Source: Unio delphinus
Lineage: Eukaryota > Mollusca > Bivalvia > Unionida > Unionidae
NCBI GenBank assembly: GCA_029339505.1
Contig: JAQISU010000025.1
Coordinates: 4,067,501-4,131,500, forward strand
DNA: 64,000 nucleotides
Reading direction: 5' to 3'
Shown here: one piece after another, positions 1-64,000 of the stretch
How the letters are laid out: each line of letters starts with the position of its first letter
How positions within the stretch are numbered: the stretch's first letter is position 1
Notes under the pieces: model-generated
Seen by the model: the letters and a program-made list of their open reading frames with translations, nothing else
The model's database searches: none
Told to the model about the DNA's origin: nothing
Made by a program: the position numbers and the translations under genes

Positions 1-66
1 TCCTTTTTGGACGGCAGAACGACGAGGGTAGTGGCGGTGGTGGTGTGCATGTTTTTGAGGAGGCAT
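1..66 (-). CDS. N-terminal fragment of a leftward gene, product unknown
   Basis: A leftward frame is open from an ATG at 66-64 to the window edge, giving 22 codons rich in His and Arg. A second ATG at 50-48 opens another frame that also reaches the edge, so the frame is not settled. A TATA-like sequence on the minus strand at 130-136 lies about 65 nt upstream of the first ATG, in line with the other genes of this element. Too little is visible to assign a product. By position it would continue the leftward gene series, where structural genes would be expected. Confidence 0.35.
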   Translation of the reverse strand, partial: MPPQKHAHHHRHYPRRSAVQKG

Positions 67-129
67 CCTTGAGTGTTCATCAGTGGTACAGAAAAAATAC
101 TGATTGACGTCGTGGTTTTCAAGTCATAT

Positions 130-136
130 TTTTATA
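130..136 (-). promoter_or_regulatory. TATA box of the leftmost gene, overlapping the core-protein stop codon
   Basis: The minus strand reads TATAAAA here. The TAA inside this motif (134-132) is also the stop codon of the core-like gene, so promoter and stop codon share bases. This shows how tightly the element is packed. Confidence 0.5.
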
Positions 137-1031
137 CTGGAATGCGTCGCCACTGATTATCTTTGCGTCGTATCAACTTCATGGCAGGTAACACACGTCG
201 TGAAGGAGTTCGCAATGGACTCAATCGGGACAGTTCTTGTTTGGACAAATCTAGTAAACTCTTTAACATGCCAGATCTTTCTTGGACTTTGACTTTAGGG
301 GCTGGTACTTTGTGAGCAGCTGCTACTGCCGCTAAGGTGGACGAGGGTGTCTCCGGTGGAGGAGACGTTTTGGGAGACGCAGATTTCCAATGTTTCATCA
401 AATTAGGAAAAACGGGTGTCAAATTGGGTTTGGCTGGCATCACCCGCAACGGAGAAGTGGCAGCCCCTGAGGCTACTGGCAACGTAGTCCCTGCCAAACG
501 TCCTTGTAGATCTTTTCTTACAGGTCGTGGTTGACGAAGGTAAGGTTGTGTCCTGGCCGAAGTGCCTCTTTTGCGGGTGACCGCTTTTTTCTGTGGACTT
601 TTCTTTTTCTGTGCTTTGGTCTTGGTACCCTTGTTCTTTTTCTTAGGGGCTTGTTTGGCTTTTTTTGTTTTCTTCTTGGGGTGAACTTTGGGAGTATTGG
701 GATCCCATTTTAAAAGGGAACGAATGATGACACCTCCTAGAGAACCACTGCCTCCAGGTTTCAATATGATTTGCTTTTTGGTGTGAGTGTCAATGCGAGG
801 ATTGGCCAGTTGCGTCAAGGCTACTTTGTTTCTGTCAAAAAAGCGTTTGGTTTGATGTGGAAGGTGAATGATGCCTTGCAGTATTTGACGTGCTGTCACC
901 GTAAACCATCGTAAGACTTCTTTGAGACTGGCTTCTAAGACGTGAGCACGTCTTTGTGGATTTTTTTCGCGACTGATGCCGTACAAGGCACGAATCAATT
1001 TGATGGGAAGATGAGACTGAAGGGACGTCAT
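132..1031 (-). CDS. Basic core-like protein (adenovirus X-like motif)
   Basis: The product is 299 residues from the first ATG (1031-1029); the frame opens further upstream but only from a TTG. The N-terminal third is predicted helical. It ends in a segment where basic residues are followed by a Gly-Gly turn and an aliphatic stretch (GGSGSLGGVIIRSLL), a pattern I associate with core or minor-capsid proteins of adintoviruses. A lysine-rich run follows (KKKTKKAKQAPKKK), then a Pro/Ala-rich linker and a basic C-terminus. This composition suggests a DNA-condensing virion core protein; that role is inferred. A minus-strand TATA box lies 40-46 nt upstream. The stop codon overlaps the TATA box of the next leftward gene. 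Confidence 0.65.
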   Translation of the reverse strand: MTSLQSHLPIKLIRALYGISREKNPQRRAHVLEASLKEVLRWFTVTARQILQGIIHLPHQTKRFFDRNKVALTQLANPRIDTHTKKQIILKPGGSGSLGGVIIRSLLKWDPNTPKVHPKKKTKKAKQAPKKKNKGTKTKAQKKKSPQKKAVTRKRGTSARTQPYLRQPRPVRKDLQGRLAGTTLPVASGAATSPLRVMPAKPNLTPVFPNLMKHWKSASPKTSPPPETPSSTLAAVAAAHKVPAPKVKVQERSGMLKSLLDLSKQELSRLSPLRTPSRRVLPAMKLIRRKDNQWRRIPV

Positions 1032-1070
1032 GTTGACGATGTATGAGACCAGGTCAAAGTAACCCAAGGT

Positions 1071-1077
1071 TTTTATA
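1071..1077 (-). promoter_or_regulatory. TATA box of the core-like gene
   Basis: The minus strand reads TATAAAA 40-46 nt upstream of the ATG at 1031. The same spacing class recurs at other genes of element 1. Confidence 0.55.
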
Positions 1078-1100
1078 GATTTTTTTAGTGCTTCATAGTG

Positions 1101-1832
1101 TTATGTCGACGAGGAGGACGTGTACACGACAGGTCCTCCGTCTTGACACCAGTCGTGAAACAAATCGGTACGAAATCGCAAATAATCAGGGGTAGTGGGT
1201 TTTAAATCCACGAGTAAATAGGCGTGTGGCGTTTGAGTGGCATCATCGTACGCATGAGTTAGCCAAGGTGTTCCTAACTGTTTGGCTAAAACTTGCACTT
1301 GTGATTTATCTCGAGGACTTTTAAACAAGACCACGTAATGAGCATTGAGACTAATGGTACGATGGGCTTTACTTTGTTGAAATAAATTTTGCGTAATGTA
1401 AATGACACTGGCATTACGATGATGCCCTTTACGTGTAAACCATAGTTTAATTTCTTCTTCGTCTTCTCCTAACATGTCGTCAAAAATAACCCAATGAGTT
1501 TGACTAGGGTCAGACACGATCCCCTCGTCTTCTTTAGGAATGCCTGCTACAAACACAATGGAATCACCTTGACTTTCTTGCAAGAGGCTGTATGCCGATT
1601 GCCACTCTTTGTAACACCACACGATGCGTTGAGGTGGACGATCGATCAAATGATGTTTATGTTCGATCAAACGTTTGACAAATTCGGTTTTGCCTGAACC
1701 GCTCGGTCCAGCAATTAACATGTTAAAAGGATGACGAAGATACAAGGCTTTCCAACTAGCCTGATCTAAGTGTTCGTCAATGACTTTGAATGTGGAGGAG
1801 GAAGGAGTAGTAGAAAGAGTAGAGTGAGCCAT
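1101..1832 (-). CDS. FtsK/HerA-type genome packaging ATPase
   Basis: The product is 243 residues from the ATG at 1832-1830; an upstream in-frame TTG is less likely because the TATA box lies only just before it. A P-loop GPSGSGKT sits near residues 41-48. A Walker B strand ending VIFDDM sits near 114-119. A TRKGHHRN segment follows, with an ITQN motif soon after it that fits the sensor-type Gln/Asn of packaging ATPases. In Polintons and adintoviruses this enzyme pumps the genome into the capsid using ATP. Length fits the family (about 220-260 residues). It lies between the core-like gene and a small membrane protein gene. No lesion is visible. Confidence 0.85.
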   Translation of the reverse strand: MAHSTLSTTPSSSTFKVIDEHLDQASWKALYLRHPFNMLIAGPSGSGKTEFVKRLIEHKHHLIDRPPQRIVWCYKEWQSAYSLLQESQGDSIVFVAGIPKEDEGIVSDPSQTHWVIFDDMLGEDEEEIKLWFTRKGHHRNASVIYITQNLFQQSKAHRTISLNAHYVVLFKSPRDKSQVQVLAKQLGTPWLTHAYDDATQTPHAYLLVDLKPTTPDYLRFRTDLFHDWCQDGGPVVYTSSSST

Positions 1833-1884
1833 AGTCGTGTAGTGGTATGTCAGTATTGACACAAAAACAGACAAGACAAGAGGT

Positions 1885-1891
1885 TTTTATA
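1885..1891 (-). promoter_or_regulatory. TATA box of the ATPase gene
   Basis: Minus strand TATAAAA lies 53-59 nt upstream of the ATPase ATG at 1832. Confidence 0.55.
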
Positions 1892-1907
1892 CTTTTTTCA
1901 AGACACG

Positions 1908-1913
1908 TTTATT
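1908..1913 (-). terminator. Poly(A) signal AATAAA after the membrane-protein gene
   Basis: The plus strand reads tttatt just left of the stop codon at 1925, giving AATAAA on the minus strand about 12 nt downstream of the stop. Confidence 0.5.
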
Positions 1914-1924
1914 TCAATGCATGT

Positions 1925-2290
1925 TTAAATTCGAACAACACGAAAACATAAAAGCCAAATAGATAAATACAGGAATAAAATACCTAGGCAAACGATCAAA
2001 GTGGCATATAAACAAGTCACTGTACAACGTGGTTTGGGTAACGAAGGTGTCCTAGAGGTAGTATGTAATGTTCTTATAGTCTCCTCTACAGGGGGTATAG
2101 TCACATACGTGTCTTCTCTAAAGGGTCTTTGTGGGGAAATGTCCATGACAGTTCTGTCTTGAACAGAAGGATTGTCTTGGGTGACAGATTTTTTTTCTTC
2201 TTCTTCTTCTTCTGGTACTGTTACTAACACAGGTTTAAAAGTGACTTTTTTCACTCGACGATGCATTTTAGGAACACAACGCTTGGGCAT
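1925..2290 (-). CDS. Small C-terminally anchored membrane protein
   Basis: The product is 121 residues from the ATG at 2290-2288. The frame is open further upstream, but that would overlap most of the neighbouring gene. The N-terminus is basic. An acidic run (EEEEEE) follows, then a Ser/Thr/Pro-rich middle. The last 30 residues are a long hydrophobic helix with several Cys (for example LIVCLGILFLYLSIWLLCF) and only a few residues after it, so it should be a tail-anchored or type II membrane protein. The start overlaps the end of the 82-residue gene by 23 nt. I do not recognise a family. A virion or host membrane role is only a guess. Confidence 0.6.
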   Translation of the reverse strand: MPKRCVPKMHRRVKKVTFKPVLVTVPEEEEEEKKSVTQDNPSVQDRTVMDISPQRPFREDTYVTIPPVEETIRTLHTTSRTPSLPKPRCTVTCLYATLIVCLGILFLYLSIWLLCFRVVRI

Positions 2291-2516
2291 AATGGGATAC
2301 TTCGTTTGTCCAAGCCTCAAAATCCCAACTTTGCCAGTCACGTACATCTGTCCAATGAGGGTGTAAATCACAAGCTACACACACATCTTCGTACACTGCT
2401 TCCGTACGTAAAAGTTGACGAATCTTTTTTTCTTGGAAAGGTCGAGATGTATCCAGATGAAAACGTAAGGCTTTGAACAGAATAAGTCTCTCGTGGACAT
2501 TTAAAGGAACCACCAT
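2268..2516 (-). CDS. Unknown 82-residue protein
   Basis: The frame starts with ATG at 2516-2514 and ends at 2268, overlapping the next gene by 23 nt and lying 6 nt after the previous gene's stop. The product is soluble and helical in its first half, then carries a short Cys/His group (CVACDLHPHW) and a Trp/Asp-rich end (WTDVRDWQSWDFEAW). The Cys-x2-Cys-x2-His arrangement could bind zinc but is incomplete. No family is recognised. Its tight packing with neighbours on both sides is the main reason to call it a gene. Confidence 0.5.
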   Translation of the reverse strand: MVVPLNVHERLILFKALRFHLDTSRPFQEKKIRQLLRTEAVYEDVCVACDLHPHWTDVRDWQSWDFEAWTNEVSHYAQALCS

Positions 2517-2522
2517 ACTGTC

Positions 2523-2741
2523 TTATTTTTTTGATAGGTAGTGTTCGTAAAGTGTCCACAAGGAATCGGCAGGTAAACGAAATCCCAGAAAGCAAGTCAC
2601 TAAAACACACACGAGACGTCGACCCCAATTCATAGGGTATAGTTCTTGCAATAAGTGTTCGTAATCTTTCACTGTGTGAATCTTCTCATTGATATCCTTC
2701 CACGGAATCTGTTGGATCACCAATGATAAAGGTTGTGGCAT
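2523..2741 (-). CDS. Unknown 72-residue protein
   Basis: The frame starts at ATG 2741-2739 and ends 6 nt before the ATG of the 82-residue gene. The product has a helical N-terminus and a hydrophobic stretch (RLVCVLVTCFLGF) near residues 41-53 that is too short to be a sure membrane span. A minus-strand TATA-like motif (2752-2758) lies only 11-17 nt upstream of the ATG, closer than for other genes of the element, so the true start or transcription start may differ. No family is recognised. Confidence 0.45.
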   Translation of the reverse strand: MPQPLSLVIQQIPWKDINEKIHTVKDYEHLLQELYPMNWGRRLVCVLVTCFLGFRLPADSLWTLYEHYLSKK

Positions 2742-2775
2742 GGTTTTTCTCTTTTATACTTCTTTAGGTCAAAGA

Positions 2776-3159
2776 TTACAAGTGTAGATTCAACTCAGAA
2801 TTAAACACAGAATTAAATTTGCACAAAAAGCGAAAGTGATTAATATAACGTGTAATTTCGTCCCACTGCCATTCAGGGTAACGGTTAAGAAGGATCAAAG
2901 CATCTTCAGAGGTAAACGTAGTAAATTGGTAACAGAGCAAAAAAATACCCTTAATCCAGAGAAATCTAACACGTCGGTTAATTTTTGTCACTTTCCTCTT
3001 GTGAATTTCACGACACAAAAGTTCTACAGTCACCCCTTGAGATTTTTCTTTAGCAAGGCCTTGCCAAACGTCCTTGTAGATCTTCTCTTGCAATTCACGA
3101 GGCAATCCTTGAATATTATGTTTTATATTATATACTGGTCTAGGTGTGTTACACGACAT
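2776..3159 (-). CDS. Unknown 127-residue protein with an LxCxE motif
   Basis: The frame starts at ATG 3159-3157. The sequence holds LLCRE, an exact L-x-C-x-E match, at about residue 48. In small DNA tumour viruses this motif binds the retinoblastoma pocket, and adintoviruses have been reported to encode small 'oncoid' proteins with it. Near the N-terminus LPRELQEKIY looks like the start of an F-box helix, but the rest does not follow. The remainder is helical and aromatic-rich with no membrane span. The gene sits between the small-protein run and the BIR gene. A cell-cycle role is inferred from the motif only, and the motif can occur by chance. Confidence 0.55.
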   Translation of the reverse strand: MSCNTPRPVYNIKHNIQGLPRELQEKIYKDVWQGLAKEKSQGVTVELLCREIHKRKVTKINRRVRFLWIKGIFLLCYQFTTFTSEDALILLNRYPEWQWDEITRYINHFRFLCKFNSVFNSELNLHL

Positions 3160-3171
3160 GGAGTAGTAGTG

Positions 3172-3720
3172 TCACTTCCAATCATTAGGTCCCACTAAAG
3201 GTAGGTATTGACAATTCGGAGACCATCGAGCATGTTCCAGGTAAGCGGAATCTTTCTGTTCCCACTCGTAAATGGATACACCACAACTGAAACACTTGAC
3301 TTTATCCCCTTCGCCCAAGTAGAAAAATCCGGCTCTGGCTAATTCTTCAGGAGTTGGTCCAGGCAGATATTTTGGCCATTTATCTTTGAAGGTTTGAAAT
3401 CGACTTTTAAAGTGGCAGTATTCAGGCAAACTCGTCGGGAACGAATATTCGACTCTCCTCACTTCTGTTCGATGCAGGTACGGTGAAATTCCTAGGAGTC
3501 CACGATAACGTGTCGCACTGCTTTCGCATCCCTCAGGTTTGACACGCACAGCATCACTTTCCAGGGTAGATATAGGGGTAGTAGTCATAGCAACGTTCCT
3601 ACGATATCCTGCTGAATCGCTAACGTCACAGAGCCTGGCATCACTACAATCACAAGGTTTAGCATCGCACTCCACTTGAGAATTCCCAAATTTGAATGAT
3701 GTCTGTTTAAATGGATTCAT
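3172..3720 (-). CDS. Viral inhibitor-of-apoptosis-like protein with one BIR domain
   Basis: The product is 182 residues from ATG 3720-3718. A single baculovirus IAP repeat spans about residues 98-172. It shows the complete zinc signature Cys-x2-Cys-x16-His-x6-Cys, beginning CFSCG and ending HARWSPNC, with a preceding LARAGFFYLGEGDKVKC segment typical of the fold. No RING finger follows; the protein ends just after the BIR. The first 95 residues are Cys/Ser/Thr-rich and unassigned. BIR proteins bind caspases or their activators and block apoptosis. Whether this one does needs test, since a lone BIR without RING can also act otherwise. It lies between the polymerase gene and the LxCxE gene, and the reading frame is intact. 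Confidence 0.85.
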   Translation of the reverse strand: MNPFKQTSFKFGNSQVECDAKPCDCSDARLCDVSDSAGYRRNVAMTTTPISTLESDAVRVKPEGCESSATRYRGLLGISPYLHRTEVRRVEYSFPTSLPEYCHFKSRFQTFKDKWPKYLPGPTPEELARAGFFYLGEGDKVKCFSCGVSIYEWEQKDSAYLEHARWSPNCQYLPLVGPNDWK

Positions 3721-3754
3721 CTTCTTTTCGCTTAGCTGTGTTAGTCACAATAAA

Positions 3755-6700
3755 CTATTGGTCTTGGACAATGTCCCTTTTTATATGCTGCCCGATTTCG
3801 ATGTGACCGTACGGTAGAGTGAAGTGATTGGGAAGTCGTACTCTCTTTTGGTACACGATTTGGTAGACTTTTTCCAAAGGTCGGCTAACGATTTGGTGTG
3901 TGGGTAAACGGACAATCTTGTGCGGTTCGTGGGTAGTCACTTGAAACGTTTCATCCTGTCCCGACTGTAAGGCTTCTTGAAGCACGTCAAAGTTCACCAC
4001 TTGACTGGTGCGATAATTAAGAGTCAATCCTTTCACTTTACATTTGGTGTGCATTTTTCCTTGGGGGTCTCGGTATTCGTAGCCGTAATTTTTAGGACCG
4101 CCACTTGCAAAACTTAGAATCTTGTCGTCGGGATGTTCATCGGTCCAGGCTCCTAAACGGTCTCCTTCGATGACAGGGTTACAATCGTTCGGTCGGTGAA
4201 TGTAGATGCAACTGTCTGTGTCAAAATACAACACGCGATCTCCTAACAGTTCTAACACTTCGTACAATTTTAAGCGAGCGTGGGCTGTCACGTAAGCCGC
4301 AATGATGACATTTCCAAATTTGTCGGCTTCTACAAAGTCTAGTTCTTCTTCGTAATTGACTAAGATCAAGTCCTCACGAATGACGTCCACGTGTTTCATG
4401 ACTTTGGTTGGGTCGTGAATCATCTGGAAGTAGCGAGACGGCTCGGACAAATACTCCGTCTTGGGTAAAGATGGACGTTGTGCCATTTTACCCCACAAAC
4501 AATTGAGCATGACTTTGGCAAACGATCGCCTTCCTTCATTTTTCTCGATGTGGTCTAAAGTGATACCTTCCTGCTCCCGATATTTTTCTTTGAATATCTT
4601 TTGGTCTTCGGGAGTGTGACACCAGGAAGGATAGCCACTAGCTTCTTGTTTTAGTTTTAAAAAGGAATCCACGTAGTCTGCAAAAATACCTTTCTGTCTC
4701 TCGTCGCCCTTGCGGTATTGTTGTGTTTTGGGAAAGTGGTAAATTTCGTACACTTCTAACAGTTGGTATCCCAGGTCCAGAGCTTTAAACAATTCCACAC
4801 TCACCCACGTTCCTGTCAAGGTACGTTCTTCCTGAGTGTGATGACAAGGTTGGTCTTGGTTGCACGTTTCGGCACATGTGCGACACAAAGGAAACATCAG
4901 TTTTCCTTGGCAATGGTGAGGTAAAACGGGATGGTACAAGTCTGTGGGAGGCAAGACTTTACACTTGATCAATCCTTCGTACTGACGAATGTGGTCCAAG
5001 TCAATGTGTTCTGTCATCAATTCTGGATGACCTACGGGAAAGTGACAATATTTACACACGTAAGGATACAGCGAACACACGTCCAAGTATTTGATTTCTT
5101 CTTCTCCTTTCTCCTCGTCCGCCTGGTACAGCAAACAAGTGGCATTCGTTCGTCCTCCGTACAAACTATCCCGAGGGTTCAATGGGTCCACCCACTTGTA
5201 ACTTTCTACGATGCGTTTAAACTCGGGATCGGTTTTCAAACGCTGATCGTACTCGTGTTCCCACATTTCCACTACCTGGTATCCTTGCTGTTCTAACTTG
5301 AAACGTCGTTGACACGTGGTCTGGTACAAATCTTCCATAGTTCGTTGTAAAAACTGATTTTTGATGTCACGCTGAGGGTAGCACATAGGGCATCCGTGAA
5401 ATAAGCATCCGTTAAACTCGTACACGATTTGAGGGTTTTCTAAGTCCCAACCATCCACTGAATACGTTCCAATAATCTTTTCGCCTCCTCCGTTGCGAGA
5501 GTGTTGGATCCATTTGTCTTCCTTGTCGCACAAGTAATGGAGCCAGCGTAGGGCTTTGACTGAGTATTGACGTTTAACAAAGTTCGTCGTTTGAGGACTG
5601 ATGACCGCTAGAGTATTTTCAGGCATAAAGCGTTTTCGGTACACTAAAGAACACGCTTTGGCGATGGTACAAGCTTCTTTCAAAGGATCGATCCCTCCGT
5701 ACTCCATGAACAATTCTCGAAATTTTCCACAGCAACGTCGTAAAATGTCCACGTCAGATCGACAGTACTTTAACATTTCTTCTTGAAAGTCAAAAAGGTC
5801 CGAGGCATGAGTCTGGTACCAAGCGAAGAAAGCTTCTCGTTGTTCGGTACGCATGTTGTCAGGGTCGTAATAGTGAGCCTCCGGCAAATGGGGTAGAACG
5901 GCATATTGATTGGCTTCGGTATTGAAAAAGTGTGGAAAATAACCTTTAACCAATTCTGTCATTCCAAACGTTTTAGGCATGCGACTCAATGGCATGGCCA
6001 AGTAACACATCGAATCTTTAAACTGTACTTGTCCTACTTGCATAGAAATGATTTTAGCTCCGTTCAAAGTCACTTGAGGTCGTTCGGTACATTGTTCCGC
6101 ATAGTATCTGAGCAGAAATTGCCCATCGTATCCCGAAAAATTGTGAGCCATGACCGTAGCATGGCAATGACAATTACCGTAACGTTCGATGTCTTCTGTA
6201 CTCCACGTTTCGTCAATGGGGTTTAAGATCCATTGGGCAAACTTGGCTAACGTGTTTGACCCTCGAAAGATTTTTTCACGTCCTCCAGGAATCTTGTTGC
6301 AGTGAGGGCAATAACTAAAGATAGGTTCTTGGATGCACTGTTCGCACGCACGGTGAGCTACGCAGAAATTGGGAATGTGAATACCGGTTTCTTGCATGCA
6401 TTCGAAATCAAAAAAGATAAAATTCCCTTTCTTCTGGGTATCTTCTGAATGGGGTTTGTATTTTTGAATGAAGCATTCGTGTTCCAAGTCCACGATTTGG
6501 TGACAAATGTGACATCGTTTCTTCCCTCGACAAACGTGAAACTTGGCACTATTGGTACGTATGCCTTGTCCACAAGTAGGGCACAATCTCAGAAGTTGAC
6601 AAGTGTTTTTCTGCTGTGAACCTTGCATCTTCAAATGTTGTTGGTAACAGGTAGGACTGACAAAAGTGCGCTGACACACAGGGCAATGCACTCTTTCTTT

Positions 6701-7828
6701 TCCTTGGTCCAGACAAGGTTGTGAGGCTAAACATCCCTCACATTTTGATCCACAATGTTTGTGTTGTTCTCGATTGTTATAACCATAGTCACATTTTTCA
6801 CAGTAGTAACCGTATCCCAGGAATCCAGTGATACTGGTAATGGTATCAAAATGCTCATCGTGATGATAGACGTGAATGTATTTTCCGTCTTTGAAATCGT
6901 GGCCTCGAAACAAAAGAGGTCCACGCACTTCTTGAGGGTGTACTTTCAAAGTGTAACGTGGAGACAAGACGTCTTGTAATTGTTGCATTTCTGGAATGCC
7001 ACAAGGAGTGTCTTTGGATATCCCCGCTTGCTGTAACAGGAGTTCTGCTTCACTTCGTTGTTTGGCTCGGTCCGATTGTTGAATAGTTTTCCAGGCTCTT
7101 TTCCATTCTGCCGTGTCGTTCTTGTTGGCATACGTTCGTCCCACGACGACAGCACGGGCTAAACACATCTGGTCTTGAGGATTGTTAATTCGGACGAGAC
7201 TTAGTTTGGTGCTGCGAAGGCTGTCGACCAATAATACTTTTTTGCGTCCTGTCCCCTGGGGAAGGGACACGTGGGTCATGAACAGTGTGGCTTTTCCATC
7301 GTCAATGTGAAACTTGTCATTGGATTGTTGCACATGTTGAATTTTGTCAATGACTTTAGAAGGTGTCAGTTCTGATGGACTAGTAAATTCGATCCAAACG
7401 GGAGACTTTAAATTATCGTGATGAATAGAAAGTCTCAAGCGATCGTCTTCTTTGGCTTGACATTGCTGTTTCAGTGCAGTTAACACAGAATCCCACACCT
7501 CAGTAATGAACCCTTCTGTATTCTCCAAAGGTACATTGGACTTGAAATCTTTAAACTTTACGGCATACGTGTAAGCCGTTGTTCTAAATTTTCGAGAGGA
7601 ACGCTTTTCTGTCTCTCGAATGTGATAGTAATTTTCAGGGTTAACTAAGGGTAGTGTACTTTGCTTGGACGTCGATTGCTTAGGTGTAAATTCGGGCTCA
7701 CTCATGTCATCTTCAAAATCACTGGCATGAATTTGAGCCAAGACTTCAGCTACTGTACTAGGCGATACATTACGTTTCTGTCTCTTACTGTCTTTTCCTT
7801 TCTCCACAGCATGATGTGACCTTTTCAT
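3755..7828 (-). CDS. Protein-primed family B DNA polymerase (Polinton/adintovirus type)
   Basis: The product is 1357 residues from ATG 7828-7826. The N-terminal third is unassigned up to a Cys/His-rich zone (about residues 340-460) with several CxxC pairs, likely zinc-binding. Exonuclease motifs follow: DFEC near 474, NFSGYDGQF near 563, and YCRSDVD near 686. Polymerase motif A (YLDVCSLYPY) is near 912, motif B (LNCLWGKMAQ) near 1107, and motif C (YFDTDSC) near 1200. This is the DNA_pol_B_2 architecture of protein-primed polymerases that replicate linear genomes with terminal inverted repeats. All catalytic acidic residues are present and the frame is unbroken over 4 kb, which argues for recent activity. 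It shares a divergent promoter region with the zinc-knuckle gene. Confidence 0.95.
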   Translation of the reverse strand: MKRSHHAVEKGKDSKRQKRNVSPSTVAEVLAQIHASDFEDDMSEPEFTPKQSTSKQSTLPLVNPENYYHIRETEKRSSRKFRTTAYTYAVKFKDFKSNVPLENTEGFITEVWDSVLTALKQQCQAKEDDRLRLSIHHDNLKSPVWIEFTSPSELTPSKVIDKIQHVQQSNDKFHIDDGKATLFMTHVSLPQGTGRKKVLLVDSLRSTKLSLVRINNPQDQMCLARAVVVGRTYANKNDTAEWKRAWKTIQQSDRAKQRSEAELLLQQAGISKDTPCGIPEMQQLQDVLSPRYTLKVHPQEVRGPLLFRGHDFKDGKYIHVYHHDEHFDTITSITGFLGYGYYCEKCDYGYNNREQHKHCGSKCEGCLASQPCLDQGKERVHCPVCQRTFVSPTCYQQHLKMQGSQQKNTCQLLRLCPTCGQGIRTNSAKFHVCRGKKRCHICHQIVDLEHECFIQKYKPHSEDTQKKGNFIFFDFECMQETGIHIPNFCVAHRACEQCIQEPIFSYCPHCNKIPGGREKIFRGSNTLAKFAQWILNPIDETWSTEDIERYGNCHCHATVMAHNFSGYDGQFLLRYYAEQCTERPQVTLNGAKIISMQVGQVQFKDSMCYLAMPLSRMPKTFGMTELVKGYFPHFFNTEANQYAVLPHLPEAHYYDPDNMRTEQREAFFAWYQTHASDLFDFQEEMLKYCRSDVDILRRCCGKFRELFMEYGGIDPLKEACTIAKACSLVYRKRFMPENTLAVISPQTTNFVKRQYSVKALRWLHYLCDKEDKWIQHSRNGGGEKIIGTYSVDGWDLENPQIVYEFNGCLFHGCPMCYPQRDIKNQFLQRTMEDLYQTTCQRRFKLEQQGYQVVEMWEHEYDQRLKTDPEFKRIVESYKWVDPLNPRDSLYGGRTNATCLLYQADEEKGEEEIKYLDVCSLYPYVCKYCHFPVGHPELMTEHIDLDHIRQYEGLIKCKVLPPTDLYHPVLPHHCQGKLMFPLCRTCAETCNQDQPCHHTQEERTLTGTWVSVELFKALDLGYQLLEVYEIYHFPKTQQYRKGDERQKGIFADYVDSFLKLKQEASGYPSWCHTPEDQKIFKEKYREQEGITLDHIEKNEGRRSFAKVMLNCLWGKMAQRPSLPKTEYLSEPSRYFQMIHDPTKVMKHVDVIREDLILVNYEEELDFVEADKFGNVIIAAYVTAHARLKLYEVLELLGDRVLYFDTDSCIYIHRPNDCNPVIEGDRLGAWTDEHPDDKILSFASGGPKNYGYEYRDPQGKMHTKCKVKGLTLNYRTSQVVNFDVLQEALQSGQDETFQVTTHEPHKIVRLPTHQIVSRPLEKVYQIVYQKRVRLPNHFTLPYGHIEIGQHIKRDIVQDQ

Positions 7829-7965
7829 CTTGTCTGCAAAAAGTCAAATGACTACCTTTTAAAGACCATAACCCCTATATATTCATGTTCGATCCGTGCA
7901 TATATATATAAAGGGTTAGTGTCTAACGGTTCAGTATTCCTTTCACTCTCACATTGACCAGAACG
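7829..7965. promoter_or_regulatory. Divergent promoter region, polymerase (-) and zinc-knuckle gene (+)
   Basis: This 137-nt gap separates two divergent start codons. A plus-strand TATA run (7901-7914) lies about 55-60 nt before the ATG at 7966. A minus-strand TATATA-like motif lies near 7877-7883, about 50 nt before the polymerase ATG. The minus strand also reads a pyrimidine run followed by CAG just before the polymerase ATG, which could act as a splice acceptor. Confidence 0.5.
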
Positions 7966-8436
7966 ATGGAAGAACCTACACAAGTGGAACTTCTCATTAG
8001 AGCTTTACGTGGGGTCATACGAAAGTTTTCGTCAGACCAGCCGACAGCCTACTCTCCCTCCTATCGAGATAAAAGTCAAGATACTTGCTATATCTGTAAG
8101 AAGAAAGGACATTGGGCTACAGAATGTTCAGATCGTAACAAAAATAAAAAAGGCTACAATAGAGACAAAAGTCAAGATACCTGTTATTATTGTAAAGAGA
8201 AAGGACATTGGTCTCCAAACTGCCCTAAGAAACAACAGGAGCAGGAGGAGGAGGAGGAGGTGGAGGAAGAGGAGGAGGAGGAGGAAAGAAATTCTGAACA
8301 GGAGGAGAAAGAGGTACCCTCCTCCAAGGAAGAACCCCGTCACGTTCACAAAAACAAGAAAAGAAGACGAAACGAAAGTGAAGAGGAAGAAAAAAAAGCT
8401 GTGACAGTAAAGAAAATGAAAAAACAGAAAGAGTGA
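7966..8436 (+). CDS. Double CCHC zinc-knuckle protein with acidic/basic tail
   Basis: The product is 156 residues from ATG 7966; an in-frame TTG upstream is less likely given the TATA spacing. Two zinc knuckles match Cys-x2-Cys-x4-His-x4-Cys: CYICKKKGHWATEC and CYYCKEKGHWSPNC. Both are preceded by the same DKSQDT string, so the unit was duplicated. The rest is a long Glu run followed by alternating Lys/Arg and Glu clusters (KNKKRRRN, KKMKKQKE). Knuckles of this kind bind single-stranded nucleic acid in retroviral Gag and in cellular CNBP. A role in genome or RNA binding is inferred. It is not part of a Gag protein: no capsid region is present. AATAAA at about 8519 follows the stop. Confidence 0.75.
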   Translation: MEEPTQVELLIRALRGVIRKFSSDQPTAYSPSYRDKSQDTCYICKKKGHWATECSDRNKNKKGYNRDKSQDTCYYCKEKGHWSPNCPKKQQEQEEEEEVEEEEEEEERNSEQEEKEVPSSKEEPRHVHKNKKRRRNESEEEEKKAVTVKKMKKQKE

Positions 8437-8697
8437 AACAGAAGAAAACCTATGAACTTTTTTAAAGTGGTCTTGTGTTATGTTATGTTGTGATATTGAA
8501 TTGTGTCGTTTGTACTAGAATAAACTAAAGAGAAAAAACGTAAGTGTCTCTTGGTTTTGATTTGATAGTATAATTACCTACACTCACACATTCATTCACT
8601 CACACGTACATCATGGGTTTTTAAAAACATAAAGGACTTTTGAGTTTTCATTGAAATAGGCAATTGACATAGTATTTCTTTTCGAAATAATTGGAGT
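8437..8697. other. Intergenic stretch with poly(A) signal
   Basis: The stretch between the zinc-knuckle stop and the first histone-type stem-loop holds AATAAA near 8519 (plus strand). At 8675-8684 it holds the purine-rich element of the leftward coiled-coil gene's 3' end. No coding potential was seen in the rest. Confidence 0.5.
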
Positions 8698-8713
8698 GGT
8701 CCTGAAAAGGACC
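8675..8713 (-). terminator. Histone-type 3' stem-loop and U7-like downstream element (coiled-coil gene)
   Basis: On the minus strand 8713-8698 reads GGTCCTTTTCAGGACC, a 6-bp perfect stem with a TTTC loop. It matches the metazoan histone mRNA 3' stem-loop consensus GGYYYTTHTHARRRCC at all 16 positions. It is flanked by AAC on the 5' side and AC on the 3' side. About 13 nt downstream is TCGAAAAGA (8684-8676), the purine-rich site that U7 snRNA would bind. The stem-loop starts 33 nt after the stop codon of the coiled-coil gene, as in histone mRNAs. Confidence 0.8.
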
Positions 8714-8746
8714 GTTGGTGTTTTGTGTATTTAAAACAAAACAAAC

Positions 8747-9385
8747 TCAGAAACGGGATGAAATCCTCTTGAGCTGTCTTAAGCCTTTGCCACGGCCAAG
8801 GCCTACTTCGGGACTGGTGGTTCCTGTCAATGATTTGGTAGAAATCACTAACGGTGGTAAGGTAGACGTAGTCACAGAGAGATCGGGTTGTTTCGCTCGA
8901 GAAGGTCTTTTTCTCTTCGGTCGTGATAAAGAAGTCTGATACATTTGTTTCAGACTCTTTAACTCAGCTAAAATATCTAAAAGTACCGTCGTAACCGTTT
9001 GATTTTCACTATTTTCTTTCTGTCCTTGGTCTTCATTCTTCTCCGTTGCTGCTACTGTTTCTTCCTGGTGTTTTCTTCTTGCTTCTTCTTCTTCCTGCTG
9101 TTGCATAAGAAAAGCTTGTTCTTCTACTTTCTGTTGTTGTAAAAATCGCTCCAATGCTTCTTTTTGTCTCTGCTTAAAATCATCGACGTGTCCATAAGAA
9201 GATACAGAAGGCAACGAAGGTTCCGGAATAAATTCTTGCGATGTTAAAAAATCCACAATATCCCAGTTAAAATCCACTTCTTCTGGATGTAGATTTGTCA
9301 TGACTTTAGTAGTCACTGTTGGTCCATGACTTGCTGTCTCTACTCCTGTCTCACTCCAATTCATTGTCTTCTTACTGTCCGCCAT
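8747..9385 (-). CDS. Coiled-coil protein with nuclear-localisation-like basic cluster
   Basis: The product is 212 residues from ATG 9385-9383; the frame is open 47 codons further upstream without an ATG start. A Gln/Glu-rich coiled coil (for example FLQQQKVEEQAFLMQQQ) covers about residues 75-125. A leucine-rich helix (VLLDILAELKSLKQMYQ) follows, then PKRKRPSRAK, a good nuclear-localisation signal. No known domain is recognised. A TATA motif on the minus strand lies 51-57 nt upstream, supporting this start. The mRNA would end in a histone-type stem-loop 33 nt after the stop, suggesting S-phase-linked, non-polyadenylated expression (inferred). It is divergent from the 77-residue gene. Confidence 0.6.
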   Translation of the reverse strand: MADSKKTMNWSETGVETASHGPTVTTKVMTNLHPEEVDFNWDIVDFLTSQEFIPEPSLPSVSSYGHVDDFKQRQKEALERFLQQQKVEEQAFLMQQQEEEEARRKHQEETVAATEKNEDQGQKENSENQTVTTVLLDILAELKSLKQMYQTSLSRPKRKRPSRAKQPDLSVTTSTLPPLVISTKSLTGTTSPEVGLGRGKGLRQLKRISSRF

Positions 9386-9603
9386 GATTGACAACTCTCT
9401 TGAATCGATTGACTGCGCACAGGCGCTAGTACCTCTATATAGAAAAGGTGACATCACAGACTGCTCTCTTCCGATTGGATGGCTGTGTCTGACTTTTGTA
9501 ACGCACGTTTGGATTGGTGGATACACTCAATCCGTTTCAATCCGCTCTTCCCCTATAAATAACCGCAGTACACGGCATTCAATTCACCTGTTCTCATCAG
9601 AAG
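9386..9603. promoter_or_regulatory. Bidirectional promoter of the two histone-stem-loop genes
   Basis: A minus-strand TATATAG (9436-9442) lies 51-57 nt before the coiled-coil ATG. A plus-strand TATAAATA (9554-9561) lies about 45-50 nt before the ATG at 9604. Repeated ATTGG/CCAAT-type boxes sit between them (near 9474, 9513 and 9534). This resembles divergent histone gene-pair promoters. Confidence 0.6.
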
Positions 9604-9837
9604 ATGTGGACTAATGTTGAATCGTCAACCCTTGTGTCAAGTATGCTGTTTAGGACTGACATACCCATGTATGTCAGATCATCATGGAGTGTCATTGATA
9701 GGACGGAGACAGCCTATTGGAAGAGAAGAGTCTATGTGGAAAGACAAGGTTGCTTGAAGAGAGTTCTCTTCTATGGACCCACAGTAAGGAGAAGTTTAAG
9801 GAAGAGAAGAAGATCTGTAAGATGTCCTCTGTGTTAA
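9604..9837 (+). CDS. Small basic protein of unknown function
   Basis: The product is 77 residues from ATG 9604. The C-terminal half is strongly basic (RRSLRKRRRSVRCPLC) and ends in a Cys-x2-Cys pair. It is not a histone by sequence. Support for the gene comes from the TATA box 45-50 nt upstream and the histone-type 3' stem-loop 27 nt after the stop. A shorter overlapping frame (ATG 9616, 46 codons) is also open and contains two CxxC-like pairs, so the translated frame is uncertain. A perfect 8-bp hairpin with a 4-nt loop (9657-9676) lies inside the frame. Confidence 0.5.
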   Translation: MWTNVESSTLVSSMLFRTDIPMYVRSSWSVIDRTETAYWKRRVYVERQGCLKRVLFYGPTVRRSLRKRRRSVRCPLC

Positions 9838-9864
9838 CAAGACAACGTTAACATTACACCTAAC

Positions 9865-9900
9865 GGTCCTTTTCAGGGCCACTCATAAGTCTCGAAAAGA
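9865..9900 (+). terminator. Histone-type 3' stem-loop and U7-like downstream element (77-residue gene)
   Basis: 9865-9880 reads GGTCCTTTTCAGGGCC: a 6-bp stem with one G-T pair and a TTTC loop. It matches the histone 3' consensus GGYYYTTHTHARRRCC at every position. CGAAAAGA follows 13 nt after the stem, the same purine-rich string at the same distance as in the partner gene. The element begins 27 nt after the stop codon. Confidence 0.8.
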
Positions 9901-9958
9901 TAGTAGCTTTCATTGCCACCCCTTTTTTCCTTGTTTTATTTCCCATGTTATATTTCCC

Positions 9959-10190
9959 TTGACGCTATATAGTCCCACTCTGTTCAATTCCCCTTGACGC
10001 TAGATAGACCCACCATGTTCAATTCCCCTTGACGCTAGATAGTCCCACCATGTTCAATTTCCCTTGACGCTAGATAGTCCCACCATGTTAAATTTCCCTT
10101 GACGCTAGATAGTCCCCACCATGTTAAATTCCCCTTGACGCTAGATGTTCCCAAGCTGTTTTACATAGGATTTTCCCATTGACGCTAGAG
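9959..10190 (+). repeat. 35-bp tandem repeat array, 7 units
   Basis: Units begin with TTGACGCTAGAT at 9959, 9994, 10029, 10064, 10099, 10135 and 10179; the first five intervals are 35, 35, 35, 35 and 36 bp, the last 44. The start of each unit (TTGACGCTA) is the best conserved part. The array lies between the last gene of element 1 and the first of element 2. It could be an origin or packaging iteron set, or part of a terminal repeat. No protein-coding sense is visible. Confidence 0.85.
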
Positions 10191-10268
10191 TATCCCCATA
10201 CACTACTACTGGTTCTCTTGTTTTAGTCGCTGAAAAATCAATTATATTCATATCTCTATACATAAATT

Positions 10269-10807
10269 ATGGATCTATATTGTGTGAAGTGTAAAACGCG
10301 TACTAGCACAAATAATGTGACGACGTTTACAACTAAAAATAACAGATCAGCACTAACTGGTAGATGTGCAACATGTGGTATAAAAAAATTAAGATTTGTT
10401 TCTACAAAATCAAAGATTTTACAATTCGGAGATGTTTTAAAAAAAAACGAGGAGGTGATATCGCAGCCAAATTTGCAAAACTCCCTGGAACCCCATGGGC
10501 AAAGTACCCCGGATAAAAGCACCTTCCAGGATATAGCTACTGTGGCCCCGGAACACGATTAGATATCAGTCTTGATGATCAAAATCAACCCCGATCCGGC
10601 GAGTATCCGATAAACGCTATTGATAGGGCGTGTCATGCTCATGATGTTGCATATAAAAGCAGCAATCTGCAAAACAGGCATCTCGCGGATGTGAAATTAA
10701 TTCATGCGTTAAATGCTGTTCCTGATAAATCTTTGAAAGAAAAATTGGCTTCGTGGTTGTTAAAATCAGCTATGAAAGGCAAATTGATGATGGGCGCTGG
10801 TAATTAA
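10269..10807 (+). pseudogene. Zinc-ribbon plus parvovirus-type phospholipase A2 protein (broken)
   Basis: The first part (from ATG 10269) has CVKC and CATCG pairs, a short zinc-ribbon of the DUF5679 kind. After a run of nine A (10439-10447) the meaningful frame shifts by -1. It then encodes a phospholipase A2 core: calcium loop YCGPGT, then CHAHDVAY with the catalytic His-Asp, as in the VP1-unique region of parvoviruses, where it lets virions leave endosomes. A TAA at 10514-10516 interrupts that frame. The end is at 10807, just before the integrase. The A run contains in-frame T TTA AAA and A AAA AAC heptamers, so programmed frameshifting is possible in the ancestor. The stop makes this copy a likely pseudogene. 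Confidence 0.8.
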
Positions 10808-10811
10808 TAAT

Positions 10812-11771
10812 ATGGAATCTATTTATTATTCTCCGAGAGGATACTGGAAGGGTAAAGCAGCAATCAGTAAACTCGCCAGCGCCGCAAAAGTGAAAAAGGC
10901 TACTGCGGCTAATTGGTTATCCAAACAGGCTATATGGCAAATTTATCTACCGCGTCCTAAACAAATCAATTTCTCGCATTTTGATGTTACCGGACCCAAT
11001 GAAGTTCATCAAGCTGATTTATTGTTTTTACCACATGACAACGGTTACAAATATGCGCTAACCGTAGTTGACGTTGCTAGTCGATACAAACAAGCAGAAC
11101 CGCTAAAAACAAAATCATCACCTGAAGTTGCTTCTGCATTTGAAAAGATTTATCGACGAGGCCCACTACGCTGGCCAAATCTGTTACAAGTCGATCCTGG
11201 CAAGGAATTTCAAGGCGCTGTTTTATCAGCGATGAAAGATCACAATGTCACCATCAGACGGGGGCATACTGCGTTACATCGTGATCAGGCAATTGTTGAA
11301 CGATTTAATCGAACCCTTGCTGAGCGGTTATTTGGATATCAATACGCGAAGGAGTTTATTCAGGATAAAAGATCCCGTGAATGGGTTAAGAGATTACCAG
11401 CTGTGATTACCGTGCTCAATAACGAGATTACTCGAACAATCAACATGAAACCTAACAACGCTATTAAAAAGAAGTATATACCTAAAATGGAAATCCAAGG
11501 AATTTCACAAAAAGATTTCAAAGAACCAATTCTTGGTAGTAATGTCACTGTTAGGTATTGATACGAACCAGGAGAGCTTGAGGGTGGTAAAAAAAGAGCT
11601 ACTGATCCTATTTGGAGTGTCACCGTACATAAAATATCTACTATAACACGATCAACTGGTAGACCAGCAATCTATAAATTGGATTCAACTGCCCCTCAGC
11701 GAGGATTTACTCGATAACAACTACAGGTAATTCCCGAGGATACTCAGTTACCACCGCGTGGTCTTAACTAG
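10812..11771 (+). pseudogene. Polinton-type retroviral-like integrase (two in-frame stops)
   Basis: The frame from ATG 10812 encodes an rve-fold integrase. The catalytic triad is visible: Asp in HQADLLFL (about residue 68), Asp in QVDPGKEF (about 128) and Glu in IVERFNRTLAERLFG (about 162), with about 35 residues between the last two. TVVDVASRYK is also typical of Polinton integrases. A TGA at 11559-11561 and a TAA at 11715-11717 break the C-terminal chromodomain-like part (EPGELEGGKKRATDPIW follows the first stop), with the natural end at TAG 11769-11771. Integrase joins the element's ends to host DNA. The catalytic core itself is unbroken. Confidence 0.9.
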
Positions 11772-11970
11772 CACCCCTTCGTCTGTTGCACTCAAGACAA
11801 GTCAGCATAACGTTATCTCTGATATGACAAATGCTGCTATTCTTTCTGTCTACGGTAAATTGGCGAGGATCTTTATCCGAATACTGCCAACGCATTATAC
11901 AATTGCAACTCGCCCAGTGATTATTTTGTTGTTGCTTCAGCGTAATTATTCATTCAGCATCAATATCAAA
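11772..11970. other. Short intergenic gap between convergent integrase and helicase genes
   Basis: The two genes converge here. A T-rich run near 11978-11986 lies just inside the helicase end. I see no coding signal that belongs to a third gene. Confidence 0.5.
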
Positions 11971-14867
11971 TTATCGTTGTTTTTTTTTGTCTTGTTTTTT
12001 GTAACCGGAGAGTTTTTTATCAATAATTTTAACATCAACGATGCTAGCATCATCCATTGTAGCGTCATTATCATCCAGGACAACTCTTCGAAGTTGATTT
12101 ATTCTTCGTACTCTGGATACTGCAAGATAGACTAAATTCGACCATTCGATGTGACTATCCACCATCCAAACAATTGTATCCGATATAGTCAATCCCTGTG
12201 AAGAGTGTATTGTCGCTGCGTAACCTAACGTCCATCTTTAACGACGCTGATATCAACCAGCACAATATCATTTAATACGAGAATTTGTTTTTCACTTTGT
12301 CCTGGAATATCAACTTCTATATTCTGTTTTCGTGTATCCGAAGGCCTATAACACAACGGTACTGGAAGTGTTGCAAATTTTTCTTTATGCAATTCAAATA
12401 ACTTCATCTGAAGTGTGTCTCTGACTATTTTTCTACTTGCAATTATCAAATCGTTTGGTTTCCACGCTTCCCAAAATTTATTCATGGGAGTTTCTGAAAT
12501 TATTTCACGCGCTATTTCACATTGGATTTTATCCGGCTGTAATCTAATTAGAGCTTTGAACTCGCGTAATTGTTCATCAAGTGATCTATAATCAGTGGTA
12601 ATTTCTTCATAATAGTCTACAAAACCCTTTAGCAATTCATGTGGGGATGCACCGACAAATGGTGGTGGTTGGCCGTGATCACCGCACATGACGACTTTTG
12701 TGTTTTTGTTTAACAACCACTCGAGAAATATTTGTAATATTTTCAACGATACTGTGCATATTTCATCCCAAATTATGATTTCAGGAATGAATTTATCGCC
12801 CATTCGATTAGGGGTCCATTCATCGCCTTTCCATCGAAAGAAACTATGATAAGTAGAGGCATTTACCCCTCGTTGTTTCATCTCTCTGGCGAGTCTGTGA
12901 GTATGTGTCAGGACAATCATGTTTGATTTTGAAACGCTAGCGTTTCTATGATATAATTCAATTGAACGAGTTGTCTTTCCTGACCCACCACAACCGTTTA
13001 AATAAACTGTCTTGTATCTACATATTGGATCAGATTCCTCTGGTGAATTAGAAAATTCGGATTGAATCTCATTACACTTTAAGTACTTTTCATCCATGGT
13101 AACATCTGCCGATTCACAATACTCATGTAGCGTCTCCTTTTTAAATCTCCAACATCCCCACGCTTCCTCCTGGGATGTGAATTTAGCTACATCTGATTTG
13201 TATTTCTCGTGGATATACATAGAGTCAGTGGCTACTCTAACTGCGGTATTAGGAAATCTATTTATCATCGAAAATAAATTGATAGAAGCATAAGCTAGCA
13301 TAGAACTTCTCAAATGCGTATACTGTTTAATATATCCATCACAATAGGTAACAATTGTACCTAATCGTCTTCTATCGGATAGGAAAGCGTCTTTACGATT
13401 TACAACTTTTCCTTGTTTCGTTAAATCCGTTACAATAAAATCGTATTCAGCGATGTCTATGATCAACCGCGAGGAATATTTTGCATTGTCGTATATTCCA
13501 CCCTGGGTAAATTTACCGATTATTCTTCGTCCAAAATCTTTTGCTTGTTCTTTTTTAATTTCAAAAAACTTCTTAGACCAATTCATGATTTGTTCTTCAT
13601 TGAAATTCTTCGAATTTCCATCTGGAAACTGTTTTCGCTGTTCGCTAATTATACGATCTAAATCGGGTTGTGGTAGCCAAACTTCTTTCTGAGCTCGATA
13701 GCATATAATAGCTTCGGAAACAATCAACGATATTAGCATACCACAATCAATCATATATCTTTGTAACACTATTGGCATCCAGGCCTTTTCAGATATATGT
13801 CTACCAAGCCAAACATAACTACACGGATGTAACCCTGTAGCGAGTTCAAATGATATCACACGAGCGAATCCGGTTATATCAAAATCATTAATCGCAACAC
13901 GAGTCATTTCATGTGTGGGGTGTCCAAATCGTTTAAAATAGTTACTACATTCTCCATACCCGAGGAAACTTCCAGGATAACACGCGGATATATCAATTGA
14001 AATCATACCGCCACGATGGTATTTTGTATTCCACAGTCCTCCATGACTAAATTCGACACAACTCAATTTAACGTCCTCGAGAAAATCACTTTGTGTTGGA
14101 CGCCATGAGTTTTTTTCTCTTGCGAAGTGAGCTACCACTGATGGAATATTAAAACTATCCGTTAATAGTTTTTCATGGGAACTCTCCGGTGAAAAATCAC
14201 TAGCGATTTTTCTCATTCTGTTATCTAATTCTTCAACGCGATATAATTCACCATTTGGTCTTACAAATTGATCAAATCCTATTTCGGGATCTTCATCACT
14301 TCTAAGTAACCACACTGACACAGGATCATCTTTACACAACGCATGAATAGCATCGAATAATTTCTCATTATAAAAAACATCCCCGACGAATTCTGGGGGG
14401 ATATATTTCACGGTTCTATCTCGTGGAAATATTGTTACTGCAGGTGTCCACGCGTGTTTGTTATGATCAATAATTTGTATTGGCGCTCCATTTTTGTTAT
14501 ATTTCGGTTCGTATAAAACTTCTCGGGTTATCGTCATAACGGTTATTGGGAATCTTAATGATGTTTCTAATTTAGCTATATCAGAAATCTTTTCACCGTG
14601 CTGTTTCACTGTCAGTTCCCATTCGATTATTTTCCTACGTCGCAGATCAGTTAGTTTATTTCCTCGGGATGCATTTGTGAAGTGTTCCATTACCCGTGCT
14701 GCTACACAATTCAGTGAACTAGAATATTTCATAGGAGCTAGTTTTGCAATATCGGGTTTATCATTTAACGGAGATATCCCATAAACAATTGCTGTTACTG
14801 GATAAGATCTCTCGTAGTATGGTTTGTCAATTCCAGTTAGAATTCCTGGTTTGGAATCTCTACTCAC
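11971..14867 (-). pseudogene. Family B DNA polymerase fused to SF1 helicase (frameshifted near C-terminus)
   Basis: An 880-codon leftward frame starts at GTG 14867-14865. Polymerase motif A is DISACYPGSF near residue 290; motif B (GRRIIGKF) is near 446; motif C is VATDSMY near 545, an ATDS variant of DTDS. No exonuclease motifs were found. The C-terminal part is an SF1 (Pif1/RecD-like) helicase: Walker A GCGGSGKTT near 624, Walker B IIIWDE near 697, and GDHGQPPP near 729. A frameshift near 12230 moves the last helicase motifs (IHSSQGLT and YLAVSRVRR) into another frame ending at 11971. The fusion differs from the stand-alone polymerase of element 1. The start overlaps the stop of the 207-residue frame upstream, so the two may have been one gene. 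Confidence 0.85.
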
Positions 14868-15552
14868 AATGACAGTTTTTTATCCTTGAGGATTGGTTCA
14901 AATTTATCCCTGATAATCCATTTGCCTTCGACTTCGATAATGAATTTTATTCTGAAAAAATACTTCTGTTGGGAATTGCTTTGTTTGGGAATTGCTTTGC
15001 AATTTACCTTTGGATTTCCATCTTTGATTTTCCTTGATAAAATTCTTCGAATTTCCCCTTTGGATTTTACACCCTTGGATTTCCAGCTCCTTGGGGGGCC
15101 AAGGTGTGAAATTATCTCAGCTGCTCTTTCATCGTTCATAGTAGCATCGATGTTGGGTACATTGACATCTTCATCAATAATTCGAAATGTCGACCAACAG
15201 TATGCTGCACTGTCTCGGTAGAATTCATTAAAACACTCCCTGATTTTACTCAGTATAGTTCTATCACCGATTAGATGTTTTGGTGTATCAGAGACTCTAT
15301 CGAGATTGAATTTAGTATTTCTCCAAGGCTTACTTTTCGATAATCTGTTGAACTCCTCATCGAGATTGAATTTAGTATTTCTCAAAGGCTTAATTTTCGA
15401 TAATCTCTTGAACTCCTCCATGTTATAATCAATGAATTTAGTATGTTTCCAAGGCTTCATTTTCGATAATCTCTTGAACTCTTCCATGTTATAATCAATG
15501 AATTTAGTATTTTTCCAGGGTTTTTATTTTCGATAATCTCTTGAACTCCTCC
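14864..15552 (-). CDS. Repeat-containing protein upstream of the polymerase, possibly its N-terminal part
   Basis: The leftward frame ends at 14864, overlapping the GTG of the polymerase frame. Its N-terminal part is built from tandem copies of a 20-22 residue unit with the core EEFKRLSK.KPW..TKF. The 207-codon frame starts with ATG at 15487-15485; a fourth repeat copy to 15552 is out of frame. After the repeats comes a mixed segment (RTILSKIRECFNEFYRD), then a basic region. The IRECF string recurs in the 92-residue protein at 17798-18076. Function is unknown. The overlap and the missing polymerase N-terminus make a split or frameshifted single gene plausible. Confidence 0.5.
15300..15552. 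repeat. 60-67 bp tandem repeat, 4 copies, within coding sequence
   Basis: Copies start near 15300, 15360, 15420 and 15486. The first two are 60 bp and the last two 66-67 bp because of an extra TGTTATAATCAA-type insert. The shared core is tttagtatttctccaaggct. They encode the EEFKRLSK-type protein repeat on the minus strand. Confidence 0.8.
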
Positions 15553-15596
15553 ATGTTATAATTAAAACAAGTATTTAAATAGAAAAATATAGTATA

Positions 15597-15902
15597 ATGA
15601 ATCACTGCAAGTGGCTAATGATTGGATCAACAACCCCGTGTGACAAATCATGCAGAAGCGAATTCTGTGGGTATCATTTACAAAGCGTTCGGCGAGGAAG
15701 TTTTGGCCCCCTTCCGTGCCTCCGATGTGGGGTGGGCGTTAAAGGAAAATCGCAGTTGTGTCTCAGTTGTGGCGGCAAACGTTACAGGGAACTAAAACGC
15801 TATTATGACAAACGAATCATTGACCCTAACGTCCTTGATAAAATCAAGGACAAAATCATCAAAACCCCTCAAGATTATATCAAGAGGTTTATAATAAATT
15901 AG
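15597..15902 (+). CDS. Small Cys-rich zinc-binding protein, unknown function
   Basis: The product is 101 residues from ATG 15597. Cysteines are arranged as C-x3-C, C-x2-H and then two CxxC pairs (CLRCG and CLSCGGKRYR), giving a likely zinc ribbon near residues 42-62. A basic helical tail follows. It lies directly upstream of the HNH endonuclease gene in the same direction with a 21-nt gap. The frame is intact. A nucleic-acid role is likely from composition but not shown. Confidence 0.55.
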   Translation: MNHCKWLMIGSTTPCDKSCRSEFCGYHLQSVRRGSFGPLPCLRCGVGVKGKSQLCLSCGGKRYRELKRYYDKRIIDPNVLDKIKDKIIKTPQDYIKRFIIN

Positions 15903-15923
15903 ACAAATAGTATTATTATACAA

Positions 15924-16292
15924 ATGAGCCAAGATTTCAGACCTCATCCAGTGCTTGTTAATTACGAAGCATCCCGTGATGGTGTTGTTAGAAATTGCAG
16001 ACTAAAAGAACCGGTTGGATATCTGAATAATATGGGGTATTTGATGTTTTCAGCTGGGAGGAAGAAGTATCTCTGTCACAGAGCCATCTATGAAGCATTT
16101 TACGGATTAATCGAAGACGGCCTTGTGATTGATCACATAAATGGCGTGAAGACTGATAATTGTCTTGTGAATCTTCAAGCCGTCTCACAAAGTCGGAATG
16201 CAAAATTAGGTGGAACTGGCAAACATGCAAAACGCCCTAGGAGAGTTAAATCGTTTGATTTAGAAAATAATGAAGAGAAAAGCTTTCAATAA
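15924..16292 (+). CDS. HNH homing endonuclease
   Basis: The product is 122 residues from ATG 15924. The N-terminus (YEASRDGVVRNC, then a GYLMF strand) matches the NUMOD4-type lead-in of phage and virus HNH enzymes. The core reads CHRAIYEAFYG, then VIDHINGVKTDN and VNLQAVSQSRNAK. These give the three signature elements H..DHxN..N of HNH_3 nucleases. The C-terminus is basic. Such enzymes nick or cut DNA and spread their own gene into alleles lacking it. They are common in phages and large DNA viruses and rare in animal nuclear DNA. The frame is intact although neighbours are broken. Confidence 0.85.
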   Translation: MSQDFRPHPVLVNYEASRDGVVRNCRLKEPVGYLNNMGYLMFSAGRKKYLCHRAIYEAFYGLIEDGLVIDHINGVKTDNCLVNLQAVSQSRNAKLGGTGKHAKRPRRVKSFDLENNEEKSFQ

Positions 16293-17370
16293 ATAAATGA
16301 AGCCAGTACATATTTTGACATTTGTAGGTCTTCAATACGATTTGTTGCGGAAAATATAATTAAAACTGCTCTGTCGAAAAAAAATGGTCATAAAGTAAAA
16401 TTCGTATACACCTGAAACTATTCAAGGGAGATAAATCCTTTATGGATAAATCCGCCGCAACTCACTAAGTTCCCTTGTATTATGACGTGAAAGGAATTTT
16501 TCGTCTGTTAACTAGGCGCGCGCACGTGACTGTAGATATACATAGTTTCGGTAGAATTTTATTTTTTAGCAATTTCTAAAACGTTTTATTGTCGCTTGGC
16601 TAAAACCGCATCATTTAAATAGTTGTATTTATTTAGACCATCTATTAATACACTTTCAGTACAGACGTTTTATAATCCAGCGCAATACCTATGTTCGCTC
16701 AGGCGGAACGAGCATGTAACGCGAGTGTTTTCCATTCATTGAAGTAGGTGGGCGTGGTTAAAATTCCTGTATACAGCTCTTTGTGATCTAATCGATAATG
16801 CATTATATTTTAAACAACAGTTAAATTATTATTCGTTTTATGTACTTAGTTTTTTATTTCCTAAATACGATGGATACAGTAAAATTGTCTTTTTTAAAAA
16901 TCTCTTATTGTTAGATATAATCAGAAGATATATATATTAAAAAATCTCTATTCTGTATGACAGTTCCGTGGTGTAAAGGTAGCGTGTTTGTCTTGTAAAC
17001 ATAGATCTATCAACTACGTGTTCGGTCCCCATAGCAGATACATTATTTGATGGCGAAACGGAAGATGTTTTTTTATTAATTGGGGAGAGGGGCGGTCCCC
17101 CTCAGCCAAACCAACATTGTAATTCATGCTATCGCATTCTCGGTAGCGTGGGTTGGTGTTTTTTCAAACTCATGCAACCATGAATTCGATTTCATGGGTT
17201 GCCACAAAAGGGCATCCGGAATAGATAGCCAAAAGAAAAGACCCTAGCAAAGACACAAAGGCCTGAATAAGGGACTCATGAATGAAATAACCACTCATAA
17301 TTGATACCATTTATTTTGCTTTTTTTAAATTAAAGATAAAATGTATTATATTTATATAAAAATATAAATA
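16293..17370. other. 1.1-kb non-coding, structured region of element 2
   Basis: No plausible gene was found. A tRNA-like stretch lies at about 16962-17040. A strong hairpin lies at 17174-17202: GCAACC-ATGAA pairs with TTCATGGGTTGC around a short loop, with one bulged base. A second stem (CCAAC..GTTGG enclosing GCTATC..GGTAGC, about 17110-17158) is followed by six T. A GC-rich CGCGCGCACGTG string is at 16516-16527. The region could be an origin, a packaging site or a non-coding RNA gene, or the scar of a lost gene. Confidence 0.5.
16962..17040 (+). other. tRNA-like sequence, probably not functional
   Basis: TGGTGTAAAGG matches the tRNA A-box (TRGYNNANNGG) and GTTCGGTCC is one base off the B-box. 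A TGTTT..AAACA stem can form an anticodon arm. The T stem has two mismatches and no matching acceptor stem was found, so this is at best a decayed or tRNA-like element. Confidence 0.25.
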
Positions 17371-17724
17371 ATGGATATCAAAGATGTAAATTCTATAATT
17401 GCTGAAATCTCAGATTTAAAAAATCGAATAGTATTATCAGAAGATCTCGACTGTGACAGGATTGCCTCGGAATATGAAGACATTGAGTATCAGTCTAGTA
17501 AGGGTCGTTATGTTTTACCTAAGATGAACAGGCTCGTGAAAGGAATTCAAAAGTCCATCAATGTCTGCTTGTACGGTAACGACATTAATGCATTTATAAC
17601 GCTATTTAGCACCGTTGAAGCAATACGTCAAAAGCTCTGCCAAGAGTATCAAAAACGAGCTGAAATTAGTTCTAAGGTTCGTGATCTTAGAAAAATATTA
17701 AACAAGGAAAAACCAGTATCTTAA
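17371..17724 (+). CDS. Unknown helical 117-residue protein
   Basis: The frame runs from ATG 17371 to 17724 with no break. The product is almost wholly helical and charged (for example DLKNRIVLSEDLDCDRIASE and RAEISSKVRDLRKILNK), with no Cys pairs, signal or membrane span. The start is preceded by an AT-rich TATAAAAATATAAATA stretch. I do not recognise a family. It opens the rightward block that leads to the capsid genes. Confidence 0.5.
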   Translation: MDIKDVNSIIAEISDLKNRIVLSEDLDCDRIASEYEDIEYQSSKGRYVLPKMNRLVKGIQKSINVCLYGNDINAFITLFSTVEAIRQKLCQEYQKRAEISSKVRDLRKILNKEKPVS

Positions 17725-17797
17725 CCACGTGAGCGTTAGGCTTTCGGTAAATTTTATTAAAAAATAATTATTTTTTTTTTAGCGTTTTTTGTAACAC

Positions 17798-18076
17798 TCA
17801 CATGGGATTTTCTCCTGAAAGGATACTCAGCAGTCTGGACTTGCCCATGCAGTTATGTGCATAATGGATGATCTGGTTGTAGTAGCAAGTAATCACCGCG
17901 ACGCCTCCATTTTCACGTAGTTGTTCTTGTTGCCGCGTCGTTAACACAAATCGTTCATCGCCGTTCTCAGATATTACAATTCTGAATCCCCCAGCGATGT
18001 TATTTCTGAAACACTCGCGGATAGCGTCGTACAGTTTAACCCTGTCGAAGATGGATACGTTAGCTTGATGGCACAT
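17798..18076 (-). CDS. Unknown 92-residue protein
   Basis: A leftward frame from ATG 18076-18074. It begins with a helical stretch (FDRVKLYDAIRECFRN) and continues with strand-like segments. The IRECF string also occurs in the protein just upstream of the polymerase (14864-15487), hinting at a shared small domain. No family is recognised. It lies between two rightward genes and has no visible lesion. Confidence 0.45.
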   Translation of the reverse strand: MCHQANVSIFDRVKLYDAIRECFRNNIAGGFRIVISENGDERFVLTTRQQEQLRENGGVAVITCYYNQIIHYAHNCMGKSRLLSILSGENPM

Positions 18077-18115
18077 TATTTAATAACTCATCTTTTAATT
18101 GTGATAGTTTCACAT

Positions 18116-18141
18116 TTGAAAATTTAGTTCACAAACAATAA
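18116..18141 (+). promoter_or_regulatory. TTGAAAA promoter-like motif before the 18142 gene
   Basis: TTGAAAATTTAG begins 26 nt before the ATG at 18142. It is the weakest of five similar motifs in front of rightward genes of element 2. Confidence 0.45.
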
Positions 18142-18731
18142 ATGGTAGGTGAATCGCTTACAACTAGATTAGCCCGAGAGCGGCTAGCAGCAATTAAAAC
18201 GTTTATACCGGTTCGAGACAGACTTCGTGAGAAACTTCAACAACGACAACAAGCGCAGACTGACTTTTCTGTGTCAAGTGAAGAACTGTTTACTCCGATA
18301 ACAAGTGCGACCAAAGATGTGAAAACAGCAACTGAACGAGCGATATACGGAGATATTCCTGAGCGAGAACGAGCAAAGAAGGCGCCGCTGCTTGATACGC
18401 TTGAAAGATAGCAGCAGAGACCGGACAAACACGCGCAGGCATACAACAGTTATCCAGTGATATAAAAACCCAACGATAAATTGAAGAACTCGAAGAAGAA
18501 CAACAAGGTGCAGCTGGAGGAAAAGATTATTCACCTGAGAATATATTTACAGTCGCAGCATTAAATGAAATTGAAGGAATCCGTAAGGATTACGAATTAG
18601 CTGATTTTGCTAGAGACAATTTTCCAAAGGGTAAAAGAGAGAATTTATTAAAAGACGAGTTTAAAAGTTTTATAAAAAAACAAAGACACTTGGGCATCAA
18701 AAATATATTTAGTGAAACGCGGCGGAAATAA
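18142..18731 (+). pseudogene. Broken helical structural-block protein, unknown
   Basis: From ATG 18142 the frame is open to a stop at 18411. The coding signal then continues in another frame, is broken by TAA at 18477-18479, and runs on to TAA 18729-18731 (for example SPENIFTVAALNEIEG, then LADFARDNFPKG). The first part is Arg/Gln-rich and helical; a Glu-rich linker follows. One frameshift and one in-frame stop therefore split one ancestral gene. It overlaps the start of the next frame. A conserved Polinton structural or scaffold role is a guess from position only. Confidence 0.6.
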
Positions 18732-19167
18732 AATCTCGGCGTTGCATCACCCTGGTTATGGTTACTTTCTAGCTGCGGTTAAAGGCGGTCCACAACCACC
18801 ACGTTATACGGAGGATCCAATCCCGGAAGAAATAGACATAAGAGCAGAAGCCGGTTCTAAGAAAACAAGCGGAAAGGGATATTCAATTAAAAATCCAAAG
18901 GATTTCAACGCTGAAGTCTTTGACTCTACCGTGACATGCCCTGGTAACATTCTCAGTGATATATCACGGTTAGAGGTTCTCATCGGAGGAAAACGAGCCG
19001 GAAATAACTCACCGGAAATAATTAATGAAGCAGCTGATATCTGCAGACGATTATTTGCCGGCGGTATCATGGACATTAATGTATATCGAGAACTCATTCC
19101 TGAATTAGTTGAAAATCACAGAGACGCCCTACGTTATGATGAAAATCCTATGGATCTTAACGATTGA
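18712..19167 (+). CDS. Unknown 151-residue protein of the structural block
   Basis: The frame starts with GTG 18712 and overlaps the preceding gene's end; no ATG is near, so it may be the C-terminal part of that gene after a frameshift. It opens with HHPGYGYFLAAVKGGPQPP, then an acidic and a helical segment (NEAADICRRLFAGG). The family is not recognised. It ends 34 nt before the ATG of the minor-capsid-like gene, with the TTGAAAA motif in between. Confidence 0.5.
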   Translation: MKRGGNKISALHHPGYGYFLAAVKGGPQPPRYTEDPIPEEIDIRAEAGSKKTSGKGYSIKNPKDFNAEVFDSTVTCPGNILSDISRLEVLIGGKRAGNNSPEIINEAADICRRLFAGGIMDINVYRELIPELVENHRDALRYDENPMDLND

Positions 19168-19174
19168 TCATTAA

Positions 19175-19201
19175 TTGAAAAACTACTAGTTTTATAACAA
19201 G
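19175..19201 (+). promoter_or_regulatory. TTGAAAA-CTAG promoter motif
   Basis: TTGAAAAACTACTAG starts 27 nt before the ATG at 19202 and is followed by TTTTATAA. Confidence 0.6.
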
Positions 19202-19680
19202 ATGATTATACACTACAACCATGATAAACCCGTGAGCGTCTACGTGGTGAACTCACGATTGCCTGTTTATAGAGCATATTACGGAGATGGTTTCGGCAAT
19301 ATCATTGCGGGGTTATTTACAAGAATGGCTCCCAAGGTGGCGCCGTTAGCTAAACAATTATCAATGAAAGCCATTGATATTATTCGTGATAAGGGAACCA
19401 GCAAAATCGGAGATTTCGTTGGAAATCTTGCCGGACAGGCATTTTCTGCCGCGAAAGATAAAATAGCATCATTGGTGCGAAAGAAACCAGGAATGACTTC
19501 GTCATTAGTGCTGCCATCAACTACATTGATGCCTGCAAAAATCAGCAAAGCAATAAATAACGCAGTGCAAGAAAAATAGCGTCGTTGGCGAACAACAGTA
19601 ACCAAGATGATATCGCAAACATGATAGCAGGAAGTGGTTTGAAACAAAAAAGAAATTCGAAGAATTTTCAACGACGATGA
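19202..19680 (+). pseudogene. Minor capsid/core-like protein (adenovirus pVI/pX-like), frameshifted
   Basis: From ATG 19202 the frame is open to 19579. The coding signal then continues in another frame (KIASLANNSNQDD, IANMIAGSGLKQKR) to TGA at 19678-19680, so a frameshift lies near 19565. The N-terminal third carries YYGDGFGNIIAGLF, a Gly-rich amphipathic stretch like membrane-active or capsid-binding segments of adenoviral minor proteins. A basic helical middle and a basic C-terminus follow. It stands directly before the major capsid gene, the usual place of such proteins. Assignment is from pattern and position. Confidence 0.6.
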
Positions 19681-19699
19681 TTACAAAGAGTTTCACATA

Positions 19700-19724
19700 T
19701 TGAAAACACTAGTATTTTAATAAA
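19700..19724 (+). promoter_or_regulatory. TTGAAAA-CTAG promoter motif of the capsid gene
   Basis: TTGAAAACACTAGTATTTTA starts 25 nt before the ATG at 19725. It is the best match to the shared motif. Confidence 0.65.
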
Positions 19725-21138
19725 ATGTTTAAACGACAAGCTGATCCCGCGTTTGATATAGAAGCCCCAGTACCCAAGGACAATTCCGTTCGCGATTATC
19801 AATTTTATTCCTATCATGCAATACAAGCAGATATTCGATCGCGAATTGAACTTTAGGTCCATGATACCAGCAAATACTTTTTGCCGTGTGAAGCGTTTAT
19901 CGAAGTAGAAGGAGAACTTGTACGACTTACTGATACTCCTGCTGTACCTGCACCGTATCCAGATGGTACCAAAGTCGGCTTAGTCAATAATGGTATCATG
20001 GCGCTATTTGAATCCGCGAGATATGTCATTGACGGAAAAGAGATTGAGTCTATAGAACGTGATGTTGATGTGGCTACAGCAATAATTTGGTTAGCAAGAT
20101 ATTCCGACGATTATACAAGATCAGCAGGTCCGTCTATGATGTTTGCAAAGGAAAATAAAAACACTGCTGGACCCACTCAATTTATTGTACGACGACCAAA
20201 TAATAATGCTGGCGCTGCTGTTGTTGATGTCGAAAATATGATTATAAATACTGATCCCCAGTAAAATCTAGGAGCTGAAACACGAATAGCAATGTTGGCA
20301 GGACAGCGTAAATCGTTTTCATGTGCGATTCCGTTGCATCATATATTTGGATTCTGTAGAAATGTACGAAAAGTTATTTATGGAGCGAAGCATACAGTAG
20401 TACTCGTGCGAAAGGGTAGTGACAATGATGCAATCTGGAGAATTCCAGCGGATCTTGCAAATCCAGATGCTGACGCTGGTAAAGTCATTTTAACTAAATT
20501 GGTCTTGTGGATGCCAGTAATGACCCCATCAATTACCACGGAAGAGCGGCTACTTTCATTTATGGACACAGGTGGCAAATCATTGCTAAGTTGGCTAACA
20601 ACAACAACAGATGTTAAGCAATCAAATATCAATGGTACATTTACTTGGAACTTGGCATCACAACAAGGCGTTTTAGCTCCACGTCAAATATTTATCGCGT
20701 TGCAGGATATGACAAGAGTGGAATCACAATTGCACAGTCATATGATATTTGATCAATTAGGAGTTACTGAGGTCTCGTTGAGAATATATGGCCAGCAGGA
20801 ACCATCCGAAGACATACAACTTAATTTCGGTCAAAACCATATTGCTCGCGTGTACCATCGTATGCTGTCATATATGGGCCGTGATCAAAATGTTGATACT
20901 GGTTTGCAAATATCGCAACATGATTTTAAGAACTTGTATCCGATCTACTACTTTTCACTGGAACATCTTGATTTAACAAGGCAATCCGTCGTTGATATAC
21001 TCTTCAGAGCCAATGTCCTTCGTGGCGCTATTACTAATTATAGAGCGGTTGCTGTTATTCTCAGCGACAAATCAAAACTTGTTAGAAGGAGCTGGCGGAC
21101 GAATGAGACTTATTGATGCACCAGTGGAAAATCTATGA
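19725..21138 (+). pseudogene. Double jelly-roll major capsid protein (two stops, one frameshift)
   Basis: From ATG 19725 one frame runs to about 21077, broken by TAG 19854-19856 and TAA 20262-20264. A frameshift near 21075 moves the last residues to another frame that stops at 21136-21138. Conserved stretches include AIPLHHIFGFCRNVRKVIYG, SDNDAIWR and KLVLWMPVMTPS, which I recognise from Polinton double jelly-roll capsid proteins. In the virion this protein would form the hexon-like trimers. All three lesions lie outside these strings. About 470 codons is the expected length. The TTGAAAA motif lies upstream and the protease gene starts 18 nt after the end. Confidence 0.85.
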
Positions 21139-21155
21139 TTTTCAAAAATATGTAA

Positions 21156-22088
21156 ATGAAACTTGAAGAGTTTCCAATTAGATCAATCGAAAGCATAAAT
21201 GTGTTTTACAATAAAATGACATATAGTGTTGTTAGTGTCAAGCTGACTGATGGTCAGGTCAAGAAATTGCGATCAAAATCCGATAAAGAATGTGGAACAA
21301 CAATAACATTGAAACCAGCGCAGATGTCCGGCGGTACACATAAAATATCATTAACGGATCGTCAAATAAAACATTTCAATGATGCAATGAAAAATAAGCG
21401 AGGAGATCAAATAGAATTTTTGAAAGCTGCAATCGCAAACATGATAAAATCAGGTGGTATATTTCCATTGTTAGCTGCAATACCAGCATTGATTGCAGCG
21501 GCTGCCACAGCAGTGGCGAAAGCGGCAGCGTTGGGAGCCGTTGGGACCGCAGCAGGGATGGCGTTGAAAAAGGCAACTGGGAAAGGATATAAAAAAAAGG
21601 GGAAAGGGTCTAAGACTATCAGGAACCCCGTATTCATGGTACAGCGGGAGATCCGTGAACGGATCGGGTCTAAGAATACCAGGAACGGTTTATTAGTTGA
21701 AAACCCAATTGTTGAGGAGTCTATGACTCCTATGTCCAATTTTGATTTAATTGATGCTGCTAAAAAACTAGCGATAAAAAACTTCAGAGGGGTTTTTATG
21801 AGAGATCAGTTACCGAGAAAACCAAATAACGTTGAAACCGGTATCATCAATCTTGATAACAGCAGCGGATCGGGAACTCACTGGGTTGCATACGCGATTG
21901 ATCCACGTGGGATTGTCTATTTCGATTCATATGGGTTAGCTCCGCCAAACGAGTTTATGCGGTATATAAATTCTTCGATGAAACTCAAACAGTTTCCGAT
22001 TTTTTATTCAACGCTGCCAACACAACAATTAAATGATCCACCGATATGCGGCCGTGAAGTATTAAATGTCCTCGCGGAGATTTCATAA
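21156..22088 (+). CDS. Adenain-like cysteine protease with N-terminal minor-capsid-like region
   Basis: The frame is open from ATG 21156 to TAA 22088. The first half has a Lys-rich helix, an Ala-rich hydrophobic stretch (about residues 105-140) and a GKGYKKKGKG basic run, resembling adenoviral pX/pVI-type peptides. The second half is the protease: His in GTHWVAYAID (about 242), Asp in VYFDSYGLAPP (about 259), Gln in TLPTQQ, and Cys in ICGREVLNVL (about 298). This is the His-Asp/Glu-Cys triad of adenain (family C5), which matures capsid proteins. The TAA right after the Cys helix may be premature, since the same frame stays open for 24 more codons. The fusion of substrate-like and protease parts is unusual. 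Confidence 0.8.
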   Translation: MKLEEFPIRSIESINVFYNKMTYSVVSVKLTDGQVKKLRSKSDKECGTTITLKPAQMSGGTHKISLTDRQIKHFNDAMKNKRGDQIEFLKAAIANMIKSGGIFPLLAAIPALIAAAATAVAKAAALGAVGTAAGMALKKATGKGYKKKGKGSKTIRNPVFMVQREIRERIGSKNTRNGLLVENPIVEESMTPMSNFDLIDAAKKLAIKNFRGVFMRDQLPRKPNNVETGIINLDNSSGSGTHWVAYAIDPRGIVYFDSYGLAPPNEFMRYINSSMKLKQFPIFYSTLPTQQLNDPPICGREVLNVLAEIS

Positions 22089-22206
22089 AAATCCTTTGGA
22101 TCTCCGTGGAAACCACCTCATCTGGTTGTAAAAAAATATACCAGTGGGAAATTACTAGGTAATTTTAGAGAATCAATAAATTGAAAATACTAGAGTCTTT
22201 ATAATA
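22089..22206 (+). promoter_or_regulatory. Gap with TTGAAAA-CTAG promoter motif
   Basis: TTGAAAATACTAGAGTCTTT starts at 22181, 26 nt before the ATG at 22207. The rest of the gap may be the lost end of the protease frame. Confidence 0.6.
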
Positions 22207-23853
22207 ATGATTGATATTTGGGGACGATCTCTGTCAATGTCGGAACCCACCGCGGAAACATCTGCTGGTTCTATCGAGGGTGTAAAAAAAATAAATGAAG
22301 ATGAAATCGCTGAGACGTTAAATTTAGTAAGTGTTGACCCGAACGAAATAGTTGTATTTCAACATCGCCAGGGTAAATTGAAAAGCAGTGATGTGTCATT
22401 GGATGACATTTTAAAACGACAACACGACGCCGCTGAAAACTCTATTGCGCTGTATTCCAACGGTGGACAACTTAAACCAGGCGCACTTGTGTCTACGATC
22501 ACCGACGCGATTGACGCCCACGACAGCATGATTGCCACCCGCGGCCGTGAGCTGGATGATCTTATACGAGGTAATAACAATTTTCGCTAAAATGTCGTAC
22601 ATAAATTCTTTGGAACCCCGCTTGTGGTTGGCATGACTCTCGCTGAAATTAAAAACTATCTATCGCAATTCTTTTTTAACAAGGACGCGGGAAGGATGAT
22701 GAATGAAAATGAAATCAAGGCAAATTATCTCGATATTTACAATGATATTTCTAAACTAATAGAAAATCTTGAAAAGGTACAAAAACCCACTAACGACGTC
22801 ATTGTTAAGTTTTTTGGAACACCGCTTGTGGCTGGCATAACTCTCGCTGAAATTAGCGAGTTTATCGGCAAGCATACTCACAATGCCTACATCGCTAATA
22901 GTTTCTTTGGTGTCCCTGCAACATCTTCAATGACTCTCAAAGATATTAATATGTTTATGGTGAGACAAACAACACTTAATACCATCGTTGATAAATTTCT
23001 TGGGAGAACACCTGTGTCTGAAACCACATCGTTGACAGGCCCGACCCTCACTGAAGTTAAAAGCGCTATTGACGAACAAACGCTCACCAGCGAAATTGTT
23101 AACAAGTTCTTTGAGGGTTCTAAAAGTTACAATATCACGACGAAATATCCTCAACTTGAGGGGGATTATCTAACCCGAAAAGGTATAGAATCTGACCTCC
23201 TTTTGATTTCATTTTTTAAACGCCGGAATGGAACGATGATGAAATATACCGAAATCAATAAAACCTATCTCGACGTTTACGACGATATTCTTAAACTAAA
23301 AGAAAATTTTGAAAAGGTACAAAAACCCACTAACAACGTCGTCGATAAGTTTTTTGGAACCCCACTTATGGCAGTCATGACTCTCGCTGAAATTATCGCG
23401 GCTATCAATGAAAGTAAAACAACAGTTAATGCCGTCAAAGATGATTTTACAAAAATGACCGAACGACTCGATAAGGTAAAAATTCCACATAGTCTAAGCG
23501 TCAATAACATCGTGTACACGGTTGATAGTGGAACTTTTGATTGGATTCGAGGAAACAAAAATCATCTTTATGTTGGCAACAGACATACTGGTGCACCAGG
23601 TTGCTATCGATTTACAATAATACATCACAAAAAATTTGATTTGGAATTCAGCAACACAGGTATCAACGGTATTAATACGCTGACATATATATTAGAGAAA
23701 GTACCACGACCTCCACCCAGTATACCAGTCTCATTTCCGATTATTATAAACAATTCCGACGAGTCTGTGATTAGAGACTCACTACCCTGGATAATAGAAT
23801 TTGTATCCGGTATCCCCTCATCCGATCCTAAAACCGTTTCAATAATAGGATAA
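22207..23853 (+). pseudogene. Repeat-rich fibre-like protein (one in-frame stop)
   Basis: A single frame from ATG 22207 to 23853 is interrupted only by TAA 22588-22590. The middle is made of degenerate repeats around FFGTP and MTLAEI (for example VKFFGTPLVAGITLAEI and VDKFFGTPLMAVMTLAEI), with helical spacers. The last 130 residues form a separate domain with strands and no repeat (from about TVDSGTFDWIRGNKNH). Repeated shaft plus C-terminal head is the layout of viral fibres and receptor-binding proteins. That role is inferred from layout and from its place in the structural block. Two long repeat units are nearly identical in DNA sequence, so the array expanded recently or was homogenised. 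Confidence 0.65.
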
Positions 23854-23882
23854 TTGAAAACACTATCAGGTTTAAAATAACA
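23854..23882 (+). promoter_or_regulatory. TTGAAAA promoter motif
   Basis: TTGAAAACACTATCAGGTTT starts 29 nt before the ATG at 23883; the CTAG part reads CTAT here. Confidence 0.6.
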
Positions 23883-24457
23883 ATGTCAATGACAGCGTCA
23901 TCGCAATATCGATTCGACACCGTGAAAGAATTTTCCGCGAACTTGAAATCACTTTCTGAGCGCTATCGTGAAAAAATGAAAAAATACCGCAGAAGAATTA
24001 CCGCCATCGACATCACCGTGTATTCGGTGTCCGGTGTGATGGCCAGCGCCGGGGTTATTTTGTCGACGGTGACCATGATGGCTCCGATTGCAGTTCCAAT
24101 TGCTATCTCCGCGGCAACAACAATTGCGGCAGTCGCCACCGCGATAACTAAAAAATTATCATCGTGTTCTCAGAAAAAACTGATTATACAGCTCGGTACC
24201 GGGTGGTATTTGACGCGTACTCGAAATTATCCGAGTTGATCTCGCTGTCAATAGATAATTCGTTCATATCCGATGTTGAATTTTCCAGGATGACCCAGTT
24301 GTATAACTCCGCGATGTTGAAATTGGAAATTGAAGACAGCGTTAACAATAATGTCACTACAATTCAACGAATTGCAACTGCTTCAACGAATCGCGGAGAA
24401 TACCACACCGATACGAACAAGCATGATATCAATAACATCAACAAACCCACAATTTAG
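23883..24457 (+). pseudogene. Polinton-type membrane protein with helical tail (frameshifted)
   Basis: From ATG 23883 the frame encodes a helical N-terminus and a long hydrophobic zone (about residues 42-90, for example VMASAGVILSTVTMMAPIAV) that can form two membrane spans. A frameshift between about 24150 and 24185 moves the coding signal to another frame: FDAYSKLSELISLSID, then ISDVEFSRMTQLYNSAM. This two-span plus ISDxEF helix layout recurs in Polinton-encoded proteins I have seen; the function is unknown, perhaps an internal virion membrane protein. The end overlaps the start of the penton-like gene (ATG 24351). Confidence 0.6.
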
Positions 24458-25694
24458 TGTGAACTTCCCGTCTCCGATTCCAGTGCGTGAGATCGCGCTG
24501 GCAAAATTACGAGTATATCATAGCTGGCTTAATATCAGATCTGTTGCATTTGGTGGTCAGCAACCGAATAACGCACTGGTGTTCTCGTATAAGAATAAAC
24601 CCGATGGTACTCTAGCGTGGGAAACTGTTTCGTTACCAACTGGGTCGTACCAAATTGAGCAAATTGATGCTGAAATTCAGCGTAGAATAAAATCAATCAC
24701 GGGAAAAGAATCAAAAATAGCTATTAAACTTCATGAACCGACGCTCTCCTCGTCGATCGAAAAAAGCACAGAGGGATACATTGTAGATATCTATAACAAC
24801 TCGTTAAGAACGGTGCTAGGATGGCCTGAAAAACCACCGGAGAAATCCGCCACCGACTTAACCACAGACGTACAATCATATCATGAAATCAATCCCAGTT
24901 ATCGAGATAATTTATCTGATATAAGAAAAGGAAAAATCGCCGATAGATTCATATTTACCAACAAAGACACATTGCATAGGATTTTATCATTAAAAGAACA
25001 GCCGACTCATCTGTTACTATTTCATTTACGCTAACTGACGTCCGTGGTTATTTTAATGAAATTGAACAATTATATGAAACACAACTAGAACAACTACGGC
25101 AAACAAGATCGCAAAAACACGTTGAAATAATAAATCAACTTATATCTGACATGAAATATATCTATGAACTAATTATTCAAACAATAATTAATGACAACAG
25201 CGACAGTAAACAACGATTCTTAACCGATTACAATACCACAGAAGACAATCTGCGTAATTTCAAGTTTCCCAAATACAACGCTGATGAACTAACAAGAATT
25301 GTTAGAACCGATATCAAGGCGCTACAAAAACAAGATCCATCTGTCATCCTCAGATATAATAATGATCCAGATGGTGGCGGTAGGCATATTGCCCCACATA
25401 ATGTGAATATTTCAGCGGTGATTGCGCTCAATTTAGTATGTGATGCAATTGAAGGAAGCTATCAAATTAATCTAGAGCAATCAAATCAAGCTCAGCAGGG
25501 ATATATTCTTTATTCGTTTGCACCAACAGCTCATCCAGGATTCCTAATTATTGAAAAACCCAATTAATCCTGTCTACATGCGATGCCATAATAATTCGTT
25601 AACGAGAATTAATTTCCGACTCACCGACCAGTCAAATAATTTAATTGATCTACAAGATGAGGTGTTAGCGATTAGTTTGTTTGTAAAGTCCTAA
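24351..25694 (+). pseudogene. Penton-like minor capsid protein (two frameshifts)
   Basis: The frame from ATG 24351 is open to near 25003, then the signal shifts to a frame ending at 25567, then again to TAA 25692-25694. The first part has FSVNFPSPIPVREIALAKL and LPTGSYQIEQIDAEIQRRI, the strand-plus-helix start seen in Polinton minor capsid proteins. The last part has AHPGFLIIEKP and RINFRLTDQSNNLIDL, a conserved C-terminal signature of the same family. A single jelly-roll penton at the capsid vertices is the expected role. The middle helical insertion (25050-25270) is unassigned. About 447 codons in total. Confidence 0.75.
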
Positions 25695-25960
25695 GGACTT
25701 CCATAATAAATGATTTTCGTCCTAAAGACTCGATCAAATATTTGGTTGAAATCGTAAAAGAATTATTAACCCATAGCAGCAGAGAGGGTGAACGACAACA
25801 ACGTTGTGACCAAAATTGATTAAAAATCGTAAAGTCTCCGTTTGCTAAATGGAGACTTATTTTTTTTGGTTAAATAAGATTTCGTAGGAAGGCTTATTTT
25901 GTCTAAAAACGTTGTAGGGTTCACCCTCTCTGCTGCTAGTAAGAATATTCTTCAATGTGC
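25686..25960. repeat. Palindromic terminal zone of element 2
   Basis: A perfect 20-bp inverted repeat pairs 25774-25793 with 25919-25938 (TAGCAGCAGAGAGGGTGAAC and its complement), with a further imperfect 10 bp inside. Within the loop, AAGTCTCC..GGAGACTT (25832-25859) forms an 8-bp hairpin followed by eight T. AAGTCC-TAA-GGACTT (about 25686-25700) forms another hairpin just after the last gene. The zone ends at the host (TA)n microsatellite. Confidence 0.7.
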
Positions 25961-25964
25961 GTGG

Positions 25965-25968
<4 letters not shown>

Positions 25969-26058
<90 letters not shown>
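25969..26058. repeat. (TA)n microsatellite at the element 2/host boundary
   Basis: An uninterrupted TA run of about 90 bp. Confidence 0.95.
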
Positions 26059-26060
<2 letters not shown>

Positions 26061-26900
26061 AGAGAGAACGAGGAAGAATGATACATACAGACAGATATAT
26101 AGGCTGACAGAGACAGAATATACAGTTAGAGAGACAGATTCACTTATTATTAACTTTGTTTTAAGAAGAAAATTCAAGAAGTAATTTATGTTCCAAGAAT
26201 ACAACGAGAAAGTTAAAAGTAATTGCAACTAGTCCTGAAAGTGATAACATTTTTCAAAATGTAGAGAGGATTCCAAATTTATTCTGCTTGTGTTACGAAT
26301 TAATTTTAATCTTGTTTGTGATGCAGTAATATTAGCCTGGAATGTGTGAAGATGTATTTAAGTCTCAGATTACTGTAGTCCAGAAAGTTCTTGAATGAAC
26401 TGACAAAACGTTCAAAATAGAGATTTAGTCCAAGGATCGACGAATAACTTGTAATACTAATCAAAAGTGTAATCGAATGATTCCTCGCACTTTCTATCAG
26501 AACACAAGTGAAGCTTAAGATAGAAATTAAACACCCACACAATATAAACTTAAGACACAATAAAAATAGTATGGGGTCATATGTACAGTTACCGAACACA
26601 GTCCGTTGTAAATACGATCAGGTCCTTAACATAAACGTTAGCTAATGAAACTGAATAATATCATTTACACCATGAATTTCTAAAGGGAAAACCGATGTCC
26701 TGAATATATTTCCAATTAAACATGTTTACCTTCAAATGAAATGTATCTTAATACATAATCTGAAATAATAGACAAAAATTATCTATGTAATATATGGCCT
26801 ACAAAATTACTTTTACAATCTGCAACGATGGACAAAAGTCAAGCACTCGATCACATTTAAAATGTACAACAAAAAATGTCAATACGAAATTGATCCCTAG

Positions 26901-27068
<168 letters not shown>

Positions 27069-27196
27069 CACAATCACGTGTGTACCATATTATCAATTAC
27101 CTTGACGGACTCTTAAAACTCAAACAGTATGAACATAATGATTTCAATTTAGCTTTTAAACGGAATATACTAAGATTATAGTTTATTACACTGAGA

Positions 27197-27254
<58 letters not shown>
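27197..27254. repeat. (ATT)n microsatellite
   Basis: About 19 ATT units, 50 bp before the acceptor of the first visible GH20 exon. Confidence 0.9.
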
Positions 27255-27255
<1 letters not shown>

Positions 27256-27303
27256 TACTACTAAACTCAAATGTGAGATAATACTATCTATTTTTTCTTG
27301 CAG

Positions 27304-28005
27304 TTCTCGGATCACATGCATTACTACAACACGAGCTTGACATGATGGCCGAGACCATTGCCATTCGAGTAAGAGTGGTTGACAACTTAAAATACAGTAC
27401 CAATAAACATATTGTTGAAATCTCCCTGACGAACACTGGTTCACTAAATGTTTCAGAAGTTGGCTGGAAGTTGTACTTTCATAGTTTCTTTTTAGTCGAG
27501 CCCGATCACTTCCCAGGAAATTACAGCAAAACTATACTTCTGCATGATCAAAGAATTAGATTATATATGTTACAAGGCGATCTGTTCGCCATAGAACCTC
27601 AAGAAGGTTTTGGAGCATTAAACCCCAATAGTACGAAAACAATATCACTGTTTGTCGCAGTCTGGTCCATAGCAAGAACGGATTTCATGCCAAAATGGAT
27701 TATTGCATCCAATGGACTGGAACCAAGAGTTATCAACTGTACGGATGACCAGTCTCTAAAATTTGTGGATGCATTTGTGAAACCTAGACAGTGGAAAAGG
27801 TACAATTTCGACAGGTTTAATCCCTATACCTGCCAAGAGAGGGCTAGAAGATTCAATGTGACAAACCAGGGGAAAACAGAAATATTGATTCTACCAACTC
27901 CGAAAGAAAGTACAAAAGATGAATCAAAGAAGATGCACTTTAATGTACACACCTTGAAGATACAGTATTCTGATGATTTGAAATCAGAGGCAGAATATTT
28001 ATCTA
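27304..28005 (+). CDS. GH20 copy A exon: CHB_HEX N-terminal domain
   Basis: The acceptor is ttcttgcag and the donor is gtatga after a phase 1 break. It encodes the N-terminal carbohydrate-binding domain: VEISLTNTGSLNVSEVGWKL, then a run with GFGALNPNSTKTI, and ends PRQWKRYNFDRFNPYTCQER, the typical linker to the GH20b domain. Several N-glycosylation sites (NYS, NST) fit a secreted enzyme. The exon pairs with 37086-37790 in copy B. The upstream signal-peptide exon is not identified. Confidence 0.85.
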
Positions 28006-28688
28006 GTATGACGTTCTTCTTAATTTGACTAAAATCAATCATGAGATTATAAATAATTTGCATTGCTATAAACATAAATTTGCAGACTACACATGAGGGC
28101 ATTACTAAGTGTTTACCTTGTAGATCATAAAGTAGAAGTTTTCAACATAAGCGAGATGAATCTTTTTGTGTCTGCGTGACTAGTTGTTAAGATGAATATC
28201 CAATAGTATTCACTTCAATTGAAATTAACCGAGTTTTTAAAAATAGAATAAGCACAATGTTGATATTATTTCAAGTTAAAGAAATGCATACAATTTGCAG
28301 CAAAGCAATACTAACAAAGAAAAATCAGTAACTTTCACCATTCCATTGTTTTGTTGACGAATTGTTCATCTACATTAAAATTTTAATTTTGAGATGTAAA
28401 TTGCAGTAACATTTCCTTGCGTCACGGAGGAATTCCAATTCTTTTGCGGATGAATGCGTTTAATTTTATATTGAATCTACAAATTTTAAAATGGAATTAA
28501 AGATCTAAAATATATCCTATGCATGTTACTTTCGTTTAGAAACAAATATCAAGGAACATATGCATTTCTGAAAATCGAAACGAACTTGGCAAGATTATCT
28601 TGAAACAAAAAGTCTCTAGAACGTAAGGGGAGAGAATGGTAGAAAATGAAAATATTGTAATGAGCATAGTGCACTTAATATAGTACAG

Positions 28689-28818
<130 letters not shown>

Positions 28819-28821
28819 CAG

Positions 28822-29243
28822 ATAAAACTGGTGTACCAGTGGCGACAGGTACCGTACAACAGTCCAACAATATAATTCAGCTACAAATCAAGAAGGATTC
28901 GAATTCTAATCCAGAAGACTACACACTGATCATTGATGCTTCTTCCAATAATACACACATTACTGGTCAAAGCCCAGCGGGAGTATTTTACGGCATCCAG
29001 TCATTATTAAGTATTATGGCGTCATTTCCTGACATGCTACTTCCGGACATGCGTGTGATAGATGGACCACGCTATTCATATAGAGGCATGCATCTTGACG
29101 TGGCAAGGAATTTCCATGATGTCGATGACGTTAAGAGGTTAATTAGAGCTATGGCTATGTACAAGCTGAACAAGCTTCATCTTCATCTGACAGACGACGA
29201 AGGGTGGAGACTGGAAATTCCCGGATTACCAGAGCTGACCGAG
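28822..29243 (+). CDS. GH20 copy A exon: GH20b domain and start of catalytic barrel
   Basis: The acceptor AG (28820-28821) follows a (TA)n tract. The exon encodes SPAGVFYGIQSLLSIM of the GH20b domain, then GMHLDVARNF and LHLHLTDDEGWRLEIPGLPE at the start of the barrel. The substrate-binding Arg and the conserved Asp pair of the DDEGW motif are present. In copy B the same sequence is split into two exons by an intron after the PR codons. Confidence 0.85.
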
Positions 29244-29520
29244 GTTAACATTTGAGTCTATTTGTATTTCAGTTTGTGTTATAATCAAGCAGCCATGCTG
29301 AAAAACTGTATGATTAACATACATTGCATTAATGTTGACTGTAATTGTTGTTATGAATATTTTCAGATAGGTCAGAAGTATATAAGGTAATATTATTGTT
29401 GACTTTAGGTTCCATATTGCCAGAGATTTTACATTGTTATTACTAATGGTTGCAAAAAATGACCCTTACCTAAATCAGCAAAACATTCGAAACGGAACAC
29501 CAATTGGGAAAGCAATGATG

Positions 29521-29664
<144 letters not shown>

Positions 29665-30838
29665 CTTAAAGTGCATCAGGTTGTGAAACGATTTGTTTCG
29701 TAAAGCGAGCGGATTTATGACCACAGCATTATATTTACTATTATATTTATAAATCATTTGCACATTGAATTACAACATATCTCCTCAACTCGCCCAATTC
29801 ACATCCCGCCTTCATTAAATACACATGTGAATTCTTTCCAGCAAAAATAAATTCAAGAGAATGTGTGTAATTTATGTGATGTGTCTGGACTTTCAAAACA
29901 ATATTTGCGTAGCGCTATGTAGAGTTTGCTCCAAAGAATCTTGTAGCAATTAATCTTTCTAACTGTAAATACAGGAGCATGCTAAATGAGCTCTAAGCGA
30001 AAATTAAGTATTAAATCAATTCGAATTTGCGAGTTTCATAAGTAACGTGCTTGTGGTAAACAAAAGTCATGACGACAAACGGTAACCATTTCCGCTATGA
30101 CTATGCTGGTATTGCAATCTATTTGTATGCAACGGGTTTAGAATTTAAATCCCTATTAATGATTCATTACGGCCACATTTAAGCTAGTATAATCAAGTTG
30201 AATCTTTTACAATATTTTGATTTGCTTATAGATAAAGAAATATTTGGTTTACTATATGTTGATTATTTATAGTTTGAAATTAAATTTAAGTATAGTTGCA
30301 ATAAGGCAGCATTTGACTTTACCGTCTGACAACACAGTATCTTTAGCTTTATAATAGGCCAATATCTGATCGCTTAATGTTATAGAAGAACAATACATCG
30401 CTGTTTTGCGTGTCAGCTGTATATATTAAACAATTATTATCTACTGCCTTGTCTTTTCCAGGTCATTTGTGTTACGCAGTAGTACAGATAATTCCATTAC
30501 AATCAGATAGTATTTATGTACTTATTACACAGAACATTTGTCCTCTCGTCCATCAGGAGACAAATGTCATAATTATCAATTCATAACATTGGAACAAATC
30601 GATTCCAGTTTGGCGTATATTGTAAACATTTAATGGATCTCAAATTTATTGTGTCCTTGGGAATTACACTTATATCCCATTTCTCAGCATGATGGTGAAT
30701 ATAACAATGTGCTGCAAGTACGTTAAAGTCCAATCACTCAGTTATCTCTCTCTTCATCCAATATGAAATGAAATCGAAGCTATATTTTATGTAGATACTT
30801 TGGGAGCATGTACAAAGAGATTGAGGGGGATGGAGAGT

Positions 30839-30966
<128 letters not shown>

Positions 30967-31024
30967 ACAGATAGTAACAGGGTATATTTCCATATTTGTA
31001 ACACATTCCTTCTTTCGACCATAG

Positions 31025-31753
31025 GTCGGAGGGAGGCGCTGTTTGGACCTTAATGAGACTTTATGTATTCTTCCTCAATATGGATCAGGACCCACAAACG
31101 AAACCTCTGGATCTGGATTTTTCTCTGTTAGGGATTATCGGACCATTCTTAGCTACGCAAAAACGCATCATATTGAAATCATACCTGAGCTTGACACCCC
31201 TGGGCATGCACATAGCGCAGTTCGGTCCATGGAGCAGAGATATCTCAAACATGCTGAAAATGTTACTGCTGCTAATTATTTCCGGTTGTCGGACGGCAAC
31301 GATACATCGCAATACCTTTCTACACAAATGTTTACCGACAACGCAATCAATCCATGTATTAATTCAACTTACAATTTTATGGAGCATGTTATGATGGAGG
31401 TGTACACTATGCACAAAGATGTTCAACCTTTGAAAATTTTCCACTTTGGCGGGGACGAAGTTGCAAATGGAGCATGGGTGAATTCGACTGCATGCAAAAA
31501 TTTCCTTACACAAAACCCCAAGTACAATGTTCCTAAGGGTTTGAAGAAATATTTTGTTGAGCGAGTAACAAGAATAGCGCAGAAATTAAATTTGACTATT
31601 GGAGGTTGGGAAGATGGCTACATTGGAGATGTAAATCAGCCGTTTCCGGTGGAGGATATGGGTAATCATGATTTCATTGCCAACGCTTGGGATAATGTTT
31701 GGGAATGGGGAGCCGCAATGAGAGCCTACAGATTTGCCAACAACGGATACAAG
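31025..31753 (+). CDS. GH20 copy A exon: catalytic core with intact Asp-Glu
   Basis: The acceptor is accatag and the donor is AAG|gtgaat, phase 0. The exon encodes IPELDTPGHAHSAV with the conserved barrel His, and FHFGGDEVANGAW, where Asp-Glu is the catalytic pair of GH20: Asp positions the substrate acetamido group and Glu is the acid/base. GGWEDGY and NAWDNVWEWG supply aromatic residues that line the sugar site. All signature residues are present, so copy A should be active. Confidence 0.9.
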
Positions 31754-32341
31754 GTGAATACAATATAATGTTTACAGTAAATAGTCACGCAAGTGAGGTA
31801 AACGAGAAGAGTGACTCTTTAGAAACGCAGTCTCGAGTGCCTTTTAATAACACGATCTAATCCACGTAGACGTTTAAGAGTTAACATAATATTGTTTTAT
31901 ATTTTGAGCAGAATACAGCACTTTTTATTATGACATCTGCATAGCTCACATTGTTAGAATTATTTGACACCATGGAACACATTACTTTAATGTGTACAGT
32001 TTCGAGTATTGAAATTTGGAACCTTTAATGTATTTTCATGTGCATTAAAATTGCATTGGCACTTAATGGAGTACATGCTAGGCAGATGTCCAAATTTTAT
32101 CTGAGCTTTTATTGGTTATATGTAAAGGAAATGAGGGAATTGTAATTCGATATGAATCAGGTACTGTTCCGTAATGGCTACAAAGATATTTGATTTAGTT
32201 TATTACTCATAAGTTAACGAAAACCTTTTACTGAATGAGACATGGAAAGCCATTTGTACTCATTTTTTTTTTGTATCTAATATTATTATCAAAAGACTTT
32301 TCTCCGTGTCTCAACTACATGCTTCATGTTTTGTCCCATAG

Positions 32342-32582
32342 GTTGTACTTTCCCTCGCGACACACCTTTATTTTGACCACCCATATGAGCCAGATCCCGA
32401 GGAACGTGGACTGTACTGGGCTCCCAGGTTTACTGACACAAAGAAAACGTTTGGACTCATACCGGACCGGATATATGAAAATATCGATATGGAAAGATCT
32501 GGCAAACCCCTGACTAAAGCCGATATATGTGGTGAACAAATGGAGAAATGCGATCGTTTAAACCGATCAGAAAATATATTAG
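32342..32582 (+). CDS. GH20 copy A exon: barrel segment
   Basis: It begins VVLSLATHLYFDHPYEPDPE and continues RGLYWAPRFTDTKKTFGLIP, the strand with the conserved Tyr-Phe-Asp and the long loop typical of chitobiases. The second half is a Lys/Glu-rich helix. Borders are catag and ggtaaat (phase 1). It matches 43990-44224 in copy B. Confidence 0.85.
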
Positions 32583-32986
32583 GTAAATGAATTAGCATGC
32601 ATACATACTTACATATAAAATATAAAAGCGTCTCAATTTTACAAATCTTCAGAGGCTCGAAACTCTTTTCAACATTAGATAACGATAACACGTACGAATT
32701 TATATAGAGAGAAGACTACATAATGACACATTATGAAATTGTAAAATAAAATCATCATGACAATACTTAAATATGTAAACATTAGTAAGTATTTCAGTAT
32801 TTACATCTAGTCGAACCATTGATGCGGCTTGTGACAGGTGATATATGGCATGACATCGGTAATGTCCCTTCCTACACCTGGAGTATAAACCTTAACATCA
32901 CCCGGGCAGATAGTTTGCATATTGGAAGTTTCTGCACTGGATCTCGATATGTGACACTTGAGAACGAAATAGTGTAAAGAATAAGG

Positions 32987-32987
<1 letters not shown>

Positions 32988-33044
<57 letters not shown>

Positions 33045-33390
33045 TAATGAGGACTTTGTATAGCGCCTAATCCTTAGAAGCTCTAAGCGCTTTACAACAT
33101 ATAGTATAATATGACTAATAAAAACAATACAAAGACAACAAATGACTATGAAATTAGAAAACAAACAAAATCCTGGACATATTTAAGGTAGGAAACATTA
33201 TTATGTCTTTAGGTTTGTTGTTGCAGTCTGAAATGTTGTGTTTTAAGAGCGTTCTTGAAAGGGAGCACTAAGTCGTTGCGTATTATTTCAATGGGCAATT
33301 CGTTTCACCTTGCTGGGCCCTGGGGGAAATACGGAATTTTAAACCAAGTATACGTATAAGGACTACAAGAGTCGGCGTTAAGAAGACTTG
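32988..33390 (+). repeat. Dispersed repeat starting with (TAA)n
   Basis: A (TAA)n tract (32988-33044) is followed by TATAGCGCCTAATCCTTAGA and AGCGCTTTACA, then about 300 bp with CAATTCGTTTCACCTTGCTG. These strings recur in dispersed repeats of marine invertebrates. It lies in an intron of copy A. The exact class (SINE or LINE 3' end) is not settled. Confidence 0.5.
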
Positions 33391-33498
33391 TAACTCCATT
33401 GTTTAATTCCTGGTATTGATTGGTGCAACTAAAATATTTACCCTTTCATGGGGGAATGTATAGTCATTTAAATATCACTTGCAATATTGATTACACAG

Positions 33499-33751
33499 GA
33501 ATACAAGGGCAGATGTGGAGTGAGACTATTCGTTATCCAGAACATATGGACTACATGATATTTCCACGTCTCTTAGCTCTGGCAGAACGAGCGTGGCACA
33601 AGGCGCCATGGGAGAACATTGAGGATGTTGAGATGCGAAATATTCAGCGTGATTCTGACTGGGAAAGATTTGCCAACGCACTTGGATCTAAAGAACTAAA
33701 AAGGCTAGATGATGAAAATATTAAATACAGGGTACCACCGCCTGGAGGAAG
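33499..33751 (+). CDS. GH20 copy A exon: end of catalytic barrel
   Basis: It begins with the second base of a Gly codon and encodes IQGQMWSETIRYPEHMDYMI, with the Trp and Glu of the last barrel strand, then PRLLALAERAWHKAPWE, the family signature. It ends YRVPPPGG at the donor ggtatgt. It matches 45153-45405 of copy B. Confidence 0.9.
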
Positions 33752-34311
33752 GTATGTGTCTTTTAAACAGCGCATATTACACGGAGTTTTATACTCCCTG
33801 AAATGTATTAATTATATTGAATAATATTGCCAACCAAAAACTGCTGACAGTGATTAACTTATGGTATTATTCGATGAGCCTTACTTATTGTTTTGGTTCA
33901 TCAACGGAAATCGAATATAACTTTAACTAAACCTGCATTAACCTGCCACGGTTTGAGTTAATTAAATTAACACATACTTCTTTTTATTACCGCTATATAC
34001 GTTTCGTGCCCATGTAAAATTTATTTTTATTGAAACAAGAAGCAGCTACTTTGGTTAGATTAAATATTATCTACAATTTACTATGAATATAGAATAGTTC
34101 CTTATAGTTTTTCCTTTAATTTTAATGTCAACTGAATATTATGTTACATTAATCTATGTAAAAATATAAATTACATACATTTTATGCAAAACCTTAAGGT
34201 ATGCCACGTATCATTAAAACGTTTATCAGGAAAGCGAAAAACAAGATTGTTCTATCTTCATATATTTTTTATTTTTCCCCAATTTATATCCATTTTGTTT
34301 TACATCAAAAG

Positions 34312-34455
34312 AGTGGAGAACTCCAAGATAATTGTAACAACAACCTATCCTGGTTTGAAAGTCCAATACAGCAACGACGGTGGTAAAATTTGGACGAACG
34401 TGACGACGAGGGATCTTCCATGGGACAGAACCAAAACATGCCATCTCCGAACAGT
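34312..34455 (+). CDS. GH20 copy A exon: C-terminal Ig-like domain, first part
   Basis: The acceptor is caaaag and the donor is gtgagt. It encodes TYPGLKVQYSNDGGKIWTNV, the start of the CHB_HEX_C Ig-like domain with the typical Y-S-x-D-G-G-x-x-W pattern. It matches 46242-46388 of copy B. Confidence 0.75.
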
Positions 34456-34756
34456 GTGAGTCAATCAGCTGTTTAGACTAAATTACTTTGAATCTTCTGG
34501 TTATGCTTTCAGCAATTGTTTTAAGTTTCAAGTCATAATTCGATCTTCTGAATCCAGTGTAGAGTTTAGAAGAAAACATCTGCAATTGGTCAAAATGATT
34601 TCAAAACAATTAAAATGCATCCACAAACGTATGATTTATAAACTTTTCTGAACCTCATTGTCCTTATGTTATATTAAACAATAAATGTTATCGCATCAGT
34701 CGGACAAATTGACTATTTCATGATGTTTTCTACTCGGCATCAAGTATCATATTAAT

Positions 34757-35130
34757 ATGGGTTACAACATGACACGCAAGACTGAACTACAAGTGACATC
34801 AAATCAGAGTTACAATGTAACAGGCATAACTAAACTACAAGTGACATCATATCAGAGGTACAACGTTACACACAGGACAGTACTACATGTGACAGCATAT
34901 CAGGGCTACCATGTAAATACAAATCTCATCATATCAGAGTTATATGGGACATGACCATTGCAGGAAAGGTTTCATCATATCAGGGTTACAATATGTAACA
35001 GATAACACTAAACTACAAATATCATGCTATCAGGGATACTGTGCAACATGCACCACTAAAGTAAAGGATTCATCATATCAGGGTTACACTGTGTCACATA
35101 ACACTGGACTAGAAGCCTCATCATATCTGA
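34757..35130 (+). repeat. 51-bp degenerate minisatellite, about 7 units
   Basis: The unit carries ACTACAAGTGACATCATATC followed by AGGGTTACAATGTAACA-type sequence. Copies are diverged. It lies in the intron of copy A between the last two exons. Open frames across it come only from the period being a multiple of three. Confidence 0.75.
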
Positions 35131-35656
35131 TTTAGAATGTCAAATTTAACATATCTTTATTTGTTTTTCTTTTATATATATTATCTTCTACCCAATTGGC
35201 TTTAACCTCAACCATTGATGTTATAATGTATGATGGTGATTGGAATGTGTCCCAATCAACATTGTTTGTAGTGATAATTCATAAAGGAATACTAATGATA
35301 AAATCAACATTCATTTTAATCCAAAGTCTACGAAGAACCATTGTCCATATTGAAATATGTAATTTATTAGGTATGTTAGGACTGATTTGTAGCAGGAAAC
35401 ACTCATTGGAACCAAACTGGAATCAATGATTACACGGTGAGTTGTTGATTAATATTATCTTCATGTAGATGATTTGTCACCTTCTATCTATTTCTTTGAT
35501 GAATATCAGACATATCCGCACTCACATTTTCTTCTGTGTCCATGGGGTGTTAATTACAATGTTAACAACACATAGGTAAAGAAGAATGTTATATATCCAA
35601 TTCGTTTTATTTTAGCAACAATAACTAATATATGGGTTGCATTATTTCAAATTCAG

Positions 35657-35703
35657 GTCAGCATCCGGTACACGATATAGTAGAGCGGTTCAGCTTTTTG
35701 AAG
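35657..35703 (+). CDS. GH20 copy A exon: short C-terminal piece
   Basis: A 47-bp exon with acceptor attcag and donor ggtaaat. Its SGTRYSRAV string aligns with SRRYSRIL of the last copy B exon. After it copy A needs at least one more exon, which I could not find before copy B, so the gene end may be lost or diverged. Confidence 0.6.
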
Positions 35704-36325
35704 GTAAATATATATATATAGGTCCGACTGTTATCATATAACTTCTACTATTCCAGCCTAATTCGAAGACAAACAAAATAAAGAAAGCAAACGTCTGAAC
35801 TCTAAAGCTTCATGATTACACTAGGGTCATCCAGAAAGAGTCTGGTTAGAATGTTTAATTATCTGAACTTACACTTGAAATTCGACACTTGTGAGATTTC
35901 TGCTGATGACTGTCTAGTTAGAATTGTCGATTACATTTGTAATGAGAAGGATAAGAACCCTAAAGAGCACCGATGTTTCTATACCAGTCTGTTAAGGAAA
36001 GGTAAATTAGAACCAGACTAACATAACCACGCTCGATTTATATCCCATCATCTGCAATCTATGTTGCTGCTGATCATACTAAATACGTTCATCTCTGTGA
36101 ATGACAAACCATTTAACATACCGTAATGATAACAGGACGATGTCATTTTATGATATATGTTCTGGACCAAAAACATTGATAAATAAGCAGTAAAAACAAA
36201 CAATTACCGCTACGTAATAATTGTCCTTACTTCAACAGCGGTTTTTGAATTTTTATAATTTTGAGCAATTATTTTACTTTCAGAAACAATATATAGGTCT
36301 GTATCGTCTTAAACCAAGTGAGTGA

Positions 36326-36521
36326 AAGTACCGAAAACCATGACTGTTTATAAAAGTACCGAAAACCATGACTGTTTATAAAAGTACCGAAAACCATGAC
36401 TGTTTATAAAAGTACCGAAAACCATGACTGTTTATAAAAGTACCGAAAACCATGACTGTTTATAAAAGTAACGAAAACCATGACTGTTTATAAAAGTACC
36501 GAAAACCATGACTGTTTATAA
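36326..36521 (+). repeat. 28-bp minisatellite, 7 units
   Basis: The unit AAAGTACCGAAAACCATGAC plus TGTTTATA repeats seven times with almost no divergence (one unit has AACG for ACCG), so expansion is recent. Confidence 0.95.
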
Positions 36522-36620
36522 AATTCAACAAATTAATTATTTCACTGGAATTAAAAGTGAAATTTAAAACGTGCTTACAGTATTGCCAACGAAATATTTA
36601 ATCCACATTTAAAGAGGAAA

Positions 36621-36769
<149 letters not shown>

Positions 36770-37048
36770 TATGTTGTTTGCAAAAGAGACTGTCCCCGAC
36801 GAAATACACAGTGAACGTGATTTTGGACAAGGTCAAGTAACAAATACAAATATACATAACATAAAATTATTAAGAAATCCAACAAGAATACAATTTAAAC
36901 CCATACTAAACTTCACAGAAATAGATTTAGTTAAAACGGGCAACTTTCTTCATCAAGACGTGAACCTAAAATAGGCAGTAAGAACTATGCTGAAGCCAAT
37001 ATTTAAAAAAAATGCCATCATTTGTTCAATTTAATTATTTAATTCTGA

Positions 37049-37790
37049 ATGCAGCTGTTTACAACAAAATTCCTTCTCATTCTAGCGGAGCCTGTGCCTG
37101 CTTCCGACCAGATTATTCTCGACGACATAGCGAACAATATGATAATTAAATATGACGTTATAGACAATATAAAGACGGTGGGTGGGACGTATACAGCATC
37201 ATTAACTCTAACAAATGCTGGACGGACTCAACTACCTCTCGCTACATGGAAAATATATTTCTATAGTTTGACAAAAATTGGAAATGACACGTCCCCTGTA
37301 GCAGATGACTTAGTGTTGAAGGAATGTGGACTTTCGATCAGTTTCGTCGAAGGAACGCTTTATTATATTGCCCCTGTGAATGGACTATTTAAAGGTCTGA
37401 CACCAGGAGAAAGCATTAAGTGTATAATCGAGGCCAAAGATTGGAATGTCGCAAAAACAGACGTGATGCCAAATTGGTACGTCACAGATGAGGACATGGT
37501 TCCTAAAGCAATCAACGCCACCGCCGATGAAGGATTAGGCTTTGTCGGGAAATATGATACTCCTCAAAAGTGGAAAAGATATAAAAATGATAGATATAAC
37601 CCGTACACGCTCAAGGTTAGATATGCATTAAATTCAGATATCCAGGATATTGGGAAGGAAGTAAGCTTGGTTATTCCAACACCCTATAGCATTAAACAGA
37701 GCGACACTGGAGGATATATTTCGTTGAAATCAGCCGATTGGAAGATTTATTCTGAGCCTGGGTTTGCGATGGAAGCAAAATATTTGTCCG
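37049..37790 (+). CDS. GH20 copy B exon: CHB_HEX domain, possible signal peptide
   Basis: Two readings are possible. An ATG at 37049 opens a short signal-peptide-like start (MQLFTTKFLLILAEPVPAS). Alternatively ttctcattctag is a splice acceptor and the exon begins at 37086, matching the phase of copy A's exon. The exon then encodes YTASLTLTNAGRTQLPLATW and PQKWKRYKNDRYNPYTLKVR, the CHB_HEX domain and its exit. The donor is ggtaagt, phase 1. Confidence 0.8.
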
Positions 37791-38659
37791 GTAAGTGAAT
37801 ATACTGACCACATACTCTACTAGATCACCACTAAACTTTGTACTATGTGCATTTGTGTAATTCGTGTTTCGGCTGTAGTTTCTGGGTTAATGCATTATTT
37901 CGGAAATTATGAATGTGTTCGTCTGAACAATAATGACAACTTTCGGAGTACAGTATAACAAATAAATACCAGTTCATATTGTCCTATAAAACTGTAGAAA
38001 CCATTGGATTATATTGTTCCTTTCTGCATAAGAGAGACTAATGAAACGAACCCACAACAAGATAAATAGTAAGTGATGTAGATTATGCGGTAAATTCATA
38101 AGGGTAGTTAAACAAATGCTTTAACGGTACATATGTGCACAAAGCACGGCCCATAGGCCTTTTCGAATTTGGTAAGATGTTTCGCGATCCGTAATTTGTT
38201 TAAAAAAGATCGCATTTGGGCTACTTACAACATACATTTATTATGAATGTTTCTACAACAAAACAATCCCAGTCGTTCGGTAAACTTCTGGATTAAAAAG
38301 TACTCGTGCGTGAAAGACCTACACGACAATAAACATTGAGACCATACAACACAGTAAGAAAATGTATGTATGATGCAGTTCTTTTAAACCTTTGTTATTG
38401 TTCCAAAACAATTACATTTTACATATTCCACTGAATGATTGTATTGCTTTACGTGTTGTAAGACCATTATACGGTTGCACAGGAAAAGATCTTAAACTTG
38501 CTATTTTTGACTAGACGGCTTACATTATGTAACGTGTTCATATTTATTGTGTTTATTCTTTTTATTCTGTACAATAGAAGATAAATGATGCAAACAAATA
38601 CATTGACTGAAGTAGATTGGAATCATTTGAAGACAGTTTCTTAATTCATATTTTTTCAG

Positions 38660-38918
38660 ACCAACTTAGGATCAGCATTGTAAATTCTTTGTTGAAGACA
38701 AAGATGATTCTTATTAAGAATGGAAGTCTAGCGTCAGCTTCTTTGACGGAAGAGTTGTACAAGGAATACTATTCTATCCGAATGAACACAACAAATGAAA
38801 TAATCCAAATATGGGCTACAAGTTCAGCTGGAGCATTTTATGGCGTCCAAAGTCTACTTAGTTTGTCCCAACCAAAAAGTGATCGTGTTCCAGTCGTTCA
38901 GATTGACGATCATCCGAG
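38660..38918 (+). CDS. GH20 copy B exon: GH20b domain
   Basis: The acceptor is ttttttcag and the donor follows CCGAG. It encodes TSSAGAFYGVQSLLSLSQP and VVQIDDHPR, the GH20b domain. In copy A this part is joined to the next exon without an intron. Confidence 0.8.
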
Positions 38919-39294
38919 GTATTGTTTACAATGCAACTTTAACTGCTATATGTTTAATTTATGATGGATTTGCTGCGAATTCATCCATTATGTCATTCTG
39001 TCGTAGAAAGTCTTAAAAGCTAAAATGTATTCGTTTGTAACATCGTAATAATCCTGCTATATTTATGTAGTCAATTGTCACACTTCGGTTATATCAATTA
39101 ACTGGTAAGTAAATATGAATCGCCAGAAGAAAAAAATATTTATGTTAAACAGTTTGGTTTTGCCGATTTTTATATGAACGTTTACAATTGTTTATTTTAT
39201 TTGCGCAAGTATTTATCCTAGTTAGAATTAACAATTCGTTTAATATATGATGATGGATAAACTATGACGTACAGTATGTGTGAATACCTGTGCT

Positions 39295-39297
<3 letters not shown>

Positions 39298-39369
<72 letters not shown>
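39298..39369. repeat. (TA)n microsatellite in intron
   Basis: About 70 bp of TA. Confidence 0.95.
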
Positions 39370-39372
<3 letters not shown>

Positions 39373-39702
39373 TAATAATCCTCTAGTGAATGACGTGTTA
39401 ACAGCAAGTGGCTGCACATTCACCGACAACAGTAGCATCAACTATCTTGATTATATTTATGATGACTGAATGATATTGTCAATTATGGGTAATTGTTTCA
39501 GAGAAAATATACCAGCCAATATCACAGTTTGTTCAATTGAAACTAGGATTTGGAATGCGTTTGACGATTTTATTTGACACGTTTATTGATTTTGTATCCC
39601 GAGCCTTTTCAGTTTTACCCGTTCTAATCGGACCTTCTGCCACGAGCTTCTTTGAATAAAATAACGGACATATTATTACCTTTTATAAAGATATAGATAC
39701 AG

Positions 39703-39862
39703 GGGCATTATGCTGGATGTTGCACGGAATTTTCAACCTAAAGAAGAGGTATTTAAACTATTGGATGTGATGGCCATGTACAAGATCAACACGCTTCAGC
39801 TCCACCTTGCGGATGATGAAGGATGGAGAATACAAATTCGCAAATTGCCAGAGCTCTCCCAG
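39703..39862 (+). CDS. GH20 copy B exon: start of barrel
   Basis: It encodes GIMLDVARNFQPKEE, then LQLHLADDEGWRIQIRKLPE. The conserved DDEGW is kept. Acceptor gatacag, donor aggtatt, phase 0 at the end as in copy A. Confidence 0.85.
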
Positions 39863-41256
39863 GTATTCATGCTTGCATCTTTTTTTTTATGGACTACTAA
39901 AATACAATTTCTTTTTTAGCCATTTCGGATAAATTTTGAAATTTAACATATGATGGCAGTCATTCTTCGATCATGGATTATTATAAATGATGCAAGCTTT
40001 ATTGTATTTGTTGTCGTTCAGTCCACATGACTTTTATCTTGTTATATATGATATGTTTAGTTGTACTCCAACCATGATGATTATGTACCTTGGTTATGTT
40101 CGACCATCTGCCAAATGTAAGACAAATATGTAACAGATATAAGTTTTAGTCAAGTTGTACATGTCCTAATTACAAATAACGCTATTGATGACAATAACAT
40201 GGGCCTTGACTGCCATCATAGTGATCACCGTCAGCAGCAGCGGCACCTGATATAAAAAATACAATATTGAGGTAATGGTGGTGATAACATTAAAAAGTTT
40301 TATTTGTACCATGTGATGTTCTTTCAATCCCTAATTTTGACATTTGTACCAAAATCATGCAAACAGTACATACAAAATGAGGCTTTTACAAATTCCCTGA
40401 CATATTTTATGATTTTTAATTCAATTCGGATCATTAGTAAGATTATATCTTCATGATAGGAATATGGTTATTTTTCTGCGATTTAACAGAAATATAGTTT
40501 AAATAAAACGGCTGGCACGCAAATGAATATTTTGGACACTATTTTTATTTACGTACTTCTGTCTTGCCTTCTCGCCGCTTCTCTCTTCTTTTAGAAGTTT
40601 AGAGCTTTTATTACATGATGCGAAATCGTGAAAAATACGATATGGTTTTATTATCTTATGAAACACAGAAGTAGTCACCCACAAATAAATTCACAAATTC
40701 AAATTGATATCAATTCGATATTTACTCATGTGACTATAATCGTGCCTTAGTGTTGTGTATACATTGAAACCCTCGGTCTTTCTTTATTTGAGCCTATTTG
40801 TATATACTTCAATCCGATAGTCTATCCGGCTCGTTCCAGTTGCATTTGCTTTTAAAACGCAACAAAAACAGTCATTCTCTTGTATCTGGTCCATTTAGCT
40901 AATGTGTGATCTATCAGTATTTTGCATCATGCTTTTAAACATTTGGGTTGTTGGATGGTGCAAATAAGAAATGCATGAAATTTAAAATTAGTGTAACATT
41001 GTTATTTTTATTAACGAGTGACGTTATATGTTGTTATATTAGAAATACACATGTTGAATGTTATGGATAGTGGTTTCTGATCGTATGATCATGCGGATCG
41101 GAGGATGGAAAGAGGTAACTTAGGCTGAGATGGATATGTAGTATTGGCGTGATATTATGGATAAGAGTTCATAAGTAATAACAAGTGTATTGATATTACT
41201 GTTGGGGGAATCCATGTTATTCTAATTTTATTTGGTAAAGATAACCATTTTTGTAG

Positions 41257-41894
41257 ATTGGCGCCAACAGATGTCACGATCTCCACGAAAACGAATGTTT
41301 GCGCCCAGCTTTTGGATCAGGACCAGATAATAAAACGACCGGATCCGGATATTATACATCTCAAGATTACATGGACATTTTGACCCATGCAAAGACTAGA
41401 CACATCCAAATTATTCCGGATATAGGCATGCCGGGACATTCCAGGGCAGCCATTATTGCCATGGAAAGACGTTATTCAAAAAACCCACATGATGATTATC
41501 GATTATCCGAATTAAACCAAACATGGAAACATGATTATTTTGGTACGACTGTATATCGCGACAGTGTTGTTAACCCATGTATGAACTCAACGTCCAATTT
41601 TATCGATACCATCCTAAACGAACTAGTTTATTTGCACAATGGTATTCAACCCATTAAGATGGTGCAGTTTGGTGGTGACGGCGGAGTGCCAAATGGAATA
41701 TGGTCTACTTCAGAGGCTTGTCAGAAATTGATGCATAATAACAGTATGATTACTAATGATGACGATATAAAACTATACTTCCTGAAAAACATTGGCCGCA
41801 TCGCAAATAAATATTCTATCTCCATTTCTTCATTCGGAAATGGATTCATGGATTCCGGAGGTAGACCATTCAGTAACACCAGTCTTCCTGCTAG
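41257..41894 (+). CDS. GH20 copy B exon: catalytic core with lost Glu
   Basis: The exon starts after ttgtag and ends at ctag|gtaagt. It aligns over its whole length with 31025-31753 of copy A. Where copy A has GGDEVANGAW, copy B reads GGDGGVPNGIW: Asp remains, the catalytic Glu is replaced by Gly and one residue is added. DTPGH became GMPGH, and GGWEDGY became SSFGNGF, removing a Trp of the sugar pocket. GH20 enzymes cannot work without the Glu, so this should be a non-catalytic lectin-like paralogue. Confidence 0.9.
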
Positions 41895-42067
41895 GTAAGT
41901 TTTGTAATAAATATACACTGGAAAAGAAACTACCAATAGTCATTACCTAAATTTTGTGGATACTAACCCGGAAGTAAAATAATCACTAAAATCCTGATAG
42001 GTGATTGTAAAGCATCGTAATGTCGTTAATAGGAACTTTATGCAATATGTTAGACGTGTATGCGTGG

Positions 42068-42330
42068 GACCCCGAGTGGCCATGTGGTCTAAAGCGCTCT
42101 CCGTTATGGATCACTGCCATCTCACCTGTATCTGCGTGGGTTTGAGTCTAAGATTCGGCTAATGTAGTTATGTGAGAAAGCTTGCCAGTAGCTTCTCGTG
42201 GGTCGGTGGTTGTTTCCGCGGGTTTTCCCGGGTTCTTCCTCCACCAATAATGCTGGCCGCCATGTATAGCCTATCGTGTGCTGAAAAATGGCGTTAAACC
42301 CTACAACAACAACAACAACAACAACAACAA
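42068..42330 (+). mobile_element. tRNA-derived SINE, family 1 (intron of copy B)
   Basis: The head CCCCGAGTGGCCATGTGGTC with GCGTGGGTTTGAGTC carries tRNA-like A and B boxes. The tail ends GTGCTGAAAAATGGCGTTAA, then an (AAC)n run (42302-42330). The same sequence occurs on the minus strand at 44826-45074, 50880-51110 and 54598-54826. Confidence 0.8.
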
Positions 42331-42961
42331 GACATGTAGGCATTAATTTGTCTGCGGAATTTTCAGTCAATATCCTAAGGTAAATAATTATGGTTACCTT
42401 ACTTAAAAATATGCATAAATATATTTATGTCTCTACTGTCAATAGTTGAAAAGTTTATATTTACGCCCATTTGCCGGGAAATAAATGTAGCAACTCGTAT
42501 GGAAAATGGTTTACCGATTTTACCAGTCCAACAACAATAAAAGGAGACACACATACACACACATAATACAATTAATGGAATTTGCAGACTTAAAAAGCAT
42601 ATACTTATTTGTATTGTTCGATAAATAAATATACTTTCATAAGACACATATGGAAAACGAGAAAGAATCTTGCAAATAATAGATAGTCTTCTTGTTCTTC
42701 AAATCAAATTGCATAATCTAACGCAGACTTTGTAACGTAGATATGAATTTTTTTCGTATAACGAACTAAAAGTATTATCAGACAGGTAACCATGTTAATT
42801 ATATTTTAAAGAAAGGGAGATACTTGTTTGGGAAATGATCTAACATCATATTATTTTATGTACAAAACACACAAATACGAACATTTACTTACTGCCAATA
42901 ATCTAGATTCTTGATATTTATAATAAATATTGTTGTTAGTTGCATTATTTTTTTCTTACAG

Positions 42962-43046
42962 TGACTTATATGTGTACCCAACAAATAACCTTTGGGAAAA
43001 AGGAGAAAGTAATATCTCGTATAGGTATGCCAATTCTGGATACAAG
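42962..43046 (+). CDS. GH20 copy B exon: short barrel segment
   Basis: An 85-bp exon (acceptor ttacag, donor aaggtac) encoding YPTNNLWEKGESNISYRYAN and GYK. It corresponds to the end of copy A's catalytic exon, where the Trp-rich NVWEWG is; here one Trp remains. Copy B has an extra intron before it that copy A lacks. Confidence 0.8.
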
Positions 43047-43351
43047 GTACATTTAAAAGATTTAATATTTTTTCTGATAATTTCTTTCAGAACTAGAGGC
43101 TAATTTTAATTTGGAATATGTGTCGTTGATTCTTATTTGCGTGTACTTTGTCCTTGGTTATAAAATTTATTCTGCTTTTACTTGGAATTTTCCGACACCT
43201 CCTGACAGCTAAATAATAGACGGGAGAAGAACAAATAAGACAATGTATAAACACGGGAGAAAACATAACAGTTTGTTAGTAATGTTACCAACCATAGTGT
43301 TAGCGCATGTGTTATGATAAAATTTGCCAAAGGATTTTGAAATATCATATA

Positions 43352-43590
43352 GAACCGCTTTGGTGGCCTAAGCGGTTAGAAGAGGTCTTCCTCGGTTGTC
43401 AGAGATCGCTGATTCGAACCCGAGCCGAGTTATACAAGAGACGTACCAAAATGGTGCTAACAGCTGTCTCTCTAGGTGTTTAGCATTAAGAGGTCAGTGT
43501 TAGGAATGGTCGACCTAGGTAAAGGATAATATAACCGGGTGGGACATCATGCTACATAGGTGTGGCATGATACCCAAATGCTGGATGATG
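43352..43590 (+). mobile_element. tRNA-derived SINE, family 2
   Basis: CTTTGGTGGCCTAAGCGGTT and CTGATTCGAACCCGAGCC give A and B boxes of a Leu/Ser-type tRNA head. About 150 bp of unrelated body follows (ATTAAGAGGTCAGTGTTAGG). It differs in sequence from the other SINE family here. Confidence 0.6.
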
Positions 43591-43779
43591 GAATTTTAGA
43601 TTATAACATTACAAATGAATTGTGTTCTGTGAAAACATAAACCTAGAATATCTCTGTTCATCATGCTGTACTATCTTAGTATGGGAGGAAAATTTTATTT
43701 TATCTAAAGGGCAGAAGTTATTTTTATTCTTTTTAACTAGTAGCAATTGTTGTCTTTCGCGTACCTGTTTCATTAACGT

Positions 43780-43784
<5 letters not shown>

Positions 43785-43844
<60 letters not shown>
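43785..43844. repeat. (TA)n microsatellite in intron
   Basis: 60 bp of TA. Confidence 0.95.
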
Positions 43845-43846
<2 letters not shown>

Positions 43847-43989
43847 TAGAATATCTAGATATTTCCTCATTTCATCGGAATTGTTTAAACTGTTGTTTAA
43901 AAATTGTTTGGTATGTGGAAATGCAACAGTGTGTTATAACAGACGCAACGTCTTGGTTCCAAACTTATTTCAAGTGCTCTTTCTTCTAG

Positions 43990-44224
43990 GTGATACTTTC
44001 TCCTGCAACACATTTGTTCTTCGATATCTGTTACGAACCGGATCCGGAGGAAGGAGGATCCTACTGGTCTGCCCGTTACATTGACACTCGTAAGGTGTTC
44101 GGCTTTGTTCCAGATAACATATATTCTAACGCCGACGTAAAAGTGTCTGGGGAGGAACTCACAAAAGAGGAGATATGCAAAGGAATAAAGTGTCTGACAT
44201 TAACAAGACCGGAAAATATTATCG
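43990..44224 (+). CDS. GH20 copy B exon: barrel segment
   Basis: It encodes VILSPATHLFFDICYEPDPE and SYWSARYIDTRKVFGFVPDN. The catalytic-site Tyr of YFD in copy A is Phe here. Acceptor ttctag, donor cggtaat, phase 1. Confidence 0.85.
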
Positions 44225-44825
44225 GTAATGTTACTGCAATATGCATATTTTGTGTATATTAATTTGTATCAAATTATATCTGCATAAGGCAAGTGGATAC
44301 ATCCTCCATGATCAAAAGAAAAGATAACACAACAATCAATCAACATTGCTGTAACATTATTGATGGTCTTAATTAATATCACCCTTTAGTATCAGGATAC
44401 CAAGGACAATTCTTTCGCAACTCGTGGATTTTATACCAATCAAATGAAAAATATTGTATTTAATATATAAGATAAATATTGGACTTATTCCGTATAGAGA
44501 AAGTTTCCGCGTTAAAATTAACACAATGTGGAGCGTTGTCTTTGTTCAACAGGAACTGTAGAAATAGTGAAACTCAAACACATAATATAACAAATTTGGC
44601 CGATAATTATTTTCGATAACCTTTTTTAGACTTCATAAATCGATATGAGAAATCTCCTGAGCATATAATATACCCACTATTGGTATCGCATAACACTCTC
44701 AAGGTGCATTCCTATTGCACTTATTACTTCTTTTATGTAAAACCAGTCGCTCTACATATTTCGGAGAAAGTTTGTGTTCATTCGTCTGAACAACACTTTG
44801 ATATGAAACGTCTTAGAGAAATTTA

Positions 44826-45074
44826 TGTTGTTGTTGTAGGGTTTAACGCCATTTTTCAGCACACAATAGGCTATATATGACGGCCGGTATCAATGGTGGA
44901 GGAAGAACCCCGGAAAACCACCGGAAAGAACCACCGACTCACGAGACGTTACCGACAAGCTTTTTCACATACCCACGTTAGCCCAGTCTGATACTCGAAC
45001 CCACGCAGACAGAGGTGAGATGGTATTGATCCGTTACGGAAGGCGCTTTAGCAACTCGGCCAATCGGGGCCACC
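44826..45074 (-). mobile_element. tRNA-derived SINE, family 1
   Basis: The minus-strand copy ends in GTTTAACGCCATTTTTCAGC (read on the plus strand) next to a GTTGTTGTTG tail and begins at the GGCCAATCGGGGCC-type tRNA head near 45074. Confidence 0.8.
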
Positions 45075-45152
45075 TTTAGAGGAATTTAAACTTGCATTCT
45101 CAACTTGATTTCTTATGAAATTATTTTACATATCAAATACTTTCTATATTAG

Positions 45153-45405
45153 GTGTGCAAGGATTCCTATGGACGGACATTATTCGCTCTAAAACTATTT
45201 TGGAATACATGGCTTTCCCAAGAATCATTGCTTTGGCGGAAAGAGCCTGGCACAAGGCACCATGGGAAGACATTGAGAACGCCTCAGAAAGGAGATCGGC
45301 AATGAAAAGCGACCTTGAAGCCTTCTTGAACACTCTCGGTTATAAAGAGCTAAAGCGATTAGATGAAATGAAAATAACCTACCGAATTCCACCACCAGGC
45401 GCTAT
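45153..45405 (+). CDS. GH20 copy B exon: end of barrel
   Basis: It encodes GVQGFLWTDIIRSKTILEY and PRIIALAERAWHKAPWED. The QMWSE of copy A is FLWTD here, so the conserved Glu of this strand is Asp. Acceptor tattag, donor atgtgag. Confidence 0.9.
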
Positions 45406-46241
45406 GTGAGTATTTTTGACACAAATACATGAATATGTTGAATTAAATCATGGTAACGTCTAAGGATTAAATTGGAAAATTGTTGATTGATGTCCTTTAC
45501 TTAGTACAGACTGTAGATTATGTTTATGTTGATGCGAACTCACTTGATTGTTCATGGTTTACTTAATAAGTCAGAATGAATTACTGGCGAGAATCCATAT
45601 TCGATTGCATATGATTTAAATCATCCTAAGAGGGCATACTTGAAATGCAAGCGAAATGGCGAGGAATCGGTACTGACAAAGCTCTAAATCACATTGCAAT
45701 ATTATTTTTTGAAACAATGAGTTCATGCCTTTTGTTAGAGCACTAAAAATGGATATGAATATTTATTTTTTACTTTGATTATGTAAATGTAGCTTAAAGT
45801 GATATTTTTATTTTTTATTTTATAGACGCTACGTAGTATTGTCGATGTTATAGACGTCAAACGTATGACGGTCTTTTGCCAAACACTTTCATGTGGAATA
45901 ATGTTTTCCCTATCACACGACTGAATTATCCTGCGTAGTCCATGTTTTACGCACTATGACTGTAGTGTCATTTGTTTTACATCCTCTTTGAAAAAGTCTC
46001 CAATTATATCCAAAATGTTATTTTTGTTGCCTGAAAGAAAGATCTTTCTGATGCTTGTGACGCTTAGAAACGAGACATAAAATGGGGATTCGACATTCTC
46101 GGAGTCAAGTTTCCCAATCCATCCAGATATATTGAGAAAACGGTATAAATACGTAATAGTTTTCTTACAGCTTAATGAGGCACATATTTATTTAAATCCA
46201 CGGAATCACCTGGTGTTGTAGCATTTTGATTTTATTTTCAG

Positions 46242-46388
46242 TATTGACAATGGACTAATAAAGGTAAACAGTCCTATTCCAGGACTTAAAATAGAGATTA
46301 CTCCCAAAGGACAAAATAAATGGAAGGAGATCAAATGGACTAATCCAGTTATAGTGGGCAACGTCAATGAATTTCAATTAAGAACAAG
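46242..46388 (+). CDS. GH20 copy B exon: C-terminal Ig-like domain, first part
   Basis: It encodes LIKVNSPIPGLKIEITPKGQ and WKEIKWTNPVIVGNVNEFQL, the CHB_HEX_C domain. Acceptor ttttcag, donor aggtagg. Confidence 0.8.
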
Positions 46389-46854
46389 GTAGGTAGATAT
46401 AGTTAGAATACTGTTACGTTCAGAATAACAAATGCACAAAGCCGATAACTTGAAACGCTGTACAAAACAAGATGCCTTTTTGACCATCACCTCAAACGTA
46501 CAGATCCTGTATGGATGCTACACTAACTAGAATCAGATGTCCAATCAATCTGAACTGAGTCATACTATTGGATTATGTTCAATGTTACTTTCCAAATCAG
46601 CTAATGCAACGCCATTGAATATTTTGCATCGAGGGTTTTTAAATTGGAAGCACAATACTAATGCAATGCAAAAGGATTACAATTACAAGGTATATTTTGT
46701 AATGGGGAGTTGGTTTGTTAGCAACTCAAGAATTGTACTCTAAGAGTGCATTAAATTAGCATGCCATCTTGCCTATAGGGTGCCTAATAAATGTTCCTGT
46801 AATGGTTGAACATGTTAAAGAGTTTGTAAGGTAATATTTTCACAATATATCTTT

Positions 46855-46930
46855 TGCGATTTATCTTTGCAATCTATCTTTGCGATTTATCTTTGCAATA
46901 CATCTTTGCGATTTATCTTTGCAATATATC
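46855..46930 (+). repeat. 26-bp tandem repeat, 3 units
   Basis: TTTGCGATTTATCTTTGCAA repeats with a 26-bp period inside the last intron of copy B. Confidence 0.85.
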
Positions 46931-47372
46931 ATTTCTTACAAAAACCATATCTACAAATGAAGCACGCAAATAACCTAAGGGCTAGGAATAGGTCTAATTT
47001 AACCAAAGTCTAGTACAAAATATGATTTGAAAGTCTCTACATAGTGCATGCATTTGCAAAGTAGATTACTATATAAACTGCAGACCAGACTACCGACCAC
47101 TTCTTTAATTGCAAGAGGAAACTGAACCTGACAGTCAGAATTAGTGTGTTGAAATATAGAAATATTATACAAACCACATATCATCATGTTGAAGTCTTTA
47201 TCTCCAAAAACAGTATAAACGATTGCGGAACATTTTGTAGCACGTACATATAGCCCACCAGTCATTTTGATTAAAGAAGTTATTGTTTTATAAATGAGGC
47301 AATATAAAAATTAAATTTGTCATTGTGTCCACTCATCTTGGCCATATTTGTATTTGCTAAATTTCTTTTCAG

Positions 47373-47532
47373 GTCAGCAGATTCCAGAAGATATAGTCGT
47401 ATATTAGACGGAAACGTACAATCCACAAATGTCGTGTCCAAAGCTGCGCATTTCGGGGCATCTATCTGGACTCTAACTTCATGGCTGTGCATAACAGTCT
47501 ATGCCATTAACAAAGTAATTGCCCAAAGATAG
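47373..47532 (+). CDS. GH20 copy B last exon: C-terminus with hydrophobic tail
   Basis: It encodes SADSRRYSRILDG, then a hydrophobic stretch WTLTSWLCITVYAI followed by a few residues and stop TAG 47530-47532. The tail could be a membrane anchor or a GPI signal. Acceptor ttttcag. Confidence 0.8.
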
Positions 47533-47824
47533 AGAACAAACATAGAAAGTCAATAGCATATACATATATAATAATTAGTATAATTGTAATAATTGATGAT
47601 TTATCTACACTACTAATTTTAATTAACTTTGATCCCTTACAGCCTAAGTAGACATGGAGGAATTATGTCTTATATGAGAGAGAGAGAGAGAGAGACTTTC
47701 TGGTAGAGGTACCAGTAGGTAATAAGCATTACTACTGATTGCTTTTCATAAGGAAACATTCTTGGAATAAACCAAATTATTTTATGCTCAGCAGTGAATT
47801 ACTTGATTTTCTAGTTTAAAATAA

Positions 47825-48155
47825 TATTGATATTTCACTGCAGTGAAAAAATAACAGTGAAAAAATAACAATATTTTTTCACTACCGGAACTACATTTTT
47901 GGGTCAGAACATACTTACGTAAGAAATCTGCTCCTTCACTGTGTCACAAACTTGAGGTAGCCAACGTATGTGAGCATAAAATAAAAAGAATATTTGCTTG
48001 AAACGAGTGAATAACGGATATAATTCATCTCTTAGATTAAAAAAAAAACTCTAGTATTTTCATCCACTCGATGAAATATATCCGTTATTCACTCGTTTCA
48101 AGCAAATATCCTCTATTTGTCTATTTCAAAGCGAAATATCATGGTGAAATCAATT
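47825..48155. mobile_element. Foldback/MITE-like element
   Basis: A perfect 33-bp inverted repeat pairs 47990-48022 with 48077-48109 (core GCTTGAAACGAGTGAATAAC and its complement) around a 54-bp loop. Outer arms carry TGATATTTCACTG on the left and a similar complement near 48125-48150. There is no coding capacity. Confidence 0.5.
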
Positions 48156-49082
48156 ACAAAAATGATCCATAGTAATTAACTTTACATCTATTATAGTTAT
48201 CATATGACACTTACAAAATTTACTAATCTTACTAAATCAATGCTTTAAATTATGTTTGCATTGCACTCTACAGTAATATTAATTGTGTGGCCGAAATTAT
48301 TATTTACGTTGTTACATCTACTTAAGAAAGGTCTAAATATCTGTTTTATTTTGTATTCGACGCCACATCAGTGTATTGTAACTACTGTATGGTGATAACT
48401 TTATTGCATGTTTCACACCTTCAGAAGCGTTATTTGCATTTTTCACTCAGTCATATCTCATCATTGCCAATAAAACTTTGTCGAAAGAGACATTGTTTAC
48501 TTTTTTCAGTGAAAGAATATGTCAAATAATATATATTGACTACATTCGTTTACTAATTGTTTCCACCCTCGAATATCTTAGGTAATCTTTGATAGGAAAT
48601 TTTCGAAACTAGTCTATTAGAAGGACATTCTGTTTGTAGTAAGAGACATAGAGTAGAATTTAATGAGTTACATAAATGTCTTTCCACGCGATCATATACT
48701 AGATCTTTCGTGTATCCAGTAACGTTTATACGTAACGGTATACCACCGATAACGATATTACTCGTTAATGTTCACAAAATCATAACTAACTGGTCGGTTT
48801 ATTCAAAGTAACAGAAAAAGTGTTCGTTATATAATAATTCATAGAAATTAGTCCATTAGTGCATTTCTATGTAAGTCCAGTGCAGCCCAAAGCCATGCTA
48901 ATTTAACACCAAAGAGGGAACCCAGAGAACTCGGCACAGCACGTTTTATCCAAAATGTAGCAATGGCTACTGTTATATAATATATGCCTTGTAAGGACGT
49001 TTTATCAAAACTTTACAGATAATAATAAACATTATTTCGTGACAAAGGTTTCGTTCCTTGGACAAATGCTGGAAATAATAAA

Positions 49083-49084
<2 letters not shown>

Positions 49085-49172
<88 letters not shown>
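49085..49172. repeat. (TA)n microsatellite
   Basis: About 88 bp of TA. Confidence 0.95.
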
Positions 49173-49174
<2 letters not shown>

Positions 49175-49886
49175 CAAAGTTTGACTGACGGGCTTCATGT
49201 CACTTCGATGGACACCATGACTGCCATAAGTACAGTGTGTATATGCATGCACTTTGGTGCAAATATAACATATGCATGCTTTCCGGCCGGAGAATACATA
49301 ACAATGATGCACGAGTTGTGTAAAACAAAATCCATTTTCATCATATTCACAAGATGCATCGGCTGAAGCTGTTTTGAAAGCTGATCTTAAACGTTGATTT
49401 CAGACAAAACGGCATTAGCTGAAAACAGAAGATATGTCTAACTACTATGTTCTCTATGGAGACAAATCAAAGCCAAAAGAAGAATAAGCTCAGTTGTACG
49501 ATAACCTTTGGCAGTTTGATTGTTCACATCTCGGGATAAATCTTGTACTTGAAACGGTACGCAGTTTTGTACTTTAATAAGTACAAACAACTGCATGAAC
49601 ATCAATGAATATAGCTGATGAATTATTGTAGTTTAAGATTTTTGTTGACAATCGATCTGATACCAGACACATTTGATAAGAGGTCTGTGTTATTATAGTT
49701 GAATCAATTTAACCAATATATATGTGACGTAATTTGGCTCAACTATATTTGCAGACCTGCGCATTGAACATTTTCTTTATCTGAAATCTCCGTACGCTAT
49801 CATCATGACTTGTAACTGAGCAAAATTTGCCCAAGCATAGAAAAACAGCCAACTGGATATCGATCAGTCAGCTGTCGAATGTTCAT

Positions 49887-49910
49887 GATGGATGGATGGA
49901 TGGATGGATG

Positions 49911-49963
<53 letters not shown>
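49887..49963. repeat. (GATG)n(GATA)n microsatellite
   Basis: About 6 GATG units followed by about 13 GATA units. Confidence 0.95.
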
Positions 49964-50494
49964 TATTTGTTCCATGACATTGTCTTAATTAAGGGAACAA
50001 CATAGTCTACATTAATCTGCTGAAAGTTTCGGCAAATTTACGATTATGTTGAAAATAGGCCTTATTGGTCGTCTTATCATGGGTATCCCTACCATTTGCA
50101 ACGTCTAACATGAGCTACACTAGTTAGAAACTTTGATTCTAATAATCGTCCAATAAAATGATTCCAGGTTATATAATCGGTCTAACTGACTCCCAAATGA
50201 CCAGGAACAGTGGATCATGGGTTATAAGAAGAATATTCTTTCTAGATAACTAAGGAATACTGATGTGATAGCTCACTGACCACTCGTAACATGCGGGTGG
50301 ACATGTGATCTCCATTTGCGCATATGGACAGTATCATTTGCACAAATTAACAAGGCAGTGTTGGCGTGGCTTTATTTCACTAACAACATTATGAGATAAA
50401 CGGAGAACGCATGATCGTCTTGCTGTTTGACAATGAGCGATCGTCTTTCGAGGGGTAGTCTGATTACAATAGACCAAATGCGTAGTGACAAGTG

Positions 50495-50506
50495 CATTAT
50501 ATATAC

Positions 50507-50600
<94 letters not shown>
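50495..50600. repeat. (TA)n microsatellite
   Basis: About 100 bp of TA with one CG step near 50506. Confidence 0.95.
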
Positions 50601-50602
<2 letters not shown>

Positions 50603-50879
50603 ATCAAAGGGGCCACGTGGCTTCATCAAAAGGCTAACCAGTATACATATATGATAATAAATACTTTCCTGATCGACAGCCACTTACATATTGTAACTGC
50701 AGGAACATGGTATGAATCAGAGATTTCATTTTCAAGAGGATCAATCTTTTAATGAAAACAAGGCTTGACAGGTACACGTTGAGAGGTCTAATCACGATCT
50801 GTTCTCCAGCTCGGTCATTAAGTAGTAATACATTAGTACCCGCTATGGATATCACAGTACCTAAATATATATTCTTTTT

Positions 50880-51110
50880 AATGGTTTAACACCATTTTTC
50901 AGCACAATATAGGCTATAGATGGCGGTCAGTATTAATGATGGAGGAATAACCCGGAAAACCTCCATAAAGAACCAACGACTCACGAGAAGCTACTGGCAA
51001 GCTTTCTCACATAACTACATTAGCCCAATCTTAGACTAGAACCCACGCATACAGAGGTGAGATGGCAGTGATCCGTAACGACGAGCTCTTTAGGCCACTC
51101 AGGTCCCCTA
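50880..51110 (-). mobile_element. tRNA-derived SINE, family 1
   Basis: GGTTTAACACCATTTTTCAG (plus strand) marks its 3' end; AGAGGTGAGATGGCAGTGAT and the tRNA-like head lie toward 51110. Confidence 0.8.
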
Positions 51111-51819
51111 CCCAAATAAGTAACTTGTACTAGAAGAAAATTTCATAAATGAAGGGAAATAACAAAAGACGGCAAGAAGCTCCCGTATCACGTATAATAC
51201 CTTAACAGGCATAGGCTTGGTAGAACAAAAATAAATGATACTGAATCTCTAGATCAGAATGGTTGACAATTCTCCTTAGTAGATTGAGACAGGCATTTAT
51301 TGTTTTCTATATAAAGCAGTTTCCTTAATATCTTGAAAAATAGTGTTTTGATATAACTCTATCTTCAGTATGTCGCTCGTTTTTTGTCTCAGTCAAATAC
51401 GAATTGAGAATTCAGTGAACAATATGTGCACATATACATAAATGAGTGTTTCTGTTTGGCCTTATCGGAGGTTTGCTTCCTGATAGTTGTTGAAGACTAA
51501 CATTTTGAAAGTATTTGTGCGAGACTGAACTGAAAGTTTAACAAAAAGGTGCTAAGACTAAGACGTGTTGATAAATGAATTTTGTGAGACAAGGAATAAT
51601 CAACAGGTATGCAAGCATTATATTCCAAAATATTTACCTGCTGCTCTTCAAAGTAGTTATTGATTTTAATATGGAGGCAACTCTTGAAGTAATCAATTAA
51701 TGTGAGCTGTTTTAATATTGATCAAGTGTCTTCGGTGAGTACCATCTATTATCATATAGTTATTCTTGCCCCAGTAAAATTGACATGGGGTTTGTGCAGT
51801 AACTTTCTTACATTTCATG

Positions 51820-51983
<164 letters not shown>

Positions 51984-52433
51984 CCTCGGGTACTAGCCGT
52001 TAACGCTTCAAGATATATTCCATAAGCACATGACCATCATTACTCTGTTGTAGTGCCGGTGAAAGGTGCATGTCACGTGTTTTTATCAATAAATACACTA
52101 TGTTAAACGAGAGTTCAATATAATCAATGTCTAAAGCCTTGATCTTCTATTGATTCTTGAAAAGAGGGCACGAATCTAATATTTATGGTAACATCAAAAC
52201 ATCAGCTTGTAAGTACATTTGGGGACGTGAATGGGCTCGGCATGCCCTTTCGAATTATTTTAATTCATTTTTATTCCCATTTTTCTCTCTGTAATGACGT
52301 TTATCTTTATTCTTGTTCTGCCTCTATTCTCTCTATCTAAATTTGCATTTCTATTTGTATCTGCTGTCTCTTTTTTCTCTTTGTATCTGAACGATTTCTC
52401 ACTTAAGTTTTCTCTTCTTCTTGATTGACATTT

Positions 52434-52677
<244 letters not shown>

Positions 52678-53764
52678 ATAATATGGTTTTTGCCTTTTTT
52701 TACATTTGGTGTTTAATTAAGGATTCTTTATACTTTTCATCAAAACCAGAAAAAAGACCTAAAAATCAAACCCATACTCTAAGCTTTACTGTCGCGAGGC
52801 AATTATTGTTTTGCTTTCGACCAGCATTTTCATCCTTTTGCTGTGTCTTGGGGTTTTGTATAAAGTTGTGGAAGACAGGATTGTTCATTCTTTTTGAGTT
52901 TGCTACTGTGTTCAGATGCAGTTAGAGGCGAATGTGTTCAAATATTTACTGTAATTGTAATATAGTCATCGACTTTATAACTACAACATTATTTTGCAAT
53001 TTTTGTGTATGCATCCAAAAGATTATTCTTGATTACATTATTGCAATATAGTAGGAATGTTGGTTCATAAACCCACTAATCATTCGGTACATTTAATACG
53101 TTTTGAATTCACGCGGAATTATCTTAACTGTTAAACATAAAATTGAAAATTTCTGCTTTTTTTTCTTCACACAGCACATGTCTTTAACATTTTCACTTTG
53201 AATTCAATGAAATTATATTGTTTGATGAATTTAAGGACAATGTGTTGGTTTCGCTTTTTTTCTGCTTAAGACCATATAGTCGGAACATTATTTTGTCGTG
53301 AAAAATGAAAACACGCTTATTAGACATAAAATCTCTATACCCCATTTTTGTTTCACGTTTCACAGCTGCTATAATAAAAACAATTTTATAAACCATAGCG
53401 TACAACAACGTTGTATTGACGGTCTTCCATATTTATGTCGCTGTTTCTTTCAATTTCGAACATGTGACGACAATCAATACATCTTTAATTCAGGTGAAAG
53501 CGCTAAAAAGTGAGAGTTATACGCCACAAAACGCACTCTTGTCTATAACTAAATATCATGCCTCCTGTGTCAAAATATTCGAAGGTTCAAAATTCATTTG
53601 TCCTAACGGGAAGATAAATAGTGTTCAAACATACTTTTTCAGTTATTTTGCTTTTGTGCTGTTTAGTGTCGTTTTCAGTACATGAAATCGCACACATGGC
53701 ATCCAGTATATTTGGTGGACAAATACCCCTGTAAGGACAAACGACCTACTAAATGTTACTTGTC

Positions 53765-53872
53765 AATTTTCTCGCATACCTGCGTTGCTTTATGCGACAC
53801 TTGAATCCTCCCGAACTGAGATGCTATTAAAGGGCGAGCATCTTAGACAGTTAAACCATTCGGGGCCATATG
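53765..53872 (-). mobile_element. Possible tRNA-derived SINE fragment
   Basis: Read on the minus strand it has a GGCCCCGAATGG-type head followed by a GATTCAAGTGTCGC-type B-box region. Body and tail are missing. Confidence 0.35.
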
Positions 53873-53874
53873 TG

Positions 53875-53957
53875 TTAGATGTAGTAAGTAAACTGACCAG
53901 TTGTTAGATGTAGTAGGTAAACTGACCAGTTGTTAGATGTAGTAAGTAATCTGACCG
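53875..53957 (+). repeat. 29-bp tandem repeat, 3 units
   Basis: TTAGATGTAGTAAGTAAACT plus GACCAGTTG repeats at 53875, 53904 and 53933 (last unit partial). Confidence 0.9.
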
Positions 53958-54597
53958 TATTTTCATTGAGCTCAAATTACTTCCTTAAACTCGATTTTTT
54001 TATTTCATTATTATGTTGCACGAAACGTGGCTGAGCAGATTACAAGTAATATAATTGCTTTCGTTTAAAACTAGCCTGTTCGAAACCACACGTGTCTATC
54101 GTTTCTGCGAATATCGTTCATTTATATTATTGGATTAGCCAAATTACACATGTATGCTGGACATACGAGTAGCGACCACACATGATTGTACAATGGTGTT
54201 TCACAATAACTAAGAGATTTTACACTTTCAAAAATGTAGAATTGGCATGATCCGTGATAATAAGGGTTCATCAGATGCAATACCCTTTAATAATCTTCTC
54301 GACTTGGTGTGATTACTTCTCTTTACTACATATTTTCACCGTTACATTATACTATAATATTATTTGAGAGTAGAATAGCAGGCTAAATTACCCTAACCTG
54401 GAACGTTAAGTAACGACGTCGAAATGTGACTCTGACCCAGTATTTCTTATTCGTTGAGTTTGTTGATAATGTGATGTATGTATGTTGCGACTTAGATCTG
54501 GAGAATATTGCACACAGAGCACTATTGACACAGCAGATGTGTTGCCCAGATCTTTATTTGTGAAAGCCTCATCAAAGTTTGTTATTTGTTTGTTATG

Positions 54598-54826
54598 GTT
54601 TAACGCCATTTTCAGCACAATATAGGCTATACATGACGGCCAGTATTAATGGTGGAGGAAGAACCTAGACAACCCCCGGAAAGAACCACCGACACAACAG
54701 AAGCTACTGGCAAGCTTTCTCACATAACTACATTAAAATCTGAGACTCGAAGACACGCAGACAGAGGTAAGATGGCAGTGGTTTGTAATGGAGAGCGCTT
54801 TAGACCACTTGGCCACTCGGGGCCCC
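54598..54826 (-). mobile_element. tRNA-derived SINE, family 1
   Basis: The same family as at 42068 and 44826: GTTTAACGCCATTTTCAGCA at the tail and CCACTTGGCCACTCGGGGCC at the head, read on the plus strand. Confidence 0.85.
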
Positions 54827-54904
54827 TTCCTCATCATAGACCAAGTCCGATAAATGATTTTATTATTGTAGCTGGCTCCTCCATCTCTTCGTTGTTTATC
54901 TGAT

Positions 54905-54918
54905 TGATTGACTGATGA

Positions 54919-54961
<43 letters not shown>

Positions 54962-55002
54962 GTTTGAATGATTGATTGATTGATTCAATGATTGATTGAT
55001 TG
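54905..55002. repeat. (TGAT)n imperfect microsatellite
   Basis: TTGA/TGAT units with several substitutions. Confidence 0.85.
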
Positions 55003-55919
55003 ATATTAGCAACACATGAGTGCATGAAGTCAAGTACTCAGTTATACACAAAAGTGCCACTCTGACTAGGGGAGGATTCGAACTCCCTGACTTATGTTAT
55101 TAATCCAATATGGAAACAAAAGAGACAGCAGACATACATACATTTGCACAACCATCCAAGCAGGCTCAAAACACACTCTAACGTATAAAAGCGCGCTTTC
55201 GGAATGTTAACCAGCCAGTATTTACAACGGAATGGACAGTATTAGTGACAATGATACAATTTAATACCGTTAACGTGGCCGCATGTGTCACGCAGATTGT
55301 TAATTTGTACGCTTAAACCCATAAGAAAAAGACAAACAACGAAATAATACATGAAATCATCACAAGCACAAACATATGAGATTTAATATATATTTAATAT
55401 ATTGTCTTAGAACGAGGACTCATAAGAACATATTTTCATGGTCAAATTCCATAACTGACTGGGAACATGAGATAATTACATACTCTAACAGCCTTGTTTA
55501 TAACCTTGTACTTACATTTGTGTCACTGCCTAACAACATTGTACTTTGCGATAGTAAAACCGCCTATATAAAATCTGATAAATTACCTTGATGGAAAGGG
55601 TCATGACATAACTAGAGCAAAATGTTAAACTGGTTTAGTTACTGTCAATTGCTAAGTAGATAACACTAATCTAATCAAAAAGTAAGTACTTATATATCCA
55701 ATATTTTTTTGCCGAGCAAAATATTTTTAGTTGATCTGTTCGAATGGTTAAAACAAGCTTTTCTTAAATGAAACTAATGTCTAGCCAAACCATGTCGATT
55801 GCATTATAAACATCGTCCATTTTAATTCCATGATGTGGTACTTTCTAACTTCTCCGTTCCCTTTTCAAGTTAGTCAGCTTTTCGAGCGCTTTTGAAGCTG
55901 CCTAATTGCAATTATTTAC

Positions 55920-56060
55920 CTTTATTCTAACGAAAAGCCAAAAGTGGAAAACAGCTTTGGAAAATACATAGGACCCTTCATACATAACAGTAATTGCCAC
56001 AGTTGTAACATCCCAGAAGATTTACACCATATCTTCAACAATTGTAAAAAAAAAAAAAAA
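55920..56060 (+). mobile_element. Possible LINE 3' fragment (zinc-knuckle-like end)
   Basis: One frame reads NCHSCNIPEDLHHIFNNC, the C-x2-C..E..H..C end found at the C-terminus of many non-LTR retrotransposon polyproteins, followed by a poly-A stretch (56045-56061). Nothing upstream could be assigned. Confidence 0.35.
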
Positions 56061-56971
56061 AGGAAGGGGCCAAATTTAGATCCAAACAACTAAACATAGC
56101 CGCACCAAGTACATACCCAGAAGTAATCTAATTAACTAATACCAACCCTCAAGGAACAGTCAAAATATAATTAAACTGCTTAAAACAACAGGGCTAATTG
56201 ACAAAATATAGAAACATCACCTAAACACCTAAATAAATCGAAAATTCTAACATGTGTTGCTTAGCTTGTAAAACTTAATAAACAATTTATAGAACACATA
56301 TATTTTCCAGAAAAGAAAAATAAACTTACGGTTTTAAGAATCAGTTCCAAACTTAATCCCAAAATAATTCAAAATATAGTCCACTAGAGAAATTGCAAAA
56401 GTCCTGGTAATAAAATGTCCTAATAATTCTAAGTTCGAATCCCAGCGAAGTATCCAATATAGAAGACGATTTCACTTGATGAAGTCAGTTTTTGTTAATA
56501 AAGTTCTATGAGCACAATTATTTTCCAGATAAATAACAAAATAATTCCTCTTGATCCAAACGAACTGACATAACTCCCAGTACAAGGTAATTTAAAATAA
56601 CTCAAAACGACACAACTTAATATTCTAAAAGCCCAACTTCTACTCAATAGCTCGCTCCAAAACATAGTTTATATACCTGTTTTTACGTAAAGAAGAAAGG
56701 GGTCACATGATCTTCTAGAAACTCTTAGAACAAATTCACGTTCACCACCTCACGTTTCCACCGTGTGACCCAACTAAAATAGAAAGATGTTTATATAAAG
56801 CTCCAAGATCAGGTCAGAAATGAGGTTAACACCTGGTGTTTATTCTTAAGAGTACAGGTCACCCAACTCCCCAAATGAACGAATCTTTAAACTTAAAATT
56901 TCAAATTTAAATCTAACAAACAACAATACAATTAAATATAAATGACTTATATCAAATATACGTAACACACG

Positions 56972-57275
56972 TATAACAACCTTAATGAGCAATATGTAGC
57001 GCCACAATGAGGTCACATGGGTTCATTGACCAATTATTTGACGGGCTACTAAAACACCTAAATAACAAACTAATTCTCAAATTTATAACAACCTTAAGAA
57101 GTAAATGGTAGCCCCACAATGACGTCACATGTGTTCATTGACCAATCATTTGACGAGCTACTAAAACACCTAAATAACATACTAATTCTGAAATTTATAA
57201 CAACCTTAAGACGTAAATTGTAGCCCCACAATGTGGTCACATGGGTTCATTGACTAATAATTTGGCTGGGCTACA
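56972..57275 (+). repeat. 112-bp tandem repeat, about 2.7 units
   Basis: Units begin TATAACAACCTTAA at 56972, 57084 and 57196 and carry GGTCACATGGGTTCATTGAC-type sequence. The copies are about 85-90% alike by eye. Confidence 0.85.
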
Positions 57276-58637
57276 CACTTAAAACAACCAAATAGAATTA
57301 GAAGAAGCATCAGGAATAACAAAATAGTTAGAAATAAACATTGAAGCATTTAAAAAATAACATCAGATTCAAAAACAAAATGGTGGAATTAACACTTGTC
57401 TCTATTTATTTCTAATTTTTTTCCATATACATAAAACACCAAGACATCAGACACAGCAGCACAATGCTGCATCCAAATACCAAGTAGTCAGTATTCTCCT
57501 AAAACCTAAATCAGAAATACAAGGTTGTATCGAACCTCGAACCATCAGAAATGCGGGACTAGTACATCCGCATTAATAGGATGTCACATGGGACTGTAAA
57601 CACTTTTTAACAACAGCACGGAGTATTTCCAAATTGAAAAGGACAATTTTAGATCTATATACCCAGAAGAGAGGAGGACACCGGTGATGACAATCAAGAT
57701 GAAGGGAGGCCCAAGGAACAAAAGACGACAAGAGGACACCGGAGCAAACGAACCAGAATGAAGGAAGACTGGTTACCATTACGTAACCCTCCATCGAAAA
57801 TCCCTTCTTAGGGCTACTGCCATTTAGCCATTAAGGAGCTCTCGTTTGGTACGAAGGCTCTATTTGACAAGTTCTTTTGAGAAACCGAACTTGATCAATT
57901 TCGAACACCCCCAATCAAAATTCACAATCCATCTAACCTAACAGTGACCAACCTACATATGTCGCACAGACATTCTAGAATTAAAATTGTTAGGGACTTA
58001 ACAATACGTACACTGGGTACTAAAAACAGTTGTATGTTATTAGTTAGAAAAAATCTTTAACTACACAAAATTTTATTTAATTACACAGGTGGCTTACATA
58101 TTATTGGTATATTTTCCGTCCATTAGTGAAACTGGACCTGATTGGAAATAAGTATGGCTAGGGAGTTTCAAGGCTGTCGATATACATGGGCAAGCTTATC
58201 TGACCTTTTCCTCCTTTCTCGCGACCAGAAACCCTCAACATGACGAGACGTGAAAACCATTTTTCACCAGTCATTATTTGGTGCCATTGCACCTCTAGTA
58301 CACTCCTTCCGATTGGTTGATAGGGTTGAGTGCGTGTTTTTTCTATTCGCACTCACCCAGGTCCTACATTCATGTCGATAGTGCCTCAATAAGGGCGCGA
58401 CATGATTACCAAATTAAATAGCATACTATGTGTGCATAAACTCCCTTGGGGATGTGGCACCATTCCTTACCCCACGGGACAAATTAAATAACTTTCTTTT
58501 GAAAGATAAAACAGTGAATAATGACCCTTCGTGGCCGGTTCACTTTAATTTAACATTCATTCATTTGTGTCTGTAAATTATACTATTATTGAGAGTTTCA
58601 CAGATATCGTCGCATGACACTAGCTCATGCCTATATT

Positions 58638-59470
58638 TAGAATACTAGTTACTTCCAGAATAACAAAATAATTATTTAAATAAATTCACAAAGCCGATAA
58701 CCTAAACATTGCATCAAGCTAGATGCATTATCGATAATTACCTCACAGGTTCATATCTCTTCATAAATGCTACTCTAACTATATTCAGATGTCCAATGAA
58801 CTGAGTCATACTATCGTAATATTGTATTTGATGTTCCAAGTCAGGAAATGCAATGCCATTCTATGTTTCTGCATCGATTGCTTTTTCCTTAGAAATGCAC
58901 GAATGATGCACTAAGAGCGTATTGAATTTATAAAATGTAATTTTGCATGGAGAGTTGGTTTCTTGGAAACTCAAGAATGGTGCTCTGGGAGTGGATTAAA
59001 TTAGCATGAGTTGTTATCGTAGGCGCGCTGGATACATTGTTCGTGATGATTTAACATATTAGAGAGTTTTTAGCTTACCTAAGCCATAAATAAATATGAC
59101 GCTCGTTAGGATCCCAAAGGGTCTGTAACAGGCCTAATTGGAATTAATGTTTAGTACAAGATATGATTGTACAGTCTCATCATAGTACTTGTATTTCCAA
59201 AACGGGCTACAGTGTAATTGGCGGACCAAATATTACCCACGCATGGACAACGGGACCATTATCTAGTTTTAAGATAAAACGTTTCTTGCCAGTCCGAATG
59301 TGAGCGTCGACATTGTGAAACTTTATACATATCCACAGGTCATCCTCAATCATATTAACTTCTGGGGGTTTTTTTATCTAAAAAAAAGTATAAACGGTTG
59401 CGGCCCATTTTATAACGTGAACATAGCTGAACAGTCAGGTAAATAAGTTATTTGTTAAATTTTATAAAGC
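58638..59470 (+). repeat. Diverged duplicate of the last intron of GH20 copy B
   Basis: Shared strings with 46410-47280 occur in the same order: CACAAAGCCGATAAC, CAGATGTCCAAT, AACTGAGTCATACTAT, GAGTTGGTTT, AACTCAAGAAT, GATTAAATTAGCATG-like and CAGTATAAACGATTGCGG-like. No flanking GH20 exon was found on either side. Confidence 0.65.
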
Positions 59471-59699
59471 TTGTTGTTTTCAATTGGTGTGTTACTGTTT
59501 TTAGAGCCTAAACCCGTAACAGTCTTATTCCCAATGTAATTCAATCATTGCAAACGTCTATTTGTATGCTTGCTAAACGGTATCGTGTATACAGGTGCTT
59601 TGGAATAGATAGTCAAACGCGGAGCAGGAAATTGGGGCATTATAGAGAAATATAAGATTGATGCATGGTCCGAAAAACATAGAAGAGCATTATCTAGTC

Positions 59700-62028
59700 C
59701 AGTGGTGTCAAACCTTTTTATACCTGAGATCTACTTTTACACACTGCACAAATAAAAGATCTACTGGGGGGAAAATAAGCAATAAAGTACAAAAACAATA
59801 ACATTTAACTCAAAGAAGTATTTTTATTTACCTTAATGAGATATTTGGCACTGGGAAGAGGACGCTAATTTGTCATAGTCAGGTGTATAGCTGCTGGTGG
59901 CAAGTCTCAAGCAGGTGGAAAGGTGCTCATCTGTCATGGTGGACCTAAACTTGGTCTTTATGATCTTCATATGGGAGAAGGCCAAGTCACAAAGGTATGT
60001 GGAACCAAAAAGTGATGACAGGCAATATGCACACTTTTTTATGTTAGGGTACTTGTCTTCAGAGAGTAAGGACCAGAATGCCCTTTTGATGACTGCAGAT
60101 GCTCTGGCCATGATTTGAATATCATTTTGGAGAGTGAGAATTTCATTCTCTACCGCAGCAGTATCCAGGAGAAAAAGTGTTGCCATCTTTGAGGCAATGT
60201 CATCCACATCATTGTCTGGGCCAAACGGGAAACACGTGTACGTCACAACTGGCTCCAGTGAGGCAAAGTCTGTGAAACGTCTTTCAAATTCAGCTGCAAT
60301 GTTCTTAACTTGCTTAGTGTAACGCACGCTTTCGAGCTGCTCTGCGCTTTTGCCCTGACGCTGAAGCTCTGATTGCATGCTTTCAAAATAGCGCAGGTCC
60401 TTTGCGCTGAAGCTTTGTTAAGAACAGCTGTAGTTTGCGCTTAAACGAGTTGACAGCTTTGATAATTTCAGTTATAGCTTTGCATTTTCCTTGCAACTGT
60501 AAATTTAGTTCATTCAATGTTCCAGTCAAATCGGCGAGAAATGCCAAATCCATTAGCCATTGTTCATCATACAGATTGATGTGCAGAGCGTCTTTACTCT
60601 GACTGAGGAGATCTTTTACTTCTGGCAACAGCTCGGAACATCGTGCCAAAAAGATGCCTTTGCTCAGCCACCTGACATCACTATGCAGCAATAACTCCGT
60701 GTGCTCCGCGACTATATCCTCTGTGTGTGCGTGGGATAGCCTCTGCTGACGGCTCCTTGCGCGGATAGAGTTAACAATCTTCATACTGACATTCATCACG
60801 TCATCCATGTTCAAAACCTTACCGCACAAAGCTTGCTGGTGGATGATGCAGTGGTAGTGGATAAAGTTGGGGAAAGCGTCGTGTTTTTTTACATAATGCT
60901 ATAAAACCGTTTGCCCGACCCACTATGGCTGGGGCTCCATCCGTGGTAATAGAAACGAGTTTACAGACAGGCAGGTTTATTTTGTCCACGAAATAAAAAA
61001 ATGCTTGGAAAATATCTCCTTGTGTATACCCCTTTAAAGGCAAAGTTGTGAGTATCTCCTCTCTGGTACTCAAATCGTCAAACACTATCCTGATGAAAAC
61101 GCACAATTGCGCAACATCGGTCATGTCCGTGGACTCATCAAATTGAAGTGAGAAAAACTCACATTTATTGATGTCCTCAATGATCTGTTCTTGGATGTTT
61201 TGCACAATGTCCTCACTACGCTTTTTGACAATATTTATGGACAACTGGATGTCCTTGATCGCTGTAATTATTTCAGTTTATTTTTGAAATCCTCAAGAAA
61301 CGAGTCGACAGCCTCCATAAACGCTTCCTTCACTACCTCCCCATCTTTGCATGCTCTTTTATGTTTAGCTAGTACGTGACTTACTCGATATGATGCAACG
61401 GTGGCTGCTTTTGCCCTTGTATTTGGTCTTGTAAAAAGAGTCTGCTGTGCAGCTAGTTGAGATTGTAATTCCTTAATCTTACTTGTTAATAGTTCACTTT
61501 TGGCTGGAAAACCCCTCTCGTATGTGTTGTGTGCCGTTTTGAAATGGCTCTCCAGGATTCCTTTTTTTGCTATCAATATGCTAGTTTTGCATATCAAACA
61601 CACATTTTGAATTCAACATCGTAAAACAAATCGTCTTGCCATTTCTCTTCTTACTCTCCGCAGTAGTAGCCATTTTCTTGCTCCAAATCAACACAAAATC
61701 AACAGCTTTCTGATGCTAGTACTGCTGGACCACATTTAGCCTACAGCAGGGACGCTATGTAGGTCTACGCATATTGAGCTAATTGGCACCTTATCGTGTT
61801 TTTTTTTTCTACCTCGTTGCTAAACTGAGGGTGGCGTATCTGGCCTGATTGTTTTAATTCACTGCTATGTTATAAGCGAACCAGGAGATGGCAGTATGTG
61901 ACCGAATTGTGATCACACAAAATTAATTGTAACAATAATACAGTGTAAGGGAGGCACGCACTTGAGATCGACCTGTGATCATCCAAAGATCGACCGGTCG
62001 ATCGCGATCGACTGGTTAGGCACCACTG
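59700..62028 (-). mobile_element. hAT DNA transposon (inactive)
   Basis: The left end CAGTGGTGTC (59700) and right end GGCACCACTG (to 62028) form hAT-type terminal inverted repeats. Flanking 8-mers ATCTAGTC and GTCTACTC match at 6 of 8 positions, as expected for an old 8-bp target duplication. The only gene inside is the broken transposase. Confidence 0.8.
59833..61672 (-). pseudogene. hAT transposase (ZBED/GTF2IRD2-like), several frameshifts
   Basis: Leftward coding pieces lie at about 61600-61672, 61268-61603, 60819-61244, 60383-60829 and 59833-60378, in changing frames. They encode a BED-like zinc finger (CLICKTSIL..HFKTAH), the catalytic region (FFSLQFDESTDMTDVAQL, with an Asp expected in the triad, and SITTDGAPAIVGRANGF), a middle part (LLLHSDVRWLSKG) and a C-terminal hAT dimerisation region (FGSTYLCDLAFSHMKIIKTK). 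This is the family also domesticated as GTF2IRD2, ZBED5 and FAM200 in vertebrates. At least four frameshifts rule out a functional protein. Confidence 0.85.
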
Positions 62029-62036
62029 GTCTACTC

Positions 62037-63014
62037 TAAACAAGAACATGACACGCACTGCATACAATGTAATATATAACGTGTTAGTAGTGCTTCTTGT
62101 TTTATTGTGTGGCTAGAAAGCAAGCGTGTTTCCAAGGTTTATTTGTAAATGGCATAGCATGTTGCTTTACAATCAATAACAATACGAATAAAAAATGAAA
62201 GTCAATCTAAAACACATTTACATGCTTACCAAATTATACATGTCAATATAATTAATGCAGAACTTTGTTTTACTTGCCAATAATTTTATTGCTGAGAAAG
62301 ATTTACAAACAGGAGCAGCATAGCATAGCTTACTTTTCTATAGCTCTCGCTAAACAACCAATGTTTTACATTGCAAAGAATCTTAACTTGTCTAACATAT
62401 AACTCGTTCAACCCCATCTCTCTCAATCCGGGTTTGTGTGTCTGTAGAAGGCTATATGTTATTCAGAGCTACTTTTATCGATACTATATGGCACAACTTA
62501 ATACAAGAAAGAGCCAGGATGTATCTTCCCAGATACTCTGATACTAACGCAATTAATCCTCTTCCTTTTCCTCACAAGTTGACAATACTAGTCTCAACGT
62601 TTACATATGGTAACCACGTGACCACAATCTCACGCAGATTATGTATTCAAAACTTGTCCCTTCACATAGATTGCTACGTTGTAATTTTCAACTATTGCAT
62701 GGTATTTTACAATGATTGCATAATTTAATCTGCCATTGTTAATACTCGTTGGTTATGTGAAACCATAATTTCTAGATGTTGTTTACATTAAGTGTATATG
62801 TTCTCTTTCAATATCAGATTTCTCGTTCAGTACGTAACATGAAGCCTTGCGACCAGATTTGTTGTGTTAGATGTTACATCATATATGAGCAAACTTTAAC
62901 CATATTCAAAGACAAAAATATAATCCATGGATAGTTCAAGTGTGACGGTTACAGAAAGGAGGTCTATAGAAACTTGCTGGTCTGCAAAAATTATTTACAT
63001 GTTTGTATATTTAA
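62037..63014. other. Intergenic, nothing recognised
   Basis: AT-rich sequence between the hAT element and the LINE fragment. I see no gene, repeat array or RNA signal. Confidence 0.5.
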
Positions 63015-64000
63015 ATGCCAGATAACCAGATTGATTCTATCGTGGTGAAGAGACGTTTCCACACCAGCGTAAACATTGACAAGACAAGAAGTTTCCCAGC
63101 AGCAGACATTGGAAGTGACCATGACTTAGTGACGATGACCCTCCGACTACGTCTAAAAAAGTCGACAAAAAGGGCCCAACAAGAATCAAGTTTAAACTTG
63201 ACAAGCTAAAAGACCCAGAGGTCTTGGAAGCCTTCCAGGCAAGGATAGGAGGGAAATTTGCACCACTGTTACTTCTTAGCGCAGAGAACACAGTTATAGA
63301 CACAATGATAGACACATTGAACATATCAGTGACGCAAACAGCCAGTGAGATCCTTGACAAACATCGACGACCACAGAAGCCTTGGGTTACAGCTGACATA
63401 CTTGATCTGTGTGACAAGCGTCAAGCGCTAAAAAAGAAAAGGTCAGAAGTAGAAGGAGCAAAACAATACAGGGAAATCATACCAGGTTATCAAGAAAAGC
63501 ATGAGAAAGGCAAGAGGGACATGGATTGAAGACCAGTGTAAAGATATAGAAAACAATCTAAAGAAAAATAATAGCAAAAAGCATACCAACTGGTGAAAGA
63601 CCTAACCAGTGAAAAACTAGGACGTTCCTCCTTCATTAAAGATAAGGGAGGCAAATGTCTTACAGAAGAGCAAGACATTCTTAAAAGATATACAGAATAC
63701 TGCTCAGACTTGTACAACCACAGAACTACAGGGGACCCAGACATACTCAACACCCCATCAGTGACCAACATTGACAACTGCCCCATCCTCTGAGAAGACG
63801 TAGTTGCTGCAGTGAAAGCATTGAAAACAGGGAAGGCAGCAGGAGTAGACAACATCCTTGCAGAACTAGTCCAAGAAGGGGGTGAAGCCATGATAAGCGC
63901 CCTACTAACAATCTGCAACAAGATCTGGCAGACAGGGGAATGGCCAACACCATGGACTTAGGCACTCATAGTAACTCTCGCGAAAAAAAGGCAATTTGCA
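63015..64000 (+). mobile_element. 5'-truncated LINE (endonuclease end and start of reverse transcriptase), broken
   Basis: The pieces 63015-63209, 63224-63529, 63593-63793 and 63797 to the edge continue one polyprotein in shifting frames. NQIDSIVVKRRFHTSV and DIGSDHDLVTMTLRLRLKK are the end of an APE-type endonuclease domain (SDH motif). LKTGKAAGVDNILAELVQEG is the first conserved block of the reverse transcriptase domain. A stop at 63791-63793 and further ones near 63958 show decay. It is a non-LTR retrotransposon, RTE- or CR1-like by motif wording; the exact clade is not certain. The element continues beyond the window. Confidence 0.8.

Follow-up and report, generated by a model that had tools for sequence, protein, structure and literature searches.

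Histone-type 3'-end signals on five non-histone genes of an integrated adintovirus-like element in the genome of Unio delphinus

Introduction

In the 3'-end pathway of replication-dependent histone mRNAs, as outlined in PMC9756948, SLBP binds the stem-loop (SL), U7 pairs with the histone downstream element (HDE), and the histone cleavage complex with CPSF73 cuts between the two, adding no poly(A). An Rfam 14.8 scan of 8300 Polinton-like virus and virophage genomes counted six histone 3'UTR stem-loops without discussion, and recorded none in the cryptophyte elements (PMC12220804). These six matches resemble the signals described below in being of the RF00032 type, at the gathering score, and in lying in elements related to ours, but they are only counted; the section on them gives no position, gene, HDE or function (PMC12220804). 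The initial annotation of the present locus knew of no described adintovirus or Polinton with this signal. That statement has to be amended by the six matches and otherwise stands, since we found no other precedent: in the accessible text of open-access papers naming both adintovirus and histone, the histone stem-loop is mentioned only in PMC12220804, and the accessible text of a viral-histone review (PMC9145170) mentions neither stem-loop, SLBP nor polyadenylation.

A bracovirus-encoded viral histone H4 likewise links a virus to host histone regulation (PMC12819152). In that case the gene itself is a histone variant that represses host H4, whereas the genes studied here are non-histone and only their 3' signal is histone-like (PMC12819152). 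Herpesvirus transcripts processed by Integrator (PMC9006982) also show a virus drawing on host 3'-end machinery that is not the cleavage and polyadenylation apparatus. That machinery differs from the one considered for our element. The herpesvirus transcripts concerned are small noncoding RNAs, not mRNAs.

In this study, we analysed a 64 kb stretch of the genome of Unio delphinus (the window) together with two pieces, L071 and L073, that adjoin it on the left. We found that five genes of one integrated viral element end in a stem-loop and downstream element of the histone type.

Results

An integrated adintovirus-like element

The host genome comprises 2.5 Gb in 1246 contigs. Element 1 spans positions 4057290 to 4077707 of contig C27 (about 20.4 kb), and its right part lies in the window. 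The features that define it are as follows; positions are those of the window unless a piece is named.

1..10207, no strand: part of element 1 in the window; L071 and L073 hold the remainder (G000:C27:4057290-4067500)
3172-3720, minus strand: viral BIR-domain protein (PF00653, 84.8 bits)
3755..7828, minus strand: family-B DNA polymerase, no SL (PF03175, E 3.1e-41)
7966..8436, plus strand: CCHC zinc-knuckle gene, convergent with p235, no SL, with AATAAA 83 nt past the stop
9869..10207, no strand: right terminal inverted repeat (TIR) with 35-bp tandem repeats, found by alignment to the left copy
L071 5093-6205, minus strand: integrase with C-terminal chromodomain (rve E 1.5e-12; Chromo PF00385 E 1.2e-7, 32 bits)

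In an alignment of 341 columns, the two TIRs show 2 mismatches and 35 gap positions, the latter amounting to roughly one repeat unit; both TIRs are filled by the 35-bp tandem repeats (window 9943-10190; L073 290-520). The 6-bp target duplication ACTGGT flanks the element on both sides. An A32-type packaging ATPase was identified (Pox_A32, 29.8 bits; cut-off 22.8), and a protease match (PF00770) scored 15.0 bits, below its cut-off of 21.3. The 439-aa protein, the putative capsid homologue, has no Pfam match of its own, and among its 120 listed relatives one carries the PF21738 (double jelly roll) tag. This protein has 2179 relatives among 7993 scored; unnamed ENA and JGI proteins rank highest, at 80-87% identity, and among the matches listed the named relatives come from bivalves, namely Mercenaria (54-55%) and Crassostrea and Ostrea (46-48%).

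Element 1 resembles adintoviruses and Polintons (Mavericks) in its PolB, rve integrase with chromodomain, A32/FtsK-like ATPase, putative capsid homologues, TIRs and 6-bp duplication, and differs from them in carrying histone-type 3' signals. From this gene content we infer that it is an integrated adintovirus (Polinton/Maverick-type virus). The chromodomain of the integrase suggests chromatin-guided integration, and the BIR-domain protein is possibly an inhibitor of apoptosis. A 127-aa protein (window 2776-3159, minus strand), whose gene lacks an SL, carries LLCRE at residue 47. This is an instance of the LxCxE motif, which viral proteins use to bind Rb, and five residues may match by chance.

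Element 1 sits inside element 2, a second Polinton-like element (window 10208 onward; L073 1-289) with genes for an integrase (10812-11561), a helicase (12225-14732) and a double-jelly-roll capsid (20292-21116). The sequences on either side of element 1 align next to each other on a continuous part of L031 (81-86% and 79%), with their junction at 4548-4553.

Two stem-loops at the right end of element 1

The right end of the element holds two divergent genes, each followed by an SL and a downstream element. Here and below, the gene names p195, p155, p186, p235 and p77 were coined in this analysis.

8677..8684, minus strand: CGAAAAGA, putative HDE of p235; GAAAA lies 14 nt past the end of the SL, a spacing shared with host H1 and H2A
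8698..8713, minus strand: SL GGTCCTTTTCAGGACC, histone-type, 3' of p235; exact consensus match, RF00032 35.3 bits
8747..9454, minus strand: p235 gene, 235-aa frame, supported by 18 homologous proteins, their alignment and a structure model
9386..9603, no strand: divergent p235/p77 promoter (sequence and motif scan), with TATA boxes at 9436-9441 and 9554-9559
9604..9837, plus strand: p77 gene, small basic protein with homologues P0019 and P0020 at 83-84% and no Pfam match
9865..9880, plus strand: SL GGTCCTTTTCAGGGCC, histone-type, 3' of p77; exact consensus match, RF00032 27.7 bits
9893..9900, plus strand: CGAAAAGA, putative HDE of p77; GAAAA lies 13 nt past the end of the SL, a spacing shared with host H2B, H3 and H4

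The initial annotation had described both 16-nt SLs as matching the consensus at all positions, 27-33 nt past the stop codon and in the same sense as their genes, which share a bidirectional TATA promoter. Our measurements agree on each count, with zero mismatches to GGYYYTTHTHARRRCC, stop-to-SL distances of 33 nt (p235) and 27 nt (p77), both SLs and both copies of CGAAAAGA in sense, and a TATA box on either side of the promoter. The annotation had also put CGAAAAGA 13 nt past both SLs, which holds for p235; the distance for p77 is 12 nt. The 3' part of the p77 SL lies inside the right TIR, as does the p77 HDE. A simple pattern search found no E2F sites in the promoter, and in the diverged copy L010 the motif scan found a TATA box on the p77 side only.

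The consensus GGYYYTTHTHARRRCC has only these two exact matches in the 64 kb window, and shuffling the window 100 times gave at most one per shuffle. A scan with RF00032, as the annotation had proposed, placed the p235 SL above the gathering score of 34 (E 1.6e-6), but the p77 SL below it (E 0.0011). RF00032 was the sole Rfam family to exceed its own gathering score in the window, by virtue of the p235 copy, and a different Rfam identity for the two hairpins was rejected, as no other family scored there. Folded alone, the p235 SL region reached -12.7 kcal/mol, which none of 200 shuffles equalled; the p77 SL region was unremarkable, with 42 of 200 shuffles folding equally well.

Five cassettes on accessory genes

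The initial annotation counted two viral SL genes. Both are real, but the total is five, the other three lying to the left of the window: a third cassette follows the 186-aa gene p186 in L071, and two more follow p155 and p195 in L073. The order is p195, p155, p186 at the left end of element 1 and p235, p77 at the right end. None of the five is a core gene, each lies close to an end of the element, and together they make up 5 of the 21 genes counted. No SL follows any of the other 16, among which are the core genes, including those for the putative capsid, polymerase, integrase and ATPase.

In all five viral genes, the SL is in sense and lies 20-41 nt past the stop codon, and GAAAA follows it at a spacing of 13-14 nt, as it does in all five host histone cassettes described below. 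Three of the SLs match GGYYYTTHTHARRRCC exactly. The first stem pair of the p155 and p186 SLs is A-U instead of G-C, which is why the strict consensus missed them. Their flank is ACCCA. Such a flank is typical for histone SLs. RF00032 gave the five cassettes 35.3 (p235), 33.2, 30.9, 30.9 and 27.7 (p77) bits, so that one of five reaches the gathering score.

A scan of the element 1 pieces yielded five SLs with complete pairing, each accompanied by GAAAAG at the proper position, whereas neither such an SL nor an SL+HDE cassette turned up in the remaining 53.8 kb of the window. In 300 shuffles of the element pieces, SLs occurred at a mean of 0.027 (maximum 1) and SL+HDE in none. A chance origin of the SLs was rejected on the shuffle counts, both for exact matches and for SL+HDE. 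The five cassettes are not independent sequences, since those of p77 and p195 (90% identical) lie largely within the two inverted-repeat copies, at their inner edge, and those of p155 and p186 are 81% identical.

Neither AATAAA nor ATTAAA was found after p186, p235 and p77 in the 151, 300 and 300 nt past the stop, and in p195 an AATAAA spans the gene's own stop codon. The lack of poly(A) signals after SL genes is not significant, because only 5 of the 16 non-SL genes have one within 300 nt.

The SL-gene proteins

The p235 protein probably starts at the Met at 9385, where 11 of 18 homologues begin, with the TATA box at 9436-9441. Its structure model has a mean pLDDT of 62 and is mostly disordered, with two long helices (88-139 and 149-176). 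The p77 protein is basic, with 17 K+R against 5 D+E. No histone-family match was found in Pfam for p235, p77, p195, p155 or p186. For p235 and p77, this bears out the earlier claim that the proteins are not histones. A histone protein or fold for the SL genes was considered and found no support from Pfam or from the p235 model. The five proteins show no recognisable homology to one another (best E 0.06). From the position of their genes and the divergent promoter, our guess is that they are early proteins.

Comparison with host histone genes

Histone genes are repeated in tandem on contig C15 (L048, L049), where five frames end in SL and GAAAA(A)G, 29-38 nt past the stop. Pfam confirmed four of the frames, namely H2A, one linker histone and two other core histones that we called H3 and H2B by sequence. 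The fifth frame has no Pfam match at E 1e-10 and was called H4; its N-terminus equals the H4 tail quoted in PMC12819152. These five genes scored 29.2-41.5 bits with RF00032, and host H4, at 29.2, is itself below the gathering score.

The viral cassettes share with the metazoan replication-dependent histone 3' end (RF00032; SLBP/U7 snRNP) the sequence and six-pair stem of the SL, its U-rich tetraloop, the A-rich 5' flank and the AC-type 3' flank. Compared with host H1, H2A, H2B, H3 and H4, they also share GAAAAG at 13-14 nt, the short stop distance and uninterrupted frames. They differ in that the genes are viral and non-histone, and in that two of the five viral SLs have an A-U basal pair. The p235 cassette is 81% identical overall to that of host H1, and a stretch of p155 matches the 3' region of host H2B (75.8% over 66 nt).

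We aligned all ten cassettes, five viral and five host. The six stem pairs form in 10 of 10, with all 60 pair cells paired, and changes on both sides are seen at pair 1 (GC to AU) and pair 3 (CG to UA). Of 500 shuffles, 3 attained the covariation score of this alignment. Among the five covariation measures, two did not stand out, namely double-change pairs (86/500 shuffles) and pair types (336/500). Covariation events are few because changes are shared within classes (p77/p195 in the TIR copies; p155/p186 at 81% identity).

Copies elsewhere in the host genome

In the genome search with RF00032, 75 of 434,796 candidates were scored, 74 were listed, and 71 of these 74 were read. Three of the 71 top loci are host H2A genes; beside the SL of the 68 others, a p195 relative was found in 47 and a p77 relative in 14, with PolB nearby in one; six were left unassigned. 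Among the 71 top places read, viral genes far outnumber histone genes. The p195 and p77 counts are biased, since these loci were fetched for their SL, and only those for p155, p186 and p235 are free of this bias. Six loci (L009, L023, L054, L056, L057 and L061) have an RF00032 match and a GAAAA-like element with no recognised gene adjoining; they may be decayed viral copies or further clients.

The 13 diverged copies of p155 comprise seven with a full SL, four with one or two changes and two with a decayed SL. Across 14 copies of p155, the SL does not stand out from the sequence around it (mean identity 0.869 vs 0.76-0.87; rank 59 of 238 windows), and the HDE, at 0.938, has the highest identity of the six segments compared in the 3' region. 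Seven diverged p235 copies have enough flank, and of these one has an intact SL, two a decayed one (L013, L050), one a doubtful remnant (L068), and three, on one contig, none. Besides L071, ten loci match p186. Three reach the C-terminus, with a full SL (L047), a broken pair (L033) and no SL (L063); among the seven that stop short of it, no SL was found in the five examined. L010 keeps both right-end cassettes, at 43.1 and 35.8 bits with RF00032.

A protein search of the genome with p235 found at least 150 copies among 5860 candidates, counting the one in the window; all those shown are 100% identical, and 149 of 150 are without a stop. SL and HDE are identical in 20 of 20 near-identical copies sampled. 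These near-identical copies show a very recent burst of an adintovirus-like element, not independent conservation.

Relatives outside the genome

Protein databases contain 18 relatives of p235 and two of p77, all on short contigs. P0014 (p235) and P0019 (p77) come from contigs of equal size (1455) and the same sources, and therefore probably share one contig. P0015 (p235, 59% identity) and P0020 (p77, 83%) have read-through tails past the usual stop. Back-translation of the extra residues allows an SL in both tails, with 15 of 16 positions agreeing, and CGAAAA exactly 12 nt further on; shuffled tails did as well in 5 of 5000 cases for P0015 and 14 of 5000 for P0020, in a test devised after the tails had been seen. 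These tails therefore seem to encode the SL signal. The database relatives may be integrated copies of a related host.

No relatives were found in IMG/VR, from which records very near the host genome were possibly left out. GTDB contigs gave one locus, L072, in a mussel-symbiont assembly; it is a decayed copy from a mussel, matching the capsid at 42%, and no SL was found in this distant copy. Near its capsid gene, L072 11734-11798 matches the twister-P1 ribozyme at 28.9 bits (gathering score 67.2), probably by chance. The histone-type 3' trait thus appears to belong to the lineage of element 1 and its near relatives.

Discussion

There is strong support for the view that non-histone viral genes here carry 3'-end signals of the histone type, because SL, flanks, spacing and downstream motif equal those of the host's histones, on five genes without recognisable kinship. 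The cis elements needed by the histone pathway are present on all five in host-like form. Judged from these sequences, it is very likely that the five non-histone genes of element 1 use host SLBP/U7 3' processing. Host SLBP would bind the viral stem-loop, U7 snRNP would pair with the GAAAAG element, and CPSF73 would cut between the two. The resulting viral mRNAs would have a cap but no poly(A) tail, and they would build up and be translated in S phase, when SLBP is plentiful. We infer the lack of poly(A), the U7 snRNP cleavage and the S-phase coupling of these mRNAs from the signals they carry. Accessory, probably early, viral proteins would thereby come under S-phase control, and the core genes would have ordinary or shared 3' ends.

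Three other explanations were weighed against processing by SLBP and U7. The SL might bind SLBP only for stability, export or translation, with 3' ends made otherwise, e.g. by downstream polyadenylation, and with no U7-dependent cleavage. In line with this, searching the genome gave no host U7 snRNA: the best RF00066 score was 27.5 bits against a cut-off of 34, with matches also in 12 of 14 control genomes; a motif search returned 26 matches versus 26 in the reversed control; and of four candidates read, two had no stable 3' hairpin and two had weak ones. The AATAAA across the p195 stop codon also fits, and human H4 pre-mRNA, in the account of PMC9756948, likewise has a poly(A) signal upstream of its SL. 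Such a role for SLBP alone is nevertheless unlikely in our judgement: GAAAAG stands at the histone spacing in all five viral cassettes, the HDE is the best conserved segment of the p155 3' region, and p186, p235 and p77 lack AATAAA and ATTAAA over the stretches given above.

The two TIRs have the p77 and p195 cassettes at their inner edge, a location that would suit hairpins that act on DNA, in replication, packaging or integration at the element ends, with an incidental likeness to histone genes. We regard this as highly improbable, since three of the five cassettes are internal, all five are in sense at 20-41 nt past a stop codon, and loop, flanks, spacing and HDE equal those of histone genes, which DNA-level use does not require. 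Hardly more credible is that the cassettes came from host histone genes, or along with them, and now ride as idle passengers, even though the likeness of p235 to host H1 and of p155 to host H2B, together with the lack of extra SL conservation within p155 copies, points in that direction; moreover, host rRNA captured by Polinton-like viruses was judged probably non-functional in the part of PMC12220804 that deals with it. Against idle passengers stand the single position rule followed on five genes, the full pairing kept in the A-U basal-pair class, and the traces in database relatives at 59% and 83% protein identity.

Taken together, the data favour 3' processing of the five viral mRNAs by SLBP and U7, which we rate as a known 3'-end machine with what would be a new class of client, namely non-histone viral genes. 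It is fairly probable that element 1 represents an animal DNA virus with two 3'-end gene classes, in which the accessory genes at both ends would give rise to non-polyadenylated, S-phase-restricted mRNAs via SLBP, U7 snRNP and possibly the histone locus body.

If true, these would be the first non-histone protein-coding genes known to have the histone pathway as their normal 3' end in animals, and a virus with a histone signal on its accessory genes would be a clear exception. Natural non-histone clients would allow us to ask which parts of the cassette suffice. RNA evidence may come easily if the near-identical copies, at least 150 in one genome, are transcribed. The finding, if true, would show an integrated DNA virus timing its expression to host replication without a sensor of its own.
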